NCBI GenBank assembly: GCA_900320245.1
Contig: ONRP01000004.1
Span: 51,444-115,443, forward strand
DNA length: 64,000 bases
Origin: an uncultured Prevotellaceae bacterium
Lineage (GTDB): Bacteria > Bacteroidota > Bacteroidia > Bacteroidales > Muribaculaceae
Reading direction: 5' to 3'
Positions 1-64,000 of the stretch are shown piece by piece (positions within the stretch are counted from its first letter, which is position 1; each line of letters begins with the position of its first letter). A model generated the notes under the pieces. The model did no database searches. It was given only the letters and a program-made list of their open reading frames with translations, and had not been told where the DNA came from. The position numbers and the translations under genes are program-made.

Positions 1-1296
1 CAAATCACCGCTATCAACCAGGAGGTGCAACGGCTGGAGCAGTCCCCCGAATTGCTCGAGATGAGAATCCGCAAGACGGCTCTCGAACAGAAATTTGCCG
101 ATGAAATCGCCGATTTCAAGGCCTTGATGGCGCGGCACAAGCAGGAGCGCGATGCCTTGAGGGACGCTGGCGACCTCACACCTGAGCAACAGGAAGCGCT
201 CCTCAACCAGAGCCGCTACGAGAAAGCCGAACTCAAGCGCATACGGCGGCGGCAGGAAGCCGAAAAGACCAAAATGTTCGATGAAATCGCCGATTTTCAA
301 CTCCGCATCGACCAGTTGAGGACGCGGCGCAAGACGATGAGCGAAGCCCTGCAAGAGCGCATCTTCAGGCTTTTTGTCGTGAGCAATGCCCGTGGTGAGC
401 GTCGCGACCTGGTCGAGGTGTTCAAGCCCTTGGGTACGCTGCCGCCAGCCGGGGCTGGGGAGTGTTGCGCCCCGCGACTGCTCAACTACGCATTCAACCA
501 TGGACTCAAGCCCCTGTGTATGGCCGAGTTCTGGTGGGGTGCTTCACCCGCTGGTGAGGTGCGTCATCACGGTCATTTCTATCCCGCCTGCCGCAGCAAG
601 TGCAAACCCATTCTCGACTTTATGCTCCAAGGCCTTGACGTGGAGGATAATCCGCTCGAGCAGCCGCAGCAGGACACCGTGTTGGACATCGTCTATGACG
701 ACCGTTGGCTCACGGTGCTCAATAAGCCCTCGGGGATGCTCACGGTGCCCGGCAAGGCACTGGAGGACTCGTTGCTAACACGTTACCAGGCCGCCCACCC
801 CGAGGCTCATGGCCCCATCGTGGTCCATCGCCTGGACCAGGAAACCTCGGGCCTGGTCATCTTTGCCAAAGACAAGGCTACCCATAAGGCCCTGCAGCAG
901 CAATTTGAACAGCACACTATCAGCAAGCGTTACATCGCCCTGCTCGACGGCTTGGTCATGCAGGATGAGGGCGTCATCGATCTGCCCATCCGCCCCGACG
1001 TCGACGACCGTCCCCGCCAACGAGTGGACCGCGAGCACGGCAGGCCCGCCGTGACCCGATACCGTGTGCTGGAACGCAACGACGGCGTGACCCGAATCAG
1101 CCTTGAACCGCTCACGGGCCGCACCCACCAGTTGCGCGTCCATGCTTCCCACCCCCTCGGGCTGAACTGCCCCATCGTGGGCGACCGCCTCTACGGTCGC
1201 ACCGCCAGGCGACTGATGCTGCATGCCCGGTCCATCACCTTTGTCCATCCAGCAACAGGCGAGACCCTTAGCCTCACCTGCTCTCCCGATTTCTGA
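1..1296 (+). CDS. RluA-family pseudouridine synthase, 5'-truncated by window edge
   Basis: The reading frame is open at base 1, so the true start lies outside the window. The GTG at 25 is only the first possible start inside it. About residues 1-125 are a charged Glu/Lys/Arg-rich coiled coil. The rest is a pseudouridine synthase domain with the catalytic motif HRLDQETSGLVIF (catalytic Asp near codon 279 counted from base 1) and the C-terminal GRTHQLRVHASHPLG and GDRLYG motifs. The family isomerises uridine in rRNA or tRNA. The long N-terminal extension is seen in Bacteroidales members, but its role is unknown and the RNA target cannot be assigned. A second RluA paralogue with an S4 domain lies at 29388. 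Confidence 0.9.
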   Translation, partial: QITAINQEVQRLEQSPELLEMRIRKTALEQKFADEIADFKALMARHKQERDALRDAGDLTPEQQEALLNQSRYEKAELKRIRRRQEAEKTKMFDEIADFQLRIDQLRTRRKTMSEALQERIFRLFVVSNARGERRDLVEVFKPLGTLPPAGAGECCAPRLLNYAFNHGLKPLCMAEFWWGASPAGEVRHHGHFYPACRSKCKPILDFMLQGLDVEDNPLEQPQQDTVLDIVYDDRWLTVLNKPSGMLTVPGKALEDSLLTRYQAAHPEAHGPIVVHRLDQETSGLVIFAKDKATHKALQQQFEQHTISKRYIALLDGLVMQDEGVIDLPIRPDVDDRPRQRVDREHGRPAVTRYRVLERNDGVTRISLEPLTGRTHQLRVHASHPLGLNCPIVGDRLYGRTARRLMLHARSITFVHPATGETLSLTCSPDF

Positions 1297-1302
1297 TGGG
1301 TA

Positions 1303-1335
1303 GGGAGTGTCATCATTCCTGTTTGAGACGCTCCC
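1303..1335. terminator. Possible terminator between convergent genes
   Basis: GGGAGTGTC at 1303 pairs with GACGCTCCC ending at 1335, with one G-U pair and a 15-base loop, between two convergent stop codons. There is no strong T-run, so support is weak. Confidence 0.35.
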
Positions 1336-1343
1336 CTTCGTGA

Positions 1344-2876
1344 CTAATTCCGGATATAATATTGGTGCAGCAATTGATCCTGCTGCTCTGATGTCATGTT
1401 CAAGAACGATTTGGCCTCCTCGCTCAGTTCCTCTCCGTTACGTTCCATATAGGCGATAGCCGTCTTCACCGCATAGCGGAAGCCCTCTTCGCCAGGGTCT
1501 TTCACATTGTTGGTGATGGCATAGTCGATCAGTGCGCAGATGGTTGCCATCACGCCGCAGGGGCTGGTGCCGACGGGACTGTCTCGCAGGGTGAGTGACA
1601 CCTCGTCGGAGTTGGTAGCCCAAGTGATTATATACGCGTTGACTTTTAACTTCAACGTGCTGGTGGTGTCAAAAGGCTGCTCCAGCACCCATCGTGCCAG
1701 TCGTTGCGCGTCAAGTTTATGTTTGTGGCATCCATCAGCGTCACCAATTTCTTCAAAGGGTGGGATATTCAGACGATCCTTGAGGTAAACTTGAGTCCTC
1801 AATGTGGGCCTTTCTTTGGTCGGCTTGAAGGTATCTTGATTGTACCAAGTGATGAAAGCATCCATGGCTGCCGTGGCCGAGTCGTTCTCCAGCCATTGCT
1901 CATAGGCCTTCTCGTCACCCTTTTGCAACAGCCACATGCAATAAGGCTCCCAGTAGCCGTTCTTGAACACTTTGTAGTCAAAGTCCAGGATAGGAACGTC
2001 ATAGTAATCCTTGTACATCTCATGGAACTCCTCGGTAAACCTCCGCTTCACTTCCACCAGGTTCTTGAGGTCAAGTGATGTCGCGCCTGCAAGCGAACGG
2101 AGCATGGCCATTTCATAGCCCAGAGGCAACGGAATCTCCACAACCGATGTGTCTTGATTGACGTTGATGGTATGGGTTTCGGTCAACGTGGAGTTGATGG
2201 TACCCTGCTCATTGTCAAACTGGATGTGGTCTTGATAGATGTCATACATCAGTTTGCTCATCTCGTTGCTGCGATTGTTGCTAGGCTCGAGCAGGCGGGC
2301 CACTTCGCCATACAACAGTGCCCACACCGGCTCGGTGGACATGGCATAGAGTTTGGCCAGGTGATAATAGGGAGAGGCCAAGTCGGGCTCAACCTCGATG
2401 GCCTTCTCGTAGAGCATCACCGCTTGGTCATAGTTCTGCTCGTGTTCGCTGATGATAGCCTGCTCCACATAGAGCAAACCGGCGTCGGGGAACCGTTTCA
2501 GCCCCTCGTTGTAGGCTTTGATGGCTTCTTTGCGTTTGCCCATATAGTCGAGCGTGTTGCCTTCCATCTGATAGACCTGGAAATTGGCCATCGGGTGTTT
2601 CTTCAGTTGATTGCACAGTTTCAGCAACTTGTCATAGTCCCCGGTCACGTTGTAGGCATAGCCCAATTCATACATGATGTCATAGTTGTCGGGATAGACC
2701 TTAATAAGCGTCTCGATGATGTCGATGGCCGTTTCGGGCATACCGTTGTCCATGAGTTCAACGGCTTTCTCAAGCCGGGTGCGGTCTTTGGCACTCAGGT
2801 CTTGCAGGGTGCCGGTTTGGGCCGTCAGTACCAGAGCCGACAGCAACATTACAAGGGTCAGAAGGGTATGTTTCAT
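1344..2876 (-). CDS. Exported TPR-repeat protein
   Basis: The 510-residue product starts with a clear signal peptide (MKHTLLTLVMLLSALVLTAQ). Residues about 30-205 are tetratricopeptide-like helical repeats (for example NYDIMYELGYAYNVTGDYDK and AIKAYNEGLKRFPDAGLLY), a protein-interaction scaffold. The C-terminal 300 residues have no motif I recognise. It is probably periplasmic or surface-associated. It is a single gene convergent with the RluA gene. A -7-like box, TACATTTG on the minus strand at 2958-2965, lies about 80 bp upstream of the start. No function is assigned beyond the TPR region. Confidence 0.85.
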   Translation of the reverse strand: MKHTLLTLVMLLSALVLTAQTGTLQDLSAKDRTRLEKAVELMDNGMPETAIDIIETLIKVYPDNYDIMYELGYAYNVTGDYDKLLKLCNQLKKHPMANFQVYQMEGNTLDYMGKRKEAIKAYNEGLKRFPDAGLLYVEQAIISEHEQNYDQAVMLYEKAIEVEPDLASPYYHLAKLYAMSTEPVWALLYGEVARLLEPSNNRSNEMSKLMYDIYQDHIQFDNEQGTINSTLTETHTINVNQDTSVVEIPLPLGYEMAMLRSLAGATSLDLKNLVEVKRRFTEEFHEMYKDYYDVPILDFDYKVFKNGYWEPYCMWLLQKGDEKAYEQWLENDSATAAMDAFITWYNQDTFKPTKERPTLRTQVYLKDRLNIPPFEEIGDADGCHKHKLDAQRLARWVLEQPFDTTSTLKLKVNAYIITWATNSDEVSLTLRDSPVGTSPCGVMATICALIDYAITNNVKDPGEEGFRYAVKTAIAYMERNGEELSEEAKSFLNMTSEQQDQLLHQYYIRN

Positions 2877-2957
2877 GATGGTTGAAATTTATAAGATAAA
2901 TAATCAGGATTGTTGGCTGGCAGCCCAGGTCATCAGGCTCTTGCCGCTCTTATGTCG

Positions 2958-2965
2958 CAAATGTA
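2958..2965 (-). promoter_or_regulatory. Bacteroidetes -7 box for TPR gene
   Basis: TACATTTG on the minus strand fits TAnnTTTG. No matching TTG lies 19-21 bp upstream, so the call rests on the -7 box alone. Confidence 0.45.
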
Positions 2966-3076
2966 AGGAAATATGGCGATGAAATTGAAAATATTTACAT
3001 TTTTTTTGAAATCAGCCTGTTTTAGCCAAAAAGAATGAAACAATCCTAATAGTTTACAAAAATAAATTAAAATGCT

Positions 3077-3106
3077 TTGCCGTTTGCAATTGTAACTCTA
3101 TATTTG
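3077..3106 (+). promoter_or_regulatory. Bacteroidetes-type promoter for TonB-C gene
   Basis: TTG at 3077-3079, a 19-bp spacer, then TATATTTG at 3099-3106. The leader to the ATG at 3168 is about 55 nt. Confidence 0.65.
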
Positions 3107-3167
3107 CCGCTGTCAAAGCACCGGAAAGCCCGCTGCCGCGACATTTCATCACTAATTCAAATAGCCT

Positions 3168-3608
3168 ATGCTCAAACGATTACGTTTAGGTTTGCTTTGT
3201 TTGATGGCGTTATTTACCGTGGTGCCCATGGCAGCACAGGTGCGTCACGTCACCACGGTCAATCCCTCGACCAAGCAGTCCTATTCGGTGGTCTATGAGT
3301 TTGACTACGTTGACATCCAGCCCCAATTCCCCGGCGGTGAGCGGGGACTCATCAACTTCATCAACAAAACCCGCGAGTACCCCTATCACGCTTACAAGAA
3401 GCACATCCAGGGGCGCGTGCTGTGCAGTTTCGTCGTCGGCACCGATGGTCGCGTGAGCGACGTGCGCGTGATTCGCGGAGCAGGCGACGAGAGCCTCAAC
3501 CGCGAGGCTGTGCGCGTCATCGGCGAGATGCCGCGCTGGAGTGTCGGCAAGGTGGGCAACCAGCCTGTCGCCGTGCGCGTTGTCCTGCCCATCAACTTCC
3601 GCCTGTAA
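3168..3608 (+). CDS. Small exported protein with TonB C-terminal domain
   Basis: The 146-residue protein has an N-terminal signal peptide (to about VPMAAQ, residue 24) followed by a TonB_C-type domain: PQFPGGERGLINFI, YPYHAYKKHIQGRVLCSFVV, GTDGRVSDVRVIRG and LNREAVRVI. In TonB this domain contacts TonB-dependent receptors and transmits energy from ExbBD. This protein lacks the usual membrane anchor plus proline-rich linker, so it is not a complete TonB. It is more likely a periplasmic single-domain relative. It has its own promoter and a strong terminator, so it is monocistronic. Confidence 0.85.
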   Translation: MLKRLRLGLLCLMALFTVVPMAAQVRHVTTVNPSTKQSYSVVYEFDYVDIQPQFPGGERGLINFINKTREYPYHAYKKHIQGRVLCSFVVGTDGRVSDVRVIRGAGDESLNREAVRVIGEMPRWSVGKVGNQPVAVRVVLPINFRL

Positions 3609-3637
3609 CACCCTCACCATGGGCCGGTTTCTATGCC

Positions 3638-3664
3638 ACGCTAAAGTGATTAGCGTGTTTTTTT
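3638..3664 (+). terminator. Rho-independent terminator after TonB-C gene
   Basis: CACGCTAA (3638-3645), a 5-base loop, TTAGCGTG (3651-3658), then a T-run. The stem is a perfect 8 bp. Confidence 0.9.
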
Positions 3665-3762
3665 GTCTTGTTGCCAGCCTGGTGATGACGATTTCCCATA
3701 ATGCCAACCCCACTGACAGACTGCAGTTTTGCCATTTTTTTGGGTTATTTGTTGATTTTTGC

Positions 3763-3793
3763 TTGCATATTGTGAATAAATAGACTAATTTTG
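3763..3793 (+). promoter_or_regulatory. Promoter of C10 protease 1
   Basis: TTG at 3763-3765, 20 bp, TAATTTTG at 3786-3793. The leader that follows (CATTAACTAACATTTTTATA and onwards) is almost the same as that of the next gene. Confidence 0.75.
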
Positions 3794-3844
3794 CCGCCAA
3801 TTCTAAACATTAACTAACATTTTTATATTTTTCAAGTTTTGCTT

Positions 3845-6205
3845 ATGAAGAAATTTTTATTCCTGTTGACCATCGCGTTTGCCGCGATGTCGATGTCGGC
3901 TGCACCTGTTGATCAGGCCACAGCCCAGAAGAAAGCCAAGGATTACCTTGCCCAGGCCTATGCCGGCAAGATCATGTCCCCTAACGCTTTAAACCCCGTG
4001 CTCGTCAAGACCGAGATGTGCAACGGGAAATCAACTCCCGCATTTTACGTTTACAACACCAGCACGACCTTTGTCGTGGTGGCTGCCGATGACCGTGCCG
4101 AGACGATTCTGATGGTCGGCGACAAGCCCCTCCAGGATGTCGAGAACCTGCCCCTGGGTCTCCAGGACATGTTCACCGTGTACAAGGGTGAGATTACCTA
4201 CCTCGCTGAGCATCCCGACCTCAAGGTGGTTGCCAATGTCAAGAACAACTCACTCAATGCCGTAACCTATGGCCCGCTGCTCTCCTGCAACTGGGATCAG
4301 GACGCTCCCTACTGGAACGAGTGCACCTTCAGCGGTTACCAGTGCTACACCGGCTGCCCCGCAACCTCGGCTGCCATGGTGTTCTATTATTGGAAATATC
4401 CCACCGACCCCGCACCCGCACTGCCCGGCTATGCATCAACGATTGATGTTAGTTATTGGAACTCAATCAGTTATACCCACCCGGCAATGCCTTCGGTTAC
4501 CTTCGATTGGGACAACATGCTCGACACCTACACTGGCTCCTACACCAATGCACAGGGTGCTGCCGTTGCCGCGCTGATGCACTATATCGGCCATGCCGAG
4601 CACATGGCGTACGGTACCCAAAGCGCCGGTGGTAGTGGTGTGCACGTTGACAGTGTGGGTAACATCCTCAACGCCTTCCTTATCTGCGGTTATGACCCCG
4701 AGACCACCCACTTCGTGAAGAAGACCAGCGCCTATAGCGGTGGTACCACCCTCTACAGCGATGCCGAGTGGGCAGCAATGATTCAGGAGGAGATGGCCGC
4801 TGAGCGTCCCATCGTCTTCTGCGCCGTTGGTGATGGCGGTCACGCCTTCAACGTTGACGGTTACCGCAGCAACGACAGCAAGTACCACATCAACCTGGGT
4901 TGGAGCGGCGACGGCAATGGCTGGTGCGTGCTCAACTCCTTCGGTGGCGGTGGCTCTGTTTTCAATACCTATCAGCAGATGGTACTCGGTATCCAGCCCC
5001 CCGCACAGGGTCCCTCTATCAAGGTGAACACGACCACCCTGAACATGGAAGCCTTCGTGGGCAAGACCTCTACCGCAACCTTCACCGTCAAGGGTAATGA
5101 ACTTACCAGCAACATCACCCTGACGCTCAATGACCCCGACGGCGCATTTGCTCTCGATGCCACCAGCGTCGCTGTCAGCGACCAGGAGAACGGCAAGGTC
5201 ATCACCGTGACCTATGCTCCTCAGGCCAGCGGCAACCACACCGCCACCATCACTCTGAGCAACCCCGCTGCCGATGACAAGGTGATTACCATCAATGGTG
5301 TCGCAACCCTCGAGACCTTCGTTCCCGAAATGCAACCCGCCAACGAGAACTACATCAACCTGACCAAGTTCCGCGCCGACTGGACCGACCAGACCGATCC
5401 TGCCAATGTCGAGAATTACACCCTCGAGGTTTCTACCCGTCCTGCTGTCGAGTTGCTCGACACCACCGATTGGACCTCGAACAACAATGTGCCTGCAGGC
5501 TGGACCGCATCTGGTCTGAACTATTATGGCTCTAACAGCGCATGCTACCTGTCTTCATATGGCAACAGTTATGTACAGAGCAAAACCTATGACCTTACAG
5601 GATATGACAAGGTGACCGTGATGGTTTACTCTGAGCCCTACGGCAGTTCCAACACCATGACCGTGTCCACCAGCGTTGACACAAAAACTAAGACTCTCTC
5701 GGGTTCCTCATTCTCCTGGTACACCTTCGTCCTGAATTGCGCAAGCAGCGACTATGTGAAACTCACCACCACTGGTTTGCCTGACATGAGGTACATGAAG
5801 GTTTATGCCGGTGACCTGACCGCTGCTATGCAACTCAAGGCTAACGAGGAGGGTGACGCAACCTACCGCCTCATCACCGGTATCACCGACAAGAACTACA
5901 CCGTCAATAATCTCGAGGCTGCTGGCACCTTCTATTACAGAGTGAAGGCCCTCTACATCGACGGTACTCAGAGCGCATGGAGCAACAGCCAGAAGGTTAC
6001 CCTCTTCGAGAACGGTGACGGCTATACTCTTGGCGACGTGAACCACGACCAGAGCGTAGACATCAACGATGTTACCGCACTGATCGCTTACGTGCTGGGC
6101 CAGGGCAACACCATTTGCACTGACTGCGCTGACGTATTTGACGACGACGCTATTGATATCAACGATGTTACCGCACTGATCAACATGGTGCTGGGTATGC
6201 AGTAA
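3845..6205 (+). CDS. Secreted C10 cysteine protease with dockerin-like tail (paralogue 1)
   Basis: The ATG at 3845 is chosen because a signal peptide follows at once (MKKFLFLLTIAFAAMSMSAA). A TTG two codons upstream is less likely. The 786-residue order is: signal peptide; Spi/I69-like propeptide (about 22-140); streptopain-like protease (about 142-385) with nucleophile Cys171 in TGCPATSAAM, His333 in GGHAFNVDGY and the YHINLGWSG strand; Ig-like domain (about 390-490); FnIII/carbohydrate-binding-like region (about 495-720); and two dockerin-type Ca-binding repeats (730-786, GDVNHDQSVDINDV and ADVFDDDAIDINDV). The catalytic pair is intact, so it should be an active protease matured by propeptide removal. 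First of four tandem paralogues. No separate Spi or Bfi inhibitor gene is adjacent. Confidence 0.92.
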   Translation: MKKFLFLLTIAFAAMSMSAAPVDQATAQKKAKDYLAQAYAGKIMSPNALNPVLVKTEMCNGKSTPAFYVYNTSTTFVVVAADDRAETILMVGDKPLQDVENLPLGLQDMFTVYKGEITYLAEHPDLKVVANVKNNSLNAVTYGPLLSCNWDQDAPYWNECTFSGYQCYTGCPATSAAMVFYYWKYPTDPAPALPGYASTIDVSYWNSISYTHPAMPSVTFDWDNMLDTYTGSYTNAQGAAVAALMHYIGHAEHMAYGTQSAGGSGVHVDSVGNILNAFLICGYDPETTHFVKKTSAYSGGTTLYSDAEWAAMIQEEMAAERPIVFCAVGDGGHAFNVDGYRSNDSKYHINLGWSGDGNGWCVLNSFGGGGSVFNTYQQMVLGIQPPAQGPSIKVNTTTLNMEAFVGKTSTATFTVKGNELTSNITLTLNDPDGAFALDATSVAVSDQENGKVITVTYAPQASGNHTATITLSNPAADDKVITINGVATLETFVPEMQPANENYINLTKFRADWTDQTDPANVENYTLEVSTRPAVELLDTTDWTSNNNVPAGWTASGLNYYGSNSACYLSSYGNSYVQSKTYDLTGYDKVTVMVYSEPYGSSNTMTVSTSVDTKTKTLSGSSFSWYTFVLNCASSDYVKLTTTGLPDMRYMKVYAGDLTAAMQLKANEEGDATYRLITGITDKNYTVNNLEAAGTFYYRVKALYIDGTQSAWSNSQKVTLFENGDGYTLGDVNHDQSVDINDVTALIAYVLGQGNTICTDCADVFDDDAIDINDVTALINMVLGMQ

Positions 6206-6246
6206 TCATGCAAGACATCGATTAAACAAAGCGAATTAATCAAATC

Positions 6247-6287
6247 GTGGGGCAGGGGAGCCATCCCTTGCCCCACATTTTTTTTAG
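6247..6287 (+). terminator. Terminator after C10 protease 1 (duplicated copy A)
   Basis: GTGGGGCAGGG pairs with CCCTTGCCCCAC (one bulged base) and is followed by a T-run. The same sequence recurs at 8814-8851 after paralogue 2. Confidence 0.9.
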
Positions 6288-6305
6288 ACTGGTTCTGGAA
6301 AAATG

Positions 6306-6336
6306 TTGGTATTCCGCTCGACTTGCACTATCTTTG
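6306..6336 (+). promoter_or_regulatory. Promoter of C10 protease 2
   Basis: TTG at 6306-6308, 20 bp, TATCTTTG at 6329-6336. The leader is about 45 nt and nearly identical to that of paralogue 1. Confidence 0.8.
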
Positions 6337-6387
6337 TCGCCAATTCCAAACATTAACTATCATTTTTATATTTTTCAAGTTTTGCTT

Positions 6388-8772
6388 ATGAAGAAATTTA
6401 TATTACTGTTGACTATCGCGTTTGCCGCGATGTCGCTGTCGGCCGCCGATGTGTCCTCAACGCAGGCAAAGGCTGCAGCAAGTGCGTTTCTTAACAAACA
6501 AGTAGCCGCAGGGCATATTAAAGCCGCTGCCGCTGCCAACCTCCAACTCGTCAAGGCTGAAGTCTCGGTAGCCAGGCCCACAGCAGTGGACTACTACATC
6601 TTCAACTCGGCGAAATCTTATGTTGTGGTTGCTGGTGATGATCTGGCTCCCCAGATCCTGATGTACGGTGAAAAGGGTGCTCTCGACATTAACAACATCC
6701 CTCCCGGCATGCAGTGGCTGCTCAACAAGTACAAATATCAGATTGACGGTCTGAAGGCCGGTACCATGATGCCGGTGAAACTTCCTAAGTTCGCCACCAC
6801 GCCTGTTGCACCGCTGGTAAACGCTAACTGGGACCAGAGCGCTCCTTACAACAACCAGTGCCCCACCAGTGGCAGTTATCACGCCGTTACAGGTTGCCCG
6901 GCAACCTCGTTGGCTATGTGCTACTACAAGTGGAAATGGCCCGAGACCTATCCCGCAGTAGCCGCCATCTCGTCGGCTTACGGTATTGCCGCTCCTGCTC
7001 TGCCCGAACGTGAAGCCGATTGGGCAAACATCATCGACGAGTACACTGGCCCGAGCAACTACAATTCTACATCCGCGCAGAAGGACGCTGTGGCATGGCT
7101 GATGCGCTATGCTGGCCAGGCTATTCCCGATTATTCTTACGGTATCAGTGCCAGTGGTGCCAACGACCCCGAAATCTATCAGGGTTGCATCAATATGGGT
7201 TACACCGATGCCCAATACCTCTTGCTCACCGAACTTCAGGGTGGTGGTTGGAGCGGCTACTCCAATGGCCCGCAGCAGTACACCGACGCCGAGTGGAACG
7301 AATTCATGCTGAACGAACTCCACAACGGTCGTCCCATCGAGTACCTGGCCTATGACTACAGTGGCTACCAACTTTCGGGTCATGCCTTTAACGTGTTTGG
7401 TGTAAATGCCAGTGGTCAGTACTATGTGAACTGGGGCTGGAGCGGCGACAGCAACGGCTATTGCACGCTGCACAACTTCACCACCGCTACCGGCGCTACT
7501 GGCCAGGCTGGCGCCTATGTCTTCAACTATGGCGAAGCCATGATTATCGGCATCGAGCCTCCCGCTGGCGCGCTTACCGATCCCAGAATCAAGGTTAACC
7601 CCACTACGCTCAACATGAGCACTATTGTGGGCAATCCCGCCACCGCCACATTCAACGTTAAGGGTTACAACCTCGTTGACAATATTGGCTTGAGCATTAG
7701 CGGTGATAATGCCTTCTCGCTGAGCACCACCAATGTCAATGCCAATGCCTCTCAGTCAGAAAATGGTGTGGATGTAACTGTTACCTATAATCCCGCTAAC
7801 CCTGGCAACCACGAGGCTGTTGTCACGTTGACCAGCACTGATGCTCCTGACGTGACGCTCAAGATCAACGGTCTTGCTGAGTTGGAGACCTATGAGCCTG
7901 TGATGCTCGAAGCCGGCAATATCACTTCCACCTCGTTCAAGGCCACCTGGACCGACGAGACCCCTGCCGAGAACGTGGAGAGTTACACCCTGTTTGTGAG
8001 CGCTGAACCCTTCAAGCCCGCAGTTGCCCTGCTCGACACTACCGACTGGACTTCTTCGAATGCTCTGCCTGCTGGCTGGACTTCAAGCGGTTTCAGTTAT
8101 TTTGGTTCCAATAACGCTGCCTACTTGAGTAACAGCGGCTATATACAGACTTGTAACTACGACCTCACAGGCTATGACAAGATGACTGTGATGATTTACT
8201 CTGAGCCCTACGGCAGTAGCAACACAATCACAGTGGCTACCAGTCTTCAGAGCAAGACCATTAACTTGTCTGGCAGTACCTTCAACTGGTACACCGTCGT
8301 TCTGGATTGCGCAACCAATGACCATGTCAAGGTTACTTCTTCTGGTCTACCCGACATGAGGTACATGAAGGTTTATGCCGGTGACCTGACCGCTGCTATG
8401 CAACTCAAGGCCAGCGAAACCGGTGACAAGACCTATCGTGTCATCACCGGTATCACCGACAAGAGTTACACCGTGACCAATCTCACCGAGAATGGCACCT
8501 ACTACTTCTATGTGATGGCCAACTACACCGATGGCGGTGTTTGTGACAGTAACATCGAGGAGGTTACCTTGTTCGGTGAAGCCCACGACTATGAGCCTGG
8601 TGACGTGAACCACGACCAAAGCGTAGACATCAACGATGTTACCGCCCTCATCTCCTATGTGCTGGGCCAGGGCAACACCATCTGCATGACCTGCGCCGAC
8701 GTAACTGCCAACGGCTATATTGATATCAACGATGTTACCGCACTGATCAACCTGTTACTGGGTATGCAGTAA
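6388..8772 (+). CDS. Secreted C10 cysteine protease with dockerin-like tail (paralogue 2)
   Basis: The ATG at 6388 begins the signal peptide MKKFILLLTIAFAAMSLSAA. The open frame extends further 5' across the terminator, but that part is not coding. The 794 residues comprise a propeptide (about 22-140), protease domain with Cys170 (VTGCPATSLAM), His332 (SGHAFNVFGV) and YYVNWGWSG, an Ig-like domain, an FnIII-like region and a dockerin-like tail (738-794). The first dockerin repeat and a 59-bp stretch (8353-8411, matching 5783-5841) are identical or nearly so to paralogue 1, which indicates recent duplication or gene conversion. The protease half is more diverged, suggesting a different substrate preference. 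Confidence 0.92.
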   Translation: MKKFILLLTIAFAAMSLSAADVSSTQAKAAASAFLNKQVAAGHIKAAAAANLQLVKAEVSVARPTAVDYYIFNSAKSYVVVAGDDLAPQILMYGEKGALDINNIPPGMQWLLNKYKYQIDGLKAGTMMPVKLPKFATTPVAPLVNANWDQSAPYNNQCPTSGSYHAVTGCPATSLAMCYYKWKWPETYPAVAAISSAYGIAAPALPEREADWANIIDEYTGPSNYNSTSAQKDAVAWLMRYAGQAIPDYSYGISASGANDPEIYQGCINMGYTDAQYLLLTELQGGGWSGYSNGPQQYTDAEWNEFMLNELHNGRPIEYLAYDYSGYQLSGHAFNVFGVNASGQYYVNWGWSGDSNGYCTLHNFTTATGATGQAGAYVFNYGEAMIIGIEPPAGALTDPRIKVNPTTLNMSTIVGNPATATFNVKGYNLVDNIGLSISGDNAFSLSTTNVNANASQSENGVDVTVTYNPANPGNHEAVVTLTSTDAPDVTLKINGLAELETYEPVMLEAGNITSTSFKATWTDETPAENVESYTLFVSAEPFKPAVALLDTTDWTSSNALPAGWTSSGFSYFGSNNAAYLSNSGYIQTCNYDLTGYDKMTVMIYSEPYGSSNTITVATSLQSKTINLSGSTFNWYTVVLDCATNDHVKVTSSGLPDMRYMKVYAGDLTAAMQLKASETGDKTYRVITGITDKSYTVTNLTENGTYYFYVMANYTDGGVCDSNIEEVTLFGEAHDYEPGDVNHDQSVDINDVTALISYVLGQGNTICMTCADVTANGYIDINDVTALINLLLGMQ

Positions 8773-8813
8773 TCATGCAAGACATCGATTAAACAAAGCG
8801 AATTAATCAAATC

Positions 8814-8851
8814 GTGGGGCAGGGGAGCCATCCCTTGCCCCACATTTTTTT
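8814..8851 (+). terminator. Terminator after C10 protease 2 (duplicated copy B)
   Basis: The same GTGGGGCA/TGCCCCAC hairpin and T-run as at 6247. The preceding bases from the stop codon onward are also the same. Confidence 0.9.
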
Positions 8852-8871
8852 GACACATATGGGGAAAAATG

Positions 8872-8902
8872 TTGGCATTCCGCTCGGCTTGCACTATCTT
8901 TG
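8872..8902 (+). promoter_or_regulatory. Promoter of C10 protease 3
   Basis: TTG at 8872-8874, 20 bp, TATCTTTG at 8895-8902. The sequence between the boxes closely matches that of the paralogue 2 promoter. Confidence 0.8.
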
Positions 8903-8942
8903 CGGCCGCTAATTGACATTAACACCATTAATATCACCCTTA

Positions 8943-11303
8943 ATGAGAAGATTTCTTTTGATTGCTGCTCTCTTGTTGACAGCAGCACAGGTATGGTCGG
9001 CCAATGTCGACGCCGCTGCCGCACGGGCATTGGCTCAGCAGTTCCTGAACCGGCAGAATGCCGGACGAATGGCGGCTCCCGCGCAGGGCTCCCTCAGTCT
9101 GGCCTATACCGAGATGAGCACCGTGTCGCCCTCGACCCCCGTCTTTTACGTTTTCAACTCCAGCGCAGGGTTTGTCATCGTCTCGGGCGAGGACAGGGCT
9201 CAGGATATCCTGGCCTATGGCGACCAGCCGCTCGATATCAGCAACCTGCCTGATAACATGCTGTACTGGCTCGGCTGCTACAAGCGCCAGTTGGAATTCC
9301 TGCAGGCTCATCCCGGCATCAAGGTCGACGCCCCGTCGCTGCTCGCTCCCCAGCGTGCAGGCCAGACGGTCTTGCCCCTGATTACGGCCAATTGGAGCCA
9401 GAACGCCCCCTACTGGAACGAGTGCCCCGCCTTTGGCGCCGACACCTGCTACACGGGTTGCCCCGCCACCTCGCTTGCCATGGTCTTCCATTACTGGAAG
9501 TATCCCAGGCAGCAGACCCCTGCCGTGCCTTCCTACACGATGTCGCAGTATGGCGTGGTGCTCCCCGAACTGCAACCCACCGTCTTTGACTGGGACAATA
9601 TGCTCGACGAGTACAAGAACGGCTATAACGACGTGCAGGCGGCAGCCGTGGCCCACCTGATGCGCTACATCGGGCAGGCCGAGGAGATGGACTACACCAT
9701 CTCGGGCAGCGGTGCCTATGGCAAGGATGTGCTCCGGGCCGTCAAGTTCTTTGAATATGACCAGAATGCCCAACTCCTGTTCAAGACCGACGACTTGGGC
9801 TATGCCAACTACACCGACGCCCAATGGGGCAACATGATACAGGCCGAACTCGAGGCAGGACGCCCCATCGTCTATCTGGCCTACGACAATTATACCGGGG
9901 CCGGACACGCCTTCAATGTCGACGGCTATGACGGCAATGGTGGATACCATATCAACTGGGGCTGGAACGGCAGGGGCAACGGGCACTATGCCCTGAATGC
10001 CTTCTCCTACGATGCCTACACCTTTGGCACCGGGCAGCAGATGGTCATCGGTATCCAGCCTTCCGAGGGGTATCAGAATCCCCGTCTGCAGGCTTATCCT
10101 GCGACGGTCGATATGGAGTGCTACATCAACCATACCGCCACCGCGACCATTAGCCTCAAGGGCACCAACCTCACCGGCGACGTGACCTTGACGCTCAACG
10201 ATGCCGACGGCGTGTTTGCCATCGATGCCGCCACGCTGAGCCAGGCTGTGGCCGAGGCCGGCAGAGACATCACCGTGACCTATGCCCCCCGGGCAGTGGG
10301 CTCTTCGACGGCCACCATCACTTGCACCAGCCCCGATTGTGCCCCGTTGACCATCACACTGAACGGCAACGCGCCCCTCGAGATTTATCCTCCCGTGATG
10401 CAGCCTGCCGATGATTCCAGGGTCACGCTGACTTCGTTCCGTGCCGACTGGACCGACCTCACTCCGGCTGCCAATGTCGCTTCCTACACCCTTGAGGTGA
10501 ACGCCAAGCCGTTGTTCACGCTGCTCGAGGAGGCCGACTTCAGCAACCTGCCCCAGATGGCCCCCAGCAACCAGGCCGCTAATGCGTCCGACTACCTGCC
10601 CGAGGGATGGACCTTCAACGGCAGCGAGTTCAACCTCGACGGCGGCTGCGTGAGCATTCGCCGCAACGGCACCATTACCACCGATGTGCTGAACCTCAAG
10701 GGCTATGACAAGATGACGATCCAGGTCAATGCCAAGGCCTATGGCTACTACGGTGACGGCTCTGAACTCTATGTGACGACGAGCCAGGGCACCCAGGAAT
10801 TGGTGTTCATGTATGCCTACGAGACCAAGACCATCGTCGTGGACTGCGACGAGGCCGAGCAGATCGTCTTCAAGGCCGGCTACTATCCCATGATCAGGGA
10901 CATCAGGATTTATGCCGGCGATGCCACACAGGCCGGTGACGGCAGCACTGACAACACAGGCCGGCTCATCGAGGGCATCACTACGGGCAAAGCCTACACC
11001 GTCACCGACCTCACTGCCGGAGGCACTTTCCTCTATAAGGTAAAGGCCCTCTACATCGATGGCACCGAGAGCGACTGGAGCAATGTCGAGATGGTCACCC
11101 TGCACGAGGGCGGACATGCTTTTGACATCGGCGACGTGAACCACGACAATGATGTGAACATCAACGATGTCACCGACCTCATTGCCTGTGTGTTGGGCAA
11201 TCCCACCACCATCTGCCCCGATTGCGCCGACGTCTATCCTGACGGTCAGGTGAACATCAACGATGTGACCCAACTCATTGCGGTGGTTCTGGGCATTCGC
11301 TGA
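8943..11303 (+). CDS. Secreted C10 cysteine protease with dockerin-like tail (paralogue 3)
   Basis: The start at 8943 (MRRFLLIAALLLTAAQVWSA) gives a good signal peptide and a leader of about 35 nt. An ATG at 8913 would add ten residues that spoil the signal peptide. The 786 residues hold a propeptide, protease domain with Cys173 (YTGCPATSLAM), His322 (GAGHAFNVDGY) and YHINWGWNGRGNG, an Ig-like domain (about 385-485), FnIII-like region and a dockerin-like tail (730-786; GDVNHDNDVNINDV, then ADVYPDGQVNINDV). All expected catalytic residues are present. Its signal peptide differs from paralogues 1 and 2 and resembles paralogue 4, so the array contains two subgroups. Confidence 0.92.
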   Translation: MRRFLLIAALLLTAAQVWSANVDAAAARALAQQFLNRQNAGRMAAPAQGSLSLAYTEMSTVSPSTPVFYVFNSSAGFVIVSGEDRAQDILAYGDQPLDISNLPDNMLYWLGCYKRQLEFLQAHPGIKVDAPSLLAPQRAGQTVLPLITANWSQNAPYWNECPAFGADTCYTGCPATSLAMVFHYWKYPRQQTPAVPSYTMSQYGVVLPELQPTVFDWDNMLDEYKNGYNDVQAAAVAHLMRYIGQAEEMDYTISGSGAYGKDVLRAVKFFEYDQNAQLLFKTDDLGYANYTDAQWGNMIQAELEAGRPIVYLAYDNYTGAGHAFNVDGYDGNGGYHINWGWNGRGNGHYALNAFSYDAYTFGTGQQMVIGIQPSEGYQNPRLQAYPATVDMECYINHTATATISLKGTNLTGDVTLTLNDADGVFAIDAATLSQAVAEAGRDITVTYAPRAVGSSTATITCTSPDCAPLTITLNGNAPLEIYPPVMQPADDSRVTLTSFRADWTDLTPAANVASYTLEVNAKPLFTLLEEADFSNLPQMAPSNQAANASDYLPEGWTFNGSEFNLDGGCVSIRRNGTITTDVLNLKGYDKMTIQVNAKAYGYYGDGSELYVTTSQGTQELVFMYAYETKTIVVDCDEAEQIVFKAGYYPMIRDIRIYAGDATQAGDGSTDNTGRLIEGITTGKAYTVTDLTAGGTFLYKVKALYIDGTESDWSNVEMVTLHEGGHAFDIGDVNHDNDVNINDVTDLIACVLGNPTTICPDCADVYPDGQVNINDVTQLIAVVLGIR

Positions 11304-11332
11304 CCTTCCGTTTTTCTACCGGTACGCATCAT

Positions 11333-11372
11333 GGCGCCGGGGTACTATCTGAATCGGTAGTATCCCGGCGCC
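11333..11372 (+). terminator. Terminator after C10 protease 3
   Basis: A long hairpin: GGCGCCGGGGTACTATC pairs with GGTAGTATCCCGGCGCC through G-U wobbles, followed by a T-rich stretch. Confidence 0.8.
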
Positions 11373-11445
11373 TTGCGTTTTGCTTGCCGTTGGAGGCCTG
11401 TTCGGGAAAAATGTTGGCATTTGTCGCAAGTTTCTTACCATAAAA

Positions 11446-11476
11446 TTGTGATTTCTTAGATTTTGGTGTAATTTTG
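11446..11476 (+). promoter_or_regulatory. Promoter of C10 protease 4
   Basis: TTG at 11446-11448, 20 bp, TAATTTTG at 11469-11476. The leader of about 105 nt is longer than those of its paralogues. Confidence 0.7.
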
Positions 11477-11586
11477 CAGCCTATTGATAAAGGTGGCTGC
11501 CTGAACAGGTTTGCCTGCCGTTAACTATCATCAACCTGCTGGAGCCAGATTAATAACCATATATAATAAATAATAAACGCTTTTTT

Positions 11587-14016
11587 ATGAGAAGAATCTT
11601 ATTGTTTGCCGCTGTACTCTTCGCTGCATTTCAACTTTCGGCTGCACCTGTCGATTGGCGTGCGGCTCAGGCCAAAGCCCAGAGTTTTGTCAACGAGCAC
11701 CTTTATGACGGCAGGTTGCGTTCGCCCATCTCCGGCGAGATGAAGTTGGCTCATACCGAGATGAACTCCAAGGCGGTCAATCGCCCTGTCTATTACATCT
11801 TCAACTCCAGCAACGGTTATGTAATCGTTTCGGCCGATGACCGTGCCGAGGTTGTCTTGGGTTATGGCGACTATCCCCTCGACATCAACAACATCCCTTG
11901 CAACATGAGGGCTTGGTTGGCTACCTTCAGGGAGCAGATCGAGTATCTCCAGGCACATGAGGGCCTGCAGGTCGAGACCCCCTCGATGCTCAAGGCTTCG
12001 TTCAACACTCCCAGCGTCGCTCCGCTGCTGACGGCGTTGTGGGACCAGGAGGCTCCCTATTGGAACCAGTGTGTCATCAATGGCTATCAGTGCCTGACGG
12101 GTTGCCCCGCCACCTCGGCTGCCATGGTGTTCCACTACTGGAAATATCCCGACTATGAAACCCCCGCAGTGCCTGGTTACAAGTGCAACCTGGCCACATC
12201 CTACTATGGTTCGACCACCGTCAACGTCGCTGCCCTGCCTCCCGTCACCTTCGACTGGAACAATATGCGCGACAGTTACAGCGGCAATTACTCCACCGCC
12301 GAGGCCAATGCCGTGGCTACCCTGATGCGCTACATCGGCCAGGCCGAGCACATGGAGTATGGCACCACCAGCGCCGGCGGTAGCGGTGTCAATGTCGACA
12401 GCGTGTCGCTGATTGCTGGCGCCTTTACCTTCTTCGGCTATGACGAGGAAACGGTGCGCGTGGTCAAGAAGACCAGCGCCTACAGTGGTGGCACCACCAT
12501 CTACACCGATGCCGAGTGGGCTGCAATCATCCAGGAGGAACTCGTCGAGGAACGTCCCATCGTGTTCTGCGCTGTGGCTGGCGGTTTCTTTGGCGGCGGC
12601 CATGCCTTCAACATCGACGGCTATGACGCCAACACCAACAAGTACCACATCAACTTCGGTTGGAGTGGCCAGAGCAACAACTACTATGCGCTCAACGCCT
12701 TCAATGGCGGTGGCTCGACCTACAACCAGTACCAGCAGATGGTTATCGGCGTTCAGCCTCCCACCTCTTCTCCCAGGCTCAAGACCAACAAGACGGCCCT
12801 GTCGTTCAACTGCTACAAGAACAACACCGTTTCTGACAGGTTTACCCTCACGGGCCGCAACCTGACCGACAAGGTGACCCTCACCCTCAACGACGAGAAC
12901 GGTGTGTTCGGTATCGACCAGACTGAACTCACTGCCGACGAGGAAGGCCGCCTGGAGCAGAATATCACCGTGACCTATGCCCCCGTGACCGAGGGCAACT
13001 ATGAGGCCACGATTACTGTCAGCACCCCTGGCGTCGAGGACTTCGTCATCACCCTGAACGGTACGTCTGACTATGAGTTGTATCGTCCCGTGATGCTGCC
13101 TGCCGCCGAGGAATCCATCACTGCTACCTCGTTCCTTGCCGAGTGGCTCGACAACACCCCGGCCGAGAACGTGACCAGTTACAGCCTTGAGGTGAAGGTG
13201 AAACCCGACGTGGCTCTGATCACCGAGGGCGACTGGAGCGACGTGCCCAAGGAGAGCACCAACCATGCCAGCGACGCCCAGAACTACATGCCCGAGGGTT
13301 GGACCTTTGCGGGTACCCACTTCTATCTCGACGGTGGCTTCATCTCACCGGGTCGCGATGCTACCATCACCATTGCCCCCGACATGGCTGGCTACAACAA
13401 GGTGAGCGTCATCATCAATGCCAAGGCCTATTCCAAGGGTTCTAACACCACTATCGACGTATCGTCAGATGTCGAGGAGGCCCACCGCATCGTTCTGGCC
13501 AAGGAACTCGACACCTATCTCGTCGTGCTCGAGGTGGGTGACGGCGGCTATGTGAAGATTACCTCAGGATACTATCCCGAGATTCAGAGCATCAAGGTCT
13601 ATGGCGGTGAGATTACCGATCCCGAGCCCTTCGCGCTCAGGAGCGCCACCGAGACCGGTGATGCCGAGTACCGCCTCGTTGAGGGCATCACCCCCGACAA
13701 GTTCTACACCGTGAACGGTCTGCTGCCCGCTACGCCTTACCTCTATCGCGTGAAGTCCTATTACGTGAACGGCACCGAGAGCGGCTGGTCGCCCATGAAG
13801 GAGGTCATCCTCAAGGAGCAGACTGGCATGACCGGCGACGTGACGGGCAATGGTATCGTTGACATCAGCGATGTGACCGCCCTCATCAATTACGTGCTGT
13901 CTGGCAGTGCTGACGGCATCGTGCTCGACAATGCCGATATCAACGGTGACCAGGGCATCAACATCAGCGATATCGTGGCGCTGATCAACATCGTGCTGGG
14001 CGGTGCCGCCGAGTGA
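11587..14016 (+). CDS. Secreted C10 cysteine protease with dockerin-like tail (paralogue 4)
   Basis: The 809 residues begin with signal peptide MRRILLFAAVLFAAFQLSAA. A propeptide (about 22-140) is followed by the protease domain with Cys173 (LTGCPATSAAM), His339 (GGGHAFNIDGY) and YHINFGWSG. An Ig-like domain, a FnIII-like region and a more diverged dockerin-like pair (about 750-809; GDVTGNGIVDISDV, DINGDQGINISDI) complete it. Last of the four tandem genes, with its own promoter and terminator. It is probably an active extracellular or surface protease, but substrates cannot be deduced. Confidence 0.92.
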   Translation: MRRILLFAAVLFAAFQLSAAPVDWRAAQAKAQSFVNEHLYDGRLRSPISGEMKLAHTEMNSKAVNRPVYYIFNSSNGYVIVSADDRAEVVLGYGDYPLDINNIPCNMRAWLATFREQIEYLQAHEGLQVETPSMLKASFNTPSVAPLLTALWDQEAPYWNQCVINGYQCLTGCPATSAAMVFHYWKYPDYETPAVPGYKCNLATSYYGSTTVNVAALPPVTFDWNNMRDSYSGNYSTAEANAVATLMRYIGQAEHMEYGTTSAGGSGVNVDSVSLIAGAFTFFGYDEETVRVVKKTSAYSGGTTIYTDAEWAAIIQEELVEERPIVFCAVAGGFFGGGHAFNIDGYDANTNKYHINFGWSGQSNNYYALNAFNGGGSTYNQYQQMVIGVQPPTSSPRLKTNKTALSFNCYKNNTVSDRFTLTGRNLTDKVTLTLNDENGVFGIDQTELTADEEGRLEQNITVTYAPVTEGNYEATITVSTPGVEDFVITLNGTSDYELYRPVMLPAAEESITATSFLAEWLDNTPAENVTSYSLEVKVKPDVALITEGDWSDVPKESTNHASDAQNYMPEGWTFAGTHFYLDGGFISPGRDATITIAPDMAGYNKVSVIINAKAYSKGSNTTIDVSSDVEEAHRIVLAKELDTYLVVLEVGDGGYVKITSGYYPEIQSIKVYGGEITDPEPFALRSATETGDAEYRLVEGITPDKFYTVNGLLPATPYLYRVKSYYVNGTESGWSPMKEVILKEQTGMTGDVTGNGIVDISDVTALINYVLSGSADGIVLDNADINGDQGINISDIVALINIVLGGAAE

Positions 14017-14054
14017 TGGTGATGCAGTAAACAACACGGTTTACCCGATACAGG

Positions 14055-14092
14055 GCGAGGGGTGTGACGGCAATGGCCGGCACGCCCCTCGC
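14055..14092 (+). terminator. Terminator after C10 protease 4
   Basis: GCGAGGGGTG (14055-14064) pairs with CGCCCCTCGC (14083-14092) with one wobble. A T-rich stretch follows. Confidence 0.7.
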
Positions 14093-14181
14093 TGCTGTGT
14101 TGTTTTGTCTGGACCCGTATTTGTGCCTGAAACAGTAGCGCCACCGCCACCCGCCCGAGGGAAAATTTTTACCGATTTATT

Positions 14182-14211
14182 TTGCTATGTCGGCGAGTCT
14201 GGCTACCTTTG
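14182..14211 (+). promoter_or_regulatory. Promoter of the surface-glycan operon
   Basis: TTG at 14182-14184, 19 bp, TACCTTTG at 14204-14211. It is the only clear promoter before the eight-gene glycan locus. Confidence 0.7.
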
Positions 14212-14400
14212 TTGCGGTCTGCCGCCCCCTGCCAGGCGAAGCCTGGACGGGAACAAGGCGGTAATGGCCGTAACTTGCCGCGTGACAGGGAGGTGGTCGG
14301 GACGTTTCCCGCGCCGTGTCACCGGATTTGCCTGTGTGCGATCAGGCACGGGTTTCCGTGTCGGGTCGCAGGCTTTGGCACAACAATATATCGACAGATG

Positions 14401-15378
14401 ATGAACACGATGAAAATATTAGTGACCGGAGGAGCGGGTTTTATCGGCAGTAACTTGACCGAATACCTGCTCGAGCAAGGACACGAGGTGCGTGTCCTGG
14501 ACAACTTCGCAACAGGACACATCGAGAACTTGTTGCCGCTGTTTGACCGTTTCGGGTCGCAGTTTGAACTGCAGGTGGGTGATATCCGCAATCTCGACGA
14601 TTGCCGCAAGGCTGTCGATGGCATGGACTATGTGCTGCACGAGGCTGCACTGGGCAGTGTGCCCCGGTCGGTGGCCGACCCCATCACCACCAACGAGGTC
14701 AACATCGGCGGCTTCCTCAACATGCTGGTGGCCGCCCGTGATGCACAGGTCAAGCGCTTTGTGTTCGCCGCCAGCAGTTCCACCTATGGCGACAGCGCCC
14801 AGTTGCCCAAGGTCGAGGAAGTTATCGGCAAGCCCCTGTCACCCTATGCCATCACCAAGTATGTCGATGAGTTGTATGCCGACGTGTTTGCCCGCACCTA
14901 CGGCATCGAGTACATCGGCTTGAGGTATTTCAACGTGTTTGGCCGTCGGCAGGACCCCAACGGCGCCTATGCCGCGGTGATTCCGCTGTTCGTGAAGAAA
15001 TTGATGCGCCACGAGGCCCCCAACATCAACGGCGATGGCGAGTACAGCCGCGACTTCACCTACATCGACAACGTCATCCAGATGAACATGAGGGCACTCA
15101 CCACTACCAACAGCGAGGCCGTGAACCAGATCTACAACACTGCCTATGGCGAGCGCACCACCCTGAACCAACTGGTGGACTACCTCAGGGAGTTCCTGGG
15201 CGAACTCGACGAGAAAATCCGTGACATCGAGCCCACCCACGGCCCCAACCGCGTGGGCGACATCCCGCACTCGCTGGCCAGCATCGACAAGGCGCGCCGC
15301 CTGCTGGGCTACGACCCGCAATTCAGCATGCGTGAAGGCCTGCGCGAGGCTGTCAAGTGGTATTGGGAGAACCTGTAA
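14401..15378 (+). CDS. tviC: UDP-GlcNAc/UDP-GlcNAcA 4-epimerase, TviC/WbpP type
   Basis: An SDR-family sugar-nucleotide epimerase of 325 residues, closely resembling TviC/VipB and WbpP. It has the NAD motif [15 protein letters not shown], the segment [14 protein letters not shown], the catalytic Ser region [10 protein letters not shown] and Tyr149-x3-Lys153 ([20 protein letters not shown]), then [18 protein letters not shown]. Start choice is open: ATGs at 14398, 14401 and 14410 are all in frame. It interconverts the GlcNAc and GalNAc configuration, or the uronate forms. Paired with the TviB-type dehydrogenase downstream, the expected product is UDP-GalNAc uronic acid, as in Vi antigen and Pseudomonas O6 synthesis. 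Confidence 0.88.
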
Positions 15379-15583
15379 CCGCTGTTTGAACTAAAAAGAG
15401 ACCGCAATGATTCAGCCTCCAGCCCTGTAAGTTCCTTTAATGTGAATCTCGCTAATGAGACGATTTTCACGAAAAAGAAGATAAAACTACTCGCGATAAT
15501 CAGATGAATTCGTGTAATTCGCATTAAAAACCTGGAGCCAGACCACGGCATCATTGCCACAACAAAGAACATCAACACAAGAT
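15379..15583 (+). other. 205-bp gap inside glycan operon with an imperfect inverted repeat
   Basis: GTGAATCTCG (from about 15440) and CGATTTTCAC form an 8-of-10 inverted repeat, followed by AATTCGTGTAATTCGCATT-like sequence. No ORF and no good promoter is seen. It could be an RNA processing signal, an internal regulatory site or the remnant of a small repeat. Confidence 0.4.
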
Positions 15584-16849
15584 ATGGAACAGATAAGAAT
15601 ATGCGTTATCGGTTTGGGCTATGTGGGACTGCCCCTGGCCCGGCTGTTTTCGACAAAATACCCGACCGTCGGTTTCGACATGAACCCGCACCGCGTCGAT
15701 GAACTCATGCGGGGACACGACTCCACACTCGAGGTGGACGACGCGCTGCTGCAGGAGGCCCTGCGGGGTGGATTCACCTGCACGACCGACCTGGACAGGA
15801 TACGTGAGTGCAACTTCTATGTCGTGGCCGTGCCCACTCCGGTGGACAAGAACAACACGCCCGACCTCACCCCCCTGGTCAAGGCGAGCACGACGGTGGG
15901 CAAGGTGATTGGCCGCGGCGACATCGTGGTCTATGAGAGCACGGTCTATCCCGGCGTCACCGAGAACAGTTGCATACCCATCGTTGAGCAGGAGAGCGGC
16001 CTGAAGTACAATACCGACTTCTTTGCGGGTTACAGTCCCGAGCGCATCAACCCCGGTGACAAACTCCACACCGTGGAGAAAATCAAGAAGGTCACCTCGG
16101 GGTCGACGCCCGAAGTCGCCGACATCGTGGACAAGGTGTACTCCAGCGTGATCCAGGCCGGCACCCACAAGGCCAGCAGCATCAAGGTGGCCGAGGCCGC
16201 CAAGGTCATCGAGAACTCGCAGCGTGACATCAACATCGCCTTTGTCAACGAACTGTCCAAAATCTTCAACCGCATGGGCATCGATACCCACGACGTACTC
16301 GAGGCCGCTGCCACCAAGTGGAACTTCCTGCCCTTCAAGCCGGGACTGGTGGGTGGACACTGCATCGGTGTCGATCCCTATTACCTGGCACAGTGTGCAC
16401 AGCAATATGGCTACAACCCCGAGATCATTCTCGCCGGCCGGCGCATGAACGACGGCATGGGTGAGTATGTGGCCACCGAGACCATCAAGCGCATGATCAA
16501 GAAGGGCATCCAGGTGCTCGGCAGCAATATCCTGATTATGGGATTCACCTTCAAGGAGAATTGCCCCGACGTGCGCAACACCAGGGTGATAGACATCTAC
16601 AAAGCGCTGCAGCAGTACAACGTCAATGTCACGGTCTATGACCCATGGGCCAATCCTGCCGTGGCCAAGCGTGAATATGGCATCGATATCGTCCAGCAAC
16701 TGCCGCAGCAGCGCTTCGACGCGGTCATCATGGCAGTGGCCCACAACGAGTTCAAGACCATCGACATCCAGCAGTTGTGCCTCGATAAGCATGTCATCTA
16801 TGACGTGAAAGGCATCCTTGATCCGCAAATCATCGATGGCAGGCTCTGA
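15584..16849 (+). CDS. tviB: UDP-N-acetyl-sugar 6-dehydrogenase, TviB/WbpO type
   Basis: 421 residues from the ATG at 15584, chosen because the Rossmann strand follows directly ([16 protein letters not shown]). The nucleotide-sugar dehydrogenase signature is complete: [48 protein letters not shown], catalytic Cys260 in [15 protein letters not shown], and [15 protein letters not shown]. It closely follows TviB, oxidising C6 of UDP-GlcNAc (or GalNAc) with two NAD+ to the uronic acid. Together with the epimerase it would supply UDP-GalNAcA for a surface polymer. The exact sugar substrate is inferred from the pair. Confidence 0.9.
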
Positions 16850-16856
16850 GCCCATA

Positions 16857-17825
16857 ATGAATCGTATTAAGCGTAAGGTGTTTATCCTCAGTGGGATGAA
16901 TGCCGCACGGCGGGCATCCAACCACAAACCGCACGTCCTGTTTTGGCATGGGGTGGGGACGGCTGTCGACTCGGTGCTGTGCCCCGAAGTCTACGGCTTG
17001 TCGGCCTTCAAGAGGCAGGCACGCTACCTGAAGCGGCACTACGACGTCATCGCAGTCGACGAATTGGAACGGCGCCTGACCGGGAACTGCCTCACGGGCC
17101 GCGAGGTGGTATTGACCTTCGACGACGGCTATGCCAACAACCTGAGCGTGGTGGCACCCGTCTTGACGGGTTTGGGACTGCCGTTCACCGTCTTTGTCTC
17201 GACCGACAACATCACCACGGGCGATTTCTATCCCACAACGGTTAACAGGCTCGTGACCATTGCGGCCGGTCTGGACCGCCTCGACATGCCGACGTTGGGG
17301 AAGAAGTTCACGATGGCAACCGATGGCGACCGCATCGCGGCGGCCAAGGAAATATCGGTGCAGATGAAGTCAAGGCCGGTCGATGAAGTCAAGGACATGG
17401 TCGCCGACCTCATCGGCAACCTGCCTGCGCGGCGCTGGGAAGAGATACAACAGCGCTACGGTCATCTCAGGCCCATGAACTGGGACGAGGTGAGCCAACT
17501 CGCGGCCATGGATGGCGTGACCATCGGGTCGCATTGCATGTGGCACATCTGCTGCCACGAACGCCAGCGCCAGGAGGAAGTGTATTGTCAGATTGTGAAG
17601 AGCAAACAGGTGATTGAGGAACGCCTGCAGCGGCCTTGCGACTTCTTTGCCTATCCCAACGGCAGTTACACGGAGTTTTCCAACGGCTGCGTCGGCGACA
17701 CCTACAAGTTGGGCTTTTCGGCCGAGACCAAGACCTCTGTTTCTCTGCAGTACAGGAATGTCCTGCCCCGCATAGCGGCCTATATCGATTTGGACCTGTT
17801 TAAGATTTTGCTGAGTTCGATATGA
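16857..17825 (+). CDS. Polysaccharide deacetylase (CE4/NodB-like)
   Basis: The ATG at 16857 is 7 bp after the dehydrogenase stop. An earlier in-frame ATG overlaps that gene and is less likely. The 322-residue protein has the NodB core: VVLTFDDGYANN (metal ligand Asp90 after catalytic Asp89) and IGSHCMWHICCH (His226 and His230 as the H-x3-H metal ligands), plus FAYPNGSY near the C-terminus. CE4 enzymes remove N- or O-acetyl groups from polysaccharides with a divalent metal. No signal peptide is obvious, so it probably acts in the cytoplasm on a lipid-linked or nucleotide-linked intermediate. Its stop overlaps the next start. Confidence 0.85.
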   Translation: MNRIKRKVFILSGMNAARRASNHKPHVLFWHGVGTAVDSVLCPEVYGLSAFKRQARYLKRHYDVIAVDELERRLTGNCLTGREVVLTFDDGYANNLSVVAPVLTGLGLPFTVFVSTDNITTGDFYPTTVNRLVTIAAGLDRLDMPTLGKKFTMATDGDRIAAAKEISVQMKSRPVDEVKDMVADLIGNLPARRWEEIQQRYGHLRPMNWDEVSQLAAMDGVTIGSHCMWHICCHERQRQEEVYCQIVKSKQVIEERLQRPCDFFAYPNGSYTEFSNGCVGDTYKLGFSAETKTSVSLQYRNVLPRIAAYIDLDLFKILLSSI

Positions 17826-19021
17826 AGAGTGTGTTTAAGCAGTTAGGCAAGATAAGTTTTGAGGACGTCAAGTGCGTGTTGATGCTGATGGTCACCGCTT
17901 TGCCGGCGCTCGTGTTGCGCCTGGTGACCAAAGGGGACATCTGGCTCATCGTCGAGCGCGTCGATAATGCCGAGGACAACGGATGGATCTTCTACCAGTG
18001 GCTCAGGAAGAACAGGCCCGAGCAACCCGCCTACTTTGCACTCGACAAGGCGGCACCGGCATTTGATGCATCCGACAGCCACATCCTGCCATGGGGTGGC
18101 TTCAGGCACTATATGTATTATCTTGCGGCACGTGTTCACATCCGCACTATGTTCGTCACGCCGGCACCCAGCCTCAGGGTGTGCAGTTACGTGGAGCGTT
18201 TCTTCAGGAAGAACCTTCCGCAGGTCTACCTGCGTCACGGCATCAGCACCAGCGGCGTGGAACACCACCGCTATGAGGTGCAGCGCGTGCGCATCTTCAT
18301 CTGCGGTGCCAAGCCAGAGTATGACTACATCAGCCAGAATGCGGGCTACCCCGACGGCTATGTCCACTACACGGGATTTGCACGCTTCGACGACCTGCTG
18401 GAGCATCAGAGCGACGGACGCTTTGTGCTCATCATGCCCTCGTGGCGCCGTTACATCGACCTGTATACACTGACCAAGGAGCAGAACGAGCAACGGTTCC
18501 TGGAGTCGGCCTACTACCAGCACTTCAACTCGCTGTTGAACAACACGGCCGTCATCGACTTCTTGGAGAATGCCGGCTACAAGGTCAAGTTCTGCATTCA
18601 TGCCCAGTTCAAGAAGTTCCTGCATCTGTTCAGCGACATCGACCCGCGCATCGAGATTGTCGACGACAGTGTCACCATCCACGACCTGCTGATGGCGACA
18701 AGCCTGCTGATTACCGACTACTCGAGCGTGCTCTTCGACGTGGCCTATATGCAGAAGCCCATGATTTTCTATCAGTTCGACTTCGAGGAATTCAGACAGA
18801 AGCACTTCTCTGAGGGCTACTTCAGTTACAAGCGCGATGCCATGGGACCCGTGGTCGAGAACCAGGACGAGTTATTCGATGCCATCAAGGCTTTCTACAA
18901 CGGCAAGGACATCGTCAACACCGAGTACTACATTGAGCGCTGCAACAAGTTCTTCCCCACCCACGATAACAACAATTGCGAGCGCATCTACAACGCCATC
19001 CGTGGCATTAAGAACGATTGA
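17822..19021 (+). CDS. CDP-glycerol:poly(glycerophosphate) glycerophosphotransferase family protein
   Basis: The start overlaps the deacetylase stop by 4 bp (ATGA), indicating translational coupling. The 399-residue sequence fits the Glyphos_transf family, with an N-terminal hydrophobic stretch (VLMLMVTALPALVLRLV), VYLRHGISTSGVEHH, the acceptor region ITDYSSVLFDVAYMQKP and FYQFDFEEF. In Gram-positives the family builds teichoic acids. In Gram-negative capsule loci, relatives transfer glycerol-phosphate or ribitol-phosphate, or other phospho-sugars. No CDP-glycerol synthase (TagD/GCT) is in the window, so the donor is unknown. Confidence 0.8.
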   Translation: MKSVFKQLGKISFEDVKCVLMLMVTALPALVLRLVTKGDIWLIVERVDNAEDNGWIFYQWLRKNRPEQPAYFALDKAAPAFDASDSHILPWGGFRHYMYYLAARVHIRTMFVTPAPSLRVCSYVERFFRKNLPQVYLRHGISTSGVEHHRYEVQRVRIFICGAKPEYDYISQNAGYPDGYVHYTGFARFDDLLEHQSDGRFVLIMPSWRRYIDLYTLTKEQNEQRFLESAYYQHFNSLLNNTAVIDFLENAGYKVKFCIHAQFKKFLHLFSDIDPRIEIVDDSVTIHDLLMATSLLITDYSSVLFDVAYMQKPMIFYQFDFEEFRQKHFSEGYFSYKRDAMGPVVENQDELFDAIKAFYNGKDIVNTEYYIERCNKFFPTHDNNNCERIYNAIRGIKND

Positions 19022-19023
19022 AT

Positions 19024-20553
19024 ATGGCAGATTCAAGATCTAAGAATTCACAGAGGAACTTGATTTGGGCTATGGTGAACAAGTTTGCCATTCTGCTTGT
19101 TCAGTTTCTTAGTCGAACTGTATTTATTTATACTCTCGGTGAATTATACTTAGGTCTTAATAGTTTATTTGCTTCGACTCTGGATTTTTTGGTCCTTGCT
19201 GAACTTGGCGTGGGGTCTGCGATGGTGTTCAGTATGTACAAACCAATGGCTGAGAATGATACGGCTACGGTATGTGCGTTATTGAATTTGTATAGAAAGG
19301 TTTATCGCATCATCGGAACCGTGATGTTAATAGGAGGAACAATATTGATGTTTTTCCTGCCATACTTGATTAAAGGGGAAATTCCGAATGACGTCAACTT
19401 GTATGTGTTATATGTGCTCAACTTGTCTAAGACAGTGATAAGTTATTTCCTCTTTGCGTATAAAGGCTCAATTCTAACAGCAAATCAACGTTCTGACATC
19501 TCTAGCAGAGTGGGCATTATCCTTGGCATTTTGTCTAATCTTTGCCAAATAATTGTTTTGGTGCTTTTCCGCAGTTACTATTTTTATTGTTGCGTGTTGA
19601 TTGCTTTTACAATCATATCAAATCTTGTGATCAATCATGTAATTAATAAGAAATATCCTCAATACAAGTGTTATGGAACGATAGACAAGGATTTATTGAC
19701 TGATATAAAAAAGCGTATTGCTGGCTTATTTGTATGGAGGATTTGTTATGTATTCCGCGATGCTATCGATGCCGTTTTTATTTCGGCATTTATAGGTCTT
19801 AGCATCTTGGGAAAATATAACAATTACATGTTTATTATCAATACGTTAACAGGCCTTCTTGTCCTTGCGAGGTCAAGTATAACTGCGAGTATTGGAAACT
19901 CTATTGCTACCGAGAGTGAAGAAAAGAACTATGGCGACTTCAATAAGTGCCAGTTGTTGTACATGTGGACTTCAATTTGGTGTACAGTCTGTCTCTACTG
20001 CATGTTCCAACCCTTTTTAAAGGTTTGGGTTGGAGCGAATTATCTGTTAGGTGAAATAGAGTTATTTATGTTCTGCCTATATTTCCTATGTCATAAGTTA
20101 GGAGATATTTGTTCAACATATCGTCAAGCAGCAGGATTATGGTGGCAAGACAGATATCGGCCTGTTGCAGAAGCCGTTGTGAAAACAGTATTGAATTTTA
20201 TAGTGATTAAGCGCTTTGGAGTGAATGGGGCATTAGGGGGCACGGTTTTTTGTCTCGTATTCATAAATTCGATTTGGGCATCTTGGGTGCTGTATAGATA
20301 CTACTTTAAACATCAGCGCCAATGGGATTATATCAAGAAGAATCTGTTCTATTTGGTTCTTGCGGTTATTCTATGTATAGTGACTGGTTTTTTGTGTTCC
20401 CTTTTACCAGGAGAGGGAATTTTGAATTTGGTACTGCGAGCTGTGCTGTGCATCATTGTTCCCAATCTTATAATGTGGGCTGTATTTAGACACCTAAAAG
20501 AATACTCCGAGAGTATAGGAATGCTTAAACGCTTGATTATGGCCAAGCATTAA
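19024..20553 (+). CDS. Wzx-like polysaccharide flippase (AT-rich)
   Basis: A 509-residue protein from the ATG at 19024, two bp after the previous stop. It has about 12 hydrophobic segments, starting NLIWAMVNKFAILLVQFLSR, typical of the MOP/PST superfamily that flips undecaprenyl-linked glycan units across the inner membrane. Codon usage is visibly AT-rich, with runs of TTA, ATA and TAT codons, while neighbours are rich in GCC, GTC and CTG. This break starts and ends almost exactly at the gene and its 3' spacer, which suggests lateral acquisition. A second flippase follows at 20771. Confidence 0.85.
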   Translation: MADSRSKNSQRNLIWAMVNKFAILLVQFLSRTVFIYTLGELYLGLNSLFASTLDFLVLAELGVGSAMVFSMYKPMAENDTATVCALLNLYRKVYRIIGTVMLIGGTILMFFLPYLIKGEIPNDVNLYVLYVLNLSKTVISYFLFAYKGSILTANQRSDISSRVGIILGILSNLCQIIVLVLFRSYYFYCCVLIAFTIISNLVINHVINKKYPQYKCYGTIDKDLLTDIKKRIAGLFVWRICYVFRDAIDAVFISAFIGLSILGKYNNYMFIINTLTGLLVLARSSITASIGNSIATESEEKNYGDFNKCQLLYMWTSIWCTVCLYCMFQPFLKVWVGANYLLGEIELFMFCLYFLCHKLGDICSTYRQAAGLWWQDRYRPVAEAVVKTVLNFIVIKRFGVNGALGGTVFCLVFINSIWASWVLYRYYFKHQRQWDYIKKNLFYLVLAVILCIVTGFLCSLLPGEGILNLVLRAVLCIIVPNLIMWAVFRHLKEYSESIGMLKRLIMAKH

Positions 20554-20679
20554 TAGGATAGTTGTCGAACATAGTCTATCTTATCTTGCTTAATTTGATT
20601 GAATAATGTAATGTGGATTTTTATTATACATTTTTCAGCCTATGTTTGAAGACTATTATACTAATCCATTTGGCTATGT

Positions 20680-20694
20680 AACAAGTAACTTGTT
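20680..20694. promoter_or_regulatory. Perfect 15-bp palindrome between the two flippase genes
   Basis: AACAAGTAACTTGTT is a perfect 7+1+7 inverted repeat in the 217-bp AT-rich spacer. It is a possible protein-binding site. No TAnnTTTG box is nearby. Confidence 0.35.
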
Positions 20695-20770
20695 CTGTTG
20701 TAAAAAAATCGATTTGCTGTCCTATCTCTCTATTTTTAACTCTGAGAATTAACACGTTTGAAACAACTTA

Positions 20771-22387
20771 ATGTCAATAGATCCTAACATAGATGATAGT
20801 TCCACTATAATCCGCGACGAGGCGGCGGAGGTTGGCGCTGCACCGCAGACTCCGCAACCCGAGGGCGGCTATAAGTCGAGCGGCAAGCGCATCGCCAAGA
20901 ACTCTATGGCGCTGTACTTCAGGATGTTCTTGACGATGATTGTGGGCATCTACACGTCCAGGGTCGTCTTGAACGTCCTCGGGGTGGATGACTATGGCGT
21001 CTACAACGTGGTCGGGGCTGTAGTGCTCATGATGGGCTTCATCACGGCATCGATGAGCGGCGCGACAAGCCGTTTCCTCACCTATGAACTGGGTCGTAAC
21101 GACAAGCAACGGCTGGCCGAGACGTTCTCGAGCGCGCTGATTATCCACATCGGCATCGCCCTGCTGATTTTTGTCCTGTGCGAAACGATAGGATTGTGGT
21201 TCCTGATCAACAAACTGGTCATCCCCGAGGGGCGCATGACGGCTGCCCATGTCGTGTTCCAACTGTCGGTCTTCGGGACGATGCTCGGCGTCACCCAGGT
21301 CCCCTATACCGCAGTACTCATCGCACATGAGAAGATGGGCAGTTATGCCTATTTTGAAATCATTTCGGTGACCTTGAAACTGCTTATCGTGTTCCTGCTC
21401 CAACTGTGGGACTACGACAAACTGATACTCTACAGCATACTGGTGCTGGCGGTCAACGTGCTGATGATTGTCATCTATCGCGTCTACTGCCTGCGGCACT
21501 TCGAGGAGTCGCATTTCAGGCGCTTGTGGAAACCCGAAATCCTCAAGCCGATGCTCTCGTTCTCGGGATGGGACCTGTTCGGCAACGCGAGCAACCTGGC
21601 GCGCACCCAGGGTGTGAGCATGCTGGCCAACATGTTCTTCGGCACGGTGGCCAACGCCGCGATAGGTATTGCGTTCACTGTGCAGAACATGGTGATGCAG
21701 TTCGCCGCCAACGTCTCACAGGCTGTTCGTCCCCAGGTGGTCAAGACCTACTCGGTGGGCGACACCGACCAGATGTCCAAACTGATTTACACCTCGGCCA
21801 AGTATCTGTACCTGTTGCTGCTGATGGTCTCGGTGCCCATCTTCATGGAGACCTATTATGTGCTGGAACTGTGGCTGAAGATGGTGCCGCGCTACAGCGT
21901 GTGGTTCGTCAGGATACTGATTTTCTTCAATCTCTTCTCACAGATGTCGATTGTTATGGCCATGGGCATCCATGCCACGGGCAAGATCAAGCGCATCAGC
22001 CTCATCAACGGCACCCTATACCTGCTTGTGCTGCCGTTCACCTATATCTGCTACCGTATGCATGGCAGCATCTACGTGGCATTTACTTTCAATGTGGTGG
22101 CGGTATTCATCGGTTGCCTGTGCAATGTCTACACCCTGGGCCTGACCGTCAAGCAGATTACCCTCAAGCAGTTCATCAGGCGGGTTCTGCTTCCCGTCAC
22201 GCCGATTACGGTGGTGGCGTTTCTGGCGGCCTATTCTCCGCGCCTGTTCATGCAGCCTGGCTTCTGGCGCCTGGTTGTCGTGACACTGATTTCGACCGTT
22301 GTCACGCTTGGCATGACGTATGCCATCGCCGAACCCGAAGCCAAGGAGTGGATCAAGTCAAAACTTAAAAAACTGCTTAGACATTAG
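20771..22387 (+). CDS. Second MOP-superfamily polysaccharide flippase
   Basis: 538 residues with an unusual hydrophilic N-terminal tail of about 40 residues (acidic, Pro/Glu-rich), followed by about 12 to 14 hydrophobic helices. The first membrane block, MALYFRMFLTMIVGIYTSRVVLNVLG, then VDDYGVYNVVG, is typical of Bacteroides lipopolysaccharide flippase-like (MATE/Wzx) proteins. Base composition returns to that of the host genome, unlike the preceding flippase. Two flippases in one short locus imply two exported repeat units, redundancy, or a recent replacement. It is 6 bp from the following glycosyltransferase. Confidence 0.85.
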   Translation: MSIDPNIDDSSTIIRDEAAEVGAAPQTPQPEGGYKSSGKRIAKNSMALYFRMFLTMIVGIYTSRVVLNVLGVDDYGVYNVVGAVVLMMGFITASMSGATSRFLTYELGRNDKQRLAETFSSALIIHIGIALLIFVLCETIGLWFLINKLVIPEGRMTAAHVVFQLSVFGTMLGVTQVPYTAVLIAHEKMGSYAYFEIISVTLKLLIVFLLQLWDYDKLILYSILVLAVNVLMIVIYRVYCLRHFEESHFRRLWKPEILKPMLSFSGWDLFGNASNLARTQGVSMLANMFFGTVANAAIGIAFTVQNMVMQFAANVSQAVRPQVVKTYSVGDTDQMSKLIYTSAKYLYLLLLMVSVPIFMETYYVLELWLKMVPRYSVWFVRILIFFNLFSQMSIVMAMGIHATGKIKRISLINGTLYLLVLPFTYICYRMHGSIYVAFTFNVVAVFIGCLCNVYTLGLTVKQITLKQFIRRVLLPVTPITVVAFLAAYSPRLFMQPGFWRLVVVTLISTVVTLGMTYAIAEPEAKEWIKSKLKKLLRH

Positions 22388-22393
22388 ACGATT

Positions 22394-23293
22394 ATGCCAG
22401 GATTAGTCAGCGTAATAACCCCGTCCTATAATTGCGGGAAATACATCCACAGGTTGCTGGATTCGGTGCTCAAGCAGACCTATCCCGCTGTCGAGATGCA
22501 CGTCATCGACGACGGCAGCACCGACGACACCAAGCAAATCGTCCAGGACTACATTCCGCGGTTTGCCGAGCGGGGCTACATCCTGCACTACATCTATCAG
22601 GAAAACCAGGGCCAGTCGGTCGCCATTAACAACGGATTGAAACTCATCAAGGGCGGCTATCTGGTGTGGCCCGATGCCGACGACTTCTATAAGGCCGACG
22701 ACACCATCGAGTCGCTCGTTGCGGCCCTGGAACAGGCCGGGAGCGGGTTTGGCATGTCGCGTTGCCTGCTGGAGTACCTCAACGAGGAGGATTTGAGTTA
22801 CCTGCGCGAAATCAACGTGCCCGGAAGCAAGGACCACTTGTTCGAGGATTGCCTGTTCGGCACCAATGGCTTCTGGTATTGCGCCGGTGCCTGTATGGTC
22901 CGAACCGATGTGCTGCGCGAGATGATTCCTGGGCTGGATATCTACACCGAGCATGCCGCTGGGCAGAACTGGCAGTTGATGTTGCCGGTGCTGTATCAAT
23001 ACAGATGCGCCACCGTGCCCGAGGTCAAGTACTCCCTGCTGGTGCGCAGCGCGTCACACAGCCGCGGCCAGTTCTCTTCGCGCAAGCAGACCAACAGGCG
23101 TTACAACGTTTACCGCAACACGATTCTTGCCACGCTGCAGCACATCCCGACGATGCCCGCCACCGAACTAAAGAGGTATGCCAAGCAAATAAATTCCCAC
23201 TATAATCACCTGATTTTCAGGAATAATCTGATTTTTATCTTGGGGCCGCTTGTCCCGACGATACAAAAGGTGAAGAAATTCTTTAAGCGATGA
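22394..23293 (+). CDS. Family 2 glycosyltransferase
   Basis: A 299-residue GT-A-fold enzyme. It opens with VSVITPSYNCGKYIHRLLDS and IDDGSTDDT, and carries the metal-binding DxD equivalent PDADDFY (Asp94-Asp97). The C-terminal third has a hydrophobic patch (LIFRNNLIFILGPLV) that may sit on the membrane. It should transfer one sugar from an NDP donor to a lipid-linked acceptor at the inner face of the inner membrane. It is the only recognisable glycosyltransferase in the operon, so other sugars must be added by enzymes encoded elsewhere. Its stop overlaps the next start by 4 bp. Confidence 0.88.
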   Translation: MPGLVSVITPSYNCGKYIHRLLDSVLKQTYPAVEMHVIDDGSTDDTKQIVQDYIPRFAERGYILHYIYQENQGQSVAINNGLKLIKGGYLVWPDADDFYKADDTIESLVAALEQAGSGFGMSRCLLEYLNEEDLSYLREINVPGSKDHLFEDCLFGTNGFWYCAGACMVRTDVLREMIPGLDIYTEHAAGQNWQLMLPVLYQYRCATVPEVKYSLLVRSASHSRGQFSSRKQTNRRYNVYRNTILATLQHIPTMPATELKRYAKQINSHYNHLIFRNNLIFILGPLVPTIQKVKKFFKR

Positions 23294-24423
23294 TCAGCCT
23301 ACAGGACAAATCATATTGCTGCGGATGCGGCGCCTGCGAGCAGCAGTGCCCCCAATCCTGCATCACCATGCAAGAGGACGACAAGGGGCTGCTCTATCCG
23401 GTGGTCGATGCCCAGGCTTGTGTCGACTGCGGTTTGTGCGAGCAGGTGTGTCCCTTCTTGAACGAGGGGAAGCAGGGCCGTGAAATCGGTGCCTTTGCTG
23501 CCGTTAATGCCGACGAAAAGGAACGGATGATGAGTTCGTCGGGTGGTGTCTTTTCCTTGTTGTCGAGGGGAGTGATTGCCGATGGAGGAGTGGTCTTCGG
23601 TGCTCGTTTTGAAGGGGATTGGAATGTGGTCCACGATTGTGCTAACCAAATGCAAGGTATTGCCCGGTTCCTCGGGAGCAAGTATGTCCAGTCGGTTATC
23701 GGTGAAAACTACCTGCTTGTTGAGGATTTGCTCAAGAATAAGGGGCGCAAGGTCCTCTTCACGGGAACGCCGTGCCAGATTGCCGGCCTGCGGCTCTTCC
23801 TCAAGCAGGAATACGAGGACCTGTTTCTTGTCGAGGTGGCTTGTCATGGCGTGCCCAGTCCCAAGGTGTGGCGTCAGCACCTGGCTTCAACCGCTGGCCG
23901 TTCAATGGTTACCCGGGTGAATTTCCGTAGCAAAACCACAGGGTGGAGAAACTATTCGGTGATCATCGGGAAAAAGAGCCGCTTGCACGACGATGATGTA
24001 TTCATGGGCTGTTTCATCAAGAATTACAGTGTGCGTCCCAGTTGTTTCAATTGCCAGTTCAAGGGTGGGCACAGTGGTGCTGACCTCACGTTGGCCGATT
24101 TTTGGGGCATCGAGACCGTAGCACCGCATCTTGATGACGATAAGGGAACAAGCCTGGTCATTGTCCACACAGCCAAAGGCCGTGAACTTCTCGACCGCTG
24201 CCAAGTGAAATTGGAAAGCGTTGATTATCAGATGGCTGTCAAGGCCAACCCCTCGTTGGAACACAGCGCTGTGCGCCCCGATGACTATGACGGGTTCTGG
24301 CAGATGTTCAACACGGGGAATCCCCGTCGGGCCATGAAGAAGTACGGAAAACTCTATCCCTCAGGCGCGTTGATGCGGCTGAAACGCCTGGCTGCTGCCT
24401 TGCTGAAACGCCTGCGCCGATAA
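23290..24423 (+). CDS. Coenzyme F420 hydrogenase/dehydrogenase beta-subunit-like iron-sulfur protein
   Basis: 377 residues. Two 4Fe-4S sites are visible near the N-terminus: Cys10, 13, 16, 20 (CGCGACEQQCP) and Cys44, 47, 50, 54 (CVDCGLCEQVCPF). An FrhB/FdhB-like body follows, including SSGGVFSLLSRG, LFTGTPCQIAGLR and ADFWGIE. F420 itself is not expected here. Such proteins are common in Bacteroidales exopolysaccharide loci, often beside pyruvyl transferases, where their role is unproven; a redox step on a sugar is one possibility. Last gene of the glycan operon. Confidence 0.85.
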   Translation: MISLQDKSYCCGCGACEQQCPQSCITMQEDDKGLLYPVVDAQACVDCGLCEQVCPFLNEGKQGREIGAFAAVNADEKERMMSSSGGVFSLLSRGVIADGGVVFGARFEGDWNVVHDCANQMQGIARFLGSKYVQSVIGENYLLVEDLLKNKGRKVLFTGTPCQIAGLRLFLKQEYEDLFLVEVACHGVPSPKVWRQHLASTAGRSMVTRVNFRSKTTGWRNYSVIIGKKSRLHDDDVFMGCFIKNYSVRPSCFNCQFKGGHSGADLTLADFWGIETVAPHLDDDKGTSLVIVHTAKGRELLDRCQVKLESVDYQMAVKANPSLEHSAVRPDDYDGFWQMFNTGNPRRAMKKYGKLYPSGALMRLKRLAAALLKRLRR

Positions 24424-24460
24424 GGTCGTCACTCAATTCCCCAACCAGCAGTTTCTGGTA

Positions 24461-24497
24461 AACAACCATAACAACCATAACAACAATAACAACAATA
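24461..24497 (+). repeat. Short tandem repeat (CAACCATAA / CAACAATAA)
   Basis: Two units of ACAACCATA followed by two of ACAACAATA. It is simple-sequence DNA that could vary in copy number by slippage. Confidence 0.8.
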
Positions 24498-24704
24498 AAT
24501 TAAAAAGTTGTTTTTAGTTGTTACAGTTGTCTTTATTCGATGCTGCACCTCGGCTGGCATTGTGCCTATGTTATCTGTTGCTTCCCGTTTGCTGCGCGAA
24601 CGCTCCAAGGCCCCATTAATTCTTGTTAATTGACCGATTCAGATGTAACTTTTTGCACTTTCGGCCGTCTAAAGGATGAAAAAAGGGCGAAAATCTGCAA
24701 TTTT

Positions 24705-24736
24705 TTTGAACTTTTTACAAAAATGACCTATCTTTG
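24705..24736 (+). promoter_or_regulatory. Promoter of small exported protein
   Basis: TTTG at 24705-24708, 20 bp, TATCTTTG at 24729-24736. The leader is about 20 nt. Confidence 0.75.
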
Positions 24737-24763
24737 CAGATTGAAACGAAACGAAAACGCAAG

Positions 24764-25075
24764 ATGAGACGTGTACTCTACATATTAGCCTGCTTGTTGG
24801 TGATTGGTATGGCCCAGGCCGTTCCGACGCCCGACAACTACCTGCAGCAGCGCATTGAGAACGCTGCCACGGGTCCTGTCGCACAGGGGGCCGAGGGGCG
24901 CATCGTTTTCACGGCAGGCAATAGTGACGCCGTTTTCAATGTCTATTCAATCACTGGCCAGTTGATTAAGGTGGTGCGCGTCGCTGCCGATCAGCGCACC
25001 TCGGTAGACTTCCCCAAGGGGTTCTATATCGTGAAATGCGGCAGCCAGTGGTCACGCAAGGTCGTCGTGCGCTGA
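24764..25075 (+). CDS. Small exported protein with T9SS-tail-like beta domain
   Basis: The start at 24764 (MRRVLYILACLLVIGMAQA) follows the promoter. An in-frame GTG/TTG-type start upstream would overlap the promoter. The 103-residue protein is a signal peptide, a short linker, then a domain of about 60 residues with the pattern of Por/T9SS C-terminal sorting domains: NVYSITGQLIKVVRVAADQ, SVDFPKGFYIVKCG and KVVVR. No passenger domain is present. It may be a stand-alone beta-sandwich protein, or a remnant of a larger T9SS-type protein. Monocistronic, with promoter and terminator. Confidence 0.7.
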   Translation: MRRVLYILACLLVIGMAQAVPTPDNYLQQRIENAATGPVAQGAEGRIVFTAGNSDAVFNVYSITGQLIKVVRVAADQRTSVDFPKGFYIVKCGSQWSRKVVVR

Positions 25076-25127
25076 TGTGACAGCATCGGGGCGCAGCCCT
25101 TGTGGACATGTTGAAAAAAAGCGAGAT

Positions 25128-25160
25128 GGGCGTGACTTGTCACGTCCCTTGTTGTTTTTT
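25128..25160 (+). terminator. Terminator after small exported protein
   Basis: GGGCGTGAC and GTCACGTCCC pair with a two-base loop and one bulge, then a long T-run to 25160. Confidence 0.85.
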
Positions 25161-25198
25161 ATAGAGATTAGTTGATGACCTGAACAAAACCTTAACCC

Positions 25199-26647
25199 GT
25201 GCTGCTAGCAGAATTGTTCCCATATGCCAATGTGGTCTACACCATCCTCGTGGTGCTGTATGCCTTGTCTGTGCTGGCAGTCATTGTGGTCATCTTGAGC
25301 GAGAACCGCAACCCTGTCAAGTCGATTGCGTGGGTAATGGTGCTGCTGCTCCTGCCCATCGTGGGACTTCTCATCTATCTGGTATTTGGCCGCAGCCTCA
25401 AGGGTATGAGCCTGATTTCGCGCGCCGACCTGCGTGAACTGCGGCGCATGAACGACTTCCCCAAGACCGTCGAGGTGCCCGATGAACTCGGTGATGAATC
25501 ACGGCAACTCATCTCGCTGGTGGGCAAGTTGGCCGAGCCGCACATGTTCACCGGTAACGACATCGAGGTGTTCACGACAGGTAAAGACAAGTTTGAGGCG
25601 ATGTTGCGCGATATCGAGGCTGCAACGCAGTATATTCATGTGCAATACTTCATCATCGAGAACGATGAGACAGGACGCAGGCTCATCGACCTGCTCATGC
25701 GCAAGGCCCGCGAGGGCGTCCAGGTGAGGGTGCTCTATGACTACGTCGGTTCGTTCTACTTTAGCCCGCGTGTGCTCAAGCGCATGCGTGAAGCGGGAAT
25801 TGCCGTTCACCCCTTCTTGGAACTGACGTTCACACAGTTTGCCTTCCGTATCAACTGGCGCAACCACCGCAAGATTGTCGTCATCGATGGCTCAGTGGGC
25901 TATGTGGGCGGCATGAATATCGCCAACCGCTATGTCGTCGGTGACAGGAAGTGGCAGCCCTGGAGGGATACCCACCTGCGCGTCCACGGCGAGTCGGTGG
26001 CAGCCCTGGAGTATTCGTTCGCCATCGATTGGAACTACACCACGCGAGAGTTGCTCACCTCCAAGACCATGCGTTACAGTGAGCCTCCGGCAAGCAATGA
26101 CTACATCGTGCAGATGCTGGGTAGCGGACCCACCAACCGATGGAACAACGTCTCGCTGGTCTTCTTCAAGGCCATCACGCTCGCCAAACGCAAAGTCTAT
26201 CTCCAGACGCCTTATTTCCTGCCGAGTGACTCCCTGCTCAAGGCGATGCAGAGTGCGGCACTGGCAGGCATTGACGTCAGGCTCATGATACCCCGTTACC
26301 CCGATTCGATGGCACTGAGACTTGCTACGCGCTCCTACATCAAGGAATGCCTGCAGTCAGGCATCAAGGTCTACTTCTATGAGCCCACCGTGCTGCATGC
26401 CAAGGTGCTCATCGTCGATGACGAGTTTGTCACGACAGGTTCCACGAACTTCGATTTCAGGAGTTTTGAGCACAACTTCGAGTTCAATGCGGTGATTTAT
26501 GGCAAGAAATTCAACCAGCAGATGACCGACATCTTCATCGCCGATATGGATCAATGCACGCGGCTGAGTCTGGCAAAGTGGAAACAGAGGCCACTGGTGC
26601 AGAAGGCCATGGAGTCTGTCGTGAGGCTCTTCAGCCCCATCCTGTAA
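25199..26647 (+). CDS. cls: Cardiolipin synthase (phospholipase D superfamily)
   Basis: 482 residues. The start is a GTG at 25199, because a stop lies two codons upstream and no ATG occurs before the membrane helices. Two N-terminal hydrophobic segments (about 10-32 and 40-63) are followed by two HKD motifs: HRKIVVIDGSVGYVGG (about residue 222) and LHAKVLIVDDEFVTTGSTN (about residue 398). The enzyme joins two phosphatidylglycerols to make cardiolipin and glycerol at the inner membrane. It is of usual length for bacterial Cls. It is 10 bp from ispE and probably cotranscribed. Confidence 0.92.
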   Translation: MLLAELFPYANVVYTILVVLYALSVLAVIVVILSENRNPVKSIAWVMVLLLLPIVGLLIYLVFGRSLKGMSLISRADLRELRRMNDFPKTVEVPDELGDESRQLISLVGKLAEPHMFTGNDIEVFTTGKDKFEAMLRDIEAATQYIHVQYFIIENDETGRRLIDLLMRKAREGVQVRVLYDYVGSFYFSPRVLKRMREAGIAVHPFLELTFTQFAFRINWRNHRKIVVIDGSVGYVGGMNIANRYVVGDRKWQPWRDTHLRVHGESVAALEYSFAIDWNYTTRELLTSKTMRYSEPPASNDYIVQMLGSGPTNRWNNVSLVFFKAITLAKRKVYLQTPYFLPSDSLLKAMQSAALAGIDVRLMIPRYPDSMALRLATRSYIKECLQSGIKVYFYEPTVLHAKVLIVDDEFVTTGSTNFDFRSFEHNFEFNAVIYGKKFNQQMTDIFIADMDQCTRLSLAKWKQRPLVQKAMESVVRLFSPIL

Positions 26648-26657
26648 ACGCAATAAC

Positions 26658-27479
26658 ATGATAACTTTCCCTAACGCAAAAATCAATCTGGGACTCAACA
26701 TTGTGGAGCGTCGCCCCGACGGTTACCACAATATCGAGACCGTGTTCTTTCCCGTACCCCTTACCGATGCGCTCGAAATTGTCGCTGCACCTGGTGATGA
26801 ATCGACGCTCACCTGCTACGGCAATCCCGTGGACTGCCCGACCGAAAAAAACCTGGTCATGAGGGCCTATCGCTTGCTGCAAGACCGCTACGACCTGCCT
26901 CCGGTGGCGATGCACCTCTACAAGCGCATCCCCGACGGTGCCGGGCTGGGAGGTGGCTCCAGCGATGCTGCCCATGCCCTGATGATGCTCAACCAGATGT
27001 TTGAACTGCACATCGACGATGCCGACCTGGCTTCCATGGCAGTGGCACTCGGGGCTGACTGCGCCTTCTTTGTCTACAACCGCCCGATGCTGGCGACGGG
27101 TATCGGTGACAGGCTCACACCCATCGACGTCGACCTCAAGGGCAAAACACTGCTGCTGGTCAAGCCTCCGATGGGAGTGGACACGCGCACGGCCTACAGC
27201 CGTGTCACGCCGCGCATCCCCGAAACGGCTTTGGCCGACATCATCGCCCGCCCCGTCCAAGCATGGGACGGCCTGCTGGCCAACGATTTTGAGCCGAGCG
27301 TCTTTGCAGCGCTGCCGCAGTTGTGGCTCATCAAGGCCCGCCTGATGGATGCCGGGGCACAGTATGCCGCCATGTCGGGCTCGGGTTCGACCGTGTTCGG
27401 CATCTTCGATGGTGACATTCTGGCAGAACGGGCGGCTGACACTTTTGCCGATTGCGCCACCTTTGTCCTGCAGTTGTGA
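26658..27479 (+). CDS. ispE: 4-diphosphocytidyl-2-C-methyl-D-erythritol kinase
   Basis: A 273-residue GHMP kinase. It begins FPNAKINLGLNIVERRPDGYHNIETVF, has the glycine-rich ATP loop PDGAGLGGGSSDAA (about residues 93-106) and ends with the third GHMP motif (SGSGSTVFGIF). It phosphorylates the 2-hydroxyl of CDP-methylerythritol in the MEP pathway to isoprenoid precursors, in the cytosol. The position next to cls is not a pathway link. Confidence 0.95.
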   Translation: MITFPNAKINLGLNIVERRPDGYHNIETVFFPVPLTDALEIVAAPGDESTLTCYGNPVDCPTEKNLVMRAYRLLQDRYDLPPVAMHLYKRIPDGAGLGGGSSDAAHALMMLNQMFELHIDDADLASMAVALGADCAFFVYNRPMLATGIGDRLTPIDVDLKGKTLLLVKPPMGVDTRTAYSRVTPRIPETALADIIARPVQAWDGLLANDFEPSVFAALPQLWLIKARLMDAGAQYAAMSGSGSTVFGIFDGDILAERAADTFADCATFVLQL

Positions 27480-27546
27480 TAACAGCAGGTTGGACTGGTA
27501 TTTGCAAGAGCCATAAGGTAAACACGATTTTAAACACAACAACAAT

Positions 27547-28128
27547 ATGTCAAAAAAGAACAAAAAGAATCAAAACGAAGAGGCCAAGGTTGCTCAGGAG
27601 GAGATTCAGGACCAAGAGGCCCTGAACACCGAGCAGCAAGCCAATGAGAATGAACAGACCGCACCCGATGACCCCGAGAAGAAGATTGCTGACCTCGAGG
27701 CGCAAGTCGAGCATGAGAAGAAGGAATACCTCTTCCTCATGGCAGACTTCGAGAATTTCCGTAAACGCACACTCAAGGAGAAGGCCGACCTGATAAAGAA
27801 CGGTGCCGAGAGCGCCATGCGCGACCTCCTGCCCGTGGTCGACGACCTCGAGCGGGCCATCGACGCCATCAACAAGGGCGGTGACCTCGACAGCCTCAAG
27901 GAGGGTGTCGACCTCATTTACAACAAGTTCGTGAAATACCTTGAGAGCCAGCATGTCAAGGCCATCGACTCGACCGGTAAGGACTTCGACACCGATGTCC
28001 ACGAGGCCGTGACAATGTTCCCCGCTCCCGACCCCTCGATGAAGGGCAAGGTTATCGACACGACCATTAAGGGTTATATGATCAACGACAAGGTGCTGCG
28101 CCACGCCAAAGTGGTTGTCGGCAGTTAA
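27547..28128 (+). CDS. grpE: Nucleotide exchange factor GrpE
   Basis: 193 residues. A charged, low-complexity N-terminus (1-45) leads into a long coiled coil and the GrpE core (YLFLMADFENFRKRTLKEK, LLPVVDDLERAI), finishing with GYMINDKVLRHAKVVVG, the typical beta-domain end. GrpE releases ADP from DnaK in the DnaK-DnaJ chaperone cycle. dnaJ follows 30 bp later in the same direction. No CIRCE or clear heat-shock promoter is visible upstream. Confidence 0.96.
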   Translation: MSKKNKKNQNEEAKVAQEEIQDQEALNTEQQANENEQTAPDDPEKKIADLEAQVEHEKKEYLFLMADFENFRKRTLKEKADLIKNGAESAMRDLLPVVDDLERAIDAINKGGDLDSLKEGVDLIYNKFVKYLESQHVKAIDSTGKDFDTDVHEAVTMFPAPDPSMKGKVIDTTIKGYMINDKVLRHAKVVVGS

Positions 28129-28158
28129 AAATACTAAGGACAAGAAACTGAACACGAT

Positions 28159-29331
28159 ATGGCTCAAAAGAGAGATTATTACGAGGTGCTTGGTGTCGAC
28201 AAGAATGCTACTGCCGATGACCTGAAGAAGGCTTACCGCAAGTTGGCCATCAAGTACCATCCCGACAAACAGCAAGGTAAGAGCGACGCCGAGAAAAAGG
28301 CCGCCGAGGAGAAGTTCAAAGAGGCCGCCGAGGCCTACAACGTCCTTAGCGACCCCGACAAGCGTGCCCGCTACGACCAGTTCGGGTTTGCCGGTGAGCA
28401 GATGGGCGGCGGCGGATATGCCGGAGGCATGTCGATGGACGACATCCTGCGCCAGTTCGGCGACCTGTTTGGCGGTTTCGGTGGCTTCGGTGGTTTTGGG
28501 GACATCTTTGGCGGTGGCGGTGCGCAGAGCCAGCGCGTGAAGCGCGGTACCGACCTGCGTGTGCGCGTCAAGATGACGCTTAGCGACATTGCCAAGGGCG
28601 CCGAGAAGAAACTGAAGATACCTCGCATGAAGTCTTGTGACCATTGCCACGGCACCGGAGCCAAGAACGGCACTGCACTCGAGACCTGCCCCACCTGCAA
28701 CGGCTCGGGAGTGGAAGTGCGTATGCAGCGCACCATGTTCGGCACGATGCAGTCCCAGAGCGTCTGCCACACCTGTGGCGGTAGCGGCAAGCGCATTAAG
28801 GAGACCTGTCCGCACTGCAGCGGCAAGGGCCTTGTGCGTAAAGAGGAAGTGGTCAGCATCAATATTCCCGCCGGAGTGGCCGATGGCATGACGCTGCGCA
28901 TGGCACGTCAGGGCAATGACGCTCCTGGCGGCGGTATGCCCGGCGACCTGCTTGTGGTCATCGAGGAGGTGCGTGACACCCAACTCACCCGCGACGGCAA
29001 CGACCTCATCTACAACCTGATGCTTGACATCCCGACGGCAGTCCTCGGCGGTAAGGTCGAGGTGCCCACCGTCGACGGCAAGGCACGTGTGACCATCAAA
29101 CCCGGTACCCAGCCCGGCAGTATCCTGCGATTGCGCGGCAAGGGCTTGCCCTCGCCCGAGCGTTATGGCTCCGGCGACCTGCTCATCAATGTCATGGTCT
29201 ACATGCCCGAGAAACTGAATGATAAAGAGAAGGAGGCCATCACCATGTTGCAGAACAGCGGTGAACACGTCAAACCCAGTGAGGGCGACAAGAGCCGCAT
29301 CTTCTCGCGCCTGCGTCACATCTTCGACTAA
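28159..29331 (+). CDS. dnaJ: Chaperone DnaJ
   Basis: 390 residues with all type I DnaJ parts: J domain (1-70) with the HPDK loop and [10 protein letters not shown]; a Gly/Phe-rich linker (about 78-125); four CxxCxGxG zinc motifs ([32 protein letters not shown]); then the substrate-binding C-terminal domains ([26 protein letters not shown]). It stimulates DnaK ATPase and delivers unfolded clients in the cytosol. Operon with grpE. Confidence 0.97.
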
Positions 29332-29340
29332 TAGTCTTTA

Positions 29341-29382
29341 CTAACTGTTAACTATTAACTATTAACTCTTAACTGTTAACTC
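29341..29382 (+). repeat. Intergenic TAACTNTTAACT-type tandem repeat
   Basis: About six imperfect heptamers of (T/C)TAACT(G/A/C)T lie between dnaJ and the RluA gene. Related TAACTCC arrays occur at 44895-44923 and 49450-49491. Confidence 0.75.
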
Positions 29383-29387
29383 AAAAA

Positions 29388-30302
29388 ATGCCACGCCGAC
29401 ACGACCACCGTGTGCCGCGCAACGACGACAAAGCCGTCGTCCGCGAGGTCAAGCAGCCCGACAAACTGCTCAATTTTGTCATGAACAGCCTGGACGGCAT
29501 CAGCCGTAACAAGGCCAAGTCTATCCTGGCCCACGGCGGTGTCACCGTCGACGGCAAGATACAGACGCATGTCGATTTCCCGTTGGACGAGGGATGCGTA
29601 GTGCAGATCAGGAGACATGCACGGCCCTCCTCGCTCAACAATAAGTACTACAGCATCGTCTACGAGGACCGATGGGTGGTAGTGGTCGACAAGCAGCAGG
29701 GCGTGCTGTCGATGCCCGTCGGGGCAGGTAGTTTGAACATGAAGACGCTGCTCGACCGCCATTTCACCGAGACCCGTCAGCATTGCACCGCCCATGTGGT
29801 GCACCGTCTTGACGCGCGCACTTCGGGACTCATGGTCTATGCCAAGAGTGTCGACGTCCAGCAGCAGATGACGGCCGATTGGCACTCCACCATCATCGAC
29901 CGGCGCTATGTCGCCGTGGTCGAGGGCGTCATGGAAGATCCCGCAGGCAAAGTCGAGAGTTGGCTGCACGACACCGACCGTATGGTGGTTGTCAGCAGCC
30001 CAGTCGATGACGGCGGCAAGTGGGCCGCTACAGAGTGGGAAGTTGTCGAGCAGGCCGAAGACCGTGCCTTGCTCTTCCTGCACCTGCTCACGGGGCGCAA
30101 GAACCAGATACGTGTCCATATGGCAGACATCGGCCACCCGGTAGTGGGCGACGGCAAGTATGGCCACCAGGACGACCCGGGCACGCGCATGTGCCTGCAT
30201 GCCTTCCGCCTGGCCTTCCATCATCCCGTCACAGGCGAGCCGCTCTATTTTGAAACGCCCATCCCGCGTTACTTCGGCACCGCCCTCCACACCAAGAAAT
30301 AA
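29388..30302 (+). CDS. RluA-family pseudouridine synthase with S4 domain
   Basis: 304 residues. The N-terminal S4 RNA-binding domain (LLNFVMNSLDGISRNKAKSI, then GGVTVDGKIQTHVDFPLDEG) is followed by the catalytic domain, with HRLDARTSGLMVYAKS (catalytic Asp about residue 142) and RKNQIRVHMADIGHPVVGDGKYG. The domain layout is that of RluB/C/D-like enzymes acting on 23S rRNA. The precise uridine cannot be told from sequence. It follows dnaJ by 56 bp, with a repeat array between, and ends in a strong terminator. Confidence 0.92.
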   Translation: MPRRHDHRVPRNDDKAVVREVKQPDKLLNFVMNSLDGISRNKAKSILAHGGVTVDGKIQTHVDFPLDEGCVVQIRRHARPSSLNNKYYSIVYEDRWVVVVDKQQGVLSMPVGAGSLNMKTLLDRHFTETRQHCTAHVVHRLDARTSGLMVYAKSVDVQQQMTADWHSTIIDRRYVAVVEGVMEDPAGKVESWLHDTDRMVVVSSPVDDGGKWAATEWEVVEQAEDRALLFLHLLTGRKNQIRVHMADIGHPVVGDGKYGHQDDPGTRMCLHAFRLAFHHPVTGEPLYFETPIPRYFGTALHTKK

Positions 30303-30305
30303 AAA

Positions 30306-30348
30306 CGAACCCCAAAAGTCGGAAAGAACTTTTGGGGCTCGTTTTTTT
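30306..30348. terminator. Bidirectional terminator
   Basis: CGAACCCCAAAAGT pairs with ACTTTTGGGGCTCG (one mismatch), with an A-run on the left and a T-run on the right. It serves the convergent genes ending at 30302 and 30373. Confidence 0.92.
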
Positions 30349-30372
30349 AAGCCTCGCCATGTGCTGTTAGGC

Positions 30373-30966
30373 TTAGAAGAGTTTGAGTTCTGGGTGCTCC
30401 TTCATGATCTTGAGAATTTCTTCACGTGACATGTCGTTCTTGATGTCTTCAAGTTTGATGCCGTTTACTGTGTAGTTGGATACTTCTCCAGTGGCCTCGT
30501 TCACGTCACTGTACACCCAGGTCGAAAAGATGCCTTCGGGTTTGTCGATGAACGAGAACATGATGAACAGGCCGCCCATAAGCGCCGGTTCAACCCTGGC
30601 GATGACAAACTTCCCTTTGATGACTTTGAGATAAGGCTTCAGGCTCTCGTCCTTGATTTTGCTTACATCGATGTCATCCAGGTATTGGCGCAAGGCCCAG
30701 ATGTATTCGTTGTCAAGCCAGTCATCATCGTCAAAATCGGCAAAACGGATGTCATTAAGCGACATACCATCGTCGGTATCCTCCTCTTCTTCAGAGTAGG
30801 AATTCTCTTCTTCGTACGTACCTTCTTCTTCGTAGTCAGAATCCGCGAGGTACTGTTCCTCCTCAGTGGTGGGGACATAAACAGTGTGGCCAGCACTTTC
30901 TCCGTAAAAGGAGAAGCCACAAACAAGTGCGATGCACGCAACAATAACGCCTAATAGAACTCTCAT
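30373..30966 (-). CDS. Uncharacterised membrane/exported protein with acidic region
   Basis: 197 residues. An N-terminal hydrophobic segment (VLLGVIVACIALVCGFSFYG) looks like a signal peptide or anchor and lacks a good lipobox. Residues about 34-85 are strikingly rich in Glu and Asp (for example EEEGTYEEENSYSEEEEDTD). The remainder is a small mixed domain ending in EEILKIMKEHPELKLF. I recognise no family. The acidic block may bind divalent cations or act as a flexible spacer; this is speculation. Confidence 0.75.
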   Translation of the reverse strand: MRVLLGVIVACIALVCGFSFYGESAGHTVYVPTTEEEQYLADSDYEEEGTYEEENSYSEEEEDTDDGMSLNDIRFADFDDDDWLDNEYIWALRQYLDDIDVSKIKDESLKPYLKVIKGKFVIARVEPALMGGLFIMFSFIDKPEGIFSTWVYSDVNEATGEVSNYTVNGIKLEDIKNDMSREEILKIMKEHPELKLF

Positions 30967-31031
30967 AACAGTTAGGTGATTAGTGGGGTGGTAAATGTAA
31001 AAACTATTTATTTCCTATGTGGGAGCGCTGC

Positions 31032-32744
31032 TTATTGCAGGCCCTCGGTGTCAGTCCCTTTTTCGGCCTTTTGGGCCTTCTGGTCTTTTTCGGCTCTCTT
31101 GGCCAACGATGCCTCGTATCTTTCGCGTAACGAGCGCAGATGCTTGATGTAACCCAACTCTTGGCTTGCGTAGGGGGCATTTTCCAAGTCGTCAAGCATT
31201 GAGGTGAAAATCTTTTCGGCATCGTCGAGTTTGCCGAAATCGATGAGGGCATAGCCGCGGCGACGTCGCAAGAAACTGATGAATTGGCGGATGTGTTCAG
31301 GCACTTCCTCTTGGTTTTCAAAGTTGCGCTTCACCTCTTCCATCACGCCGTCGGTGTAGTTGAACACACGCAGGTCCTTGTTGTTGGCCATGTTGTTGAC
31401 CATTTCCATGGTGTGGCGGATGTTGCCGTCGTTGGCCATAAGATCCAGGTAGTAGTAAGCCTCCTTGTAACGGCCCAAGTCGTTGTAGCAGAAACCCAGT
31501 TTGTAGGCCACCTCCATGAACATGCGCTTCTCGTCGCCACTCAGGTCAAAGAACTCTTCGCGGTAACTGTTAAACACGTTCTCCAGATAGATGATGGCTT
31601 CAAGGTAGCGCTTCTCGGTGAAGTACAGGTTGCCCCAATACAGGTTGTAGGCCACATCGGGCTTGTACACCTGGCTCAGCAGGATTTCGTCTTCGCTCAT
31701 GCTGCTCTGCTCGCCGTTCTTGATTTTGAGGAGGGCGTCGGTCCACATGTATTCGGCCTCTTCATATTGCTTCTTGCCGTTGCGTCCCAGCCCGAGGAGG
31801 AAACTCTTGCTGTGCGGACCGCGCTCGTCGTTGCTCAGCGAGTTGGCACGGCTGGCGTTGCGCATGGGCAGTGTGATGGTAACGCGGGTGAATATCGTGT
31901 TCTTGTCTTCGCCCTCGGCGGTAATGGCGATGGTGGCCATCTGGGGTTTCTGGTCTTCGCCCATCTTGTAGTGCAGGTCCAGGACGGCATAGTCACGCAC
32001 CAGGCGTGCTTCAGCGCCCGTGCCCTCGACCAGCGCGCGGCGAAGGTCAAAGTCAAGAATGGCATTCTTGTCCTTGAACTGCTGCTGCCCGCTCATGGTG
32101 TTCACGGTCATGAACAGCATCTGGGCATGATGTGAAATCGACGGCTCGACGTACTCCAGCACATTGTCCAGTGACAGTGGCTCGTCACAGGAGAAAAGTA
32201 GTAAGTTCAGCGAGCCGCACACAATCTGGTGCATCATCTCCTGGCAACGCAGCATGTTCATCTCGCGGTGATGCTTGTACAGTTCGCTCTCCAGGTCGAT
32301 GTCGTTGTAGTCCTTGCTCATCTTGACGGCCTCGTCATAGTCGTGCGTCCATTCGTGCTGGAAATGGAAGGCGGCTTTCAACTCATAGGCAAACTCCTTG
32401 TCATTAAGCGAGTTGTTGTAGAATGACAGGCTGACTGAAATATCGCCCGCCTTCTCGTCAAGGTCATAGGTGTACTTGAACAGGATGTTGTGGTTGTTCT
32501 TGTCATTGCACATCGAGCGCACGAGGGGTAATTGTGACATGGGCAACTTGGCGATGTCGGGAAAAAACACCTGGACACCATCGTCCTGCTTGCGGACGAT
32601 AGCGATGAAATTTCCTGCTTGGAACTCAAATTCATAGACGTTAGAACCGCTGTCTTCGGTCTTGACGTCATAACTGCAGTTGTAATCTTTGAGAAATTTC
32701 TCGAGTAGGGCTTTTACTGAATTGTTTTTTTTCCTGAGGCGCAT
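31032..32744 (-). CDS. Uncharacterised protein with C-terminal TPR-like region
   Basis: The internal ATG at 32744 (MRLRKKNNSVKALLEKFLKDYNC) is preferred to the ATG at 32789, since the 15 intervening residues look non-coding and overlap a repeat copy. 570 residues. The N-terminal 140 (VYEFEFQAGNFIAIVRKQDD) resemble the YbjN/type III chaperone-like fold in pattern only. About residues 360-545 are TPR-like helical pairs (YNLYWGNLYFTEKRYLEAIIY, LGFCYNDLGRYKEAYYYLD). No signal peptide, so probably cytosolic. Function unknown. Confidence 0.8.
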   Translation of the reverse strand: MRLRKKNNSVKALLEKFLKDYNCSYDVKTEDSGSNVYEFEFQAGNFIAIVRKQDDGVQVFFPDIAKLPMSQLPLVRSMCNDKNNHNILFKYTYDLDEKAGDISVSLSFYNNSLNDKEFAYELKAAFHFQHEWTHDYDEAVKMSKDYNDIDLESELYKHHREMNMLRCQEMMHQIVCGSLNLLLFSCDEPLSLDNVLEYVEPSISHHAQMLFMTVNTMSGQQQFKDKNAILDFDLRRALVEGTGAEARLVRDYAVLDLHYKMGEDQKPQMATIAITAEGEDKNTIFTRVTITLPMRNASRANSLSNDERGPHSKSFLLGLGRNGKKQYEEAEYMWTDALLKIKNGEQSSMSEDEILLSQVYKPDVAYNLYWGNLYFTEKRYLEAIIYLENVFNSYREEFFDLSGDEKRMFMEVAYKLGFCYNDLGRYKEAYYYLDLMANDGNIRHTMEMVNNMANNKDLRVFNYTDGVMEEVKRNFENQEEVPEHIRQFISFLRRRRGYALIDFGKLDDAEKIFTSMLDDLENAPYASQELGYIKHLRSLRERYEASLAKRAEKDQKAQKAEKGTDTEGLQ

Positions 32745-32787
32745 AATAGTTGATGTGTTTAATGGGTAAAATGTACTTGAATACTGC

Positions 32788-32913
32788 AATTATCGTGCCA
32801 ACCGAAAGCCATGATGCTTGCATCGTTGGCTGAGGTGCAGCCGATATTATCCAATTATCGTGCCATTTGCATCGATGGCTGAGGTGCAGCCGATATTATC
32901 TAATTATCGTGCC
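32788..32913. repeat. 49-bp direct repeat covering the 3' end of the downstream gene
   Basis: The string AATTATCGTGCC occurs at 32788, 32853 and 32902. The two last units are separated by 49 bp of near-identical sequence, including GCTGAGGTGCAGCCGATATT. The third copy of the string is the last codons plus stop of the gene ending at 32904, so the repeats are copies of a coding 3' end. The first unit is longer (65 bp) because of an insertion. Confidence 0.85.
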
Positions 32914-33752
32914 AAAGTGGGAAAGATGCCACCAAAGTAGCGGCGCTGCAAGGCGTGGTACGAGGCGGTGTCAAGTTGTGCCTGCCTGTGCCAGCGGTTC
33001 AGGCTGTCGCACAGGCCCGAGCGCTCCTTGGCAACCATCCATGACTGGAACTGCGACAGGCTGATGGCCACCGAGCGGTCCAGATTGGGCAGCCGGGAAG
33101 CCATCGCGCGGGCGATGGAACGGTTGACGACGGCATAACGGATTTCGCCCGTCGATACCATCATCATCAGTTGTTCTGGGCCATACAACTCATCGACATG
33201 CACATAGATGGTGTCGCCGATCTCGCGGCTCAGGCTAGCGATGCGGCTCGCCATGGGTGACCCTTTCACCACCCACACCGTGTCGCCTGCCAGGTCCAGT
33301 TGAGAGTGGATCGACTGGCTGCCGCGGCGCTGGACCAGCACCTGCTGGTCGATATAGATGGGTTGAGTGAACTCAAAGCGCGACGTGTCGCCGGCCGTCA
33401 TCGGGAACTGAGCCACCAGCACGTCGTAGCGGCCATCCTCCAGACCGGCCAGGGCCTTCTCGAGCGTCACCACGGGATGGAACTTCATGGGAACACCCGT
33501 GTTGCCCGATATCATACGCAGCAGGTCGTAGTTGTAGCCGCCCAGTGTGTCGTCGTAGGTGTAGTAGGTCACTGGGGAGTATTCGATGGCGATGTCCAGC
33601 GTGTCGCCCCCGCTGGGACGCTCGTTGGGCGAGACCGCCGGCCGGTCACACAGACTCAGGGCCACCATGAATGCCACCACTACCGCGAGCAGCACGATAT
33701 AAAGTATCATCTGTGCCCGACGTGCGGGCTGTTGTCGTCTCATCATTGCCAT
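32904..33752 (-). CDS. Membrane-anchored solute-binding-like (SBP_bac_3/MltF-N type) protein
   Basis: 282 residues from the ATG at 33752, chosen because it lies just after the promoter; ATGs two and three codons later are possible. A hydrophobic anchor (MILYIVLLAVVVAFMVALSL) precedes a type 3 substrate-binding domain: DTLDIAIEYSPVTYYTYDDT, GGYNYDLLRMISGNTGVPMKFHPV, LEKALAGLEDGRYDVLVAQFP and ELYGPEQLMMMVSTGEIRYAVVNRSIA. This is the N-terminal half seen in MltF (membrane-bound lytic transglycosylase F), but no transglycosylase domain follows. It likely senses or binds a small amino-acid-like or muropeptide-like ligand in the periplasm. No ABC permease is nearby. Confidence 0.8.
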   Translation of the reverse strand: MAMMRRQQPARRAQMILYIVLLAVVVAFMVALSLCDRPAVSPNERPSGGDTLDIAIEYSPVTYYTYDDTLGGYNYDLLRMISGNTGVPMKFHPVVTLEKALAGLEDGRYDVLVAQFPMTAGDTSRFEFTQPIYIDQQVLVQRRGSQSIHSQLDLAGDTVWVVKGSPMASRIASLSREIGDTIYVHVDELYGPEQLMMMVSTGEIRYAVVNRSIARAMASRLPNLDRSVAISLSQFQSWMVAKERSGLCDSLNRWHRQAQLDTASYHALQRRYFGGIFPTLAR

Positions 33753-33768
33753 CGTTTTTATTGGAATG

Positions 33769-33799
33769 CAAAGATAACAAAAAACTCCCGTTTGTGCAA
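33769..33799 (-). promoter_or_regulatory. Promoter of SBP-like gene
   Basis: Minus strand: TTG (33799-33797), 20 bp, TATCTTTG (33776-33769). Leader about 10-16 nt. Confidence 0.8.
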
Positions 33800-33843
33800 T
33801 ACCATTGTTGAACAATATGCTACACAAATGAGAGGATTTTGAT

Positions 33844-33883
33844 AAAAAAACAACCGCCTGTCATGAGGAGACGGGCGGCTGTT
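33844..33883 (-). terminator. Terminator after aminotransferase gene
   Basis: Read on the minus strand, the ACAGCCGCCCGTC-type arm pairs with GACAGGCGGTTG and runs into seven Ts (A-run at 33844-33850 on the plus strand). Confidence 0.85.
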
Positions 33884-33902
33884 TGTGATTGACTGTTATT
33901 GA

Positions 33903-35096
33903 TTATCGTGCGTTGTAGGCCTCGAGGGCTTTCTCGAGGACGACGAGGGCACGCTTCAGGTCTTCAATCTTGAGCACGTAGGCCATACGCACCTCGTCCT
34001 TGCCAAGGCCGGGGGTGGCATAGAAACCGCTGGCAGGTGCCATCATCACGGTCTCGCCCTCGTAGTTGAACTCCTCAAGGCACCAGCGGCAGAAGTCGTC
34101 GATGTCCTTCACCGGCAGTTTGCTCACGGTGTAGAAGGCACCCATGGGCATCGGGCAGAAGACACCGGGAATCTTGTTCAGTCCCTCCACCAGGCAGTTG
34201 CGGCGAGCGATATACTCGTCATACACGCCCTTGTGGTAGGCCTGCGGTGCGTCGAGCGAAGCCTCGGCAACAATCTGACCCAGCAGGGGAGGACTCAGAC
34301 GGGCCTGAGCCAACTTCATGGCGGCGGCGCGCACTTCCTTGTTGCGGGTGATGAAGGCGCCGATGCGGATACCGCACTCACTGTAGCGCTTCGACACACT
34401 GTCAATCATGATCACGTTGTTCTCGATACCCTCCAGGTGCATGGCACTGGTATAGGGGGCGTCGCTGTAGATGAACTCGCGATACACCTCGTCGGCAAAC
34501 AGGTACAAGTCATATTTCTTCACCAGATCGCGCAGGCGCATCAGTTCCTCGCGGCTGTACAGCGTACCGGTCGGGTTGTTGGGGTTGCAGATCATGATGG
34601 CGCGGGTGTGCTCGTTGATGACCTTCTCAAACTCCTCCACGGGAGGCAGGGCAAAGCCGTCCTCGATGTGGGTGGTGATGGTGCGTACCACAGCACCGGT
34701 CTCGCAGGCAAAGCCCATATAGTTGGCGTATGCAGGCTCGGGAATGATGACTTCGTCACCAGGGTTCAGGCATACCATGAAGGCCATCTGTACGGCCTCA
34801 CTGCCACCGCAGGTCACGATGATGTCATCAACACTCAGGTCGATGTCATAGCGCTTGTAGTAGCCTACCAGTTTCTCCACATAACTGGGGATGCCCTGTG
34901 AGGGGCTGTATTCCAGCACCTTGCGGTCCACGTGCTTGATGGCTTCCAGACCTTCCTCGGGGGTGTGGATGTCGGGCTGACCGATGTTCAGGTGATAAAC
35001 TTTGATACCGCGTTTCTTGGCTTCGGCGGCAAACGGAGCCAACTTCCTGATGGGCGATGCCGGCATCTTCATGCTGCGTTCTGATAGTTTAGGCAT
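33903..35096 (-). CDS. Class I PLP-dependent aminotransferase
   Basis: 397 residues, the usual length for AspC-like fold type I aminotransferases. Visible motifs: NIGQPDIHTP, YSPSQGIPSYVEKL, CGGSEAVQMAF, ICNPNNPTGTLYSREEL, FADEVYREF, and the Schiff-base Lys236 in DSVSKRYSECGIRIGAFIT. It should transfer amino groups between an amino acid and 2-oxoglutarate (or a similar oxo acid) in the cytosol. The amino acid specificity (Asp, aromatic or Ala) cannot be set from sequence alone. It is a single gene with its own promoter and terminator. Confidence 0.92.
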   Translation of the reverse strand: MPKLSERSMKMPASPIRKLAPFAAEAKKRGIKVYHLNIGQPDIHTPEEGLEAIKHVDRKVLEYSPSQGIPSYVEKLVGYYKRYDIDLSVDDIIVTCGGSEAVQMAFMVCLNPGDEVIIPEPAYANYMGFACETGAVVRTITTHIEDGFALPPVEEFEKVINEHTRAIMICNPNNPTGTLYSREELMRLRDLVKKYDLYLFADEVYREFIYSDAPYTSAMHLEGIENNVIMIDSVSKRYSECGIRIGAFITRNKEVRAAAMKLAQARLSPPLLGQIVAEASLDAPQAYHKGVYDEYIARRNCLVEGLNKIPGVFCPMPMGAFYTVSKLPVKDIDDFCRWCLEEFNYEGETVMMAPASGFYATPGLGKDEVRMAYVLKIEDLKRALVVLEKALEAYNAR

Positions 35097-35152
35097 AATT
35101 CGTCTTTAAATTGTATTTGTTAATGATATGAAGTGTTCTCTTAATTTGCCGA

Positions 35153-35182
35153 CAAAATTACACTTTTTTTTTCAAACAACAA
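35153..35182 (-). promoter_or_regulatory. Promoter of aminotransferase gene
   Basis: Minus strand: TTG (35182-35180), 19 bp, TAATTTTG (35160-35153). Leader about 50 nt. Confidence 0.7.
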
Positions 35183-35256
35183 ACACGGCCCCGATGTTAT
35201 GTCTCTCAGTCGGCTCCAGTTTCCTCAGGTAATCCGTGTCGCGGCAATCTTAACAT

Positions 35257-36012
35257 TTATAATAACCCCTGATTGGTGGCAACAGTCAGGGCCTCGGTAA
35301 TGCTGCGCACACCCAGGCGCTCAAACAAGGCACGCTTATAGGTCTTGACCGTATCCAGTGCGCGGCACATCTTGTCGGCAATCTGCTGAACTGTGAAGCC
35401 TTGGGCCGACAGGATAAGCACTTGCTTTTCCTGCTCGCGCAGGATCACGCTTTTGCGTTCCTGCCAGCGATGACCGTTCAAGTCATATTCCAAGTAAACG
35501 GATTGACCCTTCTTACGGAACTCGACGTGGCCGGAAGTGGTGTGATGCGACAATGACACGACGCACATCGCCAACCAGGCACGTCCGTCGGGTGCAAGTG
35601 CAAACGGTGTAATCTTGTGGTTCACCAAGTAGCAGTCCTCGCCATTCACAATATGGAAGTCGTAGCTCATGAAGCAGCGGCTGCGCTCAGCGATGGGCTC
35701 CTCGTTGAAGCGCTTGAAACCCACCTCGTTGATTTCAGTGAGCATAATCTGCTCTTTGGCAGGGACGTGATCGATATACAGGCGGTAGCCCATCTGGCGG
35801 ACTTCCTCGGCCGTATGCCCACACAGGAACAGCGGATTACTCGCCACATGCAAGAAACCATGCTTCAGGTAGTCGATGACATAAATGCTCTGGTAGGTCG
35901 CATTGGCCATCGCATCGATGGCACGTATCATGGGATCAAGGTGGTGGTATTGCTCATCATCGATGCCCTCTACACTGTTGGTTAACGTAAAGAAATCCTC
36001 AATTTTTGCCAT
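35257..36012 (-). CDS. PAS-LuxR-type transcriptional regulator
   Basis: 251 residues. The N-terminal and middle part (about 35-160; SIYVIDYLKHGFLHVASNPLF, then VNHKITPFALAPDGRAWLA) has the pattern of a PAS sensor fold. The C-terminal about 65 residues are a LuxR/GerE helix-turn-helix: REQEKQVLILSAQGFTVQQI, then ADKMCRALDTVKTYKRALFERLGV. No receiver domain, so it probably senses a ligand or redox state directly. It is transcribed divergently from the receptor gene at 36253 across a 240-bp region with two similar CACCCT motifs, making that receptor a good candidate target. Confidence 0.88.
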   Translation of the reverse strand: MAKIEDFFTLTNSVEGIDDEQYHHLDPMIRAIDAMANATYQSIYVIDYLKHGFLHVASNPLFLCGHTAEEVRQMGYRLYIDHVPAKEQIMLTEINEVGFKRFNEEPIAERSRCFMSYDFHIVNGEDCYLVNHKITPFALAPDGRAWLAMCVVSLSHHTTSGHVEFRKKGQSVYLEYDLNGHRWQERKSVILREQEKQVLILSAQGFTVQQIADKMCRALDTVKTYKRALFERLGVRSITEALTVATNQGLL

Positions 36013-36038
36013 ATCGGTCTTACTGGTTAATAGTCATG

Positions 36039-36069
36039 CAAATGTACTCCAAATGCCCAACTTCGACAA
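36039..36069 (-). promoter_or_regulatory. Promoter of PAS-LuxR gene
   Basis: Minus strand: TTG (36069-36067), 20 bp, TACATTTG (36046-36039). Confidence 0.75.
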
Positions 36070-36129
36070 ATGATGAAACTTAAAAAGCCTTATCTTTAAG
36101 AAGTAGTAACAAGCCACAAGGCAATTTAA

Positions 36130-36191
36130 CACCCTAAAGTGTGAAAATGCGATTTCTTCGCCCAGATACTGCAACCTTTCACCCTTTAGTG
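36130..36191 (+). promoter_or_regulatory. Paired CACCCTWWAGTG motifs upstream of receptor 1
   Basis: CACCCTAAAGTG (36130-36141) and CACCCTTTAGTG (36180-36191) lie exactly 50 bp apart, with the second about 27 bp before the -7 box. Spacing near a whole number of helical turns suggests a binding pair for an activator, possibly the divergent LuxR protein. Confidence 0.5.
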
Positions 36192-36217
36192 CGTATCTCT
36201 ATTGAGGTTTGTCTCGA

Positions 36218-36225
36218 TAATTTTG
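36218..36225 (+). promoter_or_regulatory. -7 box of receptor 1 gene
   Basis: TAATTTTG with no TTG at the usual -33 place, consistent with an activator-dependent promoter. Leader about 20 nt to the ATG at 36253. Confidence 0.55.
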
Positions 36226-36252
36226 CACTCGAACAACCAAAATAGAAACATT

Positions 36253-38565
36253 ATGATTGAAAGAACGATTATCATCATTGTAGAACTTATTGCGGCTTTG
36301 ACAGCTGTTGCGGGTACGGTTACAGGCCGCGTGCTGGATGAGAGCCAAATGCCCATGCCCTATGCCAATGTGATGCTGGTGAATCGGGCAGATTCGACCT
36401 TTGTACAAGGTACTACAACGGGTGAGGACGGCAGGTTTGCCTTTATGACAGATTGTAGTGACTGCCTGTTGAAAATAACAAGTGTGGGTTATGTGACCCG
36501 TTTCTTAGAGTCACCTGGAAACAGTATCGGCGATATTGTGATGCAGCCTAACGTCACTCTCCTGGGAGAGGTCGTCGTGCAAGGCCAACGTCCTACTCAC
36601 AAGTTGGGAAAGGAAGGATTGCTCACCAGCGTTGACGGCACTATCCTGAGCAGGCTGGGCACCGCCGAGGATGTGCTGCGCAACGTCCCGGGCGTGCAGA
36701 GCAAGGCCGATGGGTTGGAAGTTTTCGGCAAGGGCAAGCCGCTCATCTACATCAACAACCGCTTGATGCGCGACGCCAATGAACTCAACGAGCTGAAGTC
36801 TCAAGACATCATCAGCGTTGAGGTAATCACCAACCCAGGGGCAAAATATGACGCATCGGTGCAGAGCGTTATCCGCATCAAGACCCGTAAAGCGCAAGGT
36901 GAGGGTTGGGGAGGTCACCTACGCAGCAGTTTCTTTCAGGGTGATATGTCACGTACCTACAATGCTTTCTTATGGAACTACCGCCGCAACGGGTTTGACA
37001 TTTTCGGCACAGTGAGCGACTTTGAGAATGGCTGGTTGCAGAAATATCGCATTACCCAGGACGTCGCTGCCGACACCACATGGCATCAGGACAATCACGG
37101 TCACAGTCAGGGCAATTACAATATCTTGCGCTTAGTATTGGGAATGAATTACCAGTTCAATGACAAGCACTCGGTAGGCGTTCAATACAACAGCAACAAC
37201 CGTCTCAGGGATGTTGACAAAGGCTTTTTTGCTGCTGAAGTGACCGCCAACGGCAATTTCTACGACAGTCTGATGACCAATAGTAAGAATAAAACACGAC
37301 ACAATATGCCGCACTCGCTCAATCTCTATTATAATGGCGAGGCGGGCAAGACCAACATCGATTTCAATGCCGATTACTATTTTACCAAAAACTGCGAGAG
37401 TGAATGTAGCCTTGAGGAGAGCCAAGAGTGGGAAGACCGCACAGTAACCAGTGAGAATACAGTGAGAAATGAACTGTTTGCCGGCAAACTCGTGCTCTCA
37501 TGGCCATTATGGGGAGGTAACCTGTCGGTGGGCAGTGAGATTGACTACACCCATCGCAACGATGATTACCTCAACCCTGAACAGATTGTTCCATCAAGTT
37601 ACACCGAGGTCAAGGAGCACAACTACAGCGCCTTTATCGAGTACAGCCGATTAACACCCATTGGCCAGGTGAGTGGTGGATTGCGTGATGAATATGTTAC
37701 CACCGACTACTACAGTCAAGGCGTTCACATCGAGGAGCAAAGCCGCCATCAGAACCATTTATTCCCAAGCCTATCGTTATCAACTCAGGTGGGCTATGTC
37801 AATATGATGCTTGGCTATGCGATGAAGATTCGCCGTCCCACATATTTTGAACTCAGCAACAAGACCTATTATTCTAACCGCTTCACTTGGCAATCAGGCA
37901 ACCCGTTCCTGAAACCCACCATCATCAACAATCTATCATTTGATGCCACATGGAAATTTCTCTCTCTTAGCATGAGTTACTCCCACCTCAAGGATGTCGT
38001 TCTTCAGTTGGGTCGCCAGATAGAGGGGCACGAGGCCACAACGCTTATCATACAAGAGAATATCGACAATAAGGATGTGTTGAGCATCAGCCTAACCGCC
38101 GCGCCACACATTGGAATCTGGAGCCCACAACTAACGGTCGGTATGATGAAAGAGTGGATGGAGATTCCCATGCCTGATGGCTTTTATCGTCCGTCAAGGC
38201 CCATTTTCATGGCCCAATGGAACAACAACTTCAAATTTATGCCATCTTGCACGGGATCTCTCAATCTCGATTGGCAAGGTACGGGTGACAGCGAGAACAT
38301 TTGCAGCCGCAACCATCAACTTGACCTATACATCGGCCTGACCAAATCGTTCTTTAATGACCGACTGTCAGTTAAGGTTGCGGGGCATGACCTCTTCCAT
38401 CGCAATGGCCAGGACGTGCTGGTACACTTCGGTGAATTGACTCTATGGCAGCACCGCACCAACGAAACCCGCTATGCCGAAGTGACCGTGCGCTACCACT
38501 TCAATTGGACACGCAGCAAGTACAAGGGCACCGGAGCAGGGAATGACGAGAAAAACAGATTATGA
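36253..38565 (+). CDS. TonB-dependent-receptor-like outer-membrane beta-barrel protein (receptor 1)
   Basis: The ATG at 36253 places a signal peptide (IERTIIIIVELIAALTAVAG) right at the N-terminus; an upstream in-frame start at 36202 overlaps the promoter. 770 residues: carboxypeptidase-regulatory-like beta-sandwich (about 22-105; VTGRVLDESQMPMPYANVML, TTGEDGRFAF), plug-like domain (about 110-215; LSRLGTAEDVLRNVPGVQSK), then an OMP_b-brl_3-type barrel to the end (SKYKGTGAG near the C-terminus). No SusD partner is present, so it is not a SusCD pair. Probably an importer or receptor of unknown ligand. Paralogue of the gene at 40255. It shares a 4-bp overlap with the next ORF. Confidence 0.85.
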   Translation: MIERTIIIIVELIAALTAVAGTVTGRVLDESQMPMPYANVMLVNRADSTFVQGTTTGEDGRFAFMTDCSDCLLKITSVGYVTRFLESPGNSIGDIVMQPNVTLLGEVVVQGQRPTHKLGKEGLLTSVDGTILSRLGTAEDVLRNVPGVQSKADGLEVFGKGKPLIYINNRLMRDANELNELKSQDIISVEVITNPGAKYDASVQSVIRIKTRKAQGEGWGGHLRSSFFQGDMSRTYNAFLWNYRRNGFDIFGTVSDFENGWLQKYRITQDVAADTTWHQDNHGHSQGNYNILRLVLGMNYQFNDKHSVGVQYNSNNRLRDVDKGFFAAEVTANGNFYDSLMTNSKNKTRHNMPHSLNLYYNGEAGKTNIDFNADYYFTKNCESECSLEESQEWEDRTVTSENTVRNELFAGKLVLSWPLWGGNLSVGSEIDYTHRNDDYLNPEQIVPSSYTEVKEHNYSAFIEYSRLTPIGQVSGGLRDEYVTTDYYSQGVHIEEQSRHQNHLFPSLSLSTQVGYVNMMLGYAMKIRRPTYFELSNKTYYSNRFTWQSGNPFLKPTIINNLSFDATWKFLSLSMSYSHLKDVVLQLGRQIEGHEATTLIIQENIDNKDVLSISLTAAPHIGIWSPQLTVGMMKEWMEIPMPDGFYRPSRPIFMAQWNNNFKFMPSCTGSLNLDWQGTGDSENICSRNHQLDLYIGLTKSFFNDRLSVKVAGHDLFHRNGQDVLVHFGELTLWQHRTNETRYAEVTVRYHFNWTRSKYKGTGAGNDEKNRL

Positions 38566-38906
38566 AACAGGTGTTGAAATACGTCGATTTGCCGTGGGCC
38601 GTTGTGGGCGTGTGTGAGAGTGAATCATTCACCATCAATCAACTCGTCCACGACGATAGTGTAGAGCAAGCAGTAGAGCATTATGTTATCGGTTACATGG
38701 CTTTCTGGCAGATTGCCTTCATCGAGAAAGAGCGTTTAGTAACTTGCGATGACGATGCCCTGCGCCAGGCAGCCCGCCTCAAGATTGCCCGTTTCATCAA
38801 GAGGCACCCGCTTGTCCAGCGCCTGCCCCGCTTCTATCTCGTGCTACTCAACCAGCCCATCGCTCCGATGGATGCCGACGGCATGAGCCGAGTTTATCAA
38901 GTGTAG
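38562..38906 (+). CDS. Small uncharacterised protein coupled to receptor 1
   Basis: 114 residues. It starts inside the receptor stop (ATGA overlap), which implies translational coupling. No signal peptide or membrane helix. It contains LPWAVVGVCESESFTINQLV, DDSVEQAVEHYVIGYMAFWQ and RFYLVLLNQPIAPMDADGMS. I recognise no family. The second receptor (40255) has no such partner. Likely a real cytosolic gene given its position and normal codon use. Confidence 0.65.
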   Translation: MKQVLKYVDLPWAVVGVCESESFTINQLVHDDSVEQAVEHYVIGYMAFWQIAFIEKERLVTCDDDALRQAARLKIARFIKRHPLVQRLPRFYLVLLNQPIAPMDADGMSRVYQV

Positions 38907-38914
38907 CATGAAGC

Positions 38915-38938
38915 CGTGTCGCGGCTCTGCCGCGGCCT
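38915..38938. repeat. REP-like hairpin, copy 1 (left of RAYT gene)
   Basis: The 24-bp block contains CGCGGC-TCT-GCCGCG (38921-38935), a 6-bp stem with a 3-base loop. It matches the block at 40091-40114 in 23 of 24 positions. Confidence 0.75.
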
Positions 38939-38958
38939 TTTGCCTCTGTCGCGGCCCG

Positions 38959-39924
38959 TTACTGCTGCCGCGTGGTGCAGATGGTCCTCGCCATCTCGTT
39001 GAGGTCGAGGCACTGGCTGCGCTTGATCACTCGCTTGTCGTTGTGATGCTCCCATGGGGCCAGCAGGAGCAGCCGTCCCTCAGCGCAGGCGTTGAACCGG
39101 CGGCCGCCGGGCTTGGCAAGGGGCGCGAAACCGTTCTCTTGGAGCACGATGACGGGAAATCCATATTCAAATGCCGCCTTCATCACTGCCTTTTCGCCGG
39201 GGCTGATGCTTGGCGAAACGAGAACCGCCCCGTTTTGGGCATGTGTCAGGAACTGCTGTACGGTGTCGTGGATTTGCTGTGTCGTGAGTTTGCGGGTACA
39301 TTGCACCTGCATCAGGCACGGGGCATCCAACAAGAAGACATTCCCCAGCGCGGCAAAGGTGAAATCTCCCGCTTTGATGTTTCTCTGGACCCGGAACAAG
39401 TCGGGGTGTGTGCGCTTGATGGACAGGCGGCGCGGGTTGTCAAGGATGTACCGCTTCATGATCTGCAGTTGCCCTTCTTGATCTAGAATGATGTCGTTAT
39501 AGCCGTCCTCCCACAACCCAGCCAGGTCACCCTTGACAAGTTCTCGGTAAGCCCGATTACAACCCACCTTGAAGCCATTGATTACCTTGCCCAGATGCAC
39601 AGGAATCCGCTCCTTGACAAAGAAGATTGCATGCAGGTGGTCCGGCATCAACTGGAAGGTCCAAATCTCAATCTCGGGATAGAATGAGGGAATGTTGACA
39701 AGATTTTGAATCACGGCCCGCCCCAGCGGAGAGGGCTCCACGATGGCCGGTATCGCCTCCCCGTCGCCCGTGAGCGTGCCGAGCAGCGGCCTCCGCTCCT
39801 TGACGACCAGCGTGACCATGTAGATGCAACGGCTCTGGTAGTCATGCCCCACACGGCGCCGTTTCATCGACGGCTTCAAGTCACCGGCCCACTGCTTCTT
39901 GCTCTTGTACCTATCCCAATCCAT
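38959..39924 (-). CDS. REP-associated tyrosine transposase (RAYT, Y1_Tnp) with C-terminal extension
   Basis: 321 residues. Residues about 30-190 are the IS200-like Y1 transposase fold: IYMVTLVVKERRPLLG, the HUH-type metal motif in QLMPDHLHAIFFVKERI, and the helix DIILDQEGQLQIMKRYILDNPRR with the candidate catalytic Tyr in RYILDNP. From about 195 on there is an extra domain (GAVLVSPSISPGEKAVMKAA, then FGFPVIVLQENG-like segment, LAKPGGRRFNACAEGRLLLLAPWEHHND). Its alternating strand/helix pattern recalls Rossmann-like SLOG/DprA domains. The gene is flanked by two near-identical REP-like hairpins, the usual RAYT arrangement. RAYTs cleave and move REP sequences. Confidence 0.82.
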   Translation of the reverse strand: MDWDRYKSKKQWAGDLKPSMKRRRVGHDYQSRCIYMVTLVVKERRPLLGTLTGDGEAIPAIVEPSPLGRAVIQNLVNIPSFYPEIEIWTFQLMPDHLHAIFFVKERIPVHLGKVINGFKVGCNRAYRELVKGDLAGLWEDGYNDIILDQEGQLQIMKRYILDNPRRLSIKRTHPDLFRVQRNIKAGDFTFAALGNVFLLDAPCLMQVQCTRKLTTQQIHDTVQQFLTHAQNGAVLVSPSISPGEKAVMKAAFEYGFPVIVLQENGFAPLAKPGGRRFNACAEGRLLLLAPWEHHNDKRVIKRSQCLDLNEMARTICTTRQQ

Positions 39925-39985
39925 TACGCAAATTTACCCTAATTGCTCCACCCTGGCAAGCAATCGAGCAGGTTTTTTCACTCAA

Positions 39986-40004
39986 GCCGGGGCGCAGCCC
40001 CGGC
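39986..40004. repeat. Perfect GC-rich palindromic hairpin
   Basis: GCCGGGGC-GCA-GCCCCGGC, an 8-bp stem with a 3-base loop. The shorter core GGGGCGCAGCCC recurs at 25088-25099. Confidence 0.75.
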
Positions 40005-40090
40005 ACGGGGAACCAGCGCCCCTGTTGCCACCTGCCTGCCCCCCTTGCTGCCACCAGCCCGCCCCCCTCGGTTGCTGCCTGCTCGGTTCT

Positions 40091-40114
40091 CCGTGTCGCG
40101 GCTCTGCTGCGGCC
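40091..40114. repeat. REP-like hairpin, copy 2 (right of RAYT gene)
   Basis: A direct-orientation match to copy 1 at 38915-38938, with one C-to-T difference in the stem (CGCGGC-TCT-GCTGCG). Confidence 0.75.
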
Positions 40115-40161
40115 ATTTCAGCCCTTTTGTGGCAAGAAAATGCAGTTTTTCTCTTGGATCT

Positions 40162-40215
40162 TGCAACTTTTTACCATCTGGGGGCGTCTATAGGGTGAAT
40201 GGCGGGACGATTTTG
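40162..40215 (+). promoter_or_regulatory. Control region of receptor 2, shared with receptor 1
   Basis: TGCAACTTTTTACCATCTGG aligns with TGCAACCTTTCACCCTTTAG upstream of receptor 1 (36170). In both cases the block starts 53-55 bp before the end of a TTTTG -7-like element (40211-40215 here). TAGGGTG at 40190-40196 is an inverted CACCCTA. The -7 box lacks the TA. Confidence 0.5.
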
Positions 40216-40254
40216 CTGCCGATAAGATGATAACTCGATTAAAACCTATAGACA

Positions 40255-42564
40255 ATGAAACGGAACTTTTTAACGATGATGATGGCGCTGCTGGCCGTGC
40301 TGGCCGCTACCGCCGACACGTTTACGGGCTGCGTGGTCGACGAGACACAGGCGCCTGCCCCCTTTGCTAATGTGGTGCTGTTAAGCGCCAACGACAGCGC
40401 CTTTGTCGCCGGAACGACGACTGGTGCCGATGGCCGGTTCACCCTCACAGGCCATGCCGCAAGGCCTATCATCAAAATTACCTATCTGGGCTACAAAACG
40501 CAGGTGCTGGAAGCAGCAGGCTGCGACTTGGGCACAATCGCTCTGGAACCCGATGCCACCATGCTGGGCGAGGTCGTCGTCAAGGGCCAGCGCCCCGCTT
40601 TCAAACTGACCACCGAGGGCCTGAAGACCGAGGTGGAAAACACCCTGCTCAGCAAGGTGGGCACCGCCAAGGCCGTGCTTGAGAATCTCCCGGGCGTGCA
40701 GCGCAAGAAGGACGGTCTGGAGGTCTTCGGCAAGGGCACGCCACTCATCTACATCAACGGCCGCAAACTCCAAAGCCAGACCGAACTGGACCAGATCAGC
40801 AGCGAGGACATCCAGAGTGTGGAACTGATTACCAGTCCCGGTGCGAAATATGACGCCACGGTCGGGTCGGTCATCCTCATCAAGACCAAGCGGCCGCAAG
40901 GCGAGGGCTTCAGTTTCAACACCCAGGCCAGTTACTACCTGGGTGAGGGTCCCGACTTGGCGCTTGGCCTGAACTGGAACTACCGCCATCGGGGGCTGGA
41001 CGTGTTCGGAAGCGTGTGGTATAACGATGACAGGTACCTGGAGAATGATGACTTTGTCTTTGACGTGCAGGCTGACACCACATGGCGCATGAATGAGCAT
41101 TCCGACATTAAGACCCACAGCAACTCGATTTACTCCTCGGCGGGTGTGAACTATATCTTCAATGATAACCACTCGATGGGTTTCCGCTATGACACCAAGG
41201 CCTTTTTTCTGGACCGCACCCGGGGCACCTTCACCGCCGACGTGATGGCCAACGGCGAGTTTTATGACCACCTGGAAAATGGTGTGCACATGTCCAGCAA
41301 GTTCAACATGCCCCACACCCTCAACGCCTACTACAACGGCAAGGTGGGCAAGACTTCGATTGACTTCAACACCGACTACGTCTTCCACAAGGAACGCGAG
41401 AGCCAGTTCAACGACGAGGTGAGTCAGGAGTGGGAGAGCCGCACGGTGACCAGTACCAGCGTGATCCGCAACCAACTGTGTGCGGCCAAACTCGTCCTGT
41501 CATGGCCGCTGTGGGGCGGCAACCTGCAAGTGGGCAGCGAGTATGACCACACACACCGCAACGACGACTACATCAACCCCGAGCAGGTCGTCCCCACGTC
41601 CTTTACCGAGCAGAAGGAGCACAACTACATCTTCTTTGCCGAGTACGGCCATCCGCTGCCTTTCGGCCAGTTAAAGGTCGGTCTGCGCAACGAGAACGTC
41701 AACACCGACTATTACAGCCAAGGCATGCGCATGGCCGAGCAGAGCCGTAACTATCACCACTTCTTCCCCAGCGTGGGCCTGGTGGCACGGGCGGGCAATG
41801 TGCAACTGATGCTGAACTATGCGATGAAGATTAAACGTCCCGGCTATTGGCAACTGCGAAACAGCGTCACCTATGCCAACCGTTTCACATGGGACAGCGG
41901 CAACCCCCTACTCAAGCCCACCATCAACAACGAGGTGTCGCTCATGGCGATGTACAAGTGGGTCAATCTGATGCTTGCCTACAAGCACGACCGTGACGTG
42001 ATCGTCAATGTGGCTCACGAGATACCCGGCAGCGAGGCCACCACACTGATGAGTAACGAGAATGTGGACCACAAGGATGCCATGCGCGTGATGCTCACCT
42101 TCTCGCCCCGCTTCGATTTCTATCAACCATCTCTCACTTTGGGTGTCATCAAGGAGTGGATCAAGATACCGTCGCCTATCGGCTTCATCTCCCCCAAGAA
42201 CCCCGCCTATATCGTGCAGTTCAACAACAATTTCCAGATTCTGCCCACGCTGACGGCCAACGTCAACTTCAATTTCACCAGCCGTGGCGATATGGAAAAC
42301 GTCACCATCTCCCAGCCACTCTATCTGCTCGACATCGGCGCCACCAAGACCTTCCTGAACGACCGCCTGTCCATCCAGGTGACCGGCCACAACCTGCTTG
42401 ACTCACAAGAGCACTATAAACTGCGTTACGGGCTGCGCACGATGTGCCAGACCCAGCGCCGCGATGCCCGTGAGGTGGAATTCACCGTGCGTTATAAGTT
42501 CAATGCCACGCAGAGCAAGTACAAAGGCACCGGTGCCGGCGCCAGCGAGAAGGAAAGGCTATAA
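40255..42564 (+). CDS. TonB-dependent-receptor-like outer-membrane beta-barrel protein (receptor 2)
   Basis: 769 residues. Signal peptide MKRNFLTMMMALLAVLAATA; carboxypeptidase-regulatory-like domain (about 22-105; FTGCVVDETQAPAPFANVVL, GADGRFTLTG); plug-like domain (GTAKAVLENLPGVQRKKDGL, VFGKGTPLIYINGRK); OMP_b-brl_3 barrel to the C-terminus, ending with the same SKYKGTGAG pattern as receptor 1. The two proteins align along their whole length. No SusD-like gene adjoins. It likely binds or imports an unidentified substrate at the outer membrane. A terminator follows. Confidence 0.87.
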   Translation: MKRNFLTMMMALLAVLAATADTFTGCVVDETQAPAPFANVVLLSANDSAFVAGTTTGADGRFTLTGHAARPIIKITYLGYKTQVLEAAGCDLGTIALEPDATMLGEVVVKGQRPAFKLTTEGLKTEVENTLLSKVGTAKAVLENLPGVQRKKDGLEVFGKGTPLIYINGRKLQSQTELDQISSEDIQSVELITSPGAKYDATVGSVILIKTKRPQGEGFSFNTQASYYLGEGPDLALGLNWNYRHRGLDVFGSVWYNDDRYLENDDFVFDVQADTTWRMNEHSDIKTHSNSIYSSAGVNYIFNDNHSMGFRYDTKAFFLDRTRGTFTADVMANGEFYDHLENGVHMSSKFNMPHTLNAYYNGKVGKTSIDFNTDYVFHKERESQFNDEVSQEWESRTVTSTSVIRNQLCAAKLVLSWPLWGGNLQVGSEYDHTHRNDDYINPEQVVPTSFTEQKEHNYIFFAEYGHPLPFGQLKVGLRNENVNTDYYSQGMRMAEQSRNYHHFFPSVGLVARAGNVQLMLNYAMKIKRPGYWQLRNSVTYANRFTWDSGNPLLKPTINNEVSLMAMYKWVNLMLAYKHDRDVIVNVAHEIPGSEATTLMSNENVDHKDAMRVMLTFSPRFDFYQPSLTLGVIKEWIKIPSPIGFISPKNPAYIVQFNNNFQILPTLTANVNFNFTSRGDMENVTISQPLYLLDIGATKTFLNDRLSIQVTGHNLLDSQEHYKLRYGLRTMCQTQRRDAREVEFTVRYKFNATQSKYKGTGAGASEKERL

Positions 42565-42584
42565 ATATTGCTTCATTTTTCAAT

Positions 42585-42630
42585 GACTCACGCCATGCCG
42601 GGATTCCCGTCCCCGTGGCGTGGGTCTTTT
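42585..42630 (+). terminator. Terminator after receptor 2
   Basis: GACTCACGCCA pairs with TGGCGTGGGTC (G-U pair), with an internal CCGGGA/TCCCG region, followed by TTTTT. Confidence 0.8.
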
Positions 42631-44630
42631 TAGTTCACGAAGTTGACCGAGACGCCGACCTGCAGGCGGGCGGGATTCAACGGGTAGTGCGGCATGGCGA
42701 AATAGGCGTCACCGCTGTGGATTTTCTGGTTGAAGTGGGTCCAGGCGACAAAGAAGCGCGCCTGTTTCATCTTGAAGTTGGCATACAGATTCATGATGGC
42801 GAAGTTGCCGCATTCCATCTCATGTTGGCTATGGAACGTCATCGTTGCGGGGTTATAGACGGGCGCATAGTACTTGGTGTAGTAGTTGCCGTCAACGCCC
42901 ATCTGCACGTGCAGCACGTGCGCGATGGTGAACGTGGCGTACAGGTTGCTGTAGATGGCGAACTTGGGCAAAGGCAGCACCTGCTCGTTGCTGCTCGTCT
43001 GCAGCGTCACGCTGTTCTCCCAGTTGAATGCCTTGAAGTGCAGGCCCTGATGCCAGCGGGCGCTCAGCACGTGGATGGCGCCGCCATGCTGGGCGGGCAA
43101 GCCGTCGGCATTCCAGTAGATGTAGTCACTCAGGGTCTCATAGCCCACGTTGACGTTGGTCCATGAGAAGGGGATGTCCAGTTCGCCGCCCACGCGCACA
43201 CGTTTGGTCTTGGAGAAGTTGTTCTCCCACGCATAGTGGTTGGAAACGAAGTGCTGGAGCAGATAAGGCACTGCCAGGTTCTTGAAGTAGCCGTAGCCCT
43301 TGATGCTCACCGAGTCGCCCAGCATCTTGAAGCGCGTGGTCACGTCGCCGGTCAGGTCAATCTCGCCGGCTGCATCGCCCAGCACGCCGAACTGTGCCGT
43401 GGCATTGTAGCGCAGCAGCGAGCCGCGCTGCTTGGTCAACTGGCCGCCTATCCATAACAGGTTCTGCGTTTTGCGGTGGGGAACGTTGACAGGCAGCACG
43501 TCCATGCCTTCAGCCCATTGGACGCTGTCGGTGTTCACCTGGGTGTAGCGTCTCACCTCGTGGGTGCCGTAGACGGCAAAGCCGAATTTGGCATACTTGT
43601 TGAAGCCCTCGAGCAGCGACACGCCCACGGTGTTGCGCAGCCGCCAGTAGCGTGTTGACTCGTCAGTGCCGCCCAGAGCCAGATAGGTGTTGTCAAAGAA
43701 GGTGGTGTCCTCGCGGCCCGACTTGTTCAGGAACTGGTGCTTGCTGCTCCTGAAGTCGAGTGTCCAGATGAAACTCGTCACGGGCACATAGGTGCGGTCG
43801 ATGATGGTGTCGGTCACGCTGTCGCGGCGATAGCGGTAGTAGCCCACCTTGTAGCGCTGGTTCAGGTAGAACTGGCTACCCTCCAGGTGGCTGTGGCTGT
43901 TGGTCAGCAGGGTGGGGATGCTCTTGTTGTCCACGCGGGTCTCACCGCCCTGCACCTCGGACGGGTCGGTGATATAGCGGTCGTCGTTGATGCCGCCGCT
44001 CTCCTTGGTGGTGTAGTTGTAGTGGTTGAAGAAGGTCTGCAGTTCGTAGCGGTCGCCCATGTGGGAGCCGAACAGGCGCCACGTGAAATCCTTGTCGGCC
44101 TGTTGGTCATAGGAACCCTTACTGTAGATGTAGTCGATGCCGCCACCCACCTGGGTCTTGCGGTCCACGTTGCCCGAGAACTCCAGTTGCGTACGGTCCA
44201 GGTTGCTGTACTTGTCGCCGCCGGTGGAGTGGCTCAGCAGGGTCATGGGAATGCGCGTGTTGTAGTAGCGCATCGTCCCGGTGTCATGCAGCCAGGCATC
44301 GATGGCGTCTTCAAAGAAGAACTCTCCGGCCAAGGGACGTTCAAAGAAAATCTGGTTCTGCCCCGGTGCTCCGTAGTTGCCCGTGGTCAACCAGGCATCG
44401 CTCACCATCGACGGCACCATCGTGCGGTGGTAGTCCAGATGGATGGTGTCGAGGGTCGAGGGATAGTGAAGGCCCAGCGGCTCGCTCACGCGCCATGCGT
44501 ACGAGGGTTCCACGCGCTGCTTCTTGGTCTTGGTGGACTTGGGTTTTTCAGTCGTGAACTCCTGAGCCACAGCGATGTTCATCACTGCGGCAACCATCAC
44601 CATCAACAATATGACCAGTCTTTTTCTCAT
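42630..44630 (-). CDS. Putative porin (Bacteroidetes 'putative porin' family)
   Basis: The ATG at 44630 is preferred, as the ORF's further 5' part (Arg/Ser-rich) precedes the signal peptide RKRLVILLMVMVAAVMNIAV. 666 residues. After a short basic linker (KPKSTKTKKQR) nearly all of the sequence shows alternating aromatic/hydrophobic beta strands typical of an outer-membrane barrel (YELQTFFNHYNYTTKESGGI, AKFGFAVYGTHEVRRYTQVN), ending in VGVSVNFVN with aromatic terminal strand. It probably forms a diffusion channel; the substrate is unknown. A TATCTTTG box lies 10 bp upstream of the start. Confidence 0.8.
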   Translation of the reverse strand: MRKRLVILLMVMVAAVMNIAVAQEFTTEKPKSTKTKKQRVEPSYAWRVSEPLGLHYPSTLDTIHLDYHRTMVPSMVSDAWLTTGNYGAPGQNQIFFERPLAGEFFFEDAIDAWLHDTGTMRYYNTRIPMTLLSHSTGGDKYSNLDRTQLEFSGNVDRKTQVGGGIDYIYSKGSYDQQADKDFTWRLFGSHMGDRYELQTFFNHYNYTTKESGGINDDRYITDPSEVQGGETRVDNKSIPTLLTNSHSHLEGSQFYLNQRYKVGYYRYRRDSVTDTIIDRTYVPVTSFIWTLDFRSSKHQFLNKSGREDTTFFDNTYLALGGTDESTRYWRLRNTVGVSLLEGFNKYAKFGFAVYGTHEVRRYTQVNTDSVQWAEGMDVLPVNVPHRKTQNLLWIGGQLTKQRGSLLRYNATAQFGVLGDAAGEIDLTGDVTTRFKMLGDSVSIKGYGYFKNLAVPYLLQHFVSNHYAWENNFSKTKRVRVGGELDIPFSWTNVNVGYETLSDYIYWNADGLPAQHGGAIHVLSARWHQGLHFKAFNWENSVTLQTSSNEQVLPLPKFAIYSNLYATFTIAHVLHVQMGVDGNYYTKYYAPVYNPATMTFHSQHEMECGNFAIMNLYANFKMKQARFFVAWTHFNQKIHSGDAYFAMPHYPLNPARLQVGVSVNFVN

Positions 44631-44639
44631 TACTGCCGA

Positions 44640-44647
44640 CAAAGATA
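44640..44647 (-). promoter_or_regulatory. -7 box of putative porin gene
   Basis: TATCTTTG on the minus strand, close to the ATG at 44630, giving a very short leader. No clear TTG at -33. Confidence 0.55.
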
Positions 44648-44776
44648 ATATTTTTTTGGCAATTAGACCTTTCAGGCACAAAAGAGCCGCTTTCCCGGTC
44701 GCGGATTCTGCCTGACAATCCCGCTCACGGGCAGATGTGCCGCTCCTGCTCCAGCCCCGCCGGGGACATGATGAAA

Positions 44777-44813
44777 CCCCGCAACGCATCGATGCTGACG
44801 ATGCGCTGCGGGG
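44777..44813 (-). terminator. Hairpin at the end of the efflux operon
   Basis: CCCCGCA-A-CGCATCG pairs with CGATGCG-C-TGCGGGG around a 7-base loop: 14 pairs with one mismatch. It lies 108 bp beyond the last gene and has only a weak T-run, so it may be a terminator or an mRNA-stabilising structure. Confidence 0.6.
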
Positions 44814-44894
44814 CATTTGCTGATGTATCAAGCCGTGGCATTCTCTCTAAGAAGATGGTCTGAAACTGTCCATTGTCAGTTGTCGGGAACTCCT

Positions 44895-44923
44895 CATTCC
44901 TAACTCTTGACTTCTAACTCCTA
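44895..44923 (-). repeat. TAACTCC/TGACTTC intergenic repeat
   Basis: Imperfect heptamers (CCTAACTCTTGACTTCTAACTC type) abutting the 3' end of the PII-like gene. The same family occurs at 49450-49491. Confidence 0.6.
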
Positions 44924-45214
44924 GATGGTGCGTTCAACGGGCAGGACAAAGGCGCGCAGGCCCAGTTTGGGCGTCGCCAGGTCCATCTGGTGCAACTCGT
45001 CGAGCACGGCATCCACACGGCGGTCGTCCACCACGGTCAGGATGGCCGACGCAATCGAGGGCCAAGCGTGGGTCGAGTAGTGCGGCTCGCCCGTCTTGCT
45101 GCCGCGGCCCTGAACCTCGCGCCAACCCGTAAAGCCACGGCAGTTGAGCAGGTTCAGTTTTTCGACGATGCGGTCATAGTAGGCCTCGTCAAAGGCAATG
45201 AATATCGCTTTCAT
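44921..45214 (-). CDS. PII-like small protein linked to RND efflux
   Basis: 97 residues with no signal peptide. The pattern KAIFIAFDEAYYDRIVEKLN, GRGSKTGEPHYSTHAWPSIA (T-loop-like) and LTVVDDRRVDAVLDELHQMD matches the PII-like/ferredoxin-like fold of small ligand-sensing proteins. Last gene of the efflux operon, 65 bp after the RND pump. Family members often sit next to metal or drug RND exporters and are thought to modulate or sense. The ligand and target are unknown, and the classic PII Tyr uridylylation site is not evident. Confidence 0.75.
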   Translation of the reverse strand: MKAIFIAFDEAYYDRIVEKLNLLNCRGFTGWREVQGRGSKTGEPHYSTHAWPSIASAILTVVDDRRVDAVLDELHQMDLATPKLGLRAFVLPVERTI

Positions 45215-45278
45215 ATCTTCATTCAGTTAAGTTTTGAGTAATGCGTTTTAAAGATAGGATGACAAGATGCCTACTTCA

Positions 45279-48200
45279 TTATTTCTTCTGATGTTCCTTC
45301 CTGATTTTCTTGCGGGTGCGGCGGATGCCGGTCAATGCAAAGATGGTGTACATCGTGGGAACGAACAGCAGGGTCATCAGTGTCGACATCGTCAGACCGC
45401 CGATAACGGCAATACCCATCGGGCGCCACATCTCGCTACCGACACCAGTGCCGACAGCCATGGGCACCATACCCAGGATGGTGGTCATCGAGGTCATCAG
45501 CACAGGACGCAGACGCGAGTGGCCACCATTGATCACGGCACGGCGGATACTCATGCCGCGTTCGCGGTTCAGGTTGATGTAGTCGATGAGCACGATACCG
45601 TTTTTCACCACAATACCGATCAGCATGATACCACCAATCATCGACATCACGTTCAGGTTGGTGCGCGTCAGCAGCAGGATGAGCACGATACCCGAGAAGG
45701 CGAACATGATCGAGGTCATGATAATCGCGGGATAGGTGAACGACTCGAACTGTCCTGCCATGACGATGTACACGAGCAGGATGATGAGCAGACCCAGCGT
45801 TGCCAGGTCACCGAACGAGTCTTGCTGGTCTTCGTAACTACCACTCAACTCAATGAACACGTCACCGGGCTTGTCCATCTGGTCGATGAGCGGCTGCGCA
45901 TCGGCAATGACCTCACTCATGGGACGGTCCTGCACAACGGTTGATACGGTGATGATGCGCTCACGGTCCTTGCGCTCGATGGTGGGCGGGTTGAATCGCT
46001 CGACAACGGTGCCGACCTCCTTGAGGCGAACACCCGTGCCCATCGCGTTGTAGAGCATGATGTTCTCGATATCTTCGATGCTGCGACGATGCTCGGGGTC
46101 ATACATCACCTTGATGTCATACTCCATACCATCCTCGCGGAAGTAACTGGCCGTCGTACCGTTGATGCGGCTGCGCAGGGCATTGGCGGCACTGCTCAGG
46201 TTCAGGCCGTACATCGCCAGTTTCTCGCGGTCAAAGTCCACATGGTACTCGGGTTGGTAGTCGCTGCGGCTGATGTTGATGTCGGCCGCACCGGGAATCT
46301 TCTCCAGCAGGCGTTTCAACTGCTGGGCCACGCTGTCGGTCTTGGCGAAGTCGTAGCCGTAGATTTCATAGTCCAGCGTGCTCTGGCCGCTCATGCCGCC
46401 GCCACGCGAACCGCCCACGTTGACGAGGGCCTTCTTCAGTTCGGGATAGTTCTTGAGGTCCTCACGCATCATACCGGCAATCTCGGTGATGCCGCGCTTG
46501 CGCTCGGTGGCCTTGCTGAGCATGATGTTCATCGAGATGATGTGGGAACCATTGTTCTGCATCGATGCGAACATGTTGTCGCTGCCGGCCTGGCCCACAG
46601 TATAGTTGAACGACTGGATTTCAGGATACTTCTGCGTCCACTCCTTGTAAATGCGCTGACTCACGTCCTTGGCCAGGTCGACACGGCTGCCGATGGGCAA
46701 CTCGAGCGACACGCCCAGACGGCCGTTATCGTTCACGGGGAAGAACTCGGTGCCGACGAACTTCATCAGGAAAATCGACGCGACGAAGACGCCCAGGGCC
46801 GTTGCCGTGGTAATCCAGCGGTGGGCGACGCACTTGTCGAGCACCTTGGCATACAGGTCATCAATCTTGTTGAGCACCTTCAAGATCGGGCCATAGACCT
46901 TCTTGAAAATGGTCGTGTCACCCACGTTGAGGCGCAGCAGGCGCGAGCAGAGCATCGGCGTCAGCATCAAGGCGCAGATGAGCGACAGAATCATCATGAT
47001 GGTCACCATCCAACCCAACTGCTTGAACAGCACACCCGTCATACCGGTCACCAGCGTCAGCGGGAAGAACACGGCAATCAGCGTCAACGTCGACGCCATT
47101 ACCGACAGCGCCACCTCGTTGGTGCCGTTGACGGCGGCCTGCATGGGTGCCGAACCGCGTTCGATGTGTGTCGTCACATTCTCGAGCACCACAATGGCGT
47201 CATCGACCACCATACCGATGGCAATGGACAAGGCCGACAGCGACACGATGTTCAACGAGTTGCCGGTGGCATACAGGTAGATGAACGAGGCAATCAATGA
47301 GATGGGGATGGTCACAAGCACGATGACGGTAGCGCGCCAGCGTCCCAGGAACACAAACACCACGATACCCACGAACAACAGGGCGAACAGCACGGTCTCG
47401 ACCAGCGAGGAAATGGTGCTGCGGATGTTGTCGCTCGTGTCGACGATGTAGCCCAGTTTCACGTCGCTGGGCAGGTTCTTCTGGATTTTAGGCAATTCTT
47501 CGGCAATCTTGGTCGAAATCTGCACCGAGTTGGCACCCGACTGCTTCTGGACGATGATCATAGCGCCCTGAACGCCGTTGTTGTAACTCTCCTGGGCGCG
47601 CTCCTCGAGCGAGTCGTCGATACGGGCCACGTCGCGCAGGTGGACTACGCCGCCCGACGGCGACATGCCCACGACGATATTACCCATCTGCTGCGGGTCG
47701 CTGAACTCACCCTGCACACGCAGCGAGTAGGTCTCGTTACCGATGTCGAACGTACCACCGGGAATGTTGCGGTTCTCGGCACCGATGAGTGCGGCAACGG
47801 TCTCAACGCTCAGGTTATAGGCTTCCATGCGCAGGGGGTCCAGATAGATGTGGACCTCACGCTTGGGGGCACCGGCAATCGACACAGAACCGACACCGTC
47901 GACACGCGCCAGCGGGTTGGCAACGTTCTCGTCGAGGATTTTGTACAGGCCGGGCATACTTTGGCTGGCCTGGACCGATAGCAGCACGATGGGAATCATG
48001 TCGCTGCTGAACTTGAAGATGATGGGCGTGTTGGCGTCATCGGGCAGGTAACTCGACACCATGTCGAGTTTGTCGCGCACGTCGTTGGTCAACACGTTGA
48101 TATCGTAGCCAAATTCAAATTCCAGCGTAATGATTGATACGTTCTCTTTACTGTTGGAGGTGATGTGCTTGAGGTGCTCCACCGAGTTGAGCGTGTTCTC

Positions 48201-48401
48201 AAGCGGGCGGGTCACATTCTGCTCGATATCCGATGCACTGGTTCCCGCATAGGTTGTCATCACCATGATGGTGTTGGTCTCGATGTCGGGAAACAGGTCA
48301 ATGGGCAGTTTCTTGAGCGAGAACAGACCCAGCACAATCAGTGCCACAAACACGAGGATTGTGGTAACTGGTCGTTTGACTGAACTGGAATATAAACTCA
48401 T
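45279..48401 (-). CDS. RND efflux pump inner-membrane permease (HAE type)
   Basis: 1040 residues, standard RND length. The proton-relay pair Asp400-Asp401 is in AIGMVVDDAIVVLENVT, and the partner Lys lies in GIVVKNGIVLIDYINL. VDD in place of the VDG seen in CzcA-type metal pumps puts it in the HAE (drug/amphiphile) class. Twelve membrane helices and two large periplasmic loops are evident (RPLENTLNSVEHLKHITSNS, FPVNDNGRLGVSLELPIGSR). With the adaptor and TolC-like genes upstream it forms a tripartite exporter driven by the proton gradient. Substrate cannot be deduced. Confidence 0.93.
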   Translation of the reverse strand: MSLYSSSVKRPVTTILVFVALIVLGLFSLKKLPIDLFPDIETNTIMVMTTYAGTSASDIEQNVTRPLENTLNSVEHLKHITSNSKENVSIITLEFEFGYDINVLTNDVRDKLDMVSSYLPDDANTPIIFKFSSDMIPIVLLSVQASQSMPGLYKILDENVANPLARVDGVGSVSIAGAPKREVHIYLDPLRMEAYNLSVETVAALIGAENRNIPGGTFDIGNETYSLRVQGEFSDPQQMGNIVVGMSPSGGVVHLRDVARIDDSLEERAQESYNNGVQGAMIIVQKQSGANSVQISTKIAEELPKIQKNLPSDVKLGYIVDTSDNIRSTISSLVETVLFALLFVGIVVFVFLGRWRATVIVLVTIPISLIASFIYLYATGNSLNIVSLSALSIAIGMVVDDAIVVLENVTTHIERGSAPMQAAVNGTNEVALSVMASTLTLIAVFFPLTLVTGMTGVLFKQLGWMVTIMMILSLICALMLTPMLCSRLLRLNVGDTTIFKKVYGPILKVLNKIDDLYAKVLDKCVAHRWITTATALGVFVASIFLMKFVGTEFFPVNDNGRLGVSLELPIGSRVDLAKDVSQRIYKEWTQKYPEIQSFNYTVGQAGSDNMFASMQNNGSHIISMNIMLSKATERKRGITEIAGMMREDLKNYPELKKALVNVGGSRGGGMSGQSTLDYEIYGYDFAKTDSVAQQLKRLLEKIPGAADINISRSDYQPEYHVDFDREKLAMYGLNLSSAANALRSRINGTTASYFREDGMEYDIKVMYDPEHRRSIEDIENIMLYNAMGTGVRLKEVGTVVERFNPPTIERKDRERIITVSTVVQDRPMSEVIADAQPLIDQMDKPGDVFIELSGSYEDQQDSFGDLATLGLLIILLVYIVMAGQFESFTYPAIIMTSIMFAFSGIVLILLLTRTNLNVMSMIGGIMLIGIVVKNGIVLIDYINLNRERGMSIRRAVINGGHSRLRPVLMTSMTTILGMVPMAVGTGVGSEMWRPMGIAVIGGLTMSTLMTLLFVPTMYTIFALTGIRRTRKKIRKEHQKK

Positions 48402-48410
48402 AATTCAATG

Positions 48411-49424
48411 TTATTTCTTGAGTTGAACTTTGGCACCGTCATGCAGGCGGGATGCACCGGCGATAACCACTTGTGAACCGGCCGACAAGCCACCCTTGAC
48501 TTCGTAGCGGTCCTCCAGGCGCTGGCCCAGTTCCACCTCACGCAACTCTACCTCGCCGCCCTGGTAAACCCAGACGTAACGCACGCCCGAGCCCACCTGC
48601 TTCTGCACGGCACGGTCAGGAACAACGATGCTCATGGTGCTGCCGTAGTTGAAGGCTACACGGGCAAACATGCCGGTGCGCACCTTGTCCTGGCGGTTGG
48701 TGATGGTCACCTCGACCTGGAAAGTGCGGCTTGTGGCATCCACGGTGGGATGAATCAGGTAAACCTGGCCCTGGAACACTTCGTCACCATAGGTGTCAAA
48801 CGTCACGGTCACGGGCATGCCCTTTCTCACGTGGGGATACTCGCTCTCGTTCACGTTGACGATGACCTTGAGCGGCTGCTGCTGCTCGATGGTCAAGATG
48901 GGCAAGCCTGCGGGCAGGTCGCCGGCATCATAGTTCTTGGCCGTTACCACACCGCTCACGGGCGAGGTGAGCACGGTGTTCTCCTGCATCGTGCGGATGG
49001 CGCGTGCGGTGGCGTCATACTGTGCCTGCAACTGGTCAACAGCCTGCTGGGTGCCGCCGCCAATCTTCACCAGTTCCCTGGCGCGTTCCAACTCTCGCTT
49101 GAGGTTGGACAGGGCAATCTGCTGTTGGGCGATATTCACGTCGTCCAGCACTACCAGGCGCTGGCCGCGCGACACGCGCGAACCCACGTTAACCAGAATC
49201 TGCTTGATGCGCGAACCGCTGTTCGACGAGATGTTGTTGGTCTTGAACGCCTCGACGGTACCCGTGTACTCGCTGTTCTGCTTCACGTTTTCCTGGGTGA
49301 CGGTCGTTACCTCGACGATGGGCAGTTCCTCTTTTACATCGGTTGCCTTCTTTTCGTCTTTACTGGTACAGGATGCCAGTGCCAGCACGAGCATCACGAT
49401 CGGTAAAAATTTCTTTGTCTTCAT
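48411..49424 (-). CDS. RND periplasmic adaptor (membrane fusion) lipoprotein
   Basis: 337 residues. The lipobox LALASC (Cys19) follows a short hydrophobic leader, so it is lipid-anchored. HlyD/AcrA pattern: first barrel-sandwich half (GTVEAFKTNNISSNSGSRIK, VGSRVSRGQRLVVLDD), a short alpha-hairpin (about 85-135), second half (SPVSGVVTAKNYDAGDLPAG), and beta-barrel (GMPVTVTFDTYGDEVFQGQV). It bridges the RND pump and the TolC-like channel. It lies 9 bp before the RND gene, so they are coupled in one operon. Confidence 0.92.
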   Translation of the reverse strand: MKTKKFLPIVMLVLALASCTSKDEKKATDVKEELPIVEVTTVTQENVKQNSEYTGTVEAFKTNNISSNSGSRIKQILVNVGSRVSRGQRLVVLDDVNIAQQQIALSNLKRELERARELVKIGGGTQQAVDQLQAQYDATARAIRTMQENTVLTSPVSGVVTAKNYDAGDLPAGLPILTIEQQQPLKVIVNVNESEYPHVRKGMPVTVTFDTYGDEVFQGQVYLIHPTVDATSRTFQVEVTITNRQDKVRTGMFARVAFNYGSTMSIVVPDRAVQKQVGSGVRYVWVYQGGEVELREVELGQRLEDRYEVKGGLSAGSQVVIAGASRLHDGAKVQLKK

Positions 49425-49449
49425 TGTTTTATGTTCGTTTATTGTTGAT

Positions 49450-49491
49450 TTCTAACTCCTAACTCCTAACTCCTGACTTCTAACTCCTGAC
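49450..49491 (-). repeat. TAACTCC tandem repeat inside the efflux operon
   Basis: About five heptamers of CTAACTC/CTGACTT between the TolC and adaptor genes. Related arrays are at 29341-29382 and 44895-44923. Confidence 0.75.
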
Positions 49492-50828
49492 TATCTCACG
49501 TAGTGCGTGTTGCCAAGTACATACTCCAGGTCGCTCTCGGCAACCAGATAGTTGTAGATGGCCTGGTAATAGGCCAGACGTGATGCCATCAGGGCGTCCT
49601 CGGTGTCGCGCAACTGGATGAACGACGCGGCACCGATTTTGAAACTCTGCTGCATGATGTCGTTGGCCTTGGTAGCCATCGTCACGCCGGCCTCGTTGCT
49701 CTCAATCTGCTTCAGGCTCTTGGTAATCACGTCGTTTTGGGTTGCCACCTGCACGTGAAGGCTGCGCTCCAGGTTCTCGCGCTGCCATTTCATCTCCTCG
49801 ACAGCGATCTCGGCCTGTTTCTGCTTGTAGTAGCGCTGGCCCCCCTGGAAGATGGGGAAAGCAAGCGTCAAGCCCACATTGGACGCGCGGCTCCAGCGCA
49901 GGCCGGAGAACGGGCTGCCGTTGTTCATCGAGTGCCACATCAGGCTGGCGCTACCCGACAGGGTGGGGTACCAGGCCATCTTCTGCACATCGAGGGCTTT
50001 CTTCAGGTAGTCGGTCTGCAGGTCCAGCGCCTTGAGGCTCGTGTTGTTGGCCAGCGTGGTGTCTGCACCCAGGGTGTTGCTCAGTGCGCGGGCATACATC
50101 TCGCCCTTGAAGTCGTCGAGTTGCTGGCTGGGGGCAATCGTCGTGCGGACATCCATGCCCATGAGCAGTTTGAGTTGCAACTCCAGGGCATTGATTGAGT
50201 TCTCGGCCTCGAGAATCGACGGTTCCAGGTTGGTTACGGCGACGTTGGCGCGCAGCACGTCATACTCTGACGCGGCGCCCAGGTCATACTTCTTCTGGAA
50301 GATTTCGGCATTCAACTTGGCCGTGGCGTGGTTCTCCTCGATCACGCGCTTGCTGTCCTTGGCCAGGAGCAGTGCATAGTAGGTCTTCTCGACCTGGTTC
50401 ACCAGCGACAACTTGTTGGCGCGGGCCTTCTCCACGTTCTGCAGAATCTGGTTCTCGCTCAGTTTGATGGACTTCCACAACTGGGGAACCACCAGCGGAA
50501 TCGTGGCCTGGAAACCTGCGGCGTGGGTGTTGTCGCTACCCATCTTGATGGCCATGGTACCGGCATCGGTGTCCATGTACATCGTCTGCAGTGACAGGTT
50601 GCGCTGGTACTGGCCGGCCAGGTTCACGCTCGGCAACAGTTGGCCAAGCACCTCCTTGCGGCTGTAGTCCACGCGGGTGATTTCCATCTCTTGAATCTTG
50701 ATGGTGGGGTTCTCGTTCAGGGCGATGCGGATGCACTCGTCGAGCGACAAGGTCAGTTGAGCGCCAGCGCTAAAGGCACCGCCGAATAACATTAATAGAA
50801 TAATGTAGAATAACTTCTTGTTGAACAT
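49491..50828 (-). CDS. TolC-family outer-membrane efflux channel
   Basis: 445 residues. Signal peptide (KLFYIILLMLFGGAFSAGAQ) followed by two OEP repeats: LSLDECIRIALNENPTIKIQ and LLPSVNLAGQYQ in the first, YPTLSGSASLMWHSMNNG and LTLAFPIFQGGQRYYKQKQA in the second, with long coiled-coil helices between. It forms the trimeric duct through the outer membrane and periplasm for the RND pump. Second gene of the operon, 13 bp after tetR. Confidence 0.92.
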   Translation of the reverse strand: MFNKKLFYIILLMLFGGAFSAGAQLTLSLDECIRIALNENPTIKIQEMEITRVDYSRKEVLGQLLPSVNLAGQYQRNLSLQTMYMDTDAGTMAIKMGSDNTHAAGFQATIPLVVPQLWKSIKLSENQILQNVEKARANKLSLVNQVEKTYYALLLAKDSKRVIEENHATAKLNAEIFQKKYDLGAASEYDVLRANVAVTNLEPSILEAENSINALELQLKLLMGMDVRTTIAPSQQLDDFKGEMYARALSNTLGADTTLANNTSLKALDLQTDYLKKALDVQKMAWYPTLSGSASLMWHSMNNGSPFSGLRWSRASNVGLTLAFPIFQGGQRYYKQKQAEIAVEEMKWQRENLERSLHVQVATQNDVITKSLKQIESNEAGVTMATKANDIMQQSFKIGAASFIQLRDTEDALMASRLAYYQAIYNYLVAESDLEYVLGNTHYVR

Positions 50829-50841
50829 TGTATCGTTGTTT

Positions 50842-51456
50842 TTATTGATTTTGCTGTTGTTGGTTTTCGAGATACTCTATCATCTCAATGCCCTTGAGCG
50901 TGGCCACACCGCGCAGGAAACTCACAAACACGTGGTCAAAGATGTCTTCCTGCTTGAAACCGTACTTGTCCCCGTTGGGATTCTCGTGCAACACGCGCAT
51001 CGACTTCGTGAACAGGTAGCCGGCTATCTCGGGGTTGATGCGCTTGATGACCAGACCCTCGTCCTGGGCTTGGCGCAGCACCGACGCGATGCCGTTGATC
51101 ACGGTGCGTTCGTTCTCGACATGCTTCTCAAAGATGTCGGGATACAGCCGCTTGATATCGTTCATAAACGCCATCGAGGTGGTGTCATACATCTTGCGGG
51201 CGCGCTGATACACGCGATACATCGCCTCAAAGCAGTTGGATGACGTGCTGAAAATCTCTTTCATCGCGGCATTCTTCTTCTCGTGCTCGTTATGGATGCA
51301 CTCGCCGATGAGCGTGCGCTTGTCGGGGAAGGTTTCATAGAGTGTGCGCTTCGAGATGCCGCAGGCGCGTGCCACGTCATCCATTGTCATCGACGTGGGG
51401 CCAATGCTCATCAGCATCCGGCTGCATTCGTTCACAATCCTTTCTTTTGTGTCCAT
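50842..51456 (-). CDS. TetR/AcrR-family repressor of the efflux operon
   Basis: 204 residues. The N-terminal helix-turn-helix is plain: TSMTMDDVARACGISKRTLY, ETFPDKRTLIGECI. The C-terminal ligand-binding helical domain (about 65-200) is variable as usual for the family. First gene of the operon tetR-tolC-adaptor-RND-PII-like. A perfect inverted repeat, GAAAACTTTT-N8-AAAAGTTTTC, lies between the -33 and -7 boxes of its promoter. Binding there would block transcription, so the protein probably represses itself and the pump until a toxic ligand binds. The ligand is unknown. Confidence 0.93.
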   Translation of the reverse strand: MDTKERIVNECSRMLMSIGPTSMTMDDVARACGISKRTLYETFPDKRTLIGECIHNEHEKKNAAMKEIFSTSSNCFEAMYRVYQRARKMYDTTSMAFMNDIKRLYPDIFEKHVENERTVINGIASVLRQAQDEGLVIKRINPEIAGYLFTKSMRVLHENPNGDKYGFKQEDIFDHVFVSFLRGVATLKGIEMIEYLENQQQQNQ

Positions 51457-51494
51457 TGGATAATGTTGTAATGGTTCATCTCTTATTTAGGGCA

Positions 51495-51524
51495 CAAAAG
51501 TACAGAAAACTTTTAAAACTCCAA
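51495..51524 (-). promoter_or_regulatory. Promoter of the efflux operon
   Basis: Minus strand: TTG (51524-51522), 19 bp, TACTTTTG (51502-51495). Leader about 32 nt to the tetR start. Confidence 0.8.
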
Positions 51525-51532
51525 AAGTTTTC
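51505..51532. promoter_or_regulatory. TetR operator (perfect 10-bp inverted repeat)
   Basis: GAAAACTTTT (51505-51514), 8-bp spacer, AAAAGTTTTC (51523-51532). It fills the gap between the promoter elements, an ideal place for repression. Confidence 0.8.
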
Positions 51533-51582
51533 TTGGTTTTTCTCCGGTATAGATGGTAAAAAATCTTCTTATGCCATCATAT

Positions 51583-51611
51583 AAAAAGGCGGCGCCAAAT
51601 CAGGCGCCGCC
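51583..51611 (-). terminator. Terminator after the 1512-residue C10 protease
   Basis: GGCGGCGCC (51588-51596) and GGCGCCGCC (51603-51611) pair perfectly. On the minus strand it ends in a T-run (A-run at 51583-51587). Confidence 0.9.
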
Positions 51612-51647
51612 CTCTCAATGAGTGATGTTCAATGAATTACTGAATTA

Positions 51648-54600
51648 TCAGAACAGTACCTTGCTGCTCTTCACGGCACCGCTGCGGTAGCGGGTTACCA
51701 CGATGTTCACGCCGTCCCAAGGCTCCTTGCTCTGAACACCCGACATGTTGACATAGGTTACCGACTCGATCTCGTCACCGTCGGTGGCGATGGTGTTGAT
51801 GCCGGTGTTGTCCATGTTGACGCTGACGAGCGTTACCTCCTGGGTGTTGCTGGTAGCGGTGGTACCGTCTACATAGTTGGCCACGATGTAGTAGGAGTAG
51901 GTGCCGCCCTCAACCAGGTTGCTCAGGGTGATGCCAGTGCTGCCGGCGTCGATGTCGGTGATGACAAAGTCGGTGTTGTCACCGGTGGCGGTAGCATTGA
52001 GGTTCAGCGTGCCGGCATAGACGTTGATGAGGGTCATGTCGGGCGAGTAACTGCTGTCGGTCGAGTAGATGGTGATCTTGTCACCGGCGCTGGCGGTTAC
52101 GGTCCAGGTGTAAGTCTCACCCTTGACGAAGGTGTGACCCACTGCCGAGGTCTTGGCCGACTTCACGGTGATGTTACCGGCACCGTAACTGGTGTTGGCG
52201 GTAGTGATCTGGATGGTGAAGGTGGCGTTGCTGTAACCCGAGGGAACAGTGAAGGTGATGTTGCCATAGGAGGTGCTCCACCACGACGAGGAGTTCTTGG
52301 TGTACAGGGCACCGTTGCCTCCCCTGACGTTGCTGCCGCCCCACGGCGAGGTCAGCGTGACGCTTGCATAACTTCCGGTGTAGTTGCTGCCGTCGAGGCT
52401 GCCCAGCAGGGTCGAACTCGGCTCATCACCGCCACCGGGCTGTGCGGTCAGCGTTCCGTACATCGTGTAACTGGAAACTACCGATGCATCTACATCGTGG
52501 GTCCAGTTGGCGGTGAAGCCGGTGCTGCTGATGTTGGTGGCTGCATTCAGTACGGGAGTAGACTTGGCGATGGTGGCGTTACCGGTCAGGGCAACGGTCT
52601 GGCTCGTTGCACCGGCGCTGGCAACGGTGACGGTAGCCGTCTGCGTGCCGTAGGCGGTGGGTGCGTAAGTCACGGTCACGTTAACGCCGTTGGCGGCATT
52701 GGCGGCCGTGATGCTCGTCGTCGAGATGCTGAAGACGCTGGCACCGCTCAGGCTCAGGGTCACGTTACCCGTCAGGTCGGCACCCGTAACCTTGAAGGTG
52801 GCGGTCTTGGTAGCGCCCACGTTAGCCGTCATGCTCAGGCTGGTGGGAGTTACGGTCAGCGTGGGAGTAGCGGCGGGCTCTTCGTCCTTCAGGGTGACGC
52901 TCTGCTCGTTGCTCCAAGCGCTTTGGGTTCCGTCGGTGTAGATGGCCTTCACCTTATAAGTATAGGTGGCGCCGGCCGTCAGGTTCTGGACGGTGTAGTA
53001 CTTGTTGGTGATGCCGGTGATGGTGCGGGTGGTGGCATCGCCGGTCTCGGTAGCATTGAGGGTGGTGTTGCCGGCATAGACCTCAATGAGCGACATGTCG
53101 GGCGAGTAACTGGTGTCGGTCGTGGTCAGGGTGATCACGTCGCCGGCGCTGCCCGTCACGGTCCAGGTGTAGGTCTCGCCCTTCGAGAAGGTGTGGCCCA
53201 CTGCCGAGGTCTTGGTTGACTTCACGGTCACGTTACCCGTGCCATAGGTGCCGGTAACGGTCTTGATCTTGACACTGAAGGTGGCATTGCTGTAGCCCGA
53301 GGGAATCGTGAAGGTGATCTTGCCGCTCTTGGTGAAGTAAACGGCGCTGTTACCGCCCTTGACATTGCTGCCGCCCCACGGCGAGGTCAGCGTGATGGTC
53401 TTGTAACTGCCGGTGTACTGGCTGCCGTCGATGCTGCCCAGCAGGATGGGGTCGGTCGACGGGGTCGAGCCGCCCTGGCCATCCACCTGCAGGGTGTAAC
53501 TGGCCACGTTGGCGCTGGCGGTCTGGTCGGTCCAGTCAGCACGGAAACTTGAACTGGTCACATAACTGCTGTTGGCGGCGCTCATCACGGGAGTGTAGGT
53601 CGTGATGGGTGCGGCGGTGGCGGTACCCGTCAGGGTAACGGTCTTGCTCTCGGCACCGTCGCTGGCAACGGTGATGGTGGCCGTCTGGGTGCCGGTAGCA
53701 GTGGGTGCGTAGGTTACGGTCACGTTAACGCCGTTGGCGGCATTGGCGGCCGTGATGGTCGTCGGCGTGATGCTGAACACGCTCGAACCGCTCTTGGTGA
53801 GCGTCACGTTGCCCGTGAGGTCGGCACCGGTCACCTTGAAGGTGGCGGTAGCGGTCTCGCCGGTGTAGGCGCTCATGCTCAGCGTGGCGGGAGTAACGGT
53901 CAGGGTCGGGGTGGCAACGGTAGCAGCGTTCAGGGTAACTTCCTGCTCATTGCTCCATGCACTCTCGCTGCCGTCGCTGTAGATGGCCTTCACCTTATAA
54001 GTAAAGGTGGCGCCCTCCTTCAGGTTCTGGACGGTGTAGTACTTGTTGGTGATGCCGGTGATGATGCGGCTGCTCTCACCGCCGGTCTCGCTGGCGGTAA
54101 GCATGTTGAGCGACGAGGCGTCGCCGGCATAAATCTTGATGCTGCTCACACTGATGTAGTTGCTCGTGGAGCCGATGGTCACCTTGTCACTCGATGAGCA
54201 GTTCAGCACAAAGGTGTACTCGGTGTTGCTGTCGCTCAGGGCCTGGGTCTTGGTCTGGCTGCCGGTGCCCACGCTCAGCGTGGCGTTGCCATAGTAACTC
54301 GAGTAGTAGGAGTAGGCCTTAACCTTGACGGTTACCTGGCTGTAGCCGCTCAGGTTGTAGGTCGGGGATACCAGGTTGCCGCCGGTGATGAGCATGCCCG
54401 TGTTGGCATACACGTAGGTCGAGGCGCTCCAGCCGGTTCCCAGATAGGTGGTGATGTTGCTCGACACGTCGCTCAGGTAGCCGTCAGAGTTGGTTACCTG
54501 CGACACACCGCTCAGGTCGATGTTGGCCAATTCGCTGGTGGTGGGGGTAGTGCCCTTCTCGGTCACCTGCAGGGTGTAACTGGCCACGTTGGCGCTGGGA

Positions 54601-56186
54601 GTCTGGTCGGTCCAGGCAGCGCGGAAACTGTTGGTGGTGATGTAACTGTTGCTGGCGGCGCTCATCACGGGAGTGTAGGTCTCCAGGGCGGCTGCCGCGG
54701 CAGTACCCGACATCGACACGTTCACATCGGTAGCACCGCTGCTGGATACCTTGATGGTGCCCGAGTGGGTGCCGGCGGCCGAGGGGTTGTAGGTCACGGT
54801 GACGGTAGCGCCACTGTTGGCCGAACTTGCGCTGATGGTCGTCGGGGAGATGGTGTAGGCGCTGTTGGCGTCGGTCTTGGTCAGCGTCACGTTGCCGGTG
54901 AGGTTGGTACCCTTAACGGTGAACGTCTTGGAAACGCTCTGGCCGGCCGTGGTGCTGAAACTCAGCGTCGACGGGGTGACGGTCAGCGTCGGCGTGTTGC
55001 TGCTGCTGGGCGGCTGGATGCCGATAACCATCTGCTGGTATACGTTGAAGTTGTAACTGCTGTAGCCGAACGAGTTCAGCGAGCACCAGGCATTGCCGTC
55101 ACCGCTCCAACCGAAGTTGATGTGGTACTTGTTGTCGCTGCTGCGATAGCCGTCAACGTTGAAGGCGTGTCCGCCGGCGTTGGAACTAACGGCGCAGAAG
55201 ACGATGGGACGGCCGGCGGCCATCTCCTCCTGAATCATGGCTGCCCACTGGGTGTCGGTGTACAGGGTGGAGCCGCCACTGTAGGCGCTGGTCTTCTTGA
55301 CAAAGCGCGTCGTGCTCGAGTCGTAGCCGAAGAAGGTGAACGCGTTGCGGATGTTGCTCACGCTGTCCACGCTCACACCGCTACCACCGGCAGCGCTCGT
55401 GCCATAGCCCATGCGCTCGGCCTGGCCCACATAGTGCATCAGCGTGGCCACTGCAGTACCCTGGGCGGTCGTGTAACTGCCGGTGTAGGAGTCCAGCATG
55501 TTGGCCCAGTCAAACGTCGTCGAGGGCAGGGCCGAGTGGGTGTAACTCGTTGAGCCGTAACTCGAGTAACTGATGGTGGACTTGTAACCGGGAACGGCGG
55601 GAGTTGCGGCGGTGGGATATTTCCAATAGTAGAATACCATCGAGGCCGACGTGGCGGGGCAGCCCGTCAAGCACTGGTAACTACCGAATTTACATTGGTT
55701 CCAGTAGGGGGCTTGCTGGTCCCAGTTGCACGTCAGCAGCGGGCCATAGGTGCCGGCACGCAACTTGGGAGTGTTGGCCGGGTTGGCAAGCAAGTTGGAC
55801 TTGAGGTTGGGATTCTTCTGCAGATACATGATCTGGTCCTTGTACTGGCCGAGCATGTCCTGCATGCCAAGAGGCAGGTTGTTCACGTCTCTCAGGGGAC
55901 GGTCACCCACCATCAGAATTTCATCGGCGCGGTCATCACCGGCAACGACGATAAAGGTGGTGGAGGTGTTGAAGATGTAATAGACGGGAGTGCCGACTTT
56001 CGCGTCACCCATCTCGGCCTTCAACAGCACAGGGATAGTGGCTGCCGGAGACATGAATTGACCTGCATAAAGTTCGTTTTTCAAGAAACTTTGTGCTTTC
56101 TTCATGGCCGTAGTCTGGTCAACAGGTGCGGCCGATAACGACATCGCCATGATGGCGGCTGTCAGGAAAAACAGTAATTTCTTCAT
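51648..56186 (-). CDS. Large secreted C10 cysteine protease with three repeated modules and T9SS-like tail
   Basis: 1512 residues. Signal peptide (MKKLLFFLTAAIMAMSLSAA), Spi/I69-like propeptide (about 22-145), C10 protease (about 148-392) with nucleophile Cys176 (LTGCPATSASM), His340 (GGHAFNVDGY) and YHINFGWSG. Then come three copies of an Ig-like plus FnIII/beta-sandwich module (about 398-755, 760-1100 and 1106-1455; the Ig parts start TPTLTVTPSTLS, TPTLTVTPATLS and TPTLTVTPTSLS). The last about 50 residues (VTYVNMSGVQSKEPWDGVNI, ending KSSKVLF) look like a T9SS sorting tail. It has no dockerin, unlike the four proteases at 3845-14016. Nearly twice the length of the family members upstream, through module duplication. 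Expected to be an active surface or extracellular protease. Confidence 0.92.
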   Translation of the reverse strand: MKKLLFFLTAAIMAMSLSAAPVDQTTAMKKAQSFLKNELYAGQFMSPAATIPVLLKAEMGDAKVGTPVYYIFNTSTTFIVVAGDDRADEILMVGDRPLRDVNNLPLGMQDMLGQYKDQIMYLQKNPNLKSNLLANPANTPKLRAGTYGPLLTCNWDQQAPYWNQCKFGSYQCLTGCPATSASMVFYYWKYPTAATPAVPGYKSTISYSSYGSTSYTHSALPSTTFDWANMLDSYTGSYTTAQGTAVATLMHYVGQAERMGYGTSAAGGSGVSVDSVSNIRNAFTFFGYDSSTTRFVKKTSAYSGGSTLYTDTQWAAMIQEEMAAGRPIVFCAVSSNAGGHAFNVDGYRSSDNKYHINFGWSGDGNAWCSLNSFGYSSYNFNVYQQMVIGIQPPSSSNTPTLTVTPSTLSFSTTAGQSVSKTFTVKGTNLTGNVTLTKTDANSAYTISPTTISASSANSGATVTVTYNPSAAGTHSGTIKVSSSGATDVNVSMSGTAAAAALETYTPVMSAASNSYITTNSFRAAWTDQTPSANVASYTLQVTEKGTTPTTSELANIDLSGVSQVTNSDGYLSDVSSNITTYLGTGWSASTYVYANTGMLITGGNLVSPTYNLSGYSQVTVKVKAYSYYSSYYGNATLSVGTGSQTKTQALSDSNTEYTFVLNCSSSDKVTIGSTSNYISVSSIKIYAGDASSLNMLTASETGGESSRIITGITNKYYTVQNLKEGATFTYKVKAIYSDGSESAWSNEQEVTLNAATVATPTLTVTPATLSMSAYTGETATATFKVTGADLTGNVTLTKSGSSVFSITPTTITAANAANGVNVTVTYAPTATGTQTATITVASDGAESKTVTLTGTATAAPITTYTPVMSAANSSYVTSSSFRADWTDQTASANVASYTLQVDGQGGSTPSTDPILLGSIDGSQYTGSYKTITLTSPWGGSNVKGGNSAVYFTKSGKITFTIPSGYSNATFSVKIKTVTGTYGTGNVTVKSTKTSAVGHTFSKGETYTWTVTGSAGDVITLTTTDTSYSPDMSLIEVYAGNTTLNATETGDATTRTITGITNKYYTVQNLTAGATYTYKVKAIYTDGTQSAWSNEQSVTLKDEEPAATPTLTVTPTSLSMTANVGATKTATFKVTGADLTGNVTLSLSGASVFSISTTSITAANAANGVNVTVTYAPTAYGTQTATVTVASAGATSQTVALTGNATIAKSTPVLNAATNISSTGFTANWTHDVDASVVSSYTMYGTLTAQPGGGDEPSSTLLGSLDGSNYTGSYASVTLTSPWGGSNVRGGNGALYTKNSSSWWSTSYGNITFTVPSGYSNATFTIQITTANTSYGAGNITVKSAKTSAVGHTFVKGETYTWTVTASAGDKITIYSTDSSYSPDMTLINVYAGTLNLNATATGDNTDFVITDIDAGSTGITLSNLVEGGTYSYYIVANYVDGTTATSNTQEVTLVSVNMDNTGINTIATDGDEIESVTYVNMSGVQSKEPWDGVNIVVTRYRSGAVKSSKVLF

Positions 56187-56271
56187 AAGTCTTTTAGATT
56201 AAGAGATAATAGTTTATAAATATGTTGATTAATAAATAGGTTTACAGTGCAGATTGTTTCTAAAGACGCCC

Positions 56272-56302
56272 CAAAGGTAATAATCCGAAATGAATCTTGC
56301 AA
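56272..56302 (-). promoter_or_regulatory. Promoter of large C10 protease (cassette copy A)
   Basis: Minus strand: TTG (56302-56300), 20 bp, TACCTTTG (56279-56272). Leader about 80 nt. Confidence 0.8.
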
Positions 56303-56472
56303 GCAAAAATGGCATTTTTTTATTCAAATTGCTTTTTATGATAAGTTTTTTTTCGCGACGGTGTGGGGGTTTATTCATTATAACACGATATTTTGGATGT
56401 GTCATGGAAGTCTGCCCATTAGGCTTAAAATGTGTTTTTTTGCACAACAATCTAAGGCCACAAAGCACACAA

Positions 56473-56502
56473 GGAAAGCCACAATCATAATCGTGGCTTT
56501 CC
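56473..56502 (-). terminator. Hairpin after the 288-residue protein gene
   Basis: GGAAAGCCAC and GTGGCTTTCC form a perfect 10-bp stem with a 10-base loop, 78 bp beyond the stop. No strong T-run on the minus strand. Confidence 0.6.
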
Positions 56503-56579
56503 CTGTTCTCCTTTTCAGGCGTATTATTTAATGATGGCCTGTTGCGGTAGAACTATTTGTTTTGATGCTGTTTCCCGCC

Positions 56580-57446
56580 TTAATAATCAGTGCTTGCCAG
56601 ACCTGTGTAGGGGTCGTTGTATTTCAGGAGGTTCTCTATCAGTTTTCGGTTCCACTTTTCCACCTCGTTGGGCTGTTTTTTGGCTTTCAGTTTGTTCAGC
56701 ATGACTTGCCAGTAGGGTTTTTCGAAGTTATAGATGATGAAACCCGTGTCAAGAACATCTGTGCTGAGCCATGGCCACCCCGGGTCTTTGGCGTAACGCA
56801 GGATGATGGAACGTTCACGTTCATAGTCGACCTCGAATTCGTCTGTATAGGGATTGATGGCGCAAAAGTGCAGGTTGAGGCCTTTGTCTGCCGGTGAGAA
56901 AAGCAGATGCAAACGTCCTGGTGAGAGGCGCATCTTGTCTGTCAGGTCCCCTTTCCCGTCTTCGATAAAGAAGTAGTCGATGTCGGGGCTGTCGGGAAGG
57001 ATAGGACCACTCATCGTGTCATCGGTGATGGTGATGGGGCCGTCGGCGGTTGGCTCAAACCGGCTTTTCAGAATACGGCGGTAGCCCTTGTTGCGGTATG
57101 CCATCAGGTCATCGCAACTGATCAGTGAAAAGAGCATCATCTTGTCTTCGTATGCTGTCAGTGTTGTCACATCACCCACTTTCTCGGCCACGAACCGTGC
57201 GCCTTGACCTATCATGTCCCTATCCACTGATATCTCTTGATAAACGCCGTCCCCAATTTGCTCCAGGCAGAGTACCAGGTTGCTTTCAGCGTCTTGGAGG
57301 ACGTAAATATCCCCTTCTTGATACATACTGATGGCTCCCATATCCCAGGAAACATACTGGTAGATGTCGTCAATAGAGGCTGGTTGCTGGGCCGGGAGCG
57401 GCAGCGCCATGATGACGGCTGCGAGGATAAACAATAACTTCTTCAT
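56580..57446 (-). CDS. Uncharacterised exported protein sharing the C10 promoter and signal peptide
   Basis: 288 residues. The signal peptide MKKLLFILAAVIMALPLPAQ is very close to that of the large C10 protease, and its upstream about 220 bp also match. The mature part (SMYQEGDIYVLQDAESNLVL, YFFIEDGKGDLTDKMRLSPG) looks beta-rich, then helical at the C-terminus (WQVMLNKLKAKKQPNEVEKW). I recognise no family. Co-regulation with the protease is likely. It might be a partner or inhibitor, as C10 proteases often have one, but no inhibitor motif is visible. Confidence 0.78.
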   Translation of the reverse strand: MKKLLFILAAVIMALPLPAQQPASIDDIYQYVSWDMGAISMYQEGDIYVLQDAESNLVLCLEQIGDGVYQEISVDRDMIGQGARFVAEKVGDVTTLTAYEDKMMLFSLISCDDLMAYRNKGYRRILKSRFEPTADGPITITDDTMSGPILPDSPDIDYFFIEDGKGDLTDKMRLSPGRLHLLFSPADKGLNLHFCAINPYTDEFEVDYERERSIILRYAKDPGWPWLSTDVLDTGFIIYNFEKPYWQVMLNKLKAKKQPNEVEKWNRKLIENLLKYNDPYTGLASTDY

Positions 57447-57513
57447 AAGCCTTTCACATTAAAAGTTATATTAATAGATGGGTTTGCAGTGCGGATTGTT
57501 TTCAAATCTCGCC

Positions 57514-57544
57514 CAAAGGTAATAATCCGAAACGAATCAGGCAA
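57514..57544 (-). promoter_or_regulatory. Promoter of 288-residue protein (cassette copy B)
   Basis: Minus strand: TTG (57544-57542), 20 bp, TACCTTTG (57521-57514). Same boxes and spacing as copy A. Confidence 0.8.
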
Positions 57545-57653
57545 GCGAAAATGGTATTTTTTTATCCGTATCGCGTTTATTGATGAGGTTTTTCCACAAC
57601 ATCGTGAGGTTTTATTCATTACAACCCGACTTCTGGGATAGGATATGGAATAT

Positions 57654-57684
57654 TTGCTTGTTTGGCTTTTTTTGATTATCTTTG
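57654..57684 (+). promoter_or_regulatory. Promoter of DUF2461 gene
   Basis: TTG at 57654-57656, 20 bp, TATCTTTG at 57677-57684. The expected start of transcription (about 57691) is almost at the first ATG. Confidence 0.8.
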
Positions 57685-57693
57685 CACTACAAC

Positions 57694-58374
57694 ATGAATG
57701 AGAAGACTATGAAATCAGCAAGCAACATACCCGAAATTTTGGCGTTTCTGAGGCAGTTGGCGGTCAACAACGACCGCACGTGGTTCAAGGCACGCAAGGA
57801 CCGCTTTGATGTCCTGCGTGGGACTTGGGAACAGGACATGGAACGCCTGATCGGTCTCGTGGCCGACTTTGACCCGCAGGCCCGCGGGCTCGCTGTCAAG
57901 GACAGCGTTTACCGCATCTACCGCGACATCCGTTTCTCCCACGACAAGAGCCCCTACAAGACCTATTTCTCGGGGGTCATCGGCCGTGGCGGTCGGCACA
58001 CGGTGCAGTCCTGCTACTATGTCCACTTTGGTGTTAACGAATTGATGCTGTGCGGCGGCATCTGGTGGCCCGAGAAACCCATTCTCGAGCAGTTGCGCAG
58101 CCTCATCGACGCCGAGCCCGAGGAGTTTCTCGCCCTTGTCAACGACCCCGAGGTCACCAGCCGCTACCAGTGGATGTCACGCTCCCTGAAGAAGGTGCCC
58201 GCCGGCTACCCCGAAGACCACCCCCTGGCCCGTTACCTCAAGATGAAGGAGTTTTTGCTGGTCAAGCACCTCGACGAGGACTACTTCGACTGCGAGGATT
58301 GGGTTGAGCGCGTCGCCGGTGACTTACAACCTCTCAAACCCTTGAACGATTTCCTTAATTATGTGTTTGAATAG
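57694..58374 (+). CDS. DUF2461 domain protein (TIGR02453-like)
   Basis: 226 residues from the ATG at 57694. The ATG at 57712 (MKSASNIPEILAFLRQL) is an alternative that leaves a more normal leader of about 20 nt. The DUF2461 pattern is visible from end to end: LRQLAVNNDRTWFKARKDRF, VYRIYRDIRFSHDKSPYKTY, YYVHFGVNELMLCGGIW, and LKMKEFLLVKHLDEDYF near the C-terminus. Function of the family is unknown. No signal peptide. It stands alone between divergent genes and a long spacer. Confidence 0.9.
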   Translation: MNEKTMKSASNIPEILAFLRQLAVNNDRTWFKARKDRFDVLRGTWEQDMERLIGLVADFDPQARGLAVKDSVYRIYRDIRFSHDKSPYKTYFSGVIGRGGRHTVQSCYYVHFGVNELMLCGGIWWPEKPILEQLRSLIDAEPEEFLALVNDPEVTSRYQWMSRSLKKVPAGYPEDHPLARYLKMKEFLLVKHLDEDYFDCEDWVERVAGDLQPLKPLNDFLNYVFE

Positions 58375-58571
58375 AGGGCGGTAGGCTTACAATCCGTAAC
58401 GTGGGAATTTGCTATCATTTTGGCAAAAGAGTCGGCATTTTGTCACACAAAAGTGAAATTATCCGATTTTTTTGCCAACTTTTTTGCCCTTTTTGCGACG
58501 CGAAAAAGATTTTTTGGGTGTCGATGGTGTTAATTTCTCAATATTATAACACCTATTAAAAAAAATGATAG

Positions 58572-58579
58572 TAACTTTG
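58572..58579 (+). promoter_or_regulatory. -7 box of pyrophosphatase gene
   Basis: TAACTTTG about 83 bp upstream of the ATG. No TTG at the -33 place. Confidence 0.55.
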
Positions 58580-58661
58580 CGCCCGATTTCAGAGATGAGA
58601 TCACGTGAAAACCCGAAAACAATAAACATTCAACATAAAACTAACGCAATTAAGTTAATCT

Positions 58662-61088
58662 ATGAAGAAATCACTCCTTTTATTGATGGCATTGGCGTCA
58701 TCTCTGGCCATGAACGCCAGTGAGGCCGACTTGAAGATGCCAGATCAGTTGCATGACATCAGTTTCCTGCATTGGGGCTTCCTGGTATGCGTGCTGGGAA
58801 TGCTTTTCGGTGTGTATCACTTCATGAAGACCAAGAGTCTTCCCGTTCATCCCGCTATGCGCGAGATCGGTGAGGTGATTTACAAGACTTGCTCGACCTA
58901 CCTCAAGCAACAGGGCCGTTTCCTGGCCATCCTGTTTGTCTTCATCGGTGTGGTGGTTGCTTTCTACTTCGGTGGACTCAGCCACATGTCGGTGAGTGAG
59001 GTGCTGATCATCCTGTTGTCGACAGTAATCGGTATGCTCGGCTCCTATGCTGTGGCAGCCTATGGTATCCGCATGAATACCTATGCCAACGCACGCATGG
59101 CCTTCGCTTCGCTGCGACGTGACCCGCTGCGCCTGCTCAACATCCCCTTGAATGCGGGTATGAGCATCGGCGTGATGCTGGTGTGCGTTGAGTTGATCAT
59201 CATGCTGGTCATCTTGCTCTTTGTTCCCGTGCATCTGGCTGGTGTATGCCTCATCGGCTTTGCCATTGGTGAGAGCCTCGGCGCCAGCGCCCTGCGTATC
59301 GCCGGTGGTATCTTCACCAAGATTGCCGACATCGGCAGCGACCTGATGAAGGTGGTCTTCAAGATTGGTGAGGACGACCCCCGCAACCCCGGTGTGATTG
59401 CCGACTGTACCGGTGACAATGCTGGTGACAGCGTTGGTCCCACGGCCGACGGCTTTGAGACCTACGGTGTGACCGGTGTCGCTCTGGTATCGTTCATCCT
59501 GCTGGCTGTCAACGGCGAACAGATGCAGAAGGACCTGCTTGTGTGGATTTTCTCGATGCGTATCCTCATGGTCATCACCAGCGTGGTGGCTTACTGGGTC
59601 AACAAGGCTTTCTGCAAGGCCAAATATGCCGGCAAGGACAGCCTCGATTTCGAGAAACCCCTTACCTCGCTCGTTTGGATTGCCAGCGTGCTCAGTATCG
59701 CTGTGACCTACATCGTTTCCTACTTGCAGTTGGGCAACATTGATGGACATCCCAACCTGTGGTGGCAATTGGCAAGCATCATCTCGATGGGTACCCTGGG
59801 CGCAGCCCTCATCCCCGAGATTACCAAGATTTTCACCTCGCCCAAGAGTGCTCATGTGCAGGAGGTCGTCAAGGCTTCTCATCAGGGCGGTGCTTCGCTG
59901 AACATCCTGAGTGGTTTTGTGGCCGGTAACTTCTCTGGTTTCTGGACCGGTCTGGCCTTCGTGCTGCTGATGTTCGTGGGCTATGCCTTCTCCACCGATA
60001 TTCATGATACCCTCATGTCCTTCCCCGCCATCTTCGCCTTCGGTCTGGTGGCCTTCGGTATGCTGGGTATGGGTCCCGTGACCATCGCTGTCGACAGTTA
60101 CGGTCCCGTGACCGACAATGCCCAGAGTGTCTACGAACTCTCCCTCATCGAGGAAGTTCCCAACAAGGACGAGGAAATCGAGCGCGACTTCGGCTTCAAG
60201 CCCGACTGGGAGAAGTCCAAGCACTACCTTGAGGAGAACGACGGTGCAGGTAACACCTTCAAGGCAACTGCCAAGCCCGTGCTCATCGGTACCGCTGTCG
60301 TGGGTGCCACCACGATGATTTTCTCGATCATCCTTGTGATCCAGAAGACCCTCGGTGTTAATCCTGCCGAACTGCTCAACCTGTTGAATCCTTACACCAT
60401 CATCGGCTTCTTGCTGGGTGGTATGGTTATCTATTGGTTCACCGGTGCTTCGACCCAGGCTGTTACCGTGGGTGCCAACCGTGCCGTAGCCTTCATCAAG
60501 GACCACATCAAACTCGATCCCAACGCTCCCAAGAAGGCCGACACCAAGTCGTCGGTCGAGGTGGTGAAGATCTGCACCCAGTATGCCCAGAAGGGTATGT
60601 TCAACATCTTCTTGGCCATCTTCTTCTTCGCGCTCGGTTTCGCCTGCTTGGCATCGCCCGATAGCGTAGGTGGCAAAGATGCCGTTTCGCTCTTCGTTTC
60701 CTACCTCATCTCGATTGCCCTGTTCGGTCTGTTCCAGGCTGTGTTCATGGCCAATGCCGGTGGCAGTTGGGACAACAGTAAGAAGGTGGTTGAGGTTGAC
60801 CTCGACCTCAAGGGTACCGAACTGCACGACGCTTCGGTTGTCGGTGACACCGTGGGCGACCCCTTCAAGGATACCTCTTCGGTTTCGTTGAACCCCATCA
60901 TCAAGTTCACCACCCTGTTCGGTCTGCTGGCCATGGAGATGGCAATCAGCGAGAACTTCAAGGCTATCGCTCCCTGGATTGGCATTGTCTTCGTTCTCGT
61001 GGCTATCTTCTTCGTATGGCGCTCGTTCTACCGCATGCGCATCGATGACAGCATCGACAGCATTCTTGAGCACTACAACAAGAAATAA
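58662..61088 (+). CDS. hppA: Membrane-bound ion-translocating pyrophosphatase
   Basis: 808 residues, longer than the typical about 670-730. An N-terminal signal-like helix (LLLLMALASSLAMNAS) is followed by about 16 membrane segments. Family motifs: GGIFTKIADIGSDLMKVVFK, EDDPRNPGVIADCTGDNAGD, SVGPTADGFETYGVTG and, near the C-terminus, DASVVGDTVGDPFKDTSSVS. It couples PPi hydrolysis to H+ or Na+ export from the cytosol. The catalytic region deviates from the common DLVGKVE and GMGADLFESY forms, as expected for a Bacteroidetes-type subgroup. Lys in NTFKATAK at the position that usually decides K+ need (Ala when K+-dependent) suggests K+ independence; this needs an alignment. Confidence 0.92.
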   Translation: MKKSLLLLMALASSLAMNASEADLKMPDQLHDISFLHWGFLVCVLGMLFGVYHFMKTKSLPVHPAMREIGEVIYKTCSTYLKQQGRFLAILFVFIGVVVAFYFGGLSHMSVSEVLIILLSTVIGMLGSYAVAAYGIRMNTYANARMAFASLRRDPLRLLNIPLNAGMSIGVMLVCVELIIMLVILLFVPVHLAGVCLIGFAIGESLGASALRIAGGIFTKIADIGSDLMKVVFKIGEDDPRNPGVIADCTGDNAGDSVGPTADGFETYGVTGVALVSFILLAVNGEQMQKDLLVWIFSMRILMVITSVVAYWVNKAFCKAKYAGKDSLDFEKPLTSLVWIASVLSIAVTYIVSYLQLGNIDGHPNLWWQLASIISMGTLGAALIPEITKIFTSPKSAHVQEVVKASHQGGASLNILSGFVAGNFSGFWTGLAFVLLMFVGYAFSTDIHDTLMSFPAIFAFGLVAFGMLGMGPVTIAVDSYGPVTDNAQSVYELSLIEEVPNKDEEIERDFGFKPDWEKSKHYLEENDGAGNTFKATAKPVLIGTAVVGATTMIFSIILVIQKTLGVNPAELLNLLNPYTIIGFLLGGMVIYWFTGASTQAVTVGANRAVAFIKDHIKLDPNAPKKADTKSSVEVVKICTQYAQKGMFNIFLAIFFFALGFACLASPDSVGGKDAVSLFVSYLISIALFGLFQAVFMANAGGSWDNSKKVVEVDLDLKGTELHDASVVGDTVGDPFKDTSSVSLNPIIKFTTLFGLLAMEMAISENFKAIAPWIGIVFVLVAIFFVWRSFYRMRIDDSIDSILEHYNKK

Positions 61089-61126
61089 TCCCACTAGGGC
61101 TTTTTGCGAGCCCCCGTCAATAGAGA

Positions 61127-61158
61127 AGGCGGCGAGACCAGTAAGGGTCTCGCCGCCT
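61127..61158. terminator. Bidirectional terminator
   Basis: AGGCGGCGAGACC (61127-61139) pairs perfectly with GGTCTCGCCGCCT (61146-61158) between the convergent pyrophosphatase and lipoprotein genes. Confidence 0.9.
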
Positions 61159-61165
61159 GATTTAT

Positions 61166-61906
61166 TCACATCTTGGCCTTTTTGTTCTTGTGGAGTATGT
61201 CATGGACTGCCTCTTTGACCGGTTTGTTTTCAGCCTCGAAAGCCAAATCTTCGTATTGGATGCGCTCCAGTTTCCTAAAGAGGTACATGTGGAGAGAATC
61301 AGGATTCGTTTTGGAATAAGACGGATAATCGAACCATTGCTTAATCAGCGTCTGCACTCGTAAAAAATCGTCATGGTTGCAGAGCAGGGTGATGATGCCG
61401 TCCTCGTGGACAACGAAATGATACTCCGCCTTAACTCTGTTTTTATGAACACCTTCGCCATAGAACTGATGGTAAATTTCGATGCCTTCAAACTGAAGAG
61501 GACGACTGTTGAGTTCGTTGATCTTGCTCTGCACAATCTTCCCGAAGGTATGAATTTCATCCAACTCATCAATTGCTGACTCTGGGATGGAATCGTTGTC
61601 GCCATACTTCGCATCGAAGTTTATCATGGCGTCGTTCAAATTGCGCAAGGCATCGAATGCCCTTGAATCGTAGATGAGCATTTTGTTGGTGACAATCTCC
61701 ATGTCGTAACTGATTGGCTTATAACTCTCAGGGTGCGCGAGTACGCGGGTGAAAAGTAGTTTTTTAATGCACGAGTAGCCGTCCCTTTTAAGTGCTGCCA
61801 TTTTCTCCCGGCCCTGTTCCTCAATCTTCTCTTCGGGTGTCTTTTGCATACAACCGGTGGTCATTAACATGATCATCAGAATCAAAAAAGTTGTTGTCTT
61901 CTTCAT
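61166..61906 (-). CDS. Uncharacterised lipoprotein
   Basis: 246 residues. The leader KKTTTFLILMIMLMTTGC ends in a lipobox (MTTGC), so the Cys19 lipid-anchored form is exported. The mature part is charged and mainly helical (EEKIEEQGREKMAALKRDGY, AIDELDEIHTFGKIVQSKIN). No domain is recognised. Faces the periplasm or surface. Monocistronic, convergent with the pyrophosphatase gene. Confidence 0.8.
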   Translation of the reverse strand: MKKTTTFLILMIMLMTTGCMQKTPEEKIEEQGREKMAALKRDGYSCIKKLLFTRVLAHPESYKPISYDMEIVTNKMLIYDSRAFDALRNLNDAMINFDAKYGDNDSIPESAIDELDEIHTFGKIVQSKINELNSRPLQFEGIEIYHQFYGEGVHKNRVKAEYHFVVHEDGIITLLCNHDDFLRVQTLIKQWFDYPSYSKTNPDSLHMYLFRKLERIQYEDLAFEAENKPVKEAVHDILHKNKKAKM

Positions 61907-62379
61907 ACTATTTGCTATTTATTTAGAAAATACGAGTTTGGACTATCCTAAACTCAACTGTTATTAAGTGGTAAAAGTAGTTATCGTTGTAATAAAGGTG
62001 GAACAATAGGTAATGTGATTGATGAAATCAGCAGCACGATTGTATTGGAGCACAAATATACAATTCTTTTTGGTTGAGAAAATGGTTTTACAATTATTTA
62101 ACGCTGATAATGGAATAAGACGGTTTTGTTGTCGTCCGACAGCCAAAAACGGCACAACCATGCTGTCGTGTCATCAAATTTGTGGCGTTTGACGAGAGAC
62201 TCTTATTGTAAGCGTGCGGGGCATCTCTTGTGTTTGGGGGACTTTCTCAAAAAAATCACCATTTGTTGGTAAATAATCATACATTTTTGCTTGCTATGTC
62301 CCCAAAAAGCAGTATTTTTGGCGATAATTAGACGAACATCAAGATTAATAACCTTATTAAACTTTAAACTATTTCTTTT
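61907..62379. other. 473-bp AT-rich intergenic region
   Basis: No gene seen. It holds a TATATTTG -7-like box for the lipoprotein gene (minus strand, 62053-62060, no good -33) and the promoter of the vor operon (62291-62320). Nothing else distinct is visible. Confidence 0.55.
62291..62320 (+). promoter_or_regulatory. Promoter of the vor operon
   Basis: TTG at 62291-62293, 19 bp, TATTTTTG at 62313-62320. Leader about 50 nt. Confidence 0.7.
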
Positions 62380-62610
62380 ATGGCAAAAATTCATGGAGCC
62401 GTAGTAGTGAATACGGAACGATGCAAGGGATGCCGCCTGTGTGTTGTTGCATGCCCCTGCAATGTACTGAACCTCAAAGAGAAAGAGGTGAATGACCGCG
62501 GATATCATTTCGCGTACATGGAGCAACCCGAAGCCTGTATCGGTTGCCAGAGTTGTGCACTCGTTTGTCCCGATGCCTGCATCGAGGTTTACCGCGTGTC
62601 CGAGAATTAA
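62380..62610 (+). CDS. vorD: 2-oxoacid:ferredoxin oxidoreductase ferredoxin subunit (VorD/KorD type)
   Basis: 76 residues with two 4Fe-4S sites: CKGCRLCVVACPCNVL and CIGCQSCALVCPDACI. It carries electrons from the TPP subunit to ferredoxin. Starts a vorD-vorB-vorA operon, with 34 bp to the next gene. Confidence 0.92.
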   Translation: MAKIHGAVVVNTERCKGCRLCVVACPCNVLNLKEKEVNDRGYHFAYMEQPEACIGCQSCALVCPDACIEVYRVSEN

Positions 62611-62644
62611 TAGTGACTAACCATTTAAATTACTGTCGAACAAT

Positions 62645-63730
62645 ATGAACGATAAAGTAACATTGATGAAGGGTAACGAAGCCCTCGCCATGGCGATGAT
62701 CCGCTACGGCGCCGACGGATATTTCGGATACCCGATCACTCCGCAGAGTGAGGTGCTTGAGAAACTCGAGGAAGAAATGCCTTGGGAGACTACTGGTATG
62801 GTTGTGCTGCAGGCCGAGAGTGAGGTCGCTGCCATCAACATGGTGTATGGTGGCGCGATGACCGGCAAGGCTGTCTGCACCTCTACCTCCAGCCCTGGTT
62901 TCAGCCTCATGCAGGAGGGCGTGTCCTATCTCGCTGCCAGCGAGGTACCCGCTCTGTTGATCAACGTGCAGCGCGGTGGCCCCGGTCTGGGTACCATCCA
63001 CGCTTCACAGGCCGACTATTTCCAGGCTTGCAAGGGCGGCGGTCACGGTGACTACCACATGATCGTGCTCGCTCCCAGCAGCGTGCAGGAGATGGCCGAC
63101 ATGGTCGCCCTGGGCTTTGACCTGGCTTTCAAGTATCGCTGCGTGTCGATGATTCTCGCCGATGGTACCATCGGTCAACTTATGGAGAAGGTCGTCCTGC
63201 CCGAGCAGCGTCCGCGCCGCACCGATGACGAGATCCGCGAGCAGTGCCCGTGGGCTGTCAACGGCCGCAAGGGCATGCGCCCCAGCAACGTCGTTACTTC
63301 ACTGGAACTCGACGACGACAAGATGGAGGAGAACAACTGGCGTTTCCAGGCTTGCTATCGCGAGATCGAGAAGAACGAGACCCGTTGCGAACTCATCGAC
63401 GTCGAGGACTGCGACTACCTGATTACCGCCTTCGGCACCACCGCACGCGTTGCCATGAAGACGATGGAACTGGCCCGCGCCGAGGGTATCAAGGTCGGCA
63501 TGTTCCGTCCCATCACCCTGTGGCCCTTCCCCGAGAAGCAACTCCGTGAGGCCGCCAAGAACGTTAAGGGCATCCTCTGCGTGGAACTCAACGCCGGCCA
63601 GATGGTCGAGGATGTGAAACTTGCTGTTGAATGCAAGATGCCGGTTGAGCACTATGGCCGCTTCGGTGGTAACGTGCCCACCCCCGACGAACTGTTGAAC
63701 GTACTGAAAGAGAAACTCATTAACAAGTAA
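62645..63730 (+). CDS. vorB: 2-oxoacid:ferredoxin oxidoreductase alpha subunit (VorB type)
   Basis: 361 residues. Motifs: VTLMKGNEALAMAMIRYGAD, GYPITPQSEVLEKLEEEMPW, QAESEVAAINMVYGGAMTGK, TSTSSPGFSLMQEGVSYLAA, and the transketolase C-terminal domain (LITAFGTTARVAMKTMELAR). With VorA it oxidatively decarboxylates branched-chain or other 2-oxoacids to acyl-CoA using ferredoxin. Substrate class (2-oxoisovalerate or 2-oxoglutarate) is inferred from family resemblance only. Confidence 0.93.
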   Translation: MNDKVTLMKGNEALAMAMIRYGADGYFGYPITPQSEVLEKLEEEMPWETTGMVVLQAESEVAAINMVYGGAMTGKAVCTSTSSPGFSLMQEGVSYLAASEVPALLINVQRGGPGLGTIHASQADYFQACKGGGHGDYHMIVLAPSSVQEMADMVALGFDLAFKYRCVSMILADGTIGQLMEKVVLPEQRPRRTDDEIREQCPWAVNGRKGMRPSNVVTSLELDDDKMEENNWRFQACYREIEKNETRCELIDVEDCDYLITAFGTTARVAMKTMELARAEGIKVGMFRPITLWPFPEKQLREAAKNVKGILCVELNAGQMVEDVKLAVECKMPVEHYGRFGGNVPTPDELLNVLKEKLINK

Positions 63731-63738
63731 ATAACGCA

Positions 63739-64000
63739 ATGGAACTTAACGATATCATTAAACCTGAGAACAAGGTCTATGCTGAGCCTAAATTACTGAA
63801 TAGGGTTCATATGCACTATTGCCCTGGTTGCAGCCATGGCGTTGTACACAAACTCGTTGCACAGGTCATCGAGGAAATGGGTGTTGCTGAGAAGACCGTA
63901 GGCGTTTCGCCCGTGGGCTGCGCCGTGTTTGCCTATAACTACATCGACGTGGACTGGGAGGAGGCTCCTCACGGTCGTGCTACCGCGCTGGCTACCGCTG
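63739..64000 (+). CDS. vorA: 2-oxoacid:ferredoxin oxidoreductase TPP subunit (VorA type), 3'-truncated by window edge
   Basis: Starts 8 bp after the vorB stop and runs off the right edge (87 codons visible). The sequence begins MELNDIIKPENKVYAEP and shows the TPP-domain signature YCPGCSHGVVHKLVAQVIEE, then VSPVGCAVFAYNYI. It binds thiamine pyrophosphate for the decarboxylation step. The C-terminal part is not in view. Confidence 0.92.
   Translation, partial: MELNDIIKPENKVYAEPKLLNRVHMHYCPGCSHGVVHKLVAQVIEEMGVAEKTVGVSPVGCAVFAYNYIDVDWEEAPHGRATALATA

Follow-up and report, generated by a model that had tools for sequence, protein, structure and literature searches.

How REPs spread is poorly understood; the associated transposase, TnpAREP, processes REP single-stranded DNA in vitro (PMC8266576). 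We analysed a 64,000-nucleotide stretch of DNA from an uncultured Prevotellaceae bacterium (hereafter the window), which carries a RAYT gene whose product runs well past its Y1/HUH domain, and asked what this C-terminal extension is, what it might contribute to REP processing and whether the gene is accompanied by REPs. The original prediction had proposed a RAYT transposase fused to a SLOG/DprA-like domain. Our best reading of the sequences is that the locus represents something new, a RAYT that accompanies REPs and ends in a SLOG domain derived from DprA, and that would form a Bacteroidales subclass. The features on which this reading is built are collected in the table.

Table. Features of the RAYT locus in the window
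Feature	Position	Strand	Basis
RAYT-SLOG gene	38959..39924	(-)	ORF, ATG start, 321 aa
Y1/HUH domain, residues 1-178: H96-L-H98, W138, Y159, N163-P164	39391..39924	(-)	PF01797 and invariant residues
Probable DprA-type SLOG domain, residues 180-321, core ~186-318	38962..39387	(-)	PDB profiles, hhalign, bridging sequences
REP-like hairpin, 3' side of gene	38910..38941	(+)	Model R1, 39.0 bits
REP-like hairpin, 5' side, inner of inverted pair	39981..40012	(-)	Model R1, 35.7 bits
REP-like hairpin, 5' side, outer of inverted pair	40087..40118	(+)	Model R1, 44.2 bits
REPIN-like inverted pair, 5' side of gene	39981-40118		Two R1 matches

The fused gene claimed in the original prediction is present as such, with an intact Y1/HUH domain followed in frame by a conserved C-terminal domain. 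The protein has the hallmarks of RAYT/TnpAREP proteins, namely the HUH motif, a single catalytic tyrosine and the Y---NP signature. Pfam Y1_Tnp (PF01797) covers residues 84-161 with 28.8 bits, above its cut-off of 23; NCBIfam NF047646 (REP-associated tyrosine transposase) covers residues 84-166 with 39.7 bits, below its cut-off of 80, indicating a distant RAYT subclass and not an equivalog by NCBI's standard. H96, H98, Y159, N163 and P164 are invariant in all 30 aligned family members with complete frames. The residue about four positions after the tyrosine is described as the third metal ligand (PMC6006769), and the invariance of the HUH histidine pair, the tyrosine and N163 suggests that the catalytic core is intact. 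The window's genome (G000) encodes five family members, the other four 29-52% identical to the window protein, and near-identical copies of the IS200/IS605 type were not found in it. In a Prevotella-like branch (L020, L021, L022 and others), low-complexity inserts of variable length separate HUH motif and tyrosine; L020, for instance, has repeats like AAAEPQPTEKGG there.

Beyond about residue 178 the protein continues in frame into a tail that is conserved and has a dN/dS of about as low an order as that of the Y1 part; both strings quoted in the original prediction, GAVLVSPSISPGEKAV and LLLLAPWEHHNDKR, are present in the protein. Two ordinary kinds of tail were considered and rejected. No HTH model, as would be expected for a tail of the subclass 2.1 type, was among the 10 Pfam families matched by 33 tails at E <=1. 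A common transposase tail is rejected because the same order also has shorter RAYT-like frames that lack the tail (G038, 168 aa; G055, 176 aa; G058, 166 aa) and the tail is conserved as a separate domain. Before alignment A2 was made, rows with an incomplete frame (L019, L041) or a broken frame (L021, L048) were removed, as were L008, L011, L016, L032, L035, L040, L045 and duplicate loci; alignment A3 additionally omits L018, L022 and L051, and alignment A5 is without six of the near relatives in A2 and without L065, L066, L071, L076-L078 and L082-L084.

The tail carries the motifs GN..LL, VQCSR, GAVLVSPxISPGEK, KP, LLLLAPW and LN.MA. When a profile of 33 tails was searched against 177,635 PDB sequences, DprA entries took the first three places (E 0.025-0.028; next match E 0.6), and a wider 44-tail profile returned the same three together with 3uqz as its top four (E 0.049-0.098; next 0.52). 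We take the top three, 4ljk, 4ljr and 5mll, to be H. pylori DprA, which agrees with where Arg52, Lys137 and Arg143 fall in the chains (offset 4), and 3uqz is presumably S. pneumoniae DprA. In the PDB register, GN..LL followed by VxCxRxLT (VQCSRxLT in the window protein), lying on GDTKLLDTPLKVAIIGTRRPT, corresponds to the first strand and the GSR motif of DprA. Profile-profile comparison by hhalign of the tail with 31 DprA proteins of the phylum gave 81.6% (score 40.6, 97 columns), against maximum scores of 32.8 for 100 column shuffles, 17.2 for the reversed alignment and 18.4 for the family's own Y1 part. Two matches to the tail profile serve as bridging sequences: L083 (G606:C86), a 675-aa frame of tandem DprA-like halves, the second of which is the half matched by the tail profile and hits PF02481 at 4.5e-10; and L065, a 156-aa frame without Y1 motifs that reaches 8.4e-5 against PF02481, below the cut-off. 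With both added, hhalign rose to 93.1% over 125 columns and the alignment extended to the RNR helix. A purpose-built DprA model detected one of the 44 tails and L083 at E 0.1 (L065 fails, at E 5.2) and none of 440 shuffled sequences.

The DprA/SLOG-like part of the original prediction is thus borne out by several profile tests and not by single sequences: none of 33 tails scanned singly matched PF02481 or a SLOG model at E <=1, and single-sequence searches with the tail returned no DprA or SLOG match. Weak E-values (all above 0.02 in the PDB), the lack of a Pfam match and column shuffles of the tail alignment that exceeded 20% probability in two of 100 cases, one of them reaching 48%, could mean that the domain is another alpha/beta fold resembling DprA by chance, but PDB searches, hhalign and bridging sequences converge on one register and make this highly improbable. 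A DprA-type SLOG ancestry of the tail is, in our assessment, very probable, and we read the tail as a shortened DprA-derived SLOG domain in which SPxISxxE has replaced the SGxAxGID loop.

The Rossmann domain of DprA mediates both ssDNA binding and dimerisation, and Arg52, Lys137 and Arg143 are reported to be crucial for ssDNA binding by the H. pylori protein (PMC4489622). R211 of the window protein aligns with Arg52, the arginine of GSR, and is kept in 36 of 44 members, and N309 aligns with the asparagine of RNR (43 of 44); the Arg143 position is L308. With the loop rewritten and a leucine at the Arg143 position, DNA binding by the tail may be lost. The pocket region is strongly conserved and unlike that of DprA (S241 in 43, E244 in 44, K271 in 42 and P272 in 44 of 44 members). 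The original prediction had suggested that the combination may sense a ligand or hold ssDNA; a surface that is partly kept and partly remade would be compatible with a grip on DNA, with dimerisation and with ligand binding. Across six orthologues (15 pairs), omega was 0.045-0.19 for the Y1 part and 0.049-0.125 for the tail; the closest pair, the window protein and L008 (Y1 0.19, tail 0.11), gives the cleanest estimate because dS is near or above 1 in most pairs. Judged by these substitution rates, Y1 domain and tail alike are under purifying selection.

These residue patterns bear on two other readings of the tail. It might be a SLOG-fold remnant that serves folding or dimerisation only and binds neither DNA nor ligand, as suggested by the loss of the DprA glycine loop and of the Arg143 equivalent and by a DprA alignment that stops at the RNR helix, so that the last DprA strands seem to be missing; we consider this unlikely given an omega of as low an order as that of Y1 and 12 residues invariant in the 33 aligned sequences. 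It might also be a regulatory sensor that, as proposed for SLOG domains of other systems, binds a nucleotide or a signal derived from one, and that turns REP cutting on or off; we regard this as possible but doubtful. The pocket that is conserved yet unlike DprA speaks for a sensor, as does the activation of SIR2-SLOG ThsA effectors by cADPR isomers (PMC11204291). The short C-terminal tail of E. coli TnpAREP modulates its activity, and removal of its last 13 residues makes the enzyme more active (PMC8266576), so the C-termini of such proteins can regulate. Against a sensor, the closest profile relatives are DprA, a DNA binder, and no signal-making gene was found among the immediate neighbours examined (two outer membrane protein (OMP) genes and a gene for a 114-aa protein).

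A search of genome contigs retrieved 15 related loci, seven of them full length and 74-93% identical to the window protein. Family matches occur in 36 of 61 genomes (the window's own, 36 of its genus and 24 of the order): within the genus 30 of 37 genomes, counting that of the window, contain a relative, and six of the 24 from the order outside the genus match, five of these six in the Y1 part only. Near relatives bear the names Muribaculaceae, Prevotellaceae or Bacteroidales and come mostly from ruminants. The tail profile matched in 14 of 295 genomes sampled across the order and three of 296 sampled across the phylum, with the window's genome in both counts; the other two phylum matches are L083, the DprA-like protein, and L084 (E 2e-4), which is probably a chance match. 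Of 30 distinct frames of at least 150 aa that matched the tail profile, 27 have HUH and tyrosine motifs, the tyrosine motif being loosened to allow P, A or I after Y...N; only L065, L083 and L084 lack them. Within this sample of order and phylum genomes the fusion is thus confined to the order.

Flanking hairpins named in a test that the original prediction had proposed, although it drew no tie to a REP/REPIN system of the RAYT gene, are real: covariance model R1 has only three matches with E <0.1 in the 64-kb window, all of them at the RAYT gene, and positions 38914-38941 and 40091-40118 form a direct repeat (93%). A REPIN consists of two REPs in inverted orientation that form one unit, and the window has a complete inverted pair on one side of the gene only. 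GC-rich hairpins, with at least one inverted pair each, lie close to the gene in all eight close orthologues (the window and L008-L014) and flank it on both sides in seven, L010 having them upstream only. The hairpins are of one kind, with a 5' foot C-Y-R-T-G, an 8-bp stem and a loop of 3-4 nt, and the asymmetric foot is kept in both hairpins of inverted pairs. The two flanking units are direct repeats, 114/122 identical in L014 and 123/140 columns in L012, with only 68/96 in L009. In an alignment of 33 hairpins, 32 of them distinct, 95.3% of cells are paired, and neither the pairing nor the covariation score was reached by any of 500 shuffles; two-sided changes are seen in four of eight pairs, a count that 11 of 500 shuffles reached, and 16 of 500 reached the count of types. 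Distant paralogues adjoin other hairpins, for example one common to L002, L042 and L043, which is what separate REPs for the different subfamilies would predict.

We searched 24 of the 37 genus genomes with R1 at E <=0.01, scoring at most 150 candidates per genome, so that counts may be low; R1 was built from flanks of several of the genomes later searched with it. The 14 carriers, defined by full-length matches with an identity of 59% or more to the window protein, hold 4-58 R1 sites among the at most 150 candidates scored per genome (4, 5, 7, 8, 11, 11, 13, 14, 16, 18, 25, 53, 53 and 58), a modest 4-25 in 11 of them. Seven genomes without any family match have 0, 0, 0, 0, 1, 1 and 2 sites, and the three whose family members are all more distant have 0, 1 and 3, genomes without the RAYT gene being less complete on the whole. 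Training hairpins came from 12 of the 14 carriers, one to three from each; the two carriers that contributed none, G029 and G034, have 5 and 53 sites. Three of the 18 sites (E <=0.01) in the window's genome lie at the RAYT gene. Hairpin copy number thus tracks a close full-length RAYT orthologue in the 24 genus genomes searched.

In two genomes, same-orientation arrays hold most REP copies. These arrays are syntenic and switch polarity sharply (L086-L091, G036:C3 80-200 kb; L092-L095, G035:C21 1-80 kb): 20 plus-strand REPs (89.7-111.4 kb) are followed by 17 minus-strand REPs (128.4-185.8 kb) on G036:C3, a 354-kb contig with no full-length REP site outside the array at E 0.001, and 18 plus by 15 minus on G035:C21. 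A position at the replication origin was considered and rejected, with dnaA on other contigs and GC skew too noisy for origin or terminus; one idea is that the polarity switches at the replication terminus.

Two outer membrane beta-barrel genes (PF14905) flank the window's RAYT gene, which adjoins a gene at 38562-38906 for the 114-aa protein; this protein has no Pfam match and is found in 13 of 41 genus genomes. The RAYT gene stands alongside it in two of these 13 (G000, G008), and the same gap lacks the RAYT gene in six (G002, G023, G031, G032, G036 and G625; loci L151, L153 and L155-L158); four of the 13 could not be judged. G016 lacks both the RAYT gene and the second OMP gene, and its match stops inside the REP: at L154 (G016:C131, ~1441-1480) the left flank is 96.8% identical, breaks at window position 38922 and resumes at window position 42530. 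G002 and G036 combine the empty site with a close RAYT orthologue elsewhere in the genome. Neighbour genes differ in part from carrier to carrier, which makes gain, loss and rearrangement indistinguishable. The idea that the gene moves cleanly as one unit was rejected, given the mixed states in the 13 genomes and the partly exchanged neighbours. At L155 (~5300-6800), an ATPase-like gene (MANEIIGREQEIAILQACT...) occupies the site of the window's RAYT unit. The sole R1-type hairpin among the six RAYT-less gaps is at L158 (27.6 bits); L151, L153 and L155-L157 contain one to several copies of another palindrome, CTCCGTAACG...CGTTACGGAG, possibly another REP-like or terminator family.

Such palindromes, which occupy this gap in five of the six relatives that lack the RAYT gene, and the fact that the hairpins adjoin genes in the gaps looked at would also suit ordinary transcription terminators or unrelated palindromes that are not RAYT substrates. 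We consider this quite improbable for the R1 hairpins, because their copy number follows the RAYT gene in 24 genomes, the CYRTG foot is retained across inverted pairs and the flanking units of L014 repeat each other directly.

With slightly better than even confidence, we propose that a RAYT/TnpAREP subclass gained a DprA-derived SLOG C-terminus within Bacteroidales, and that the SLOG domain dimerises and/or holds ssDNA during REP processing. TnpAREP binds and cuts single-stranded REP hairpins in a strand-specific manner (PMC8266576). Modelled on REP processing by E. coli TnpAREP in vitro, the Y1 domain would recognise and nick the single-stranded REP hairpin on an exposed strand, during lagging-strand synthesis or repair; cutting of these particular hairpins is proposed from membership in the RAYT family. 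The SLOG domain would contribute a surface for dimerisation and a hold on ssDNA beside the hairpin that depends little on sequence, and could thereby keep the two REPs of a pair together in a single complex, or else donor and target, a role that we infer from DprA ancestry and partial residue conservation. A further step, that the captured DprA module couples REP cutting to recombination, with the SLOG domain holding the freed strand and aiding annealing or RecA loading, seems distinctly unlikely to us, and we are just as hesitant about its corollary that REP pairs and the pair-gene-pair unit are copied or moved via ssDNA intermediates. Site absence in relatives, direct-repeat flanks and REP array polarity fit this recombination reading and do not prove it.

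The proposed REP-processing RAYT with a SLOG tail resembles several known systems and differs from each. Like RAYT/TnpAREP class 2 (PMC6006769), the family combines HUH and Y---NP with a few divergent paralogues per genome and adjoining REP-like hairpins, but it has a C-terminal DprA-type domain and a 5' foot CYRTG in place of GTAG. The RAYT distal domains described by Quentin et al. 2018 are HTH-like (subclass 2.1) or subclass-specific (2.3), and those subclasses whose C-terminal domain is large are presented there as not REP-associated (PMC6006769), whereas the long protein of the window family does accompany REP-like hairpins; DprA is absent from the main text of that paper. Like DprA/Smf (PF02481), the tail has the GN/GD..LL, strand and GSR/CSR register and the core order through the RNR helix, but its core is shorter, lacks DprA's extra domains and is fused to a Y1 domain, with SPxISxxE for SGxAxGID and the Arg143 equivalent not kept. 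Inverted REP pairs with a spacer adjoin the RAYT gene and more copies lie elsewhere, as for REPINs (PMC3116915), yet carriers here hold 4-58 copies, with at most 150 candidates scored per genome, compared with more than 100 for usual REPs (PMC2817692). In the open-licence literature searched, we found neither a pairing of RAYT with DprA nor a fusion of DprA to the C-terminus of an HUH transposase, and the RAYT-DprA combination seems to be undescribed.

The DprA fusion hints at an activity missing from the pathway by which REPs spread, which could be to hold the single strand, to protect or anneal it, or to load RecA. It would extend DprA/SLOG domains to HUH nucleases and offers a defined protein with its own hairpin that can be compared with and without the domain. 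For Bacteroidales, it would provide a RAYT-REP system with recognisable hairpins.
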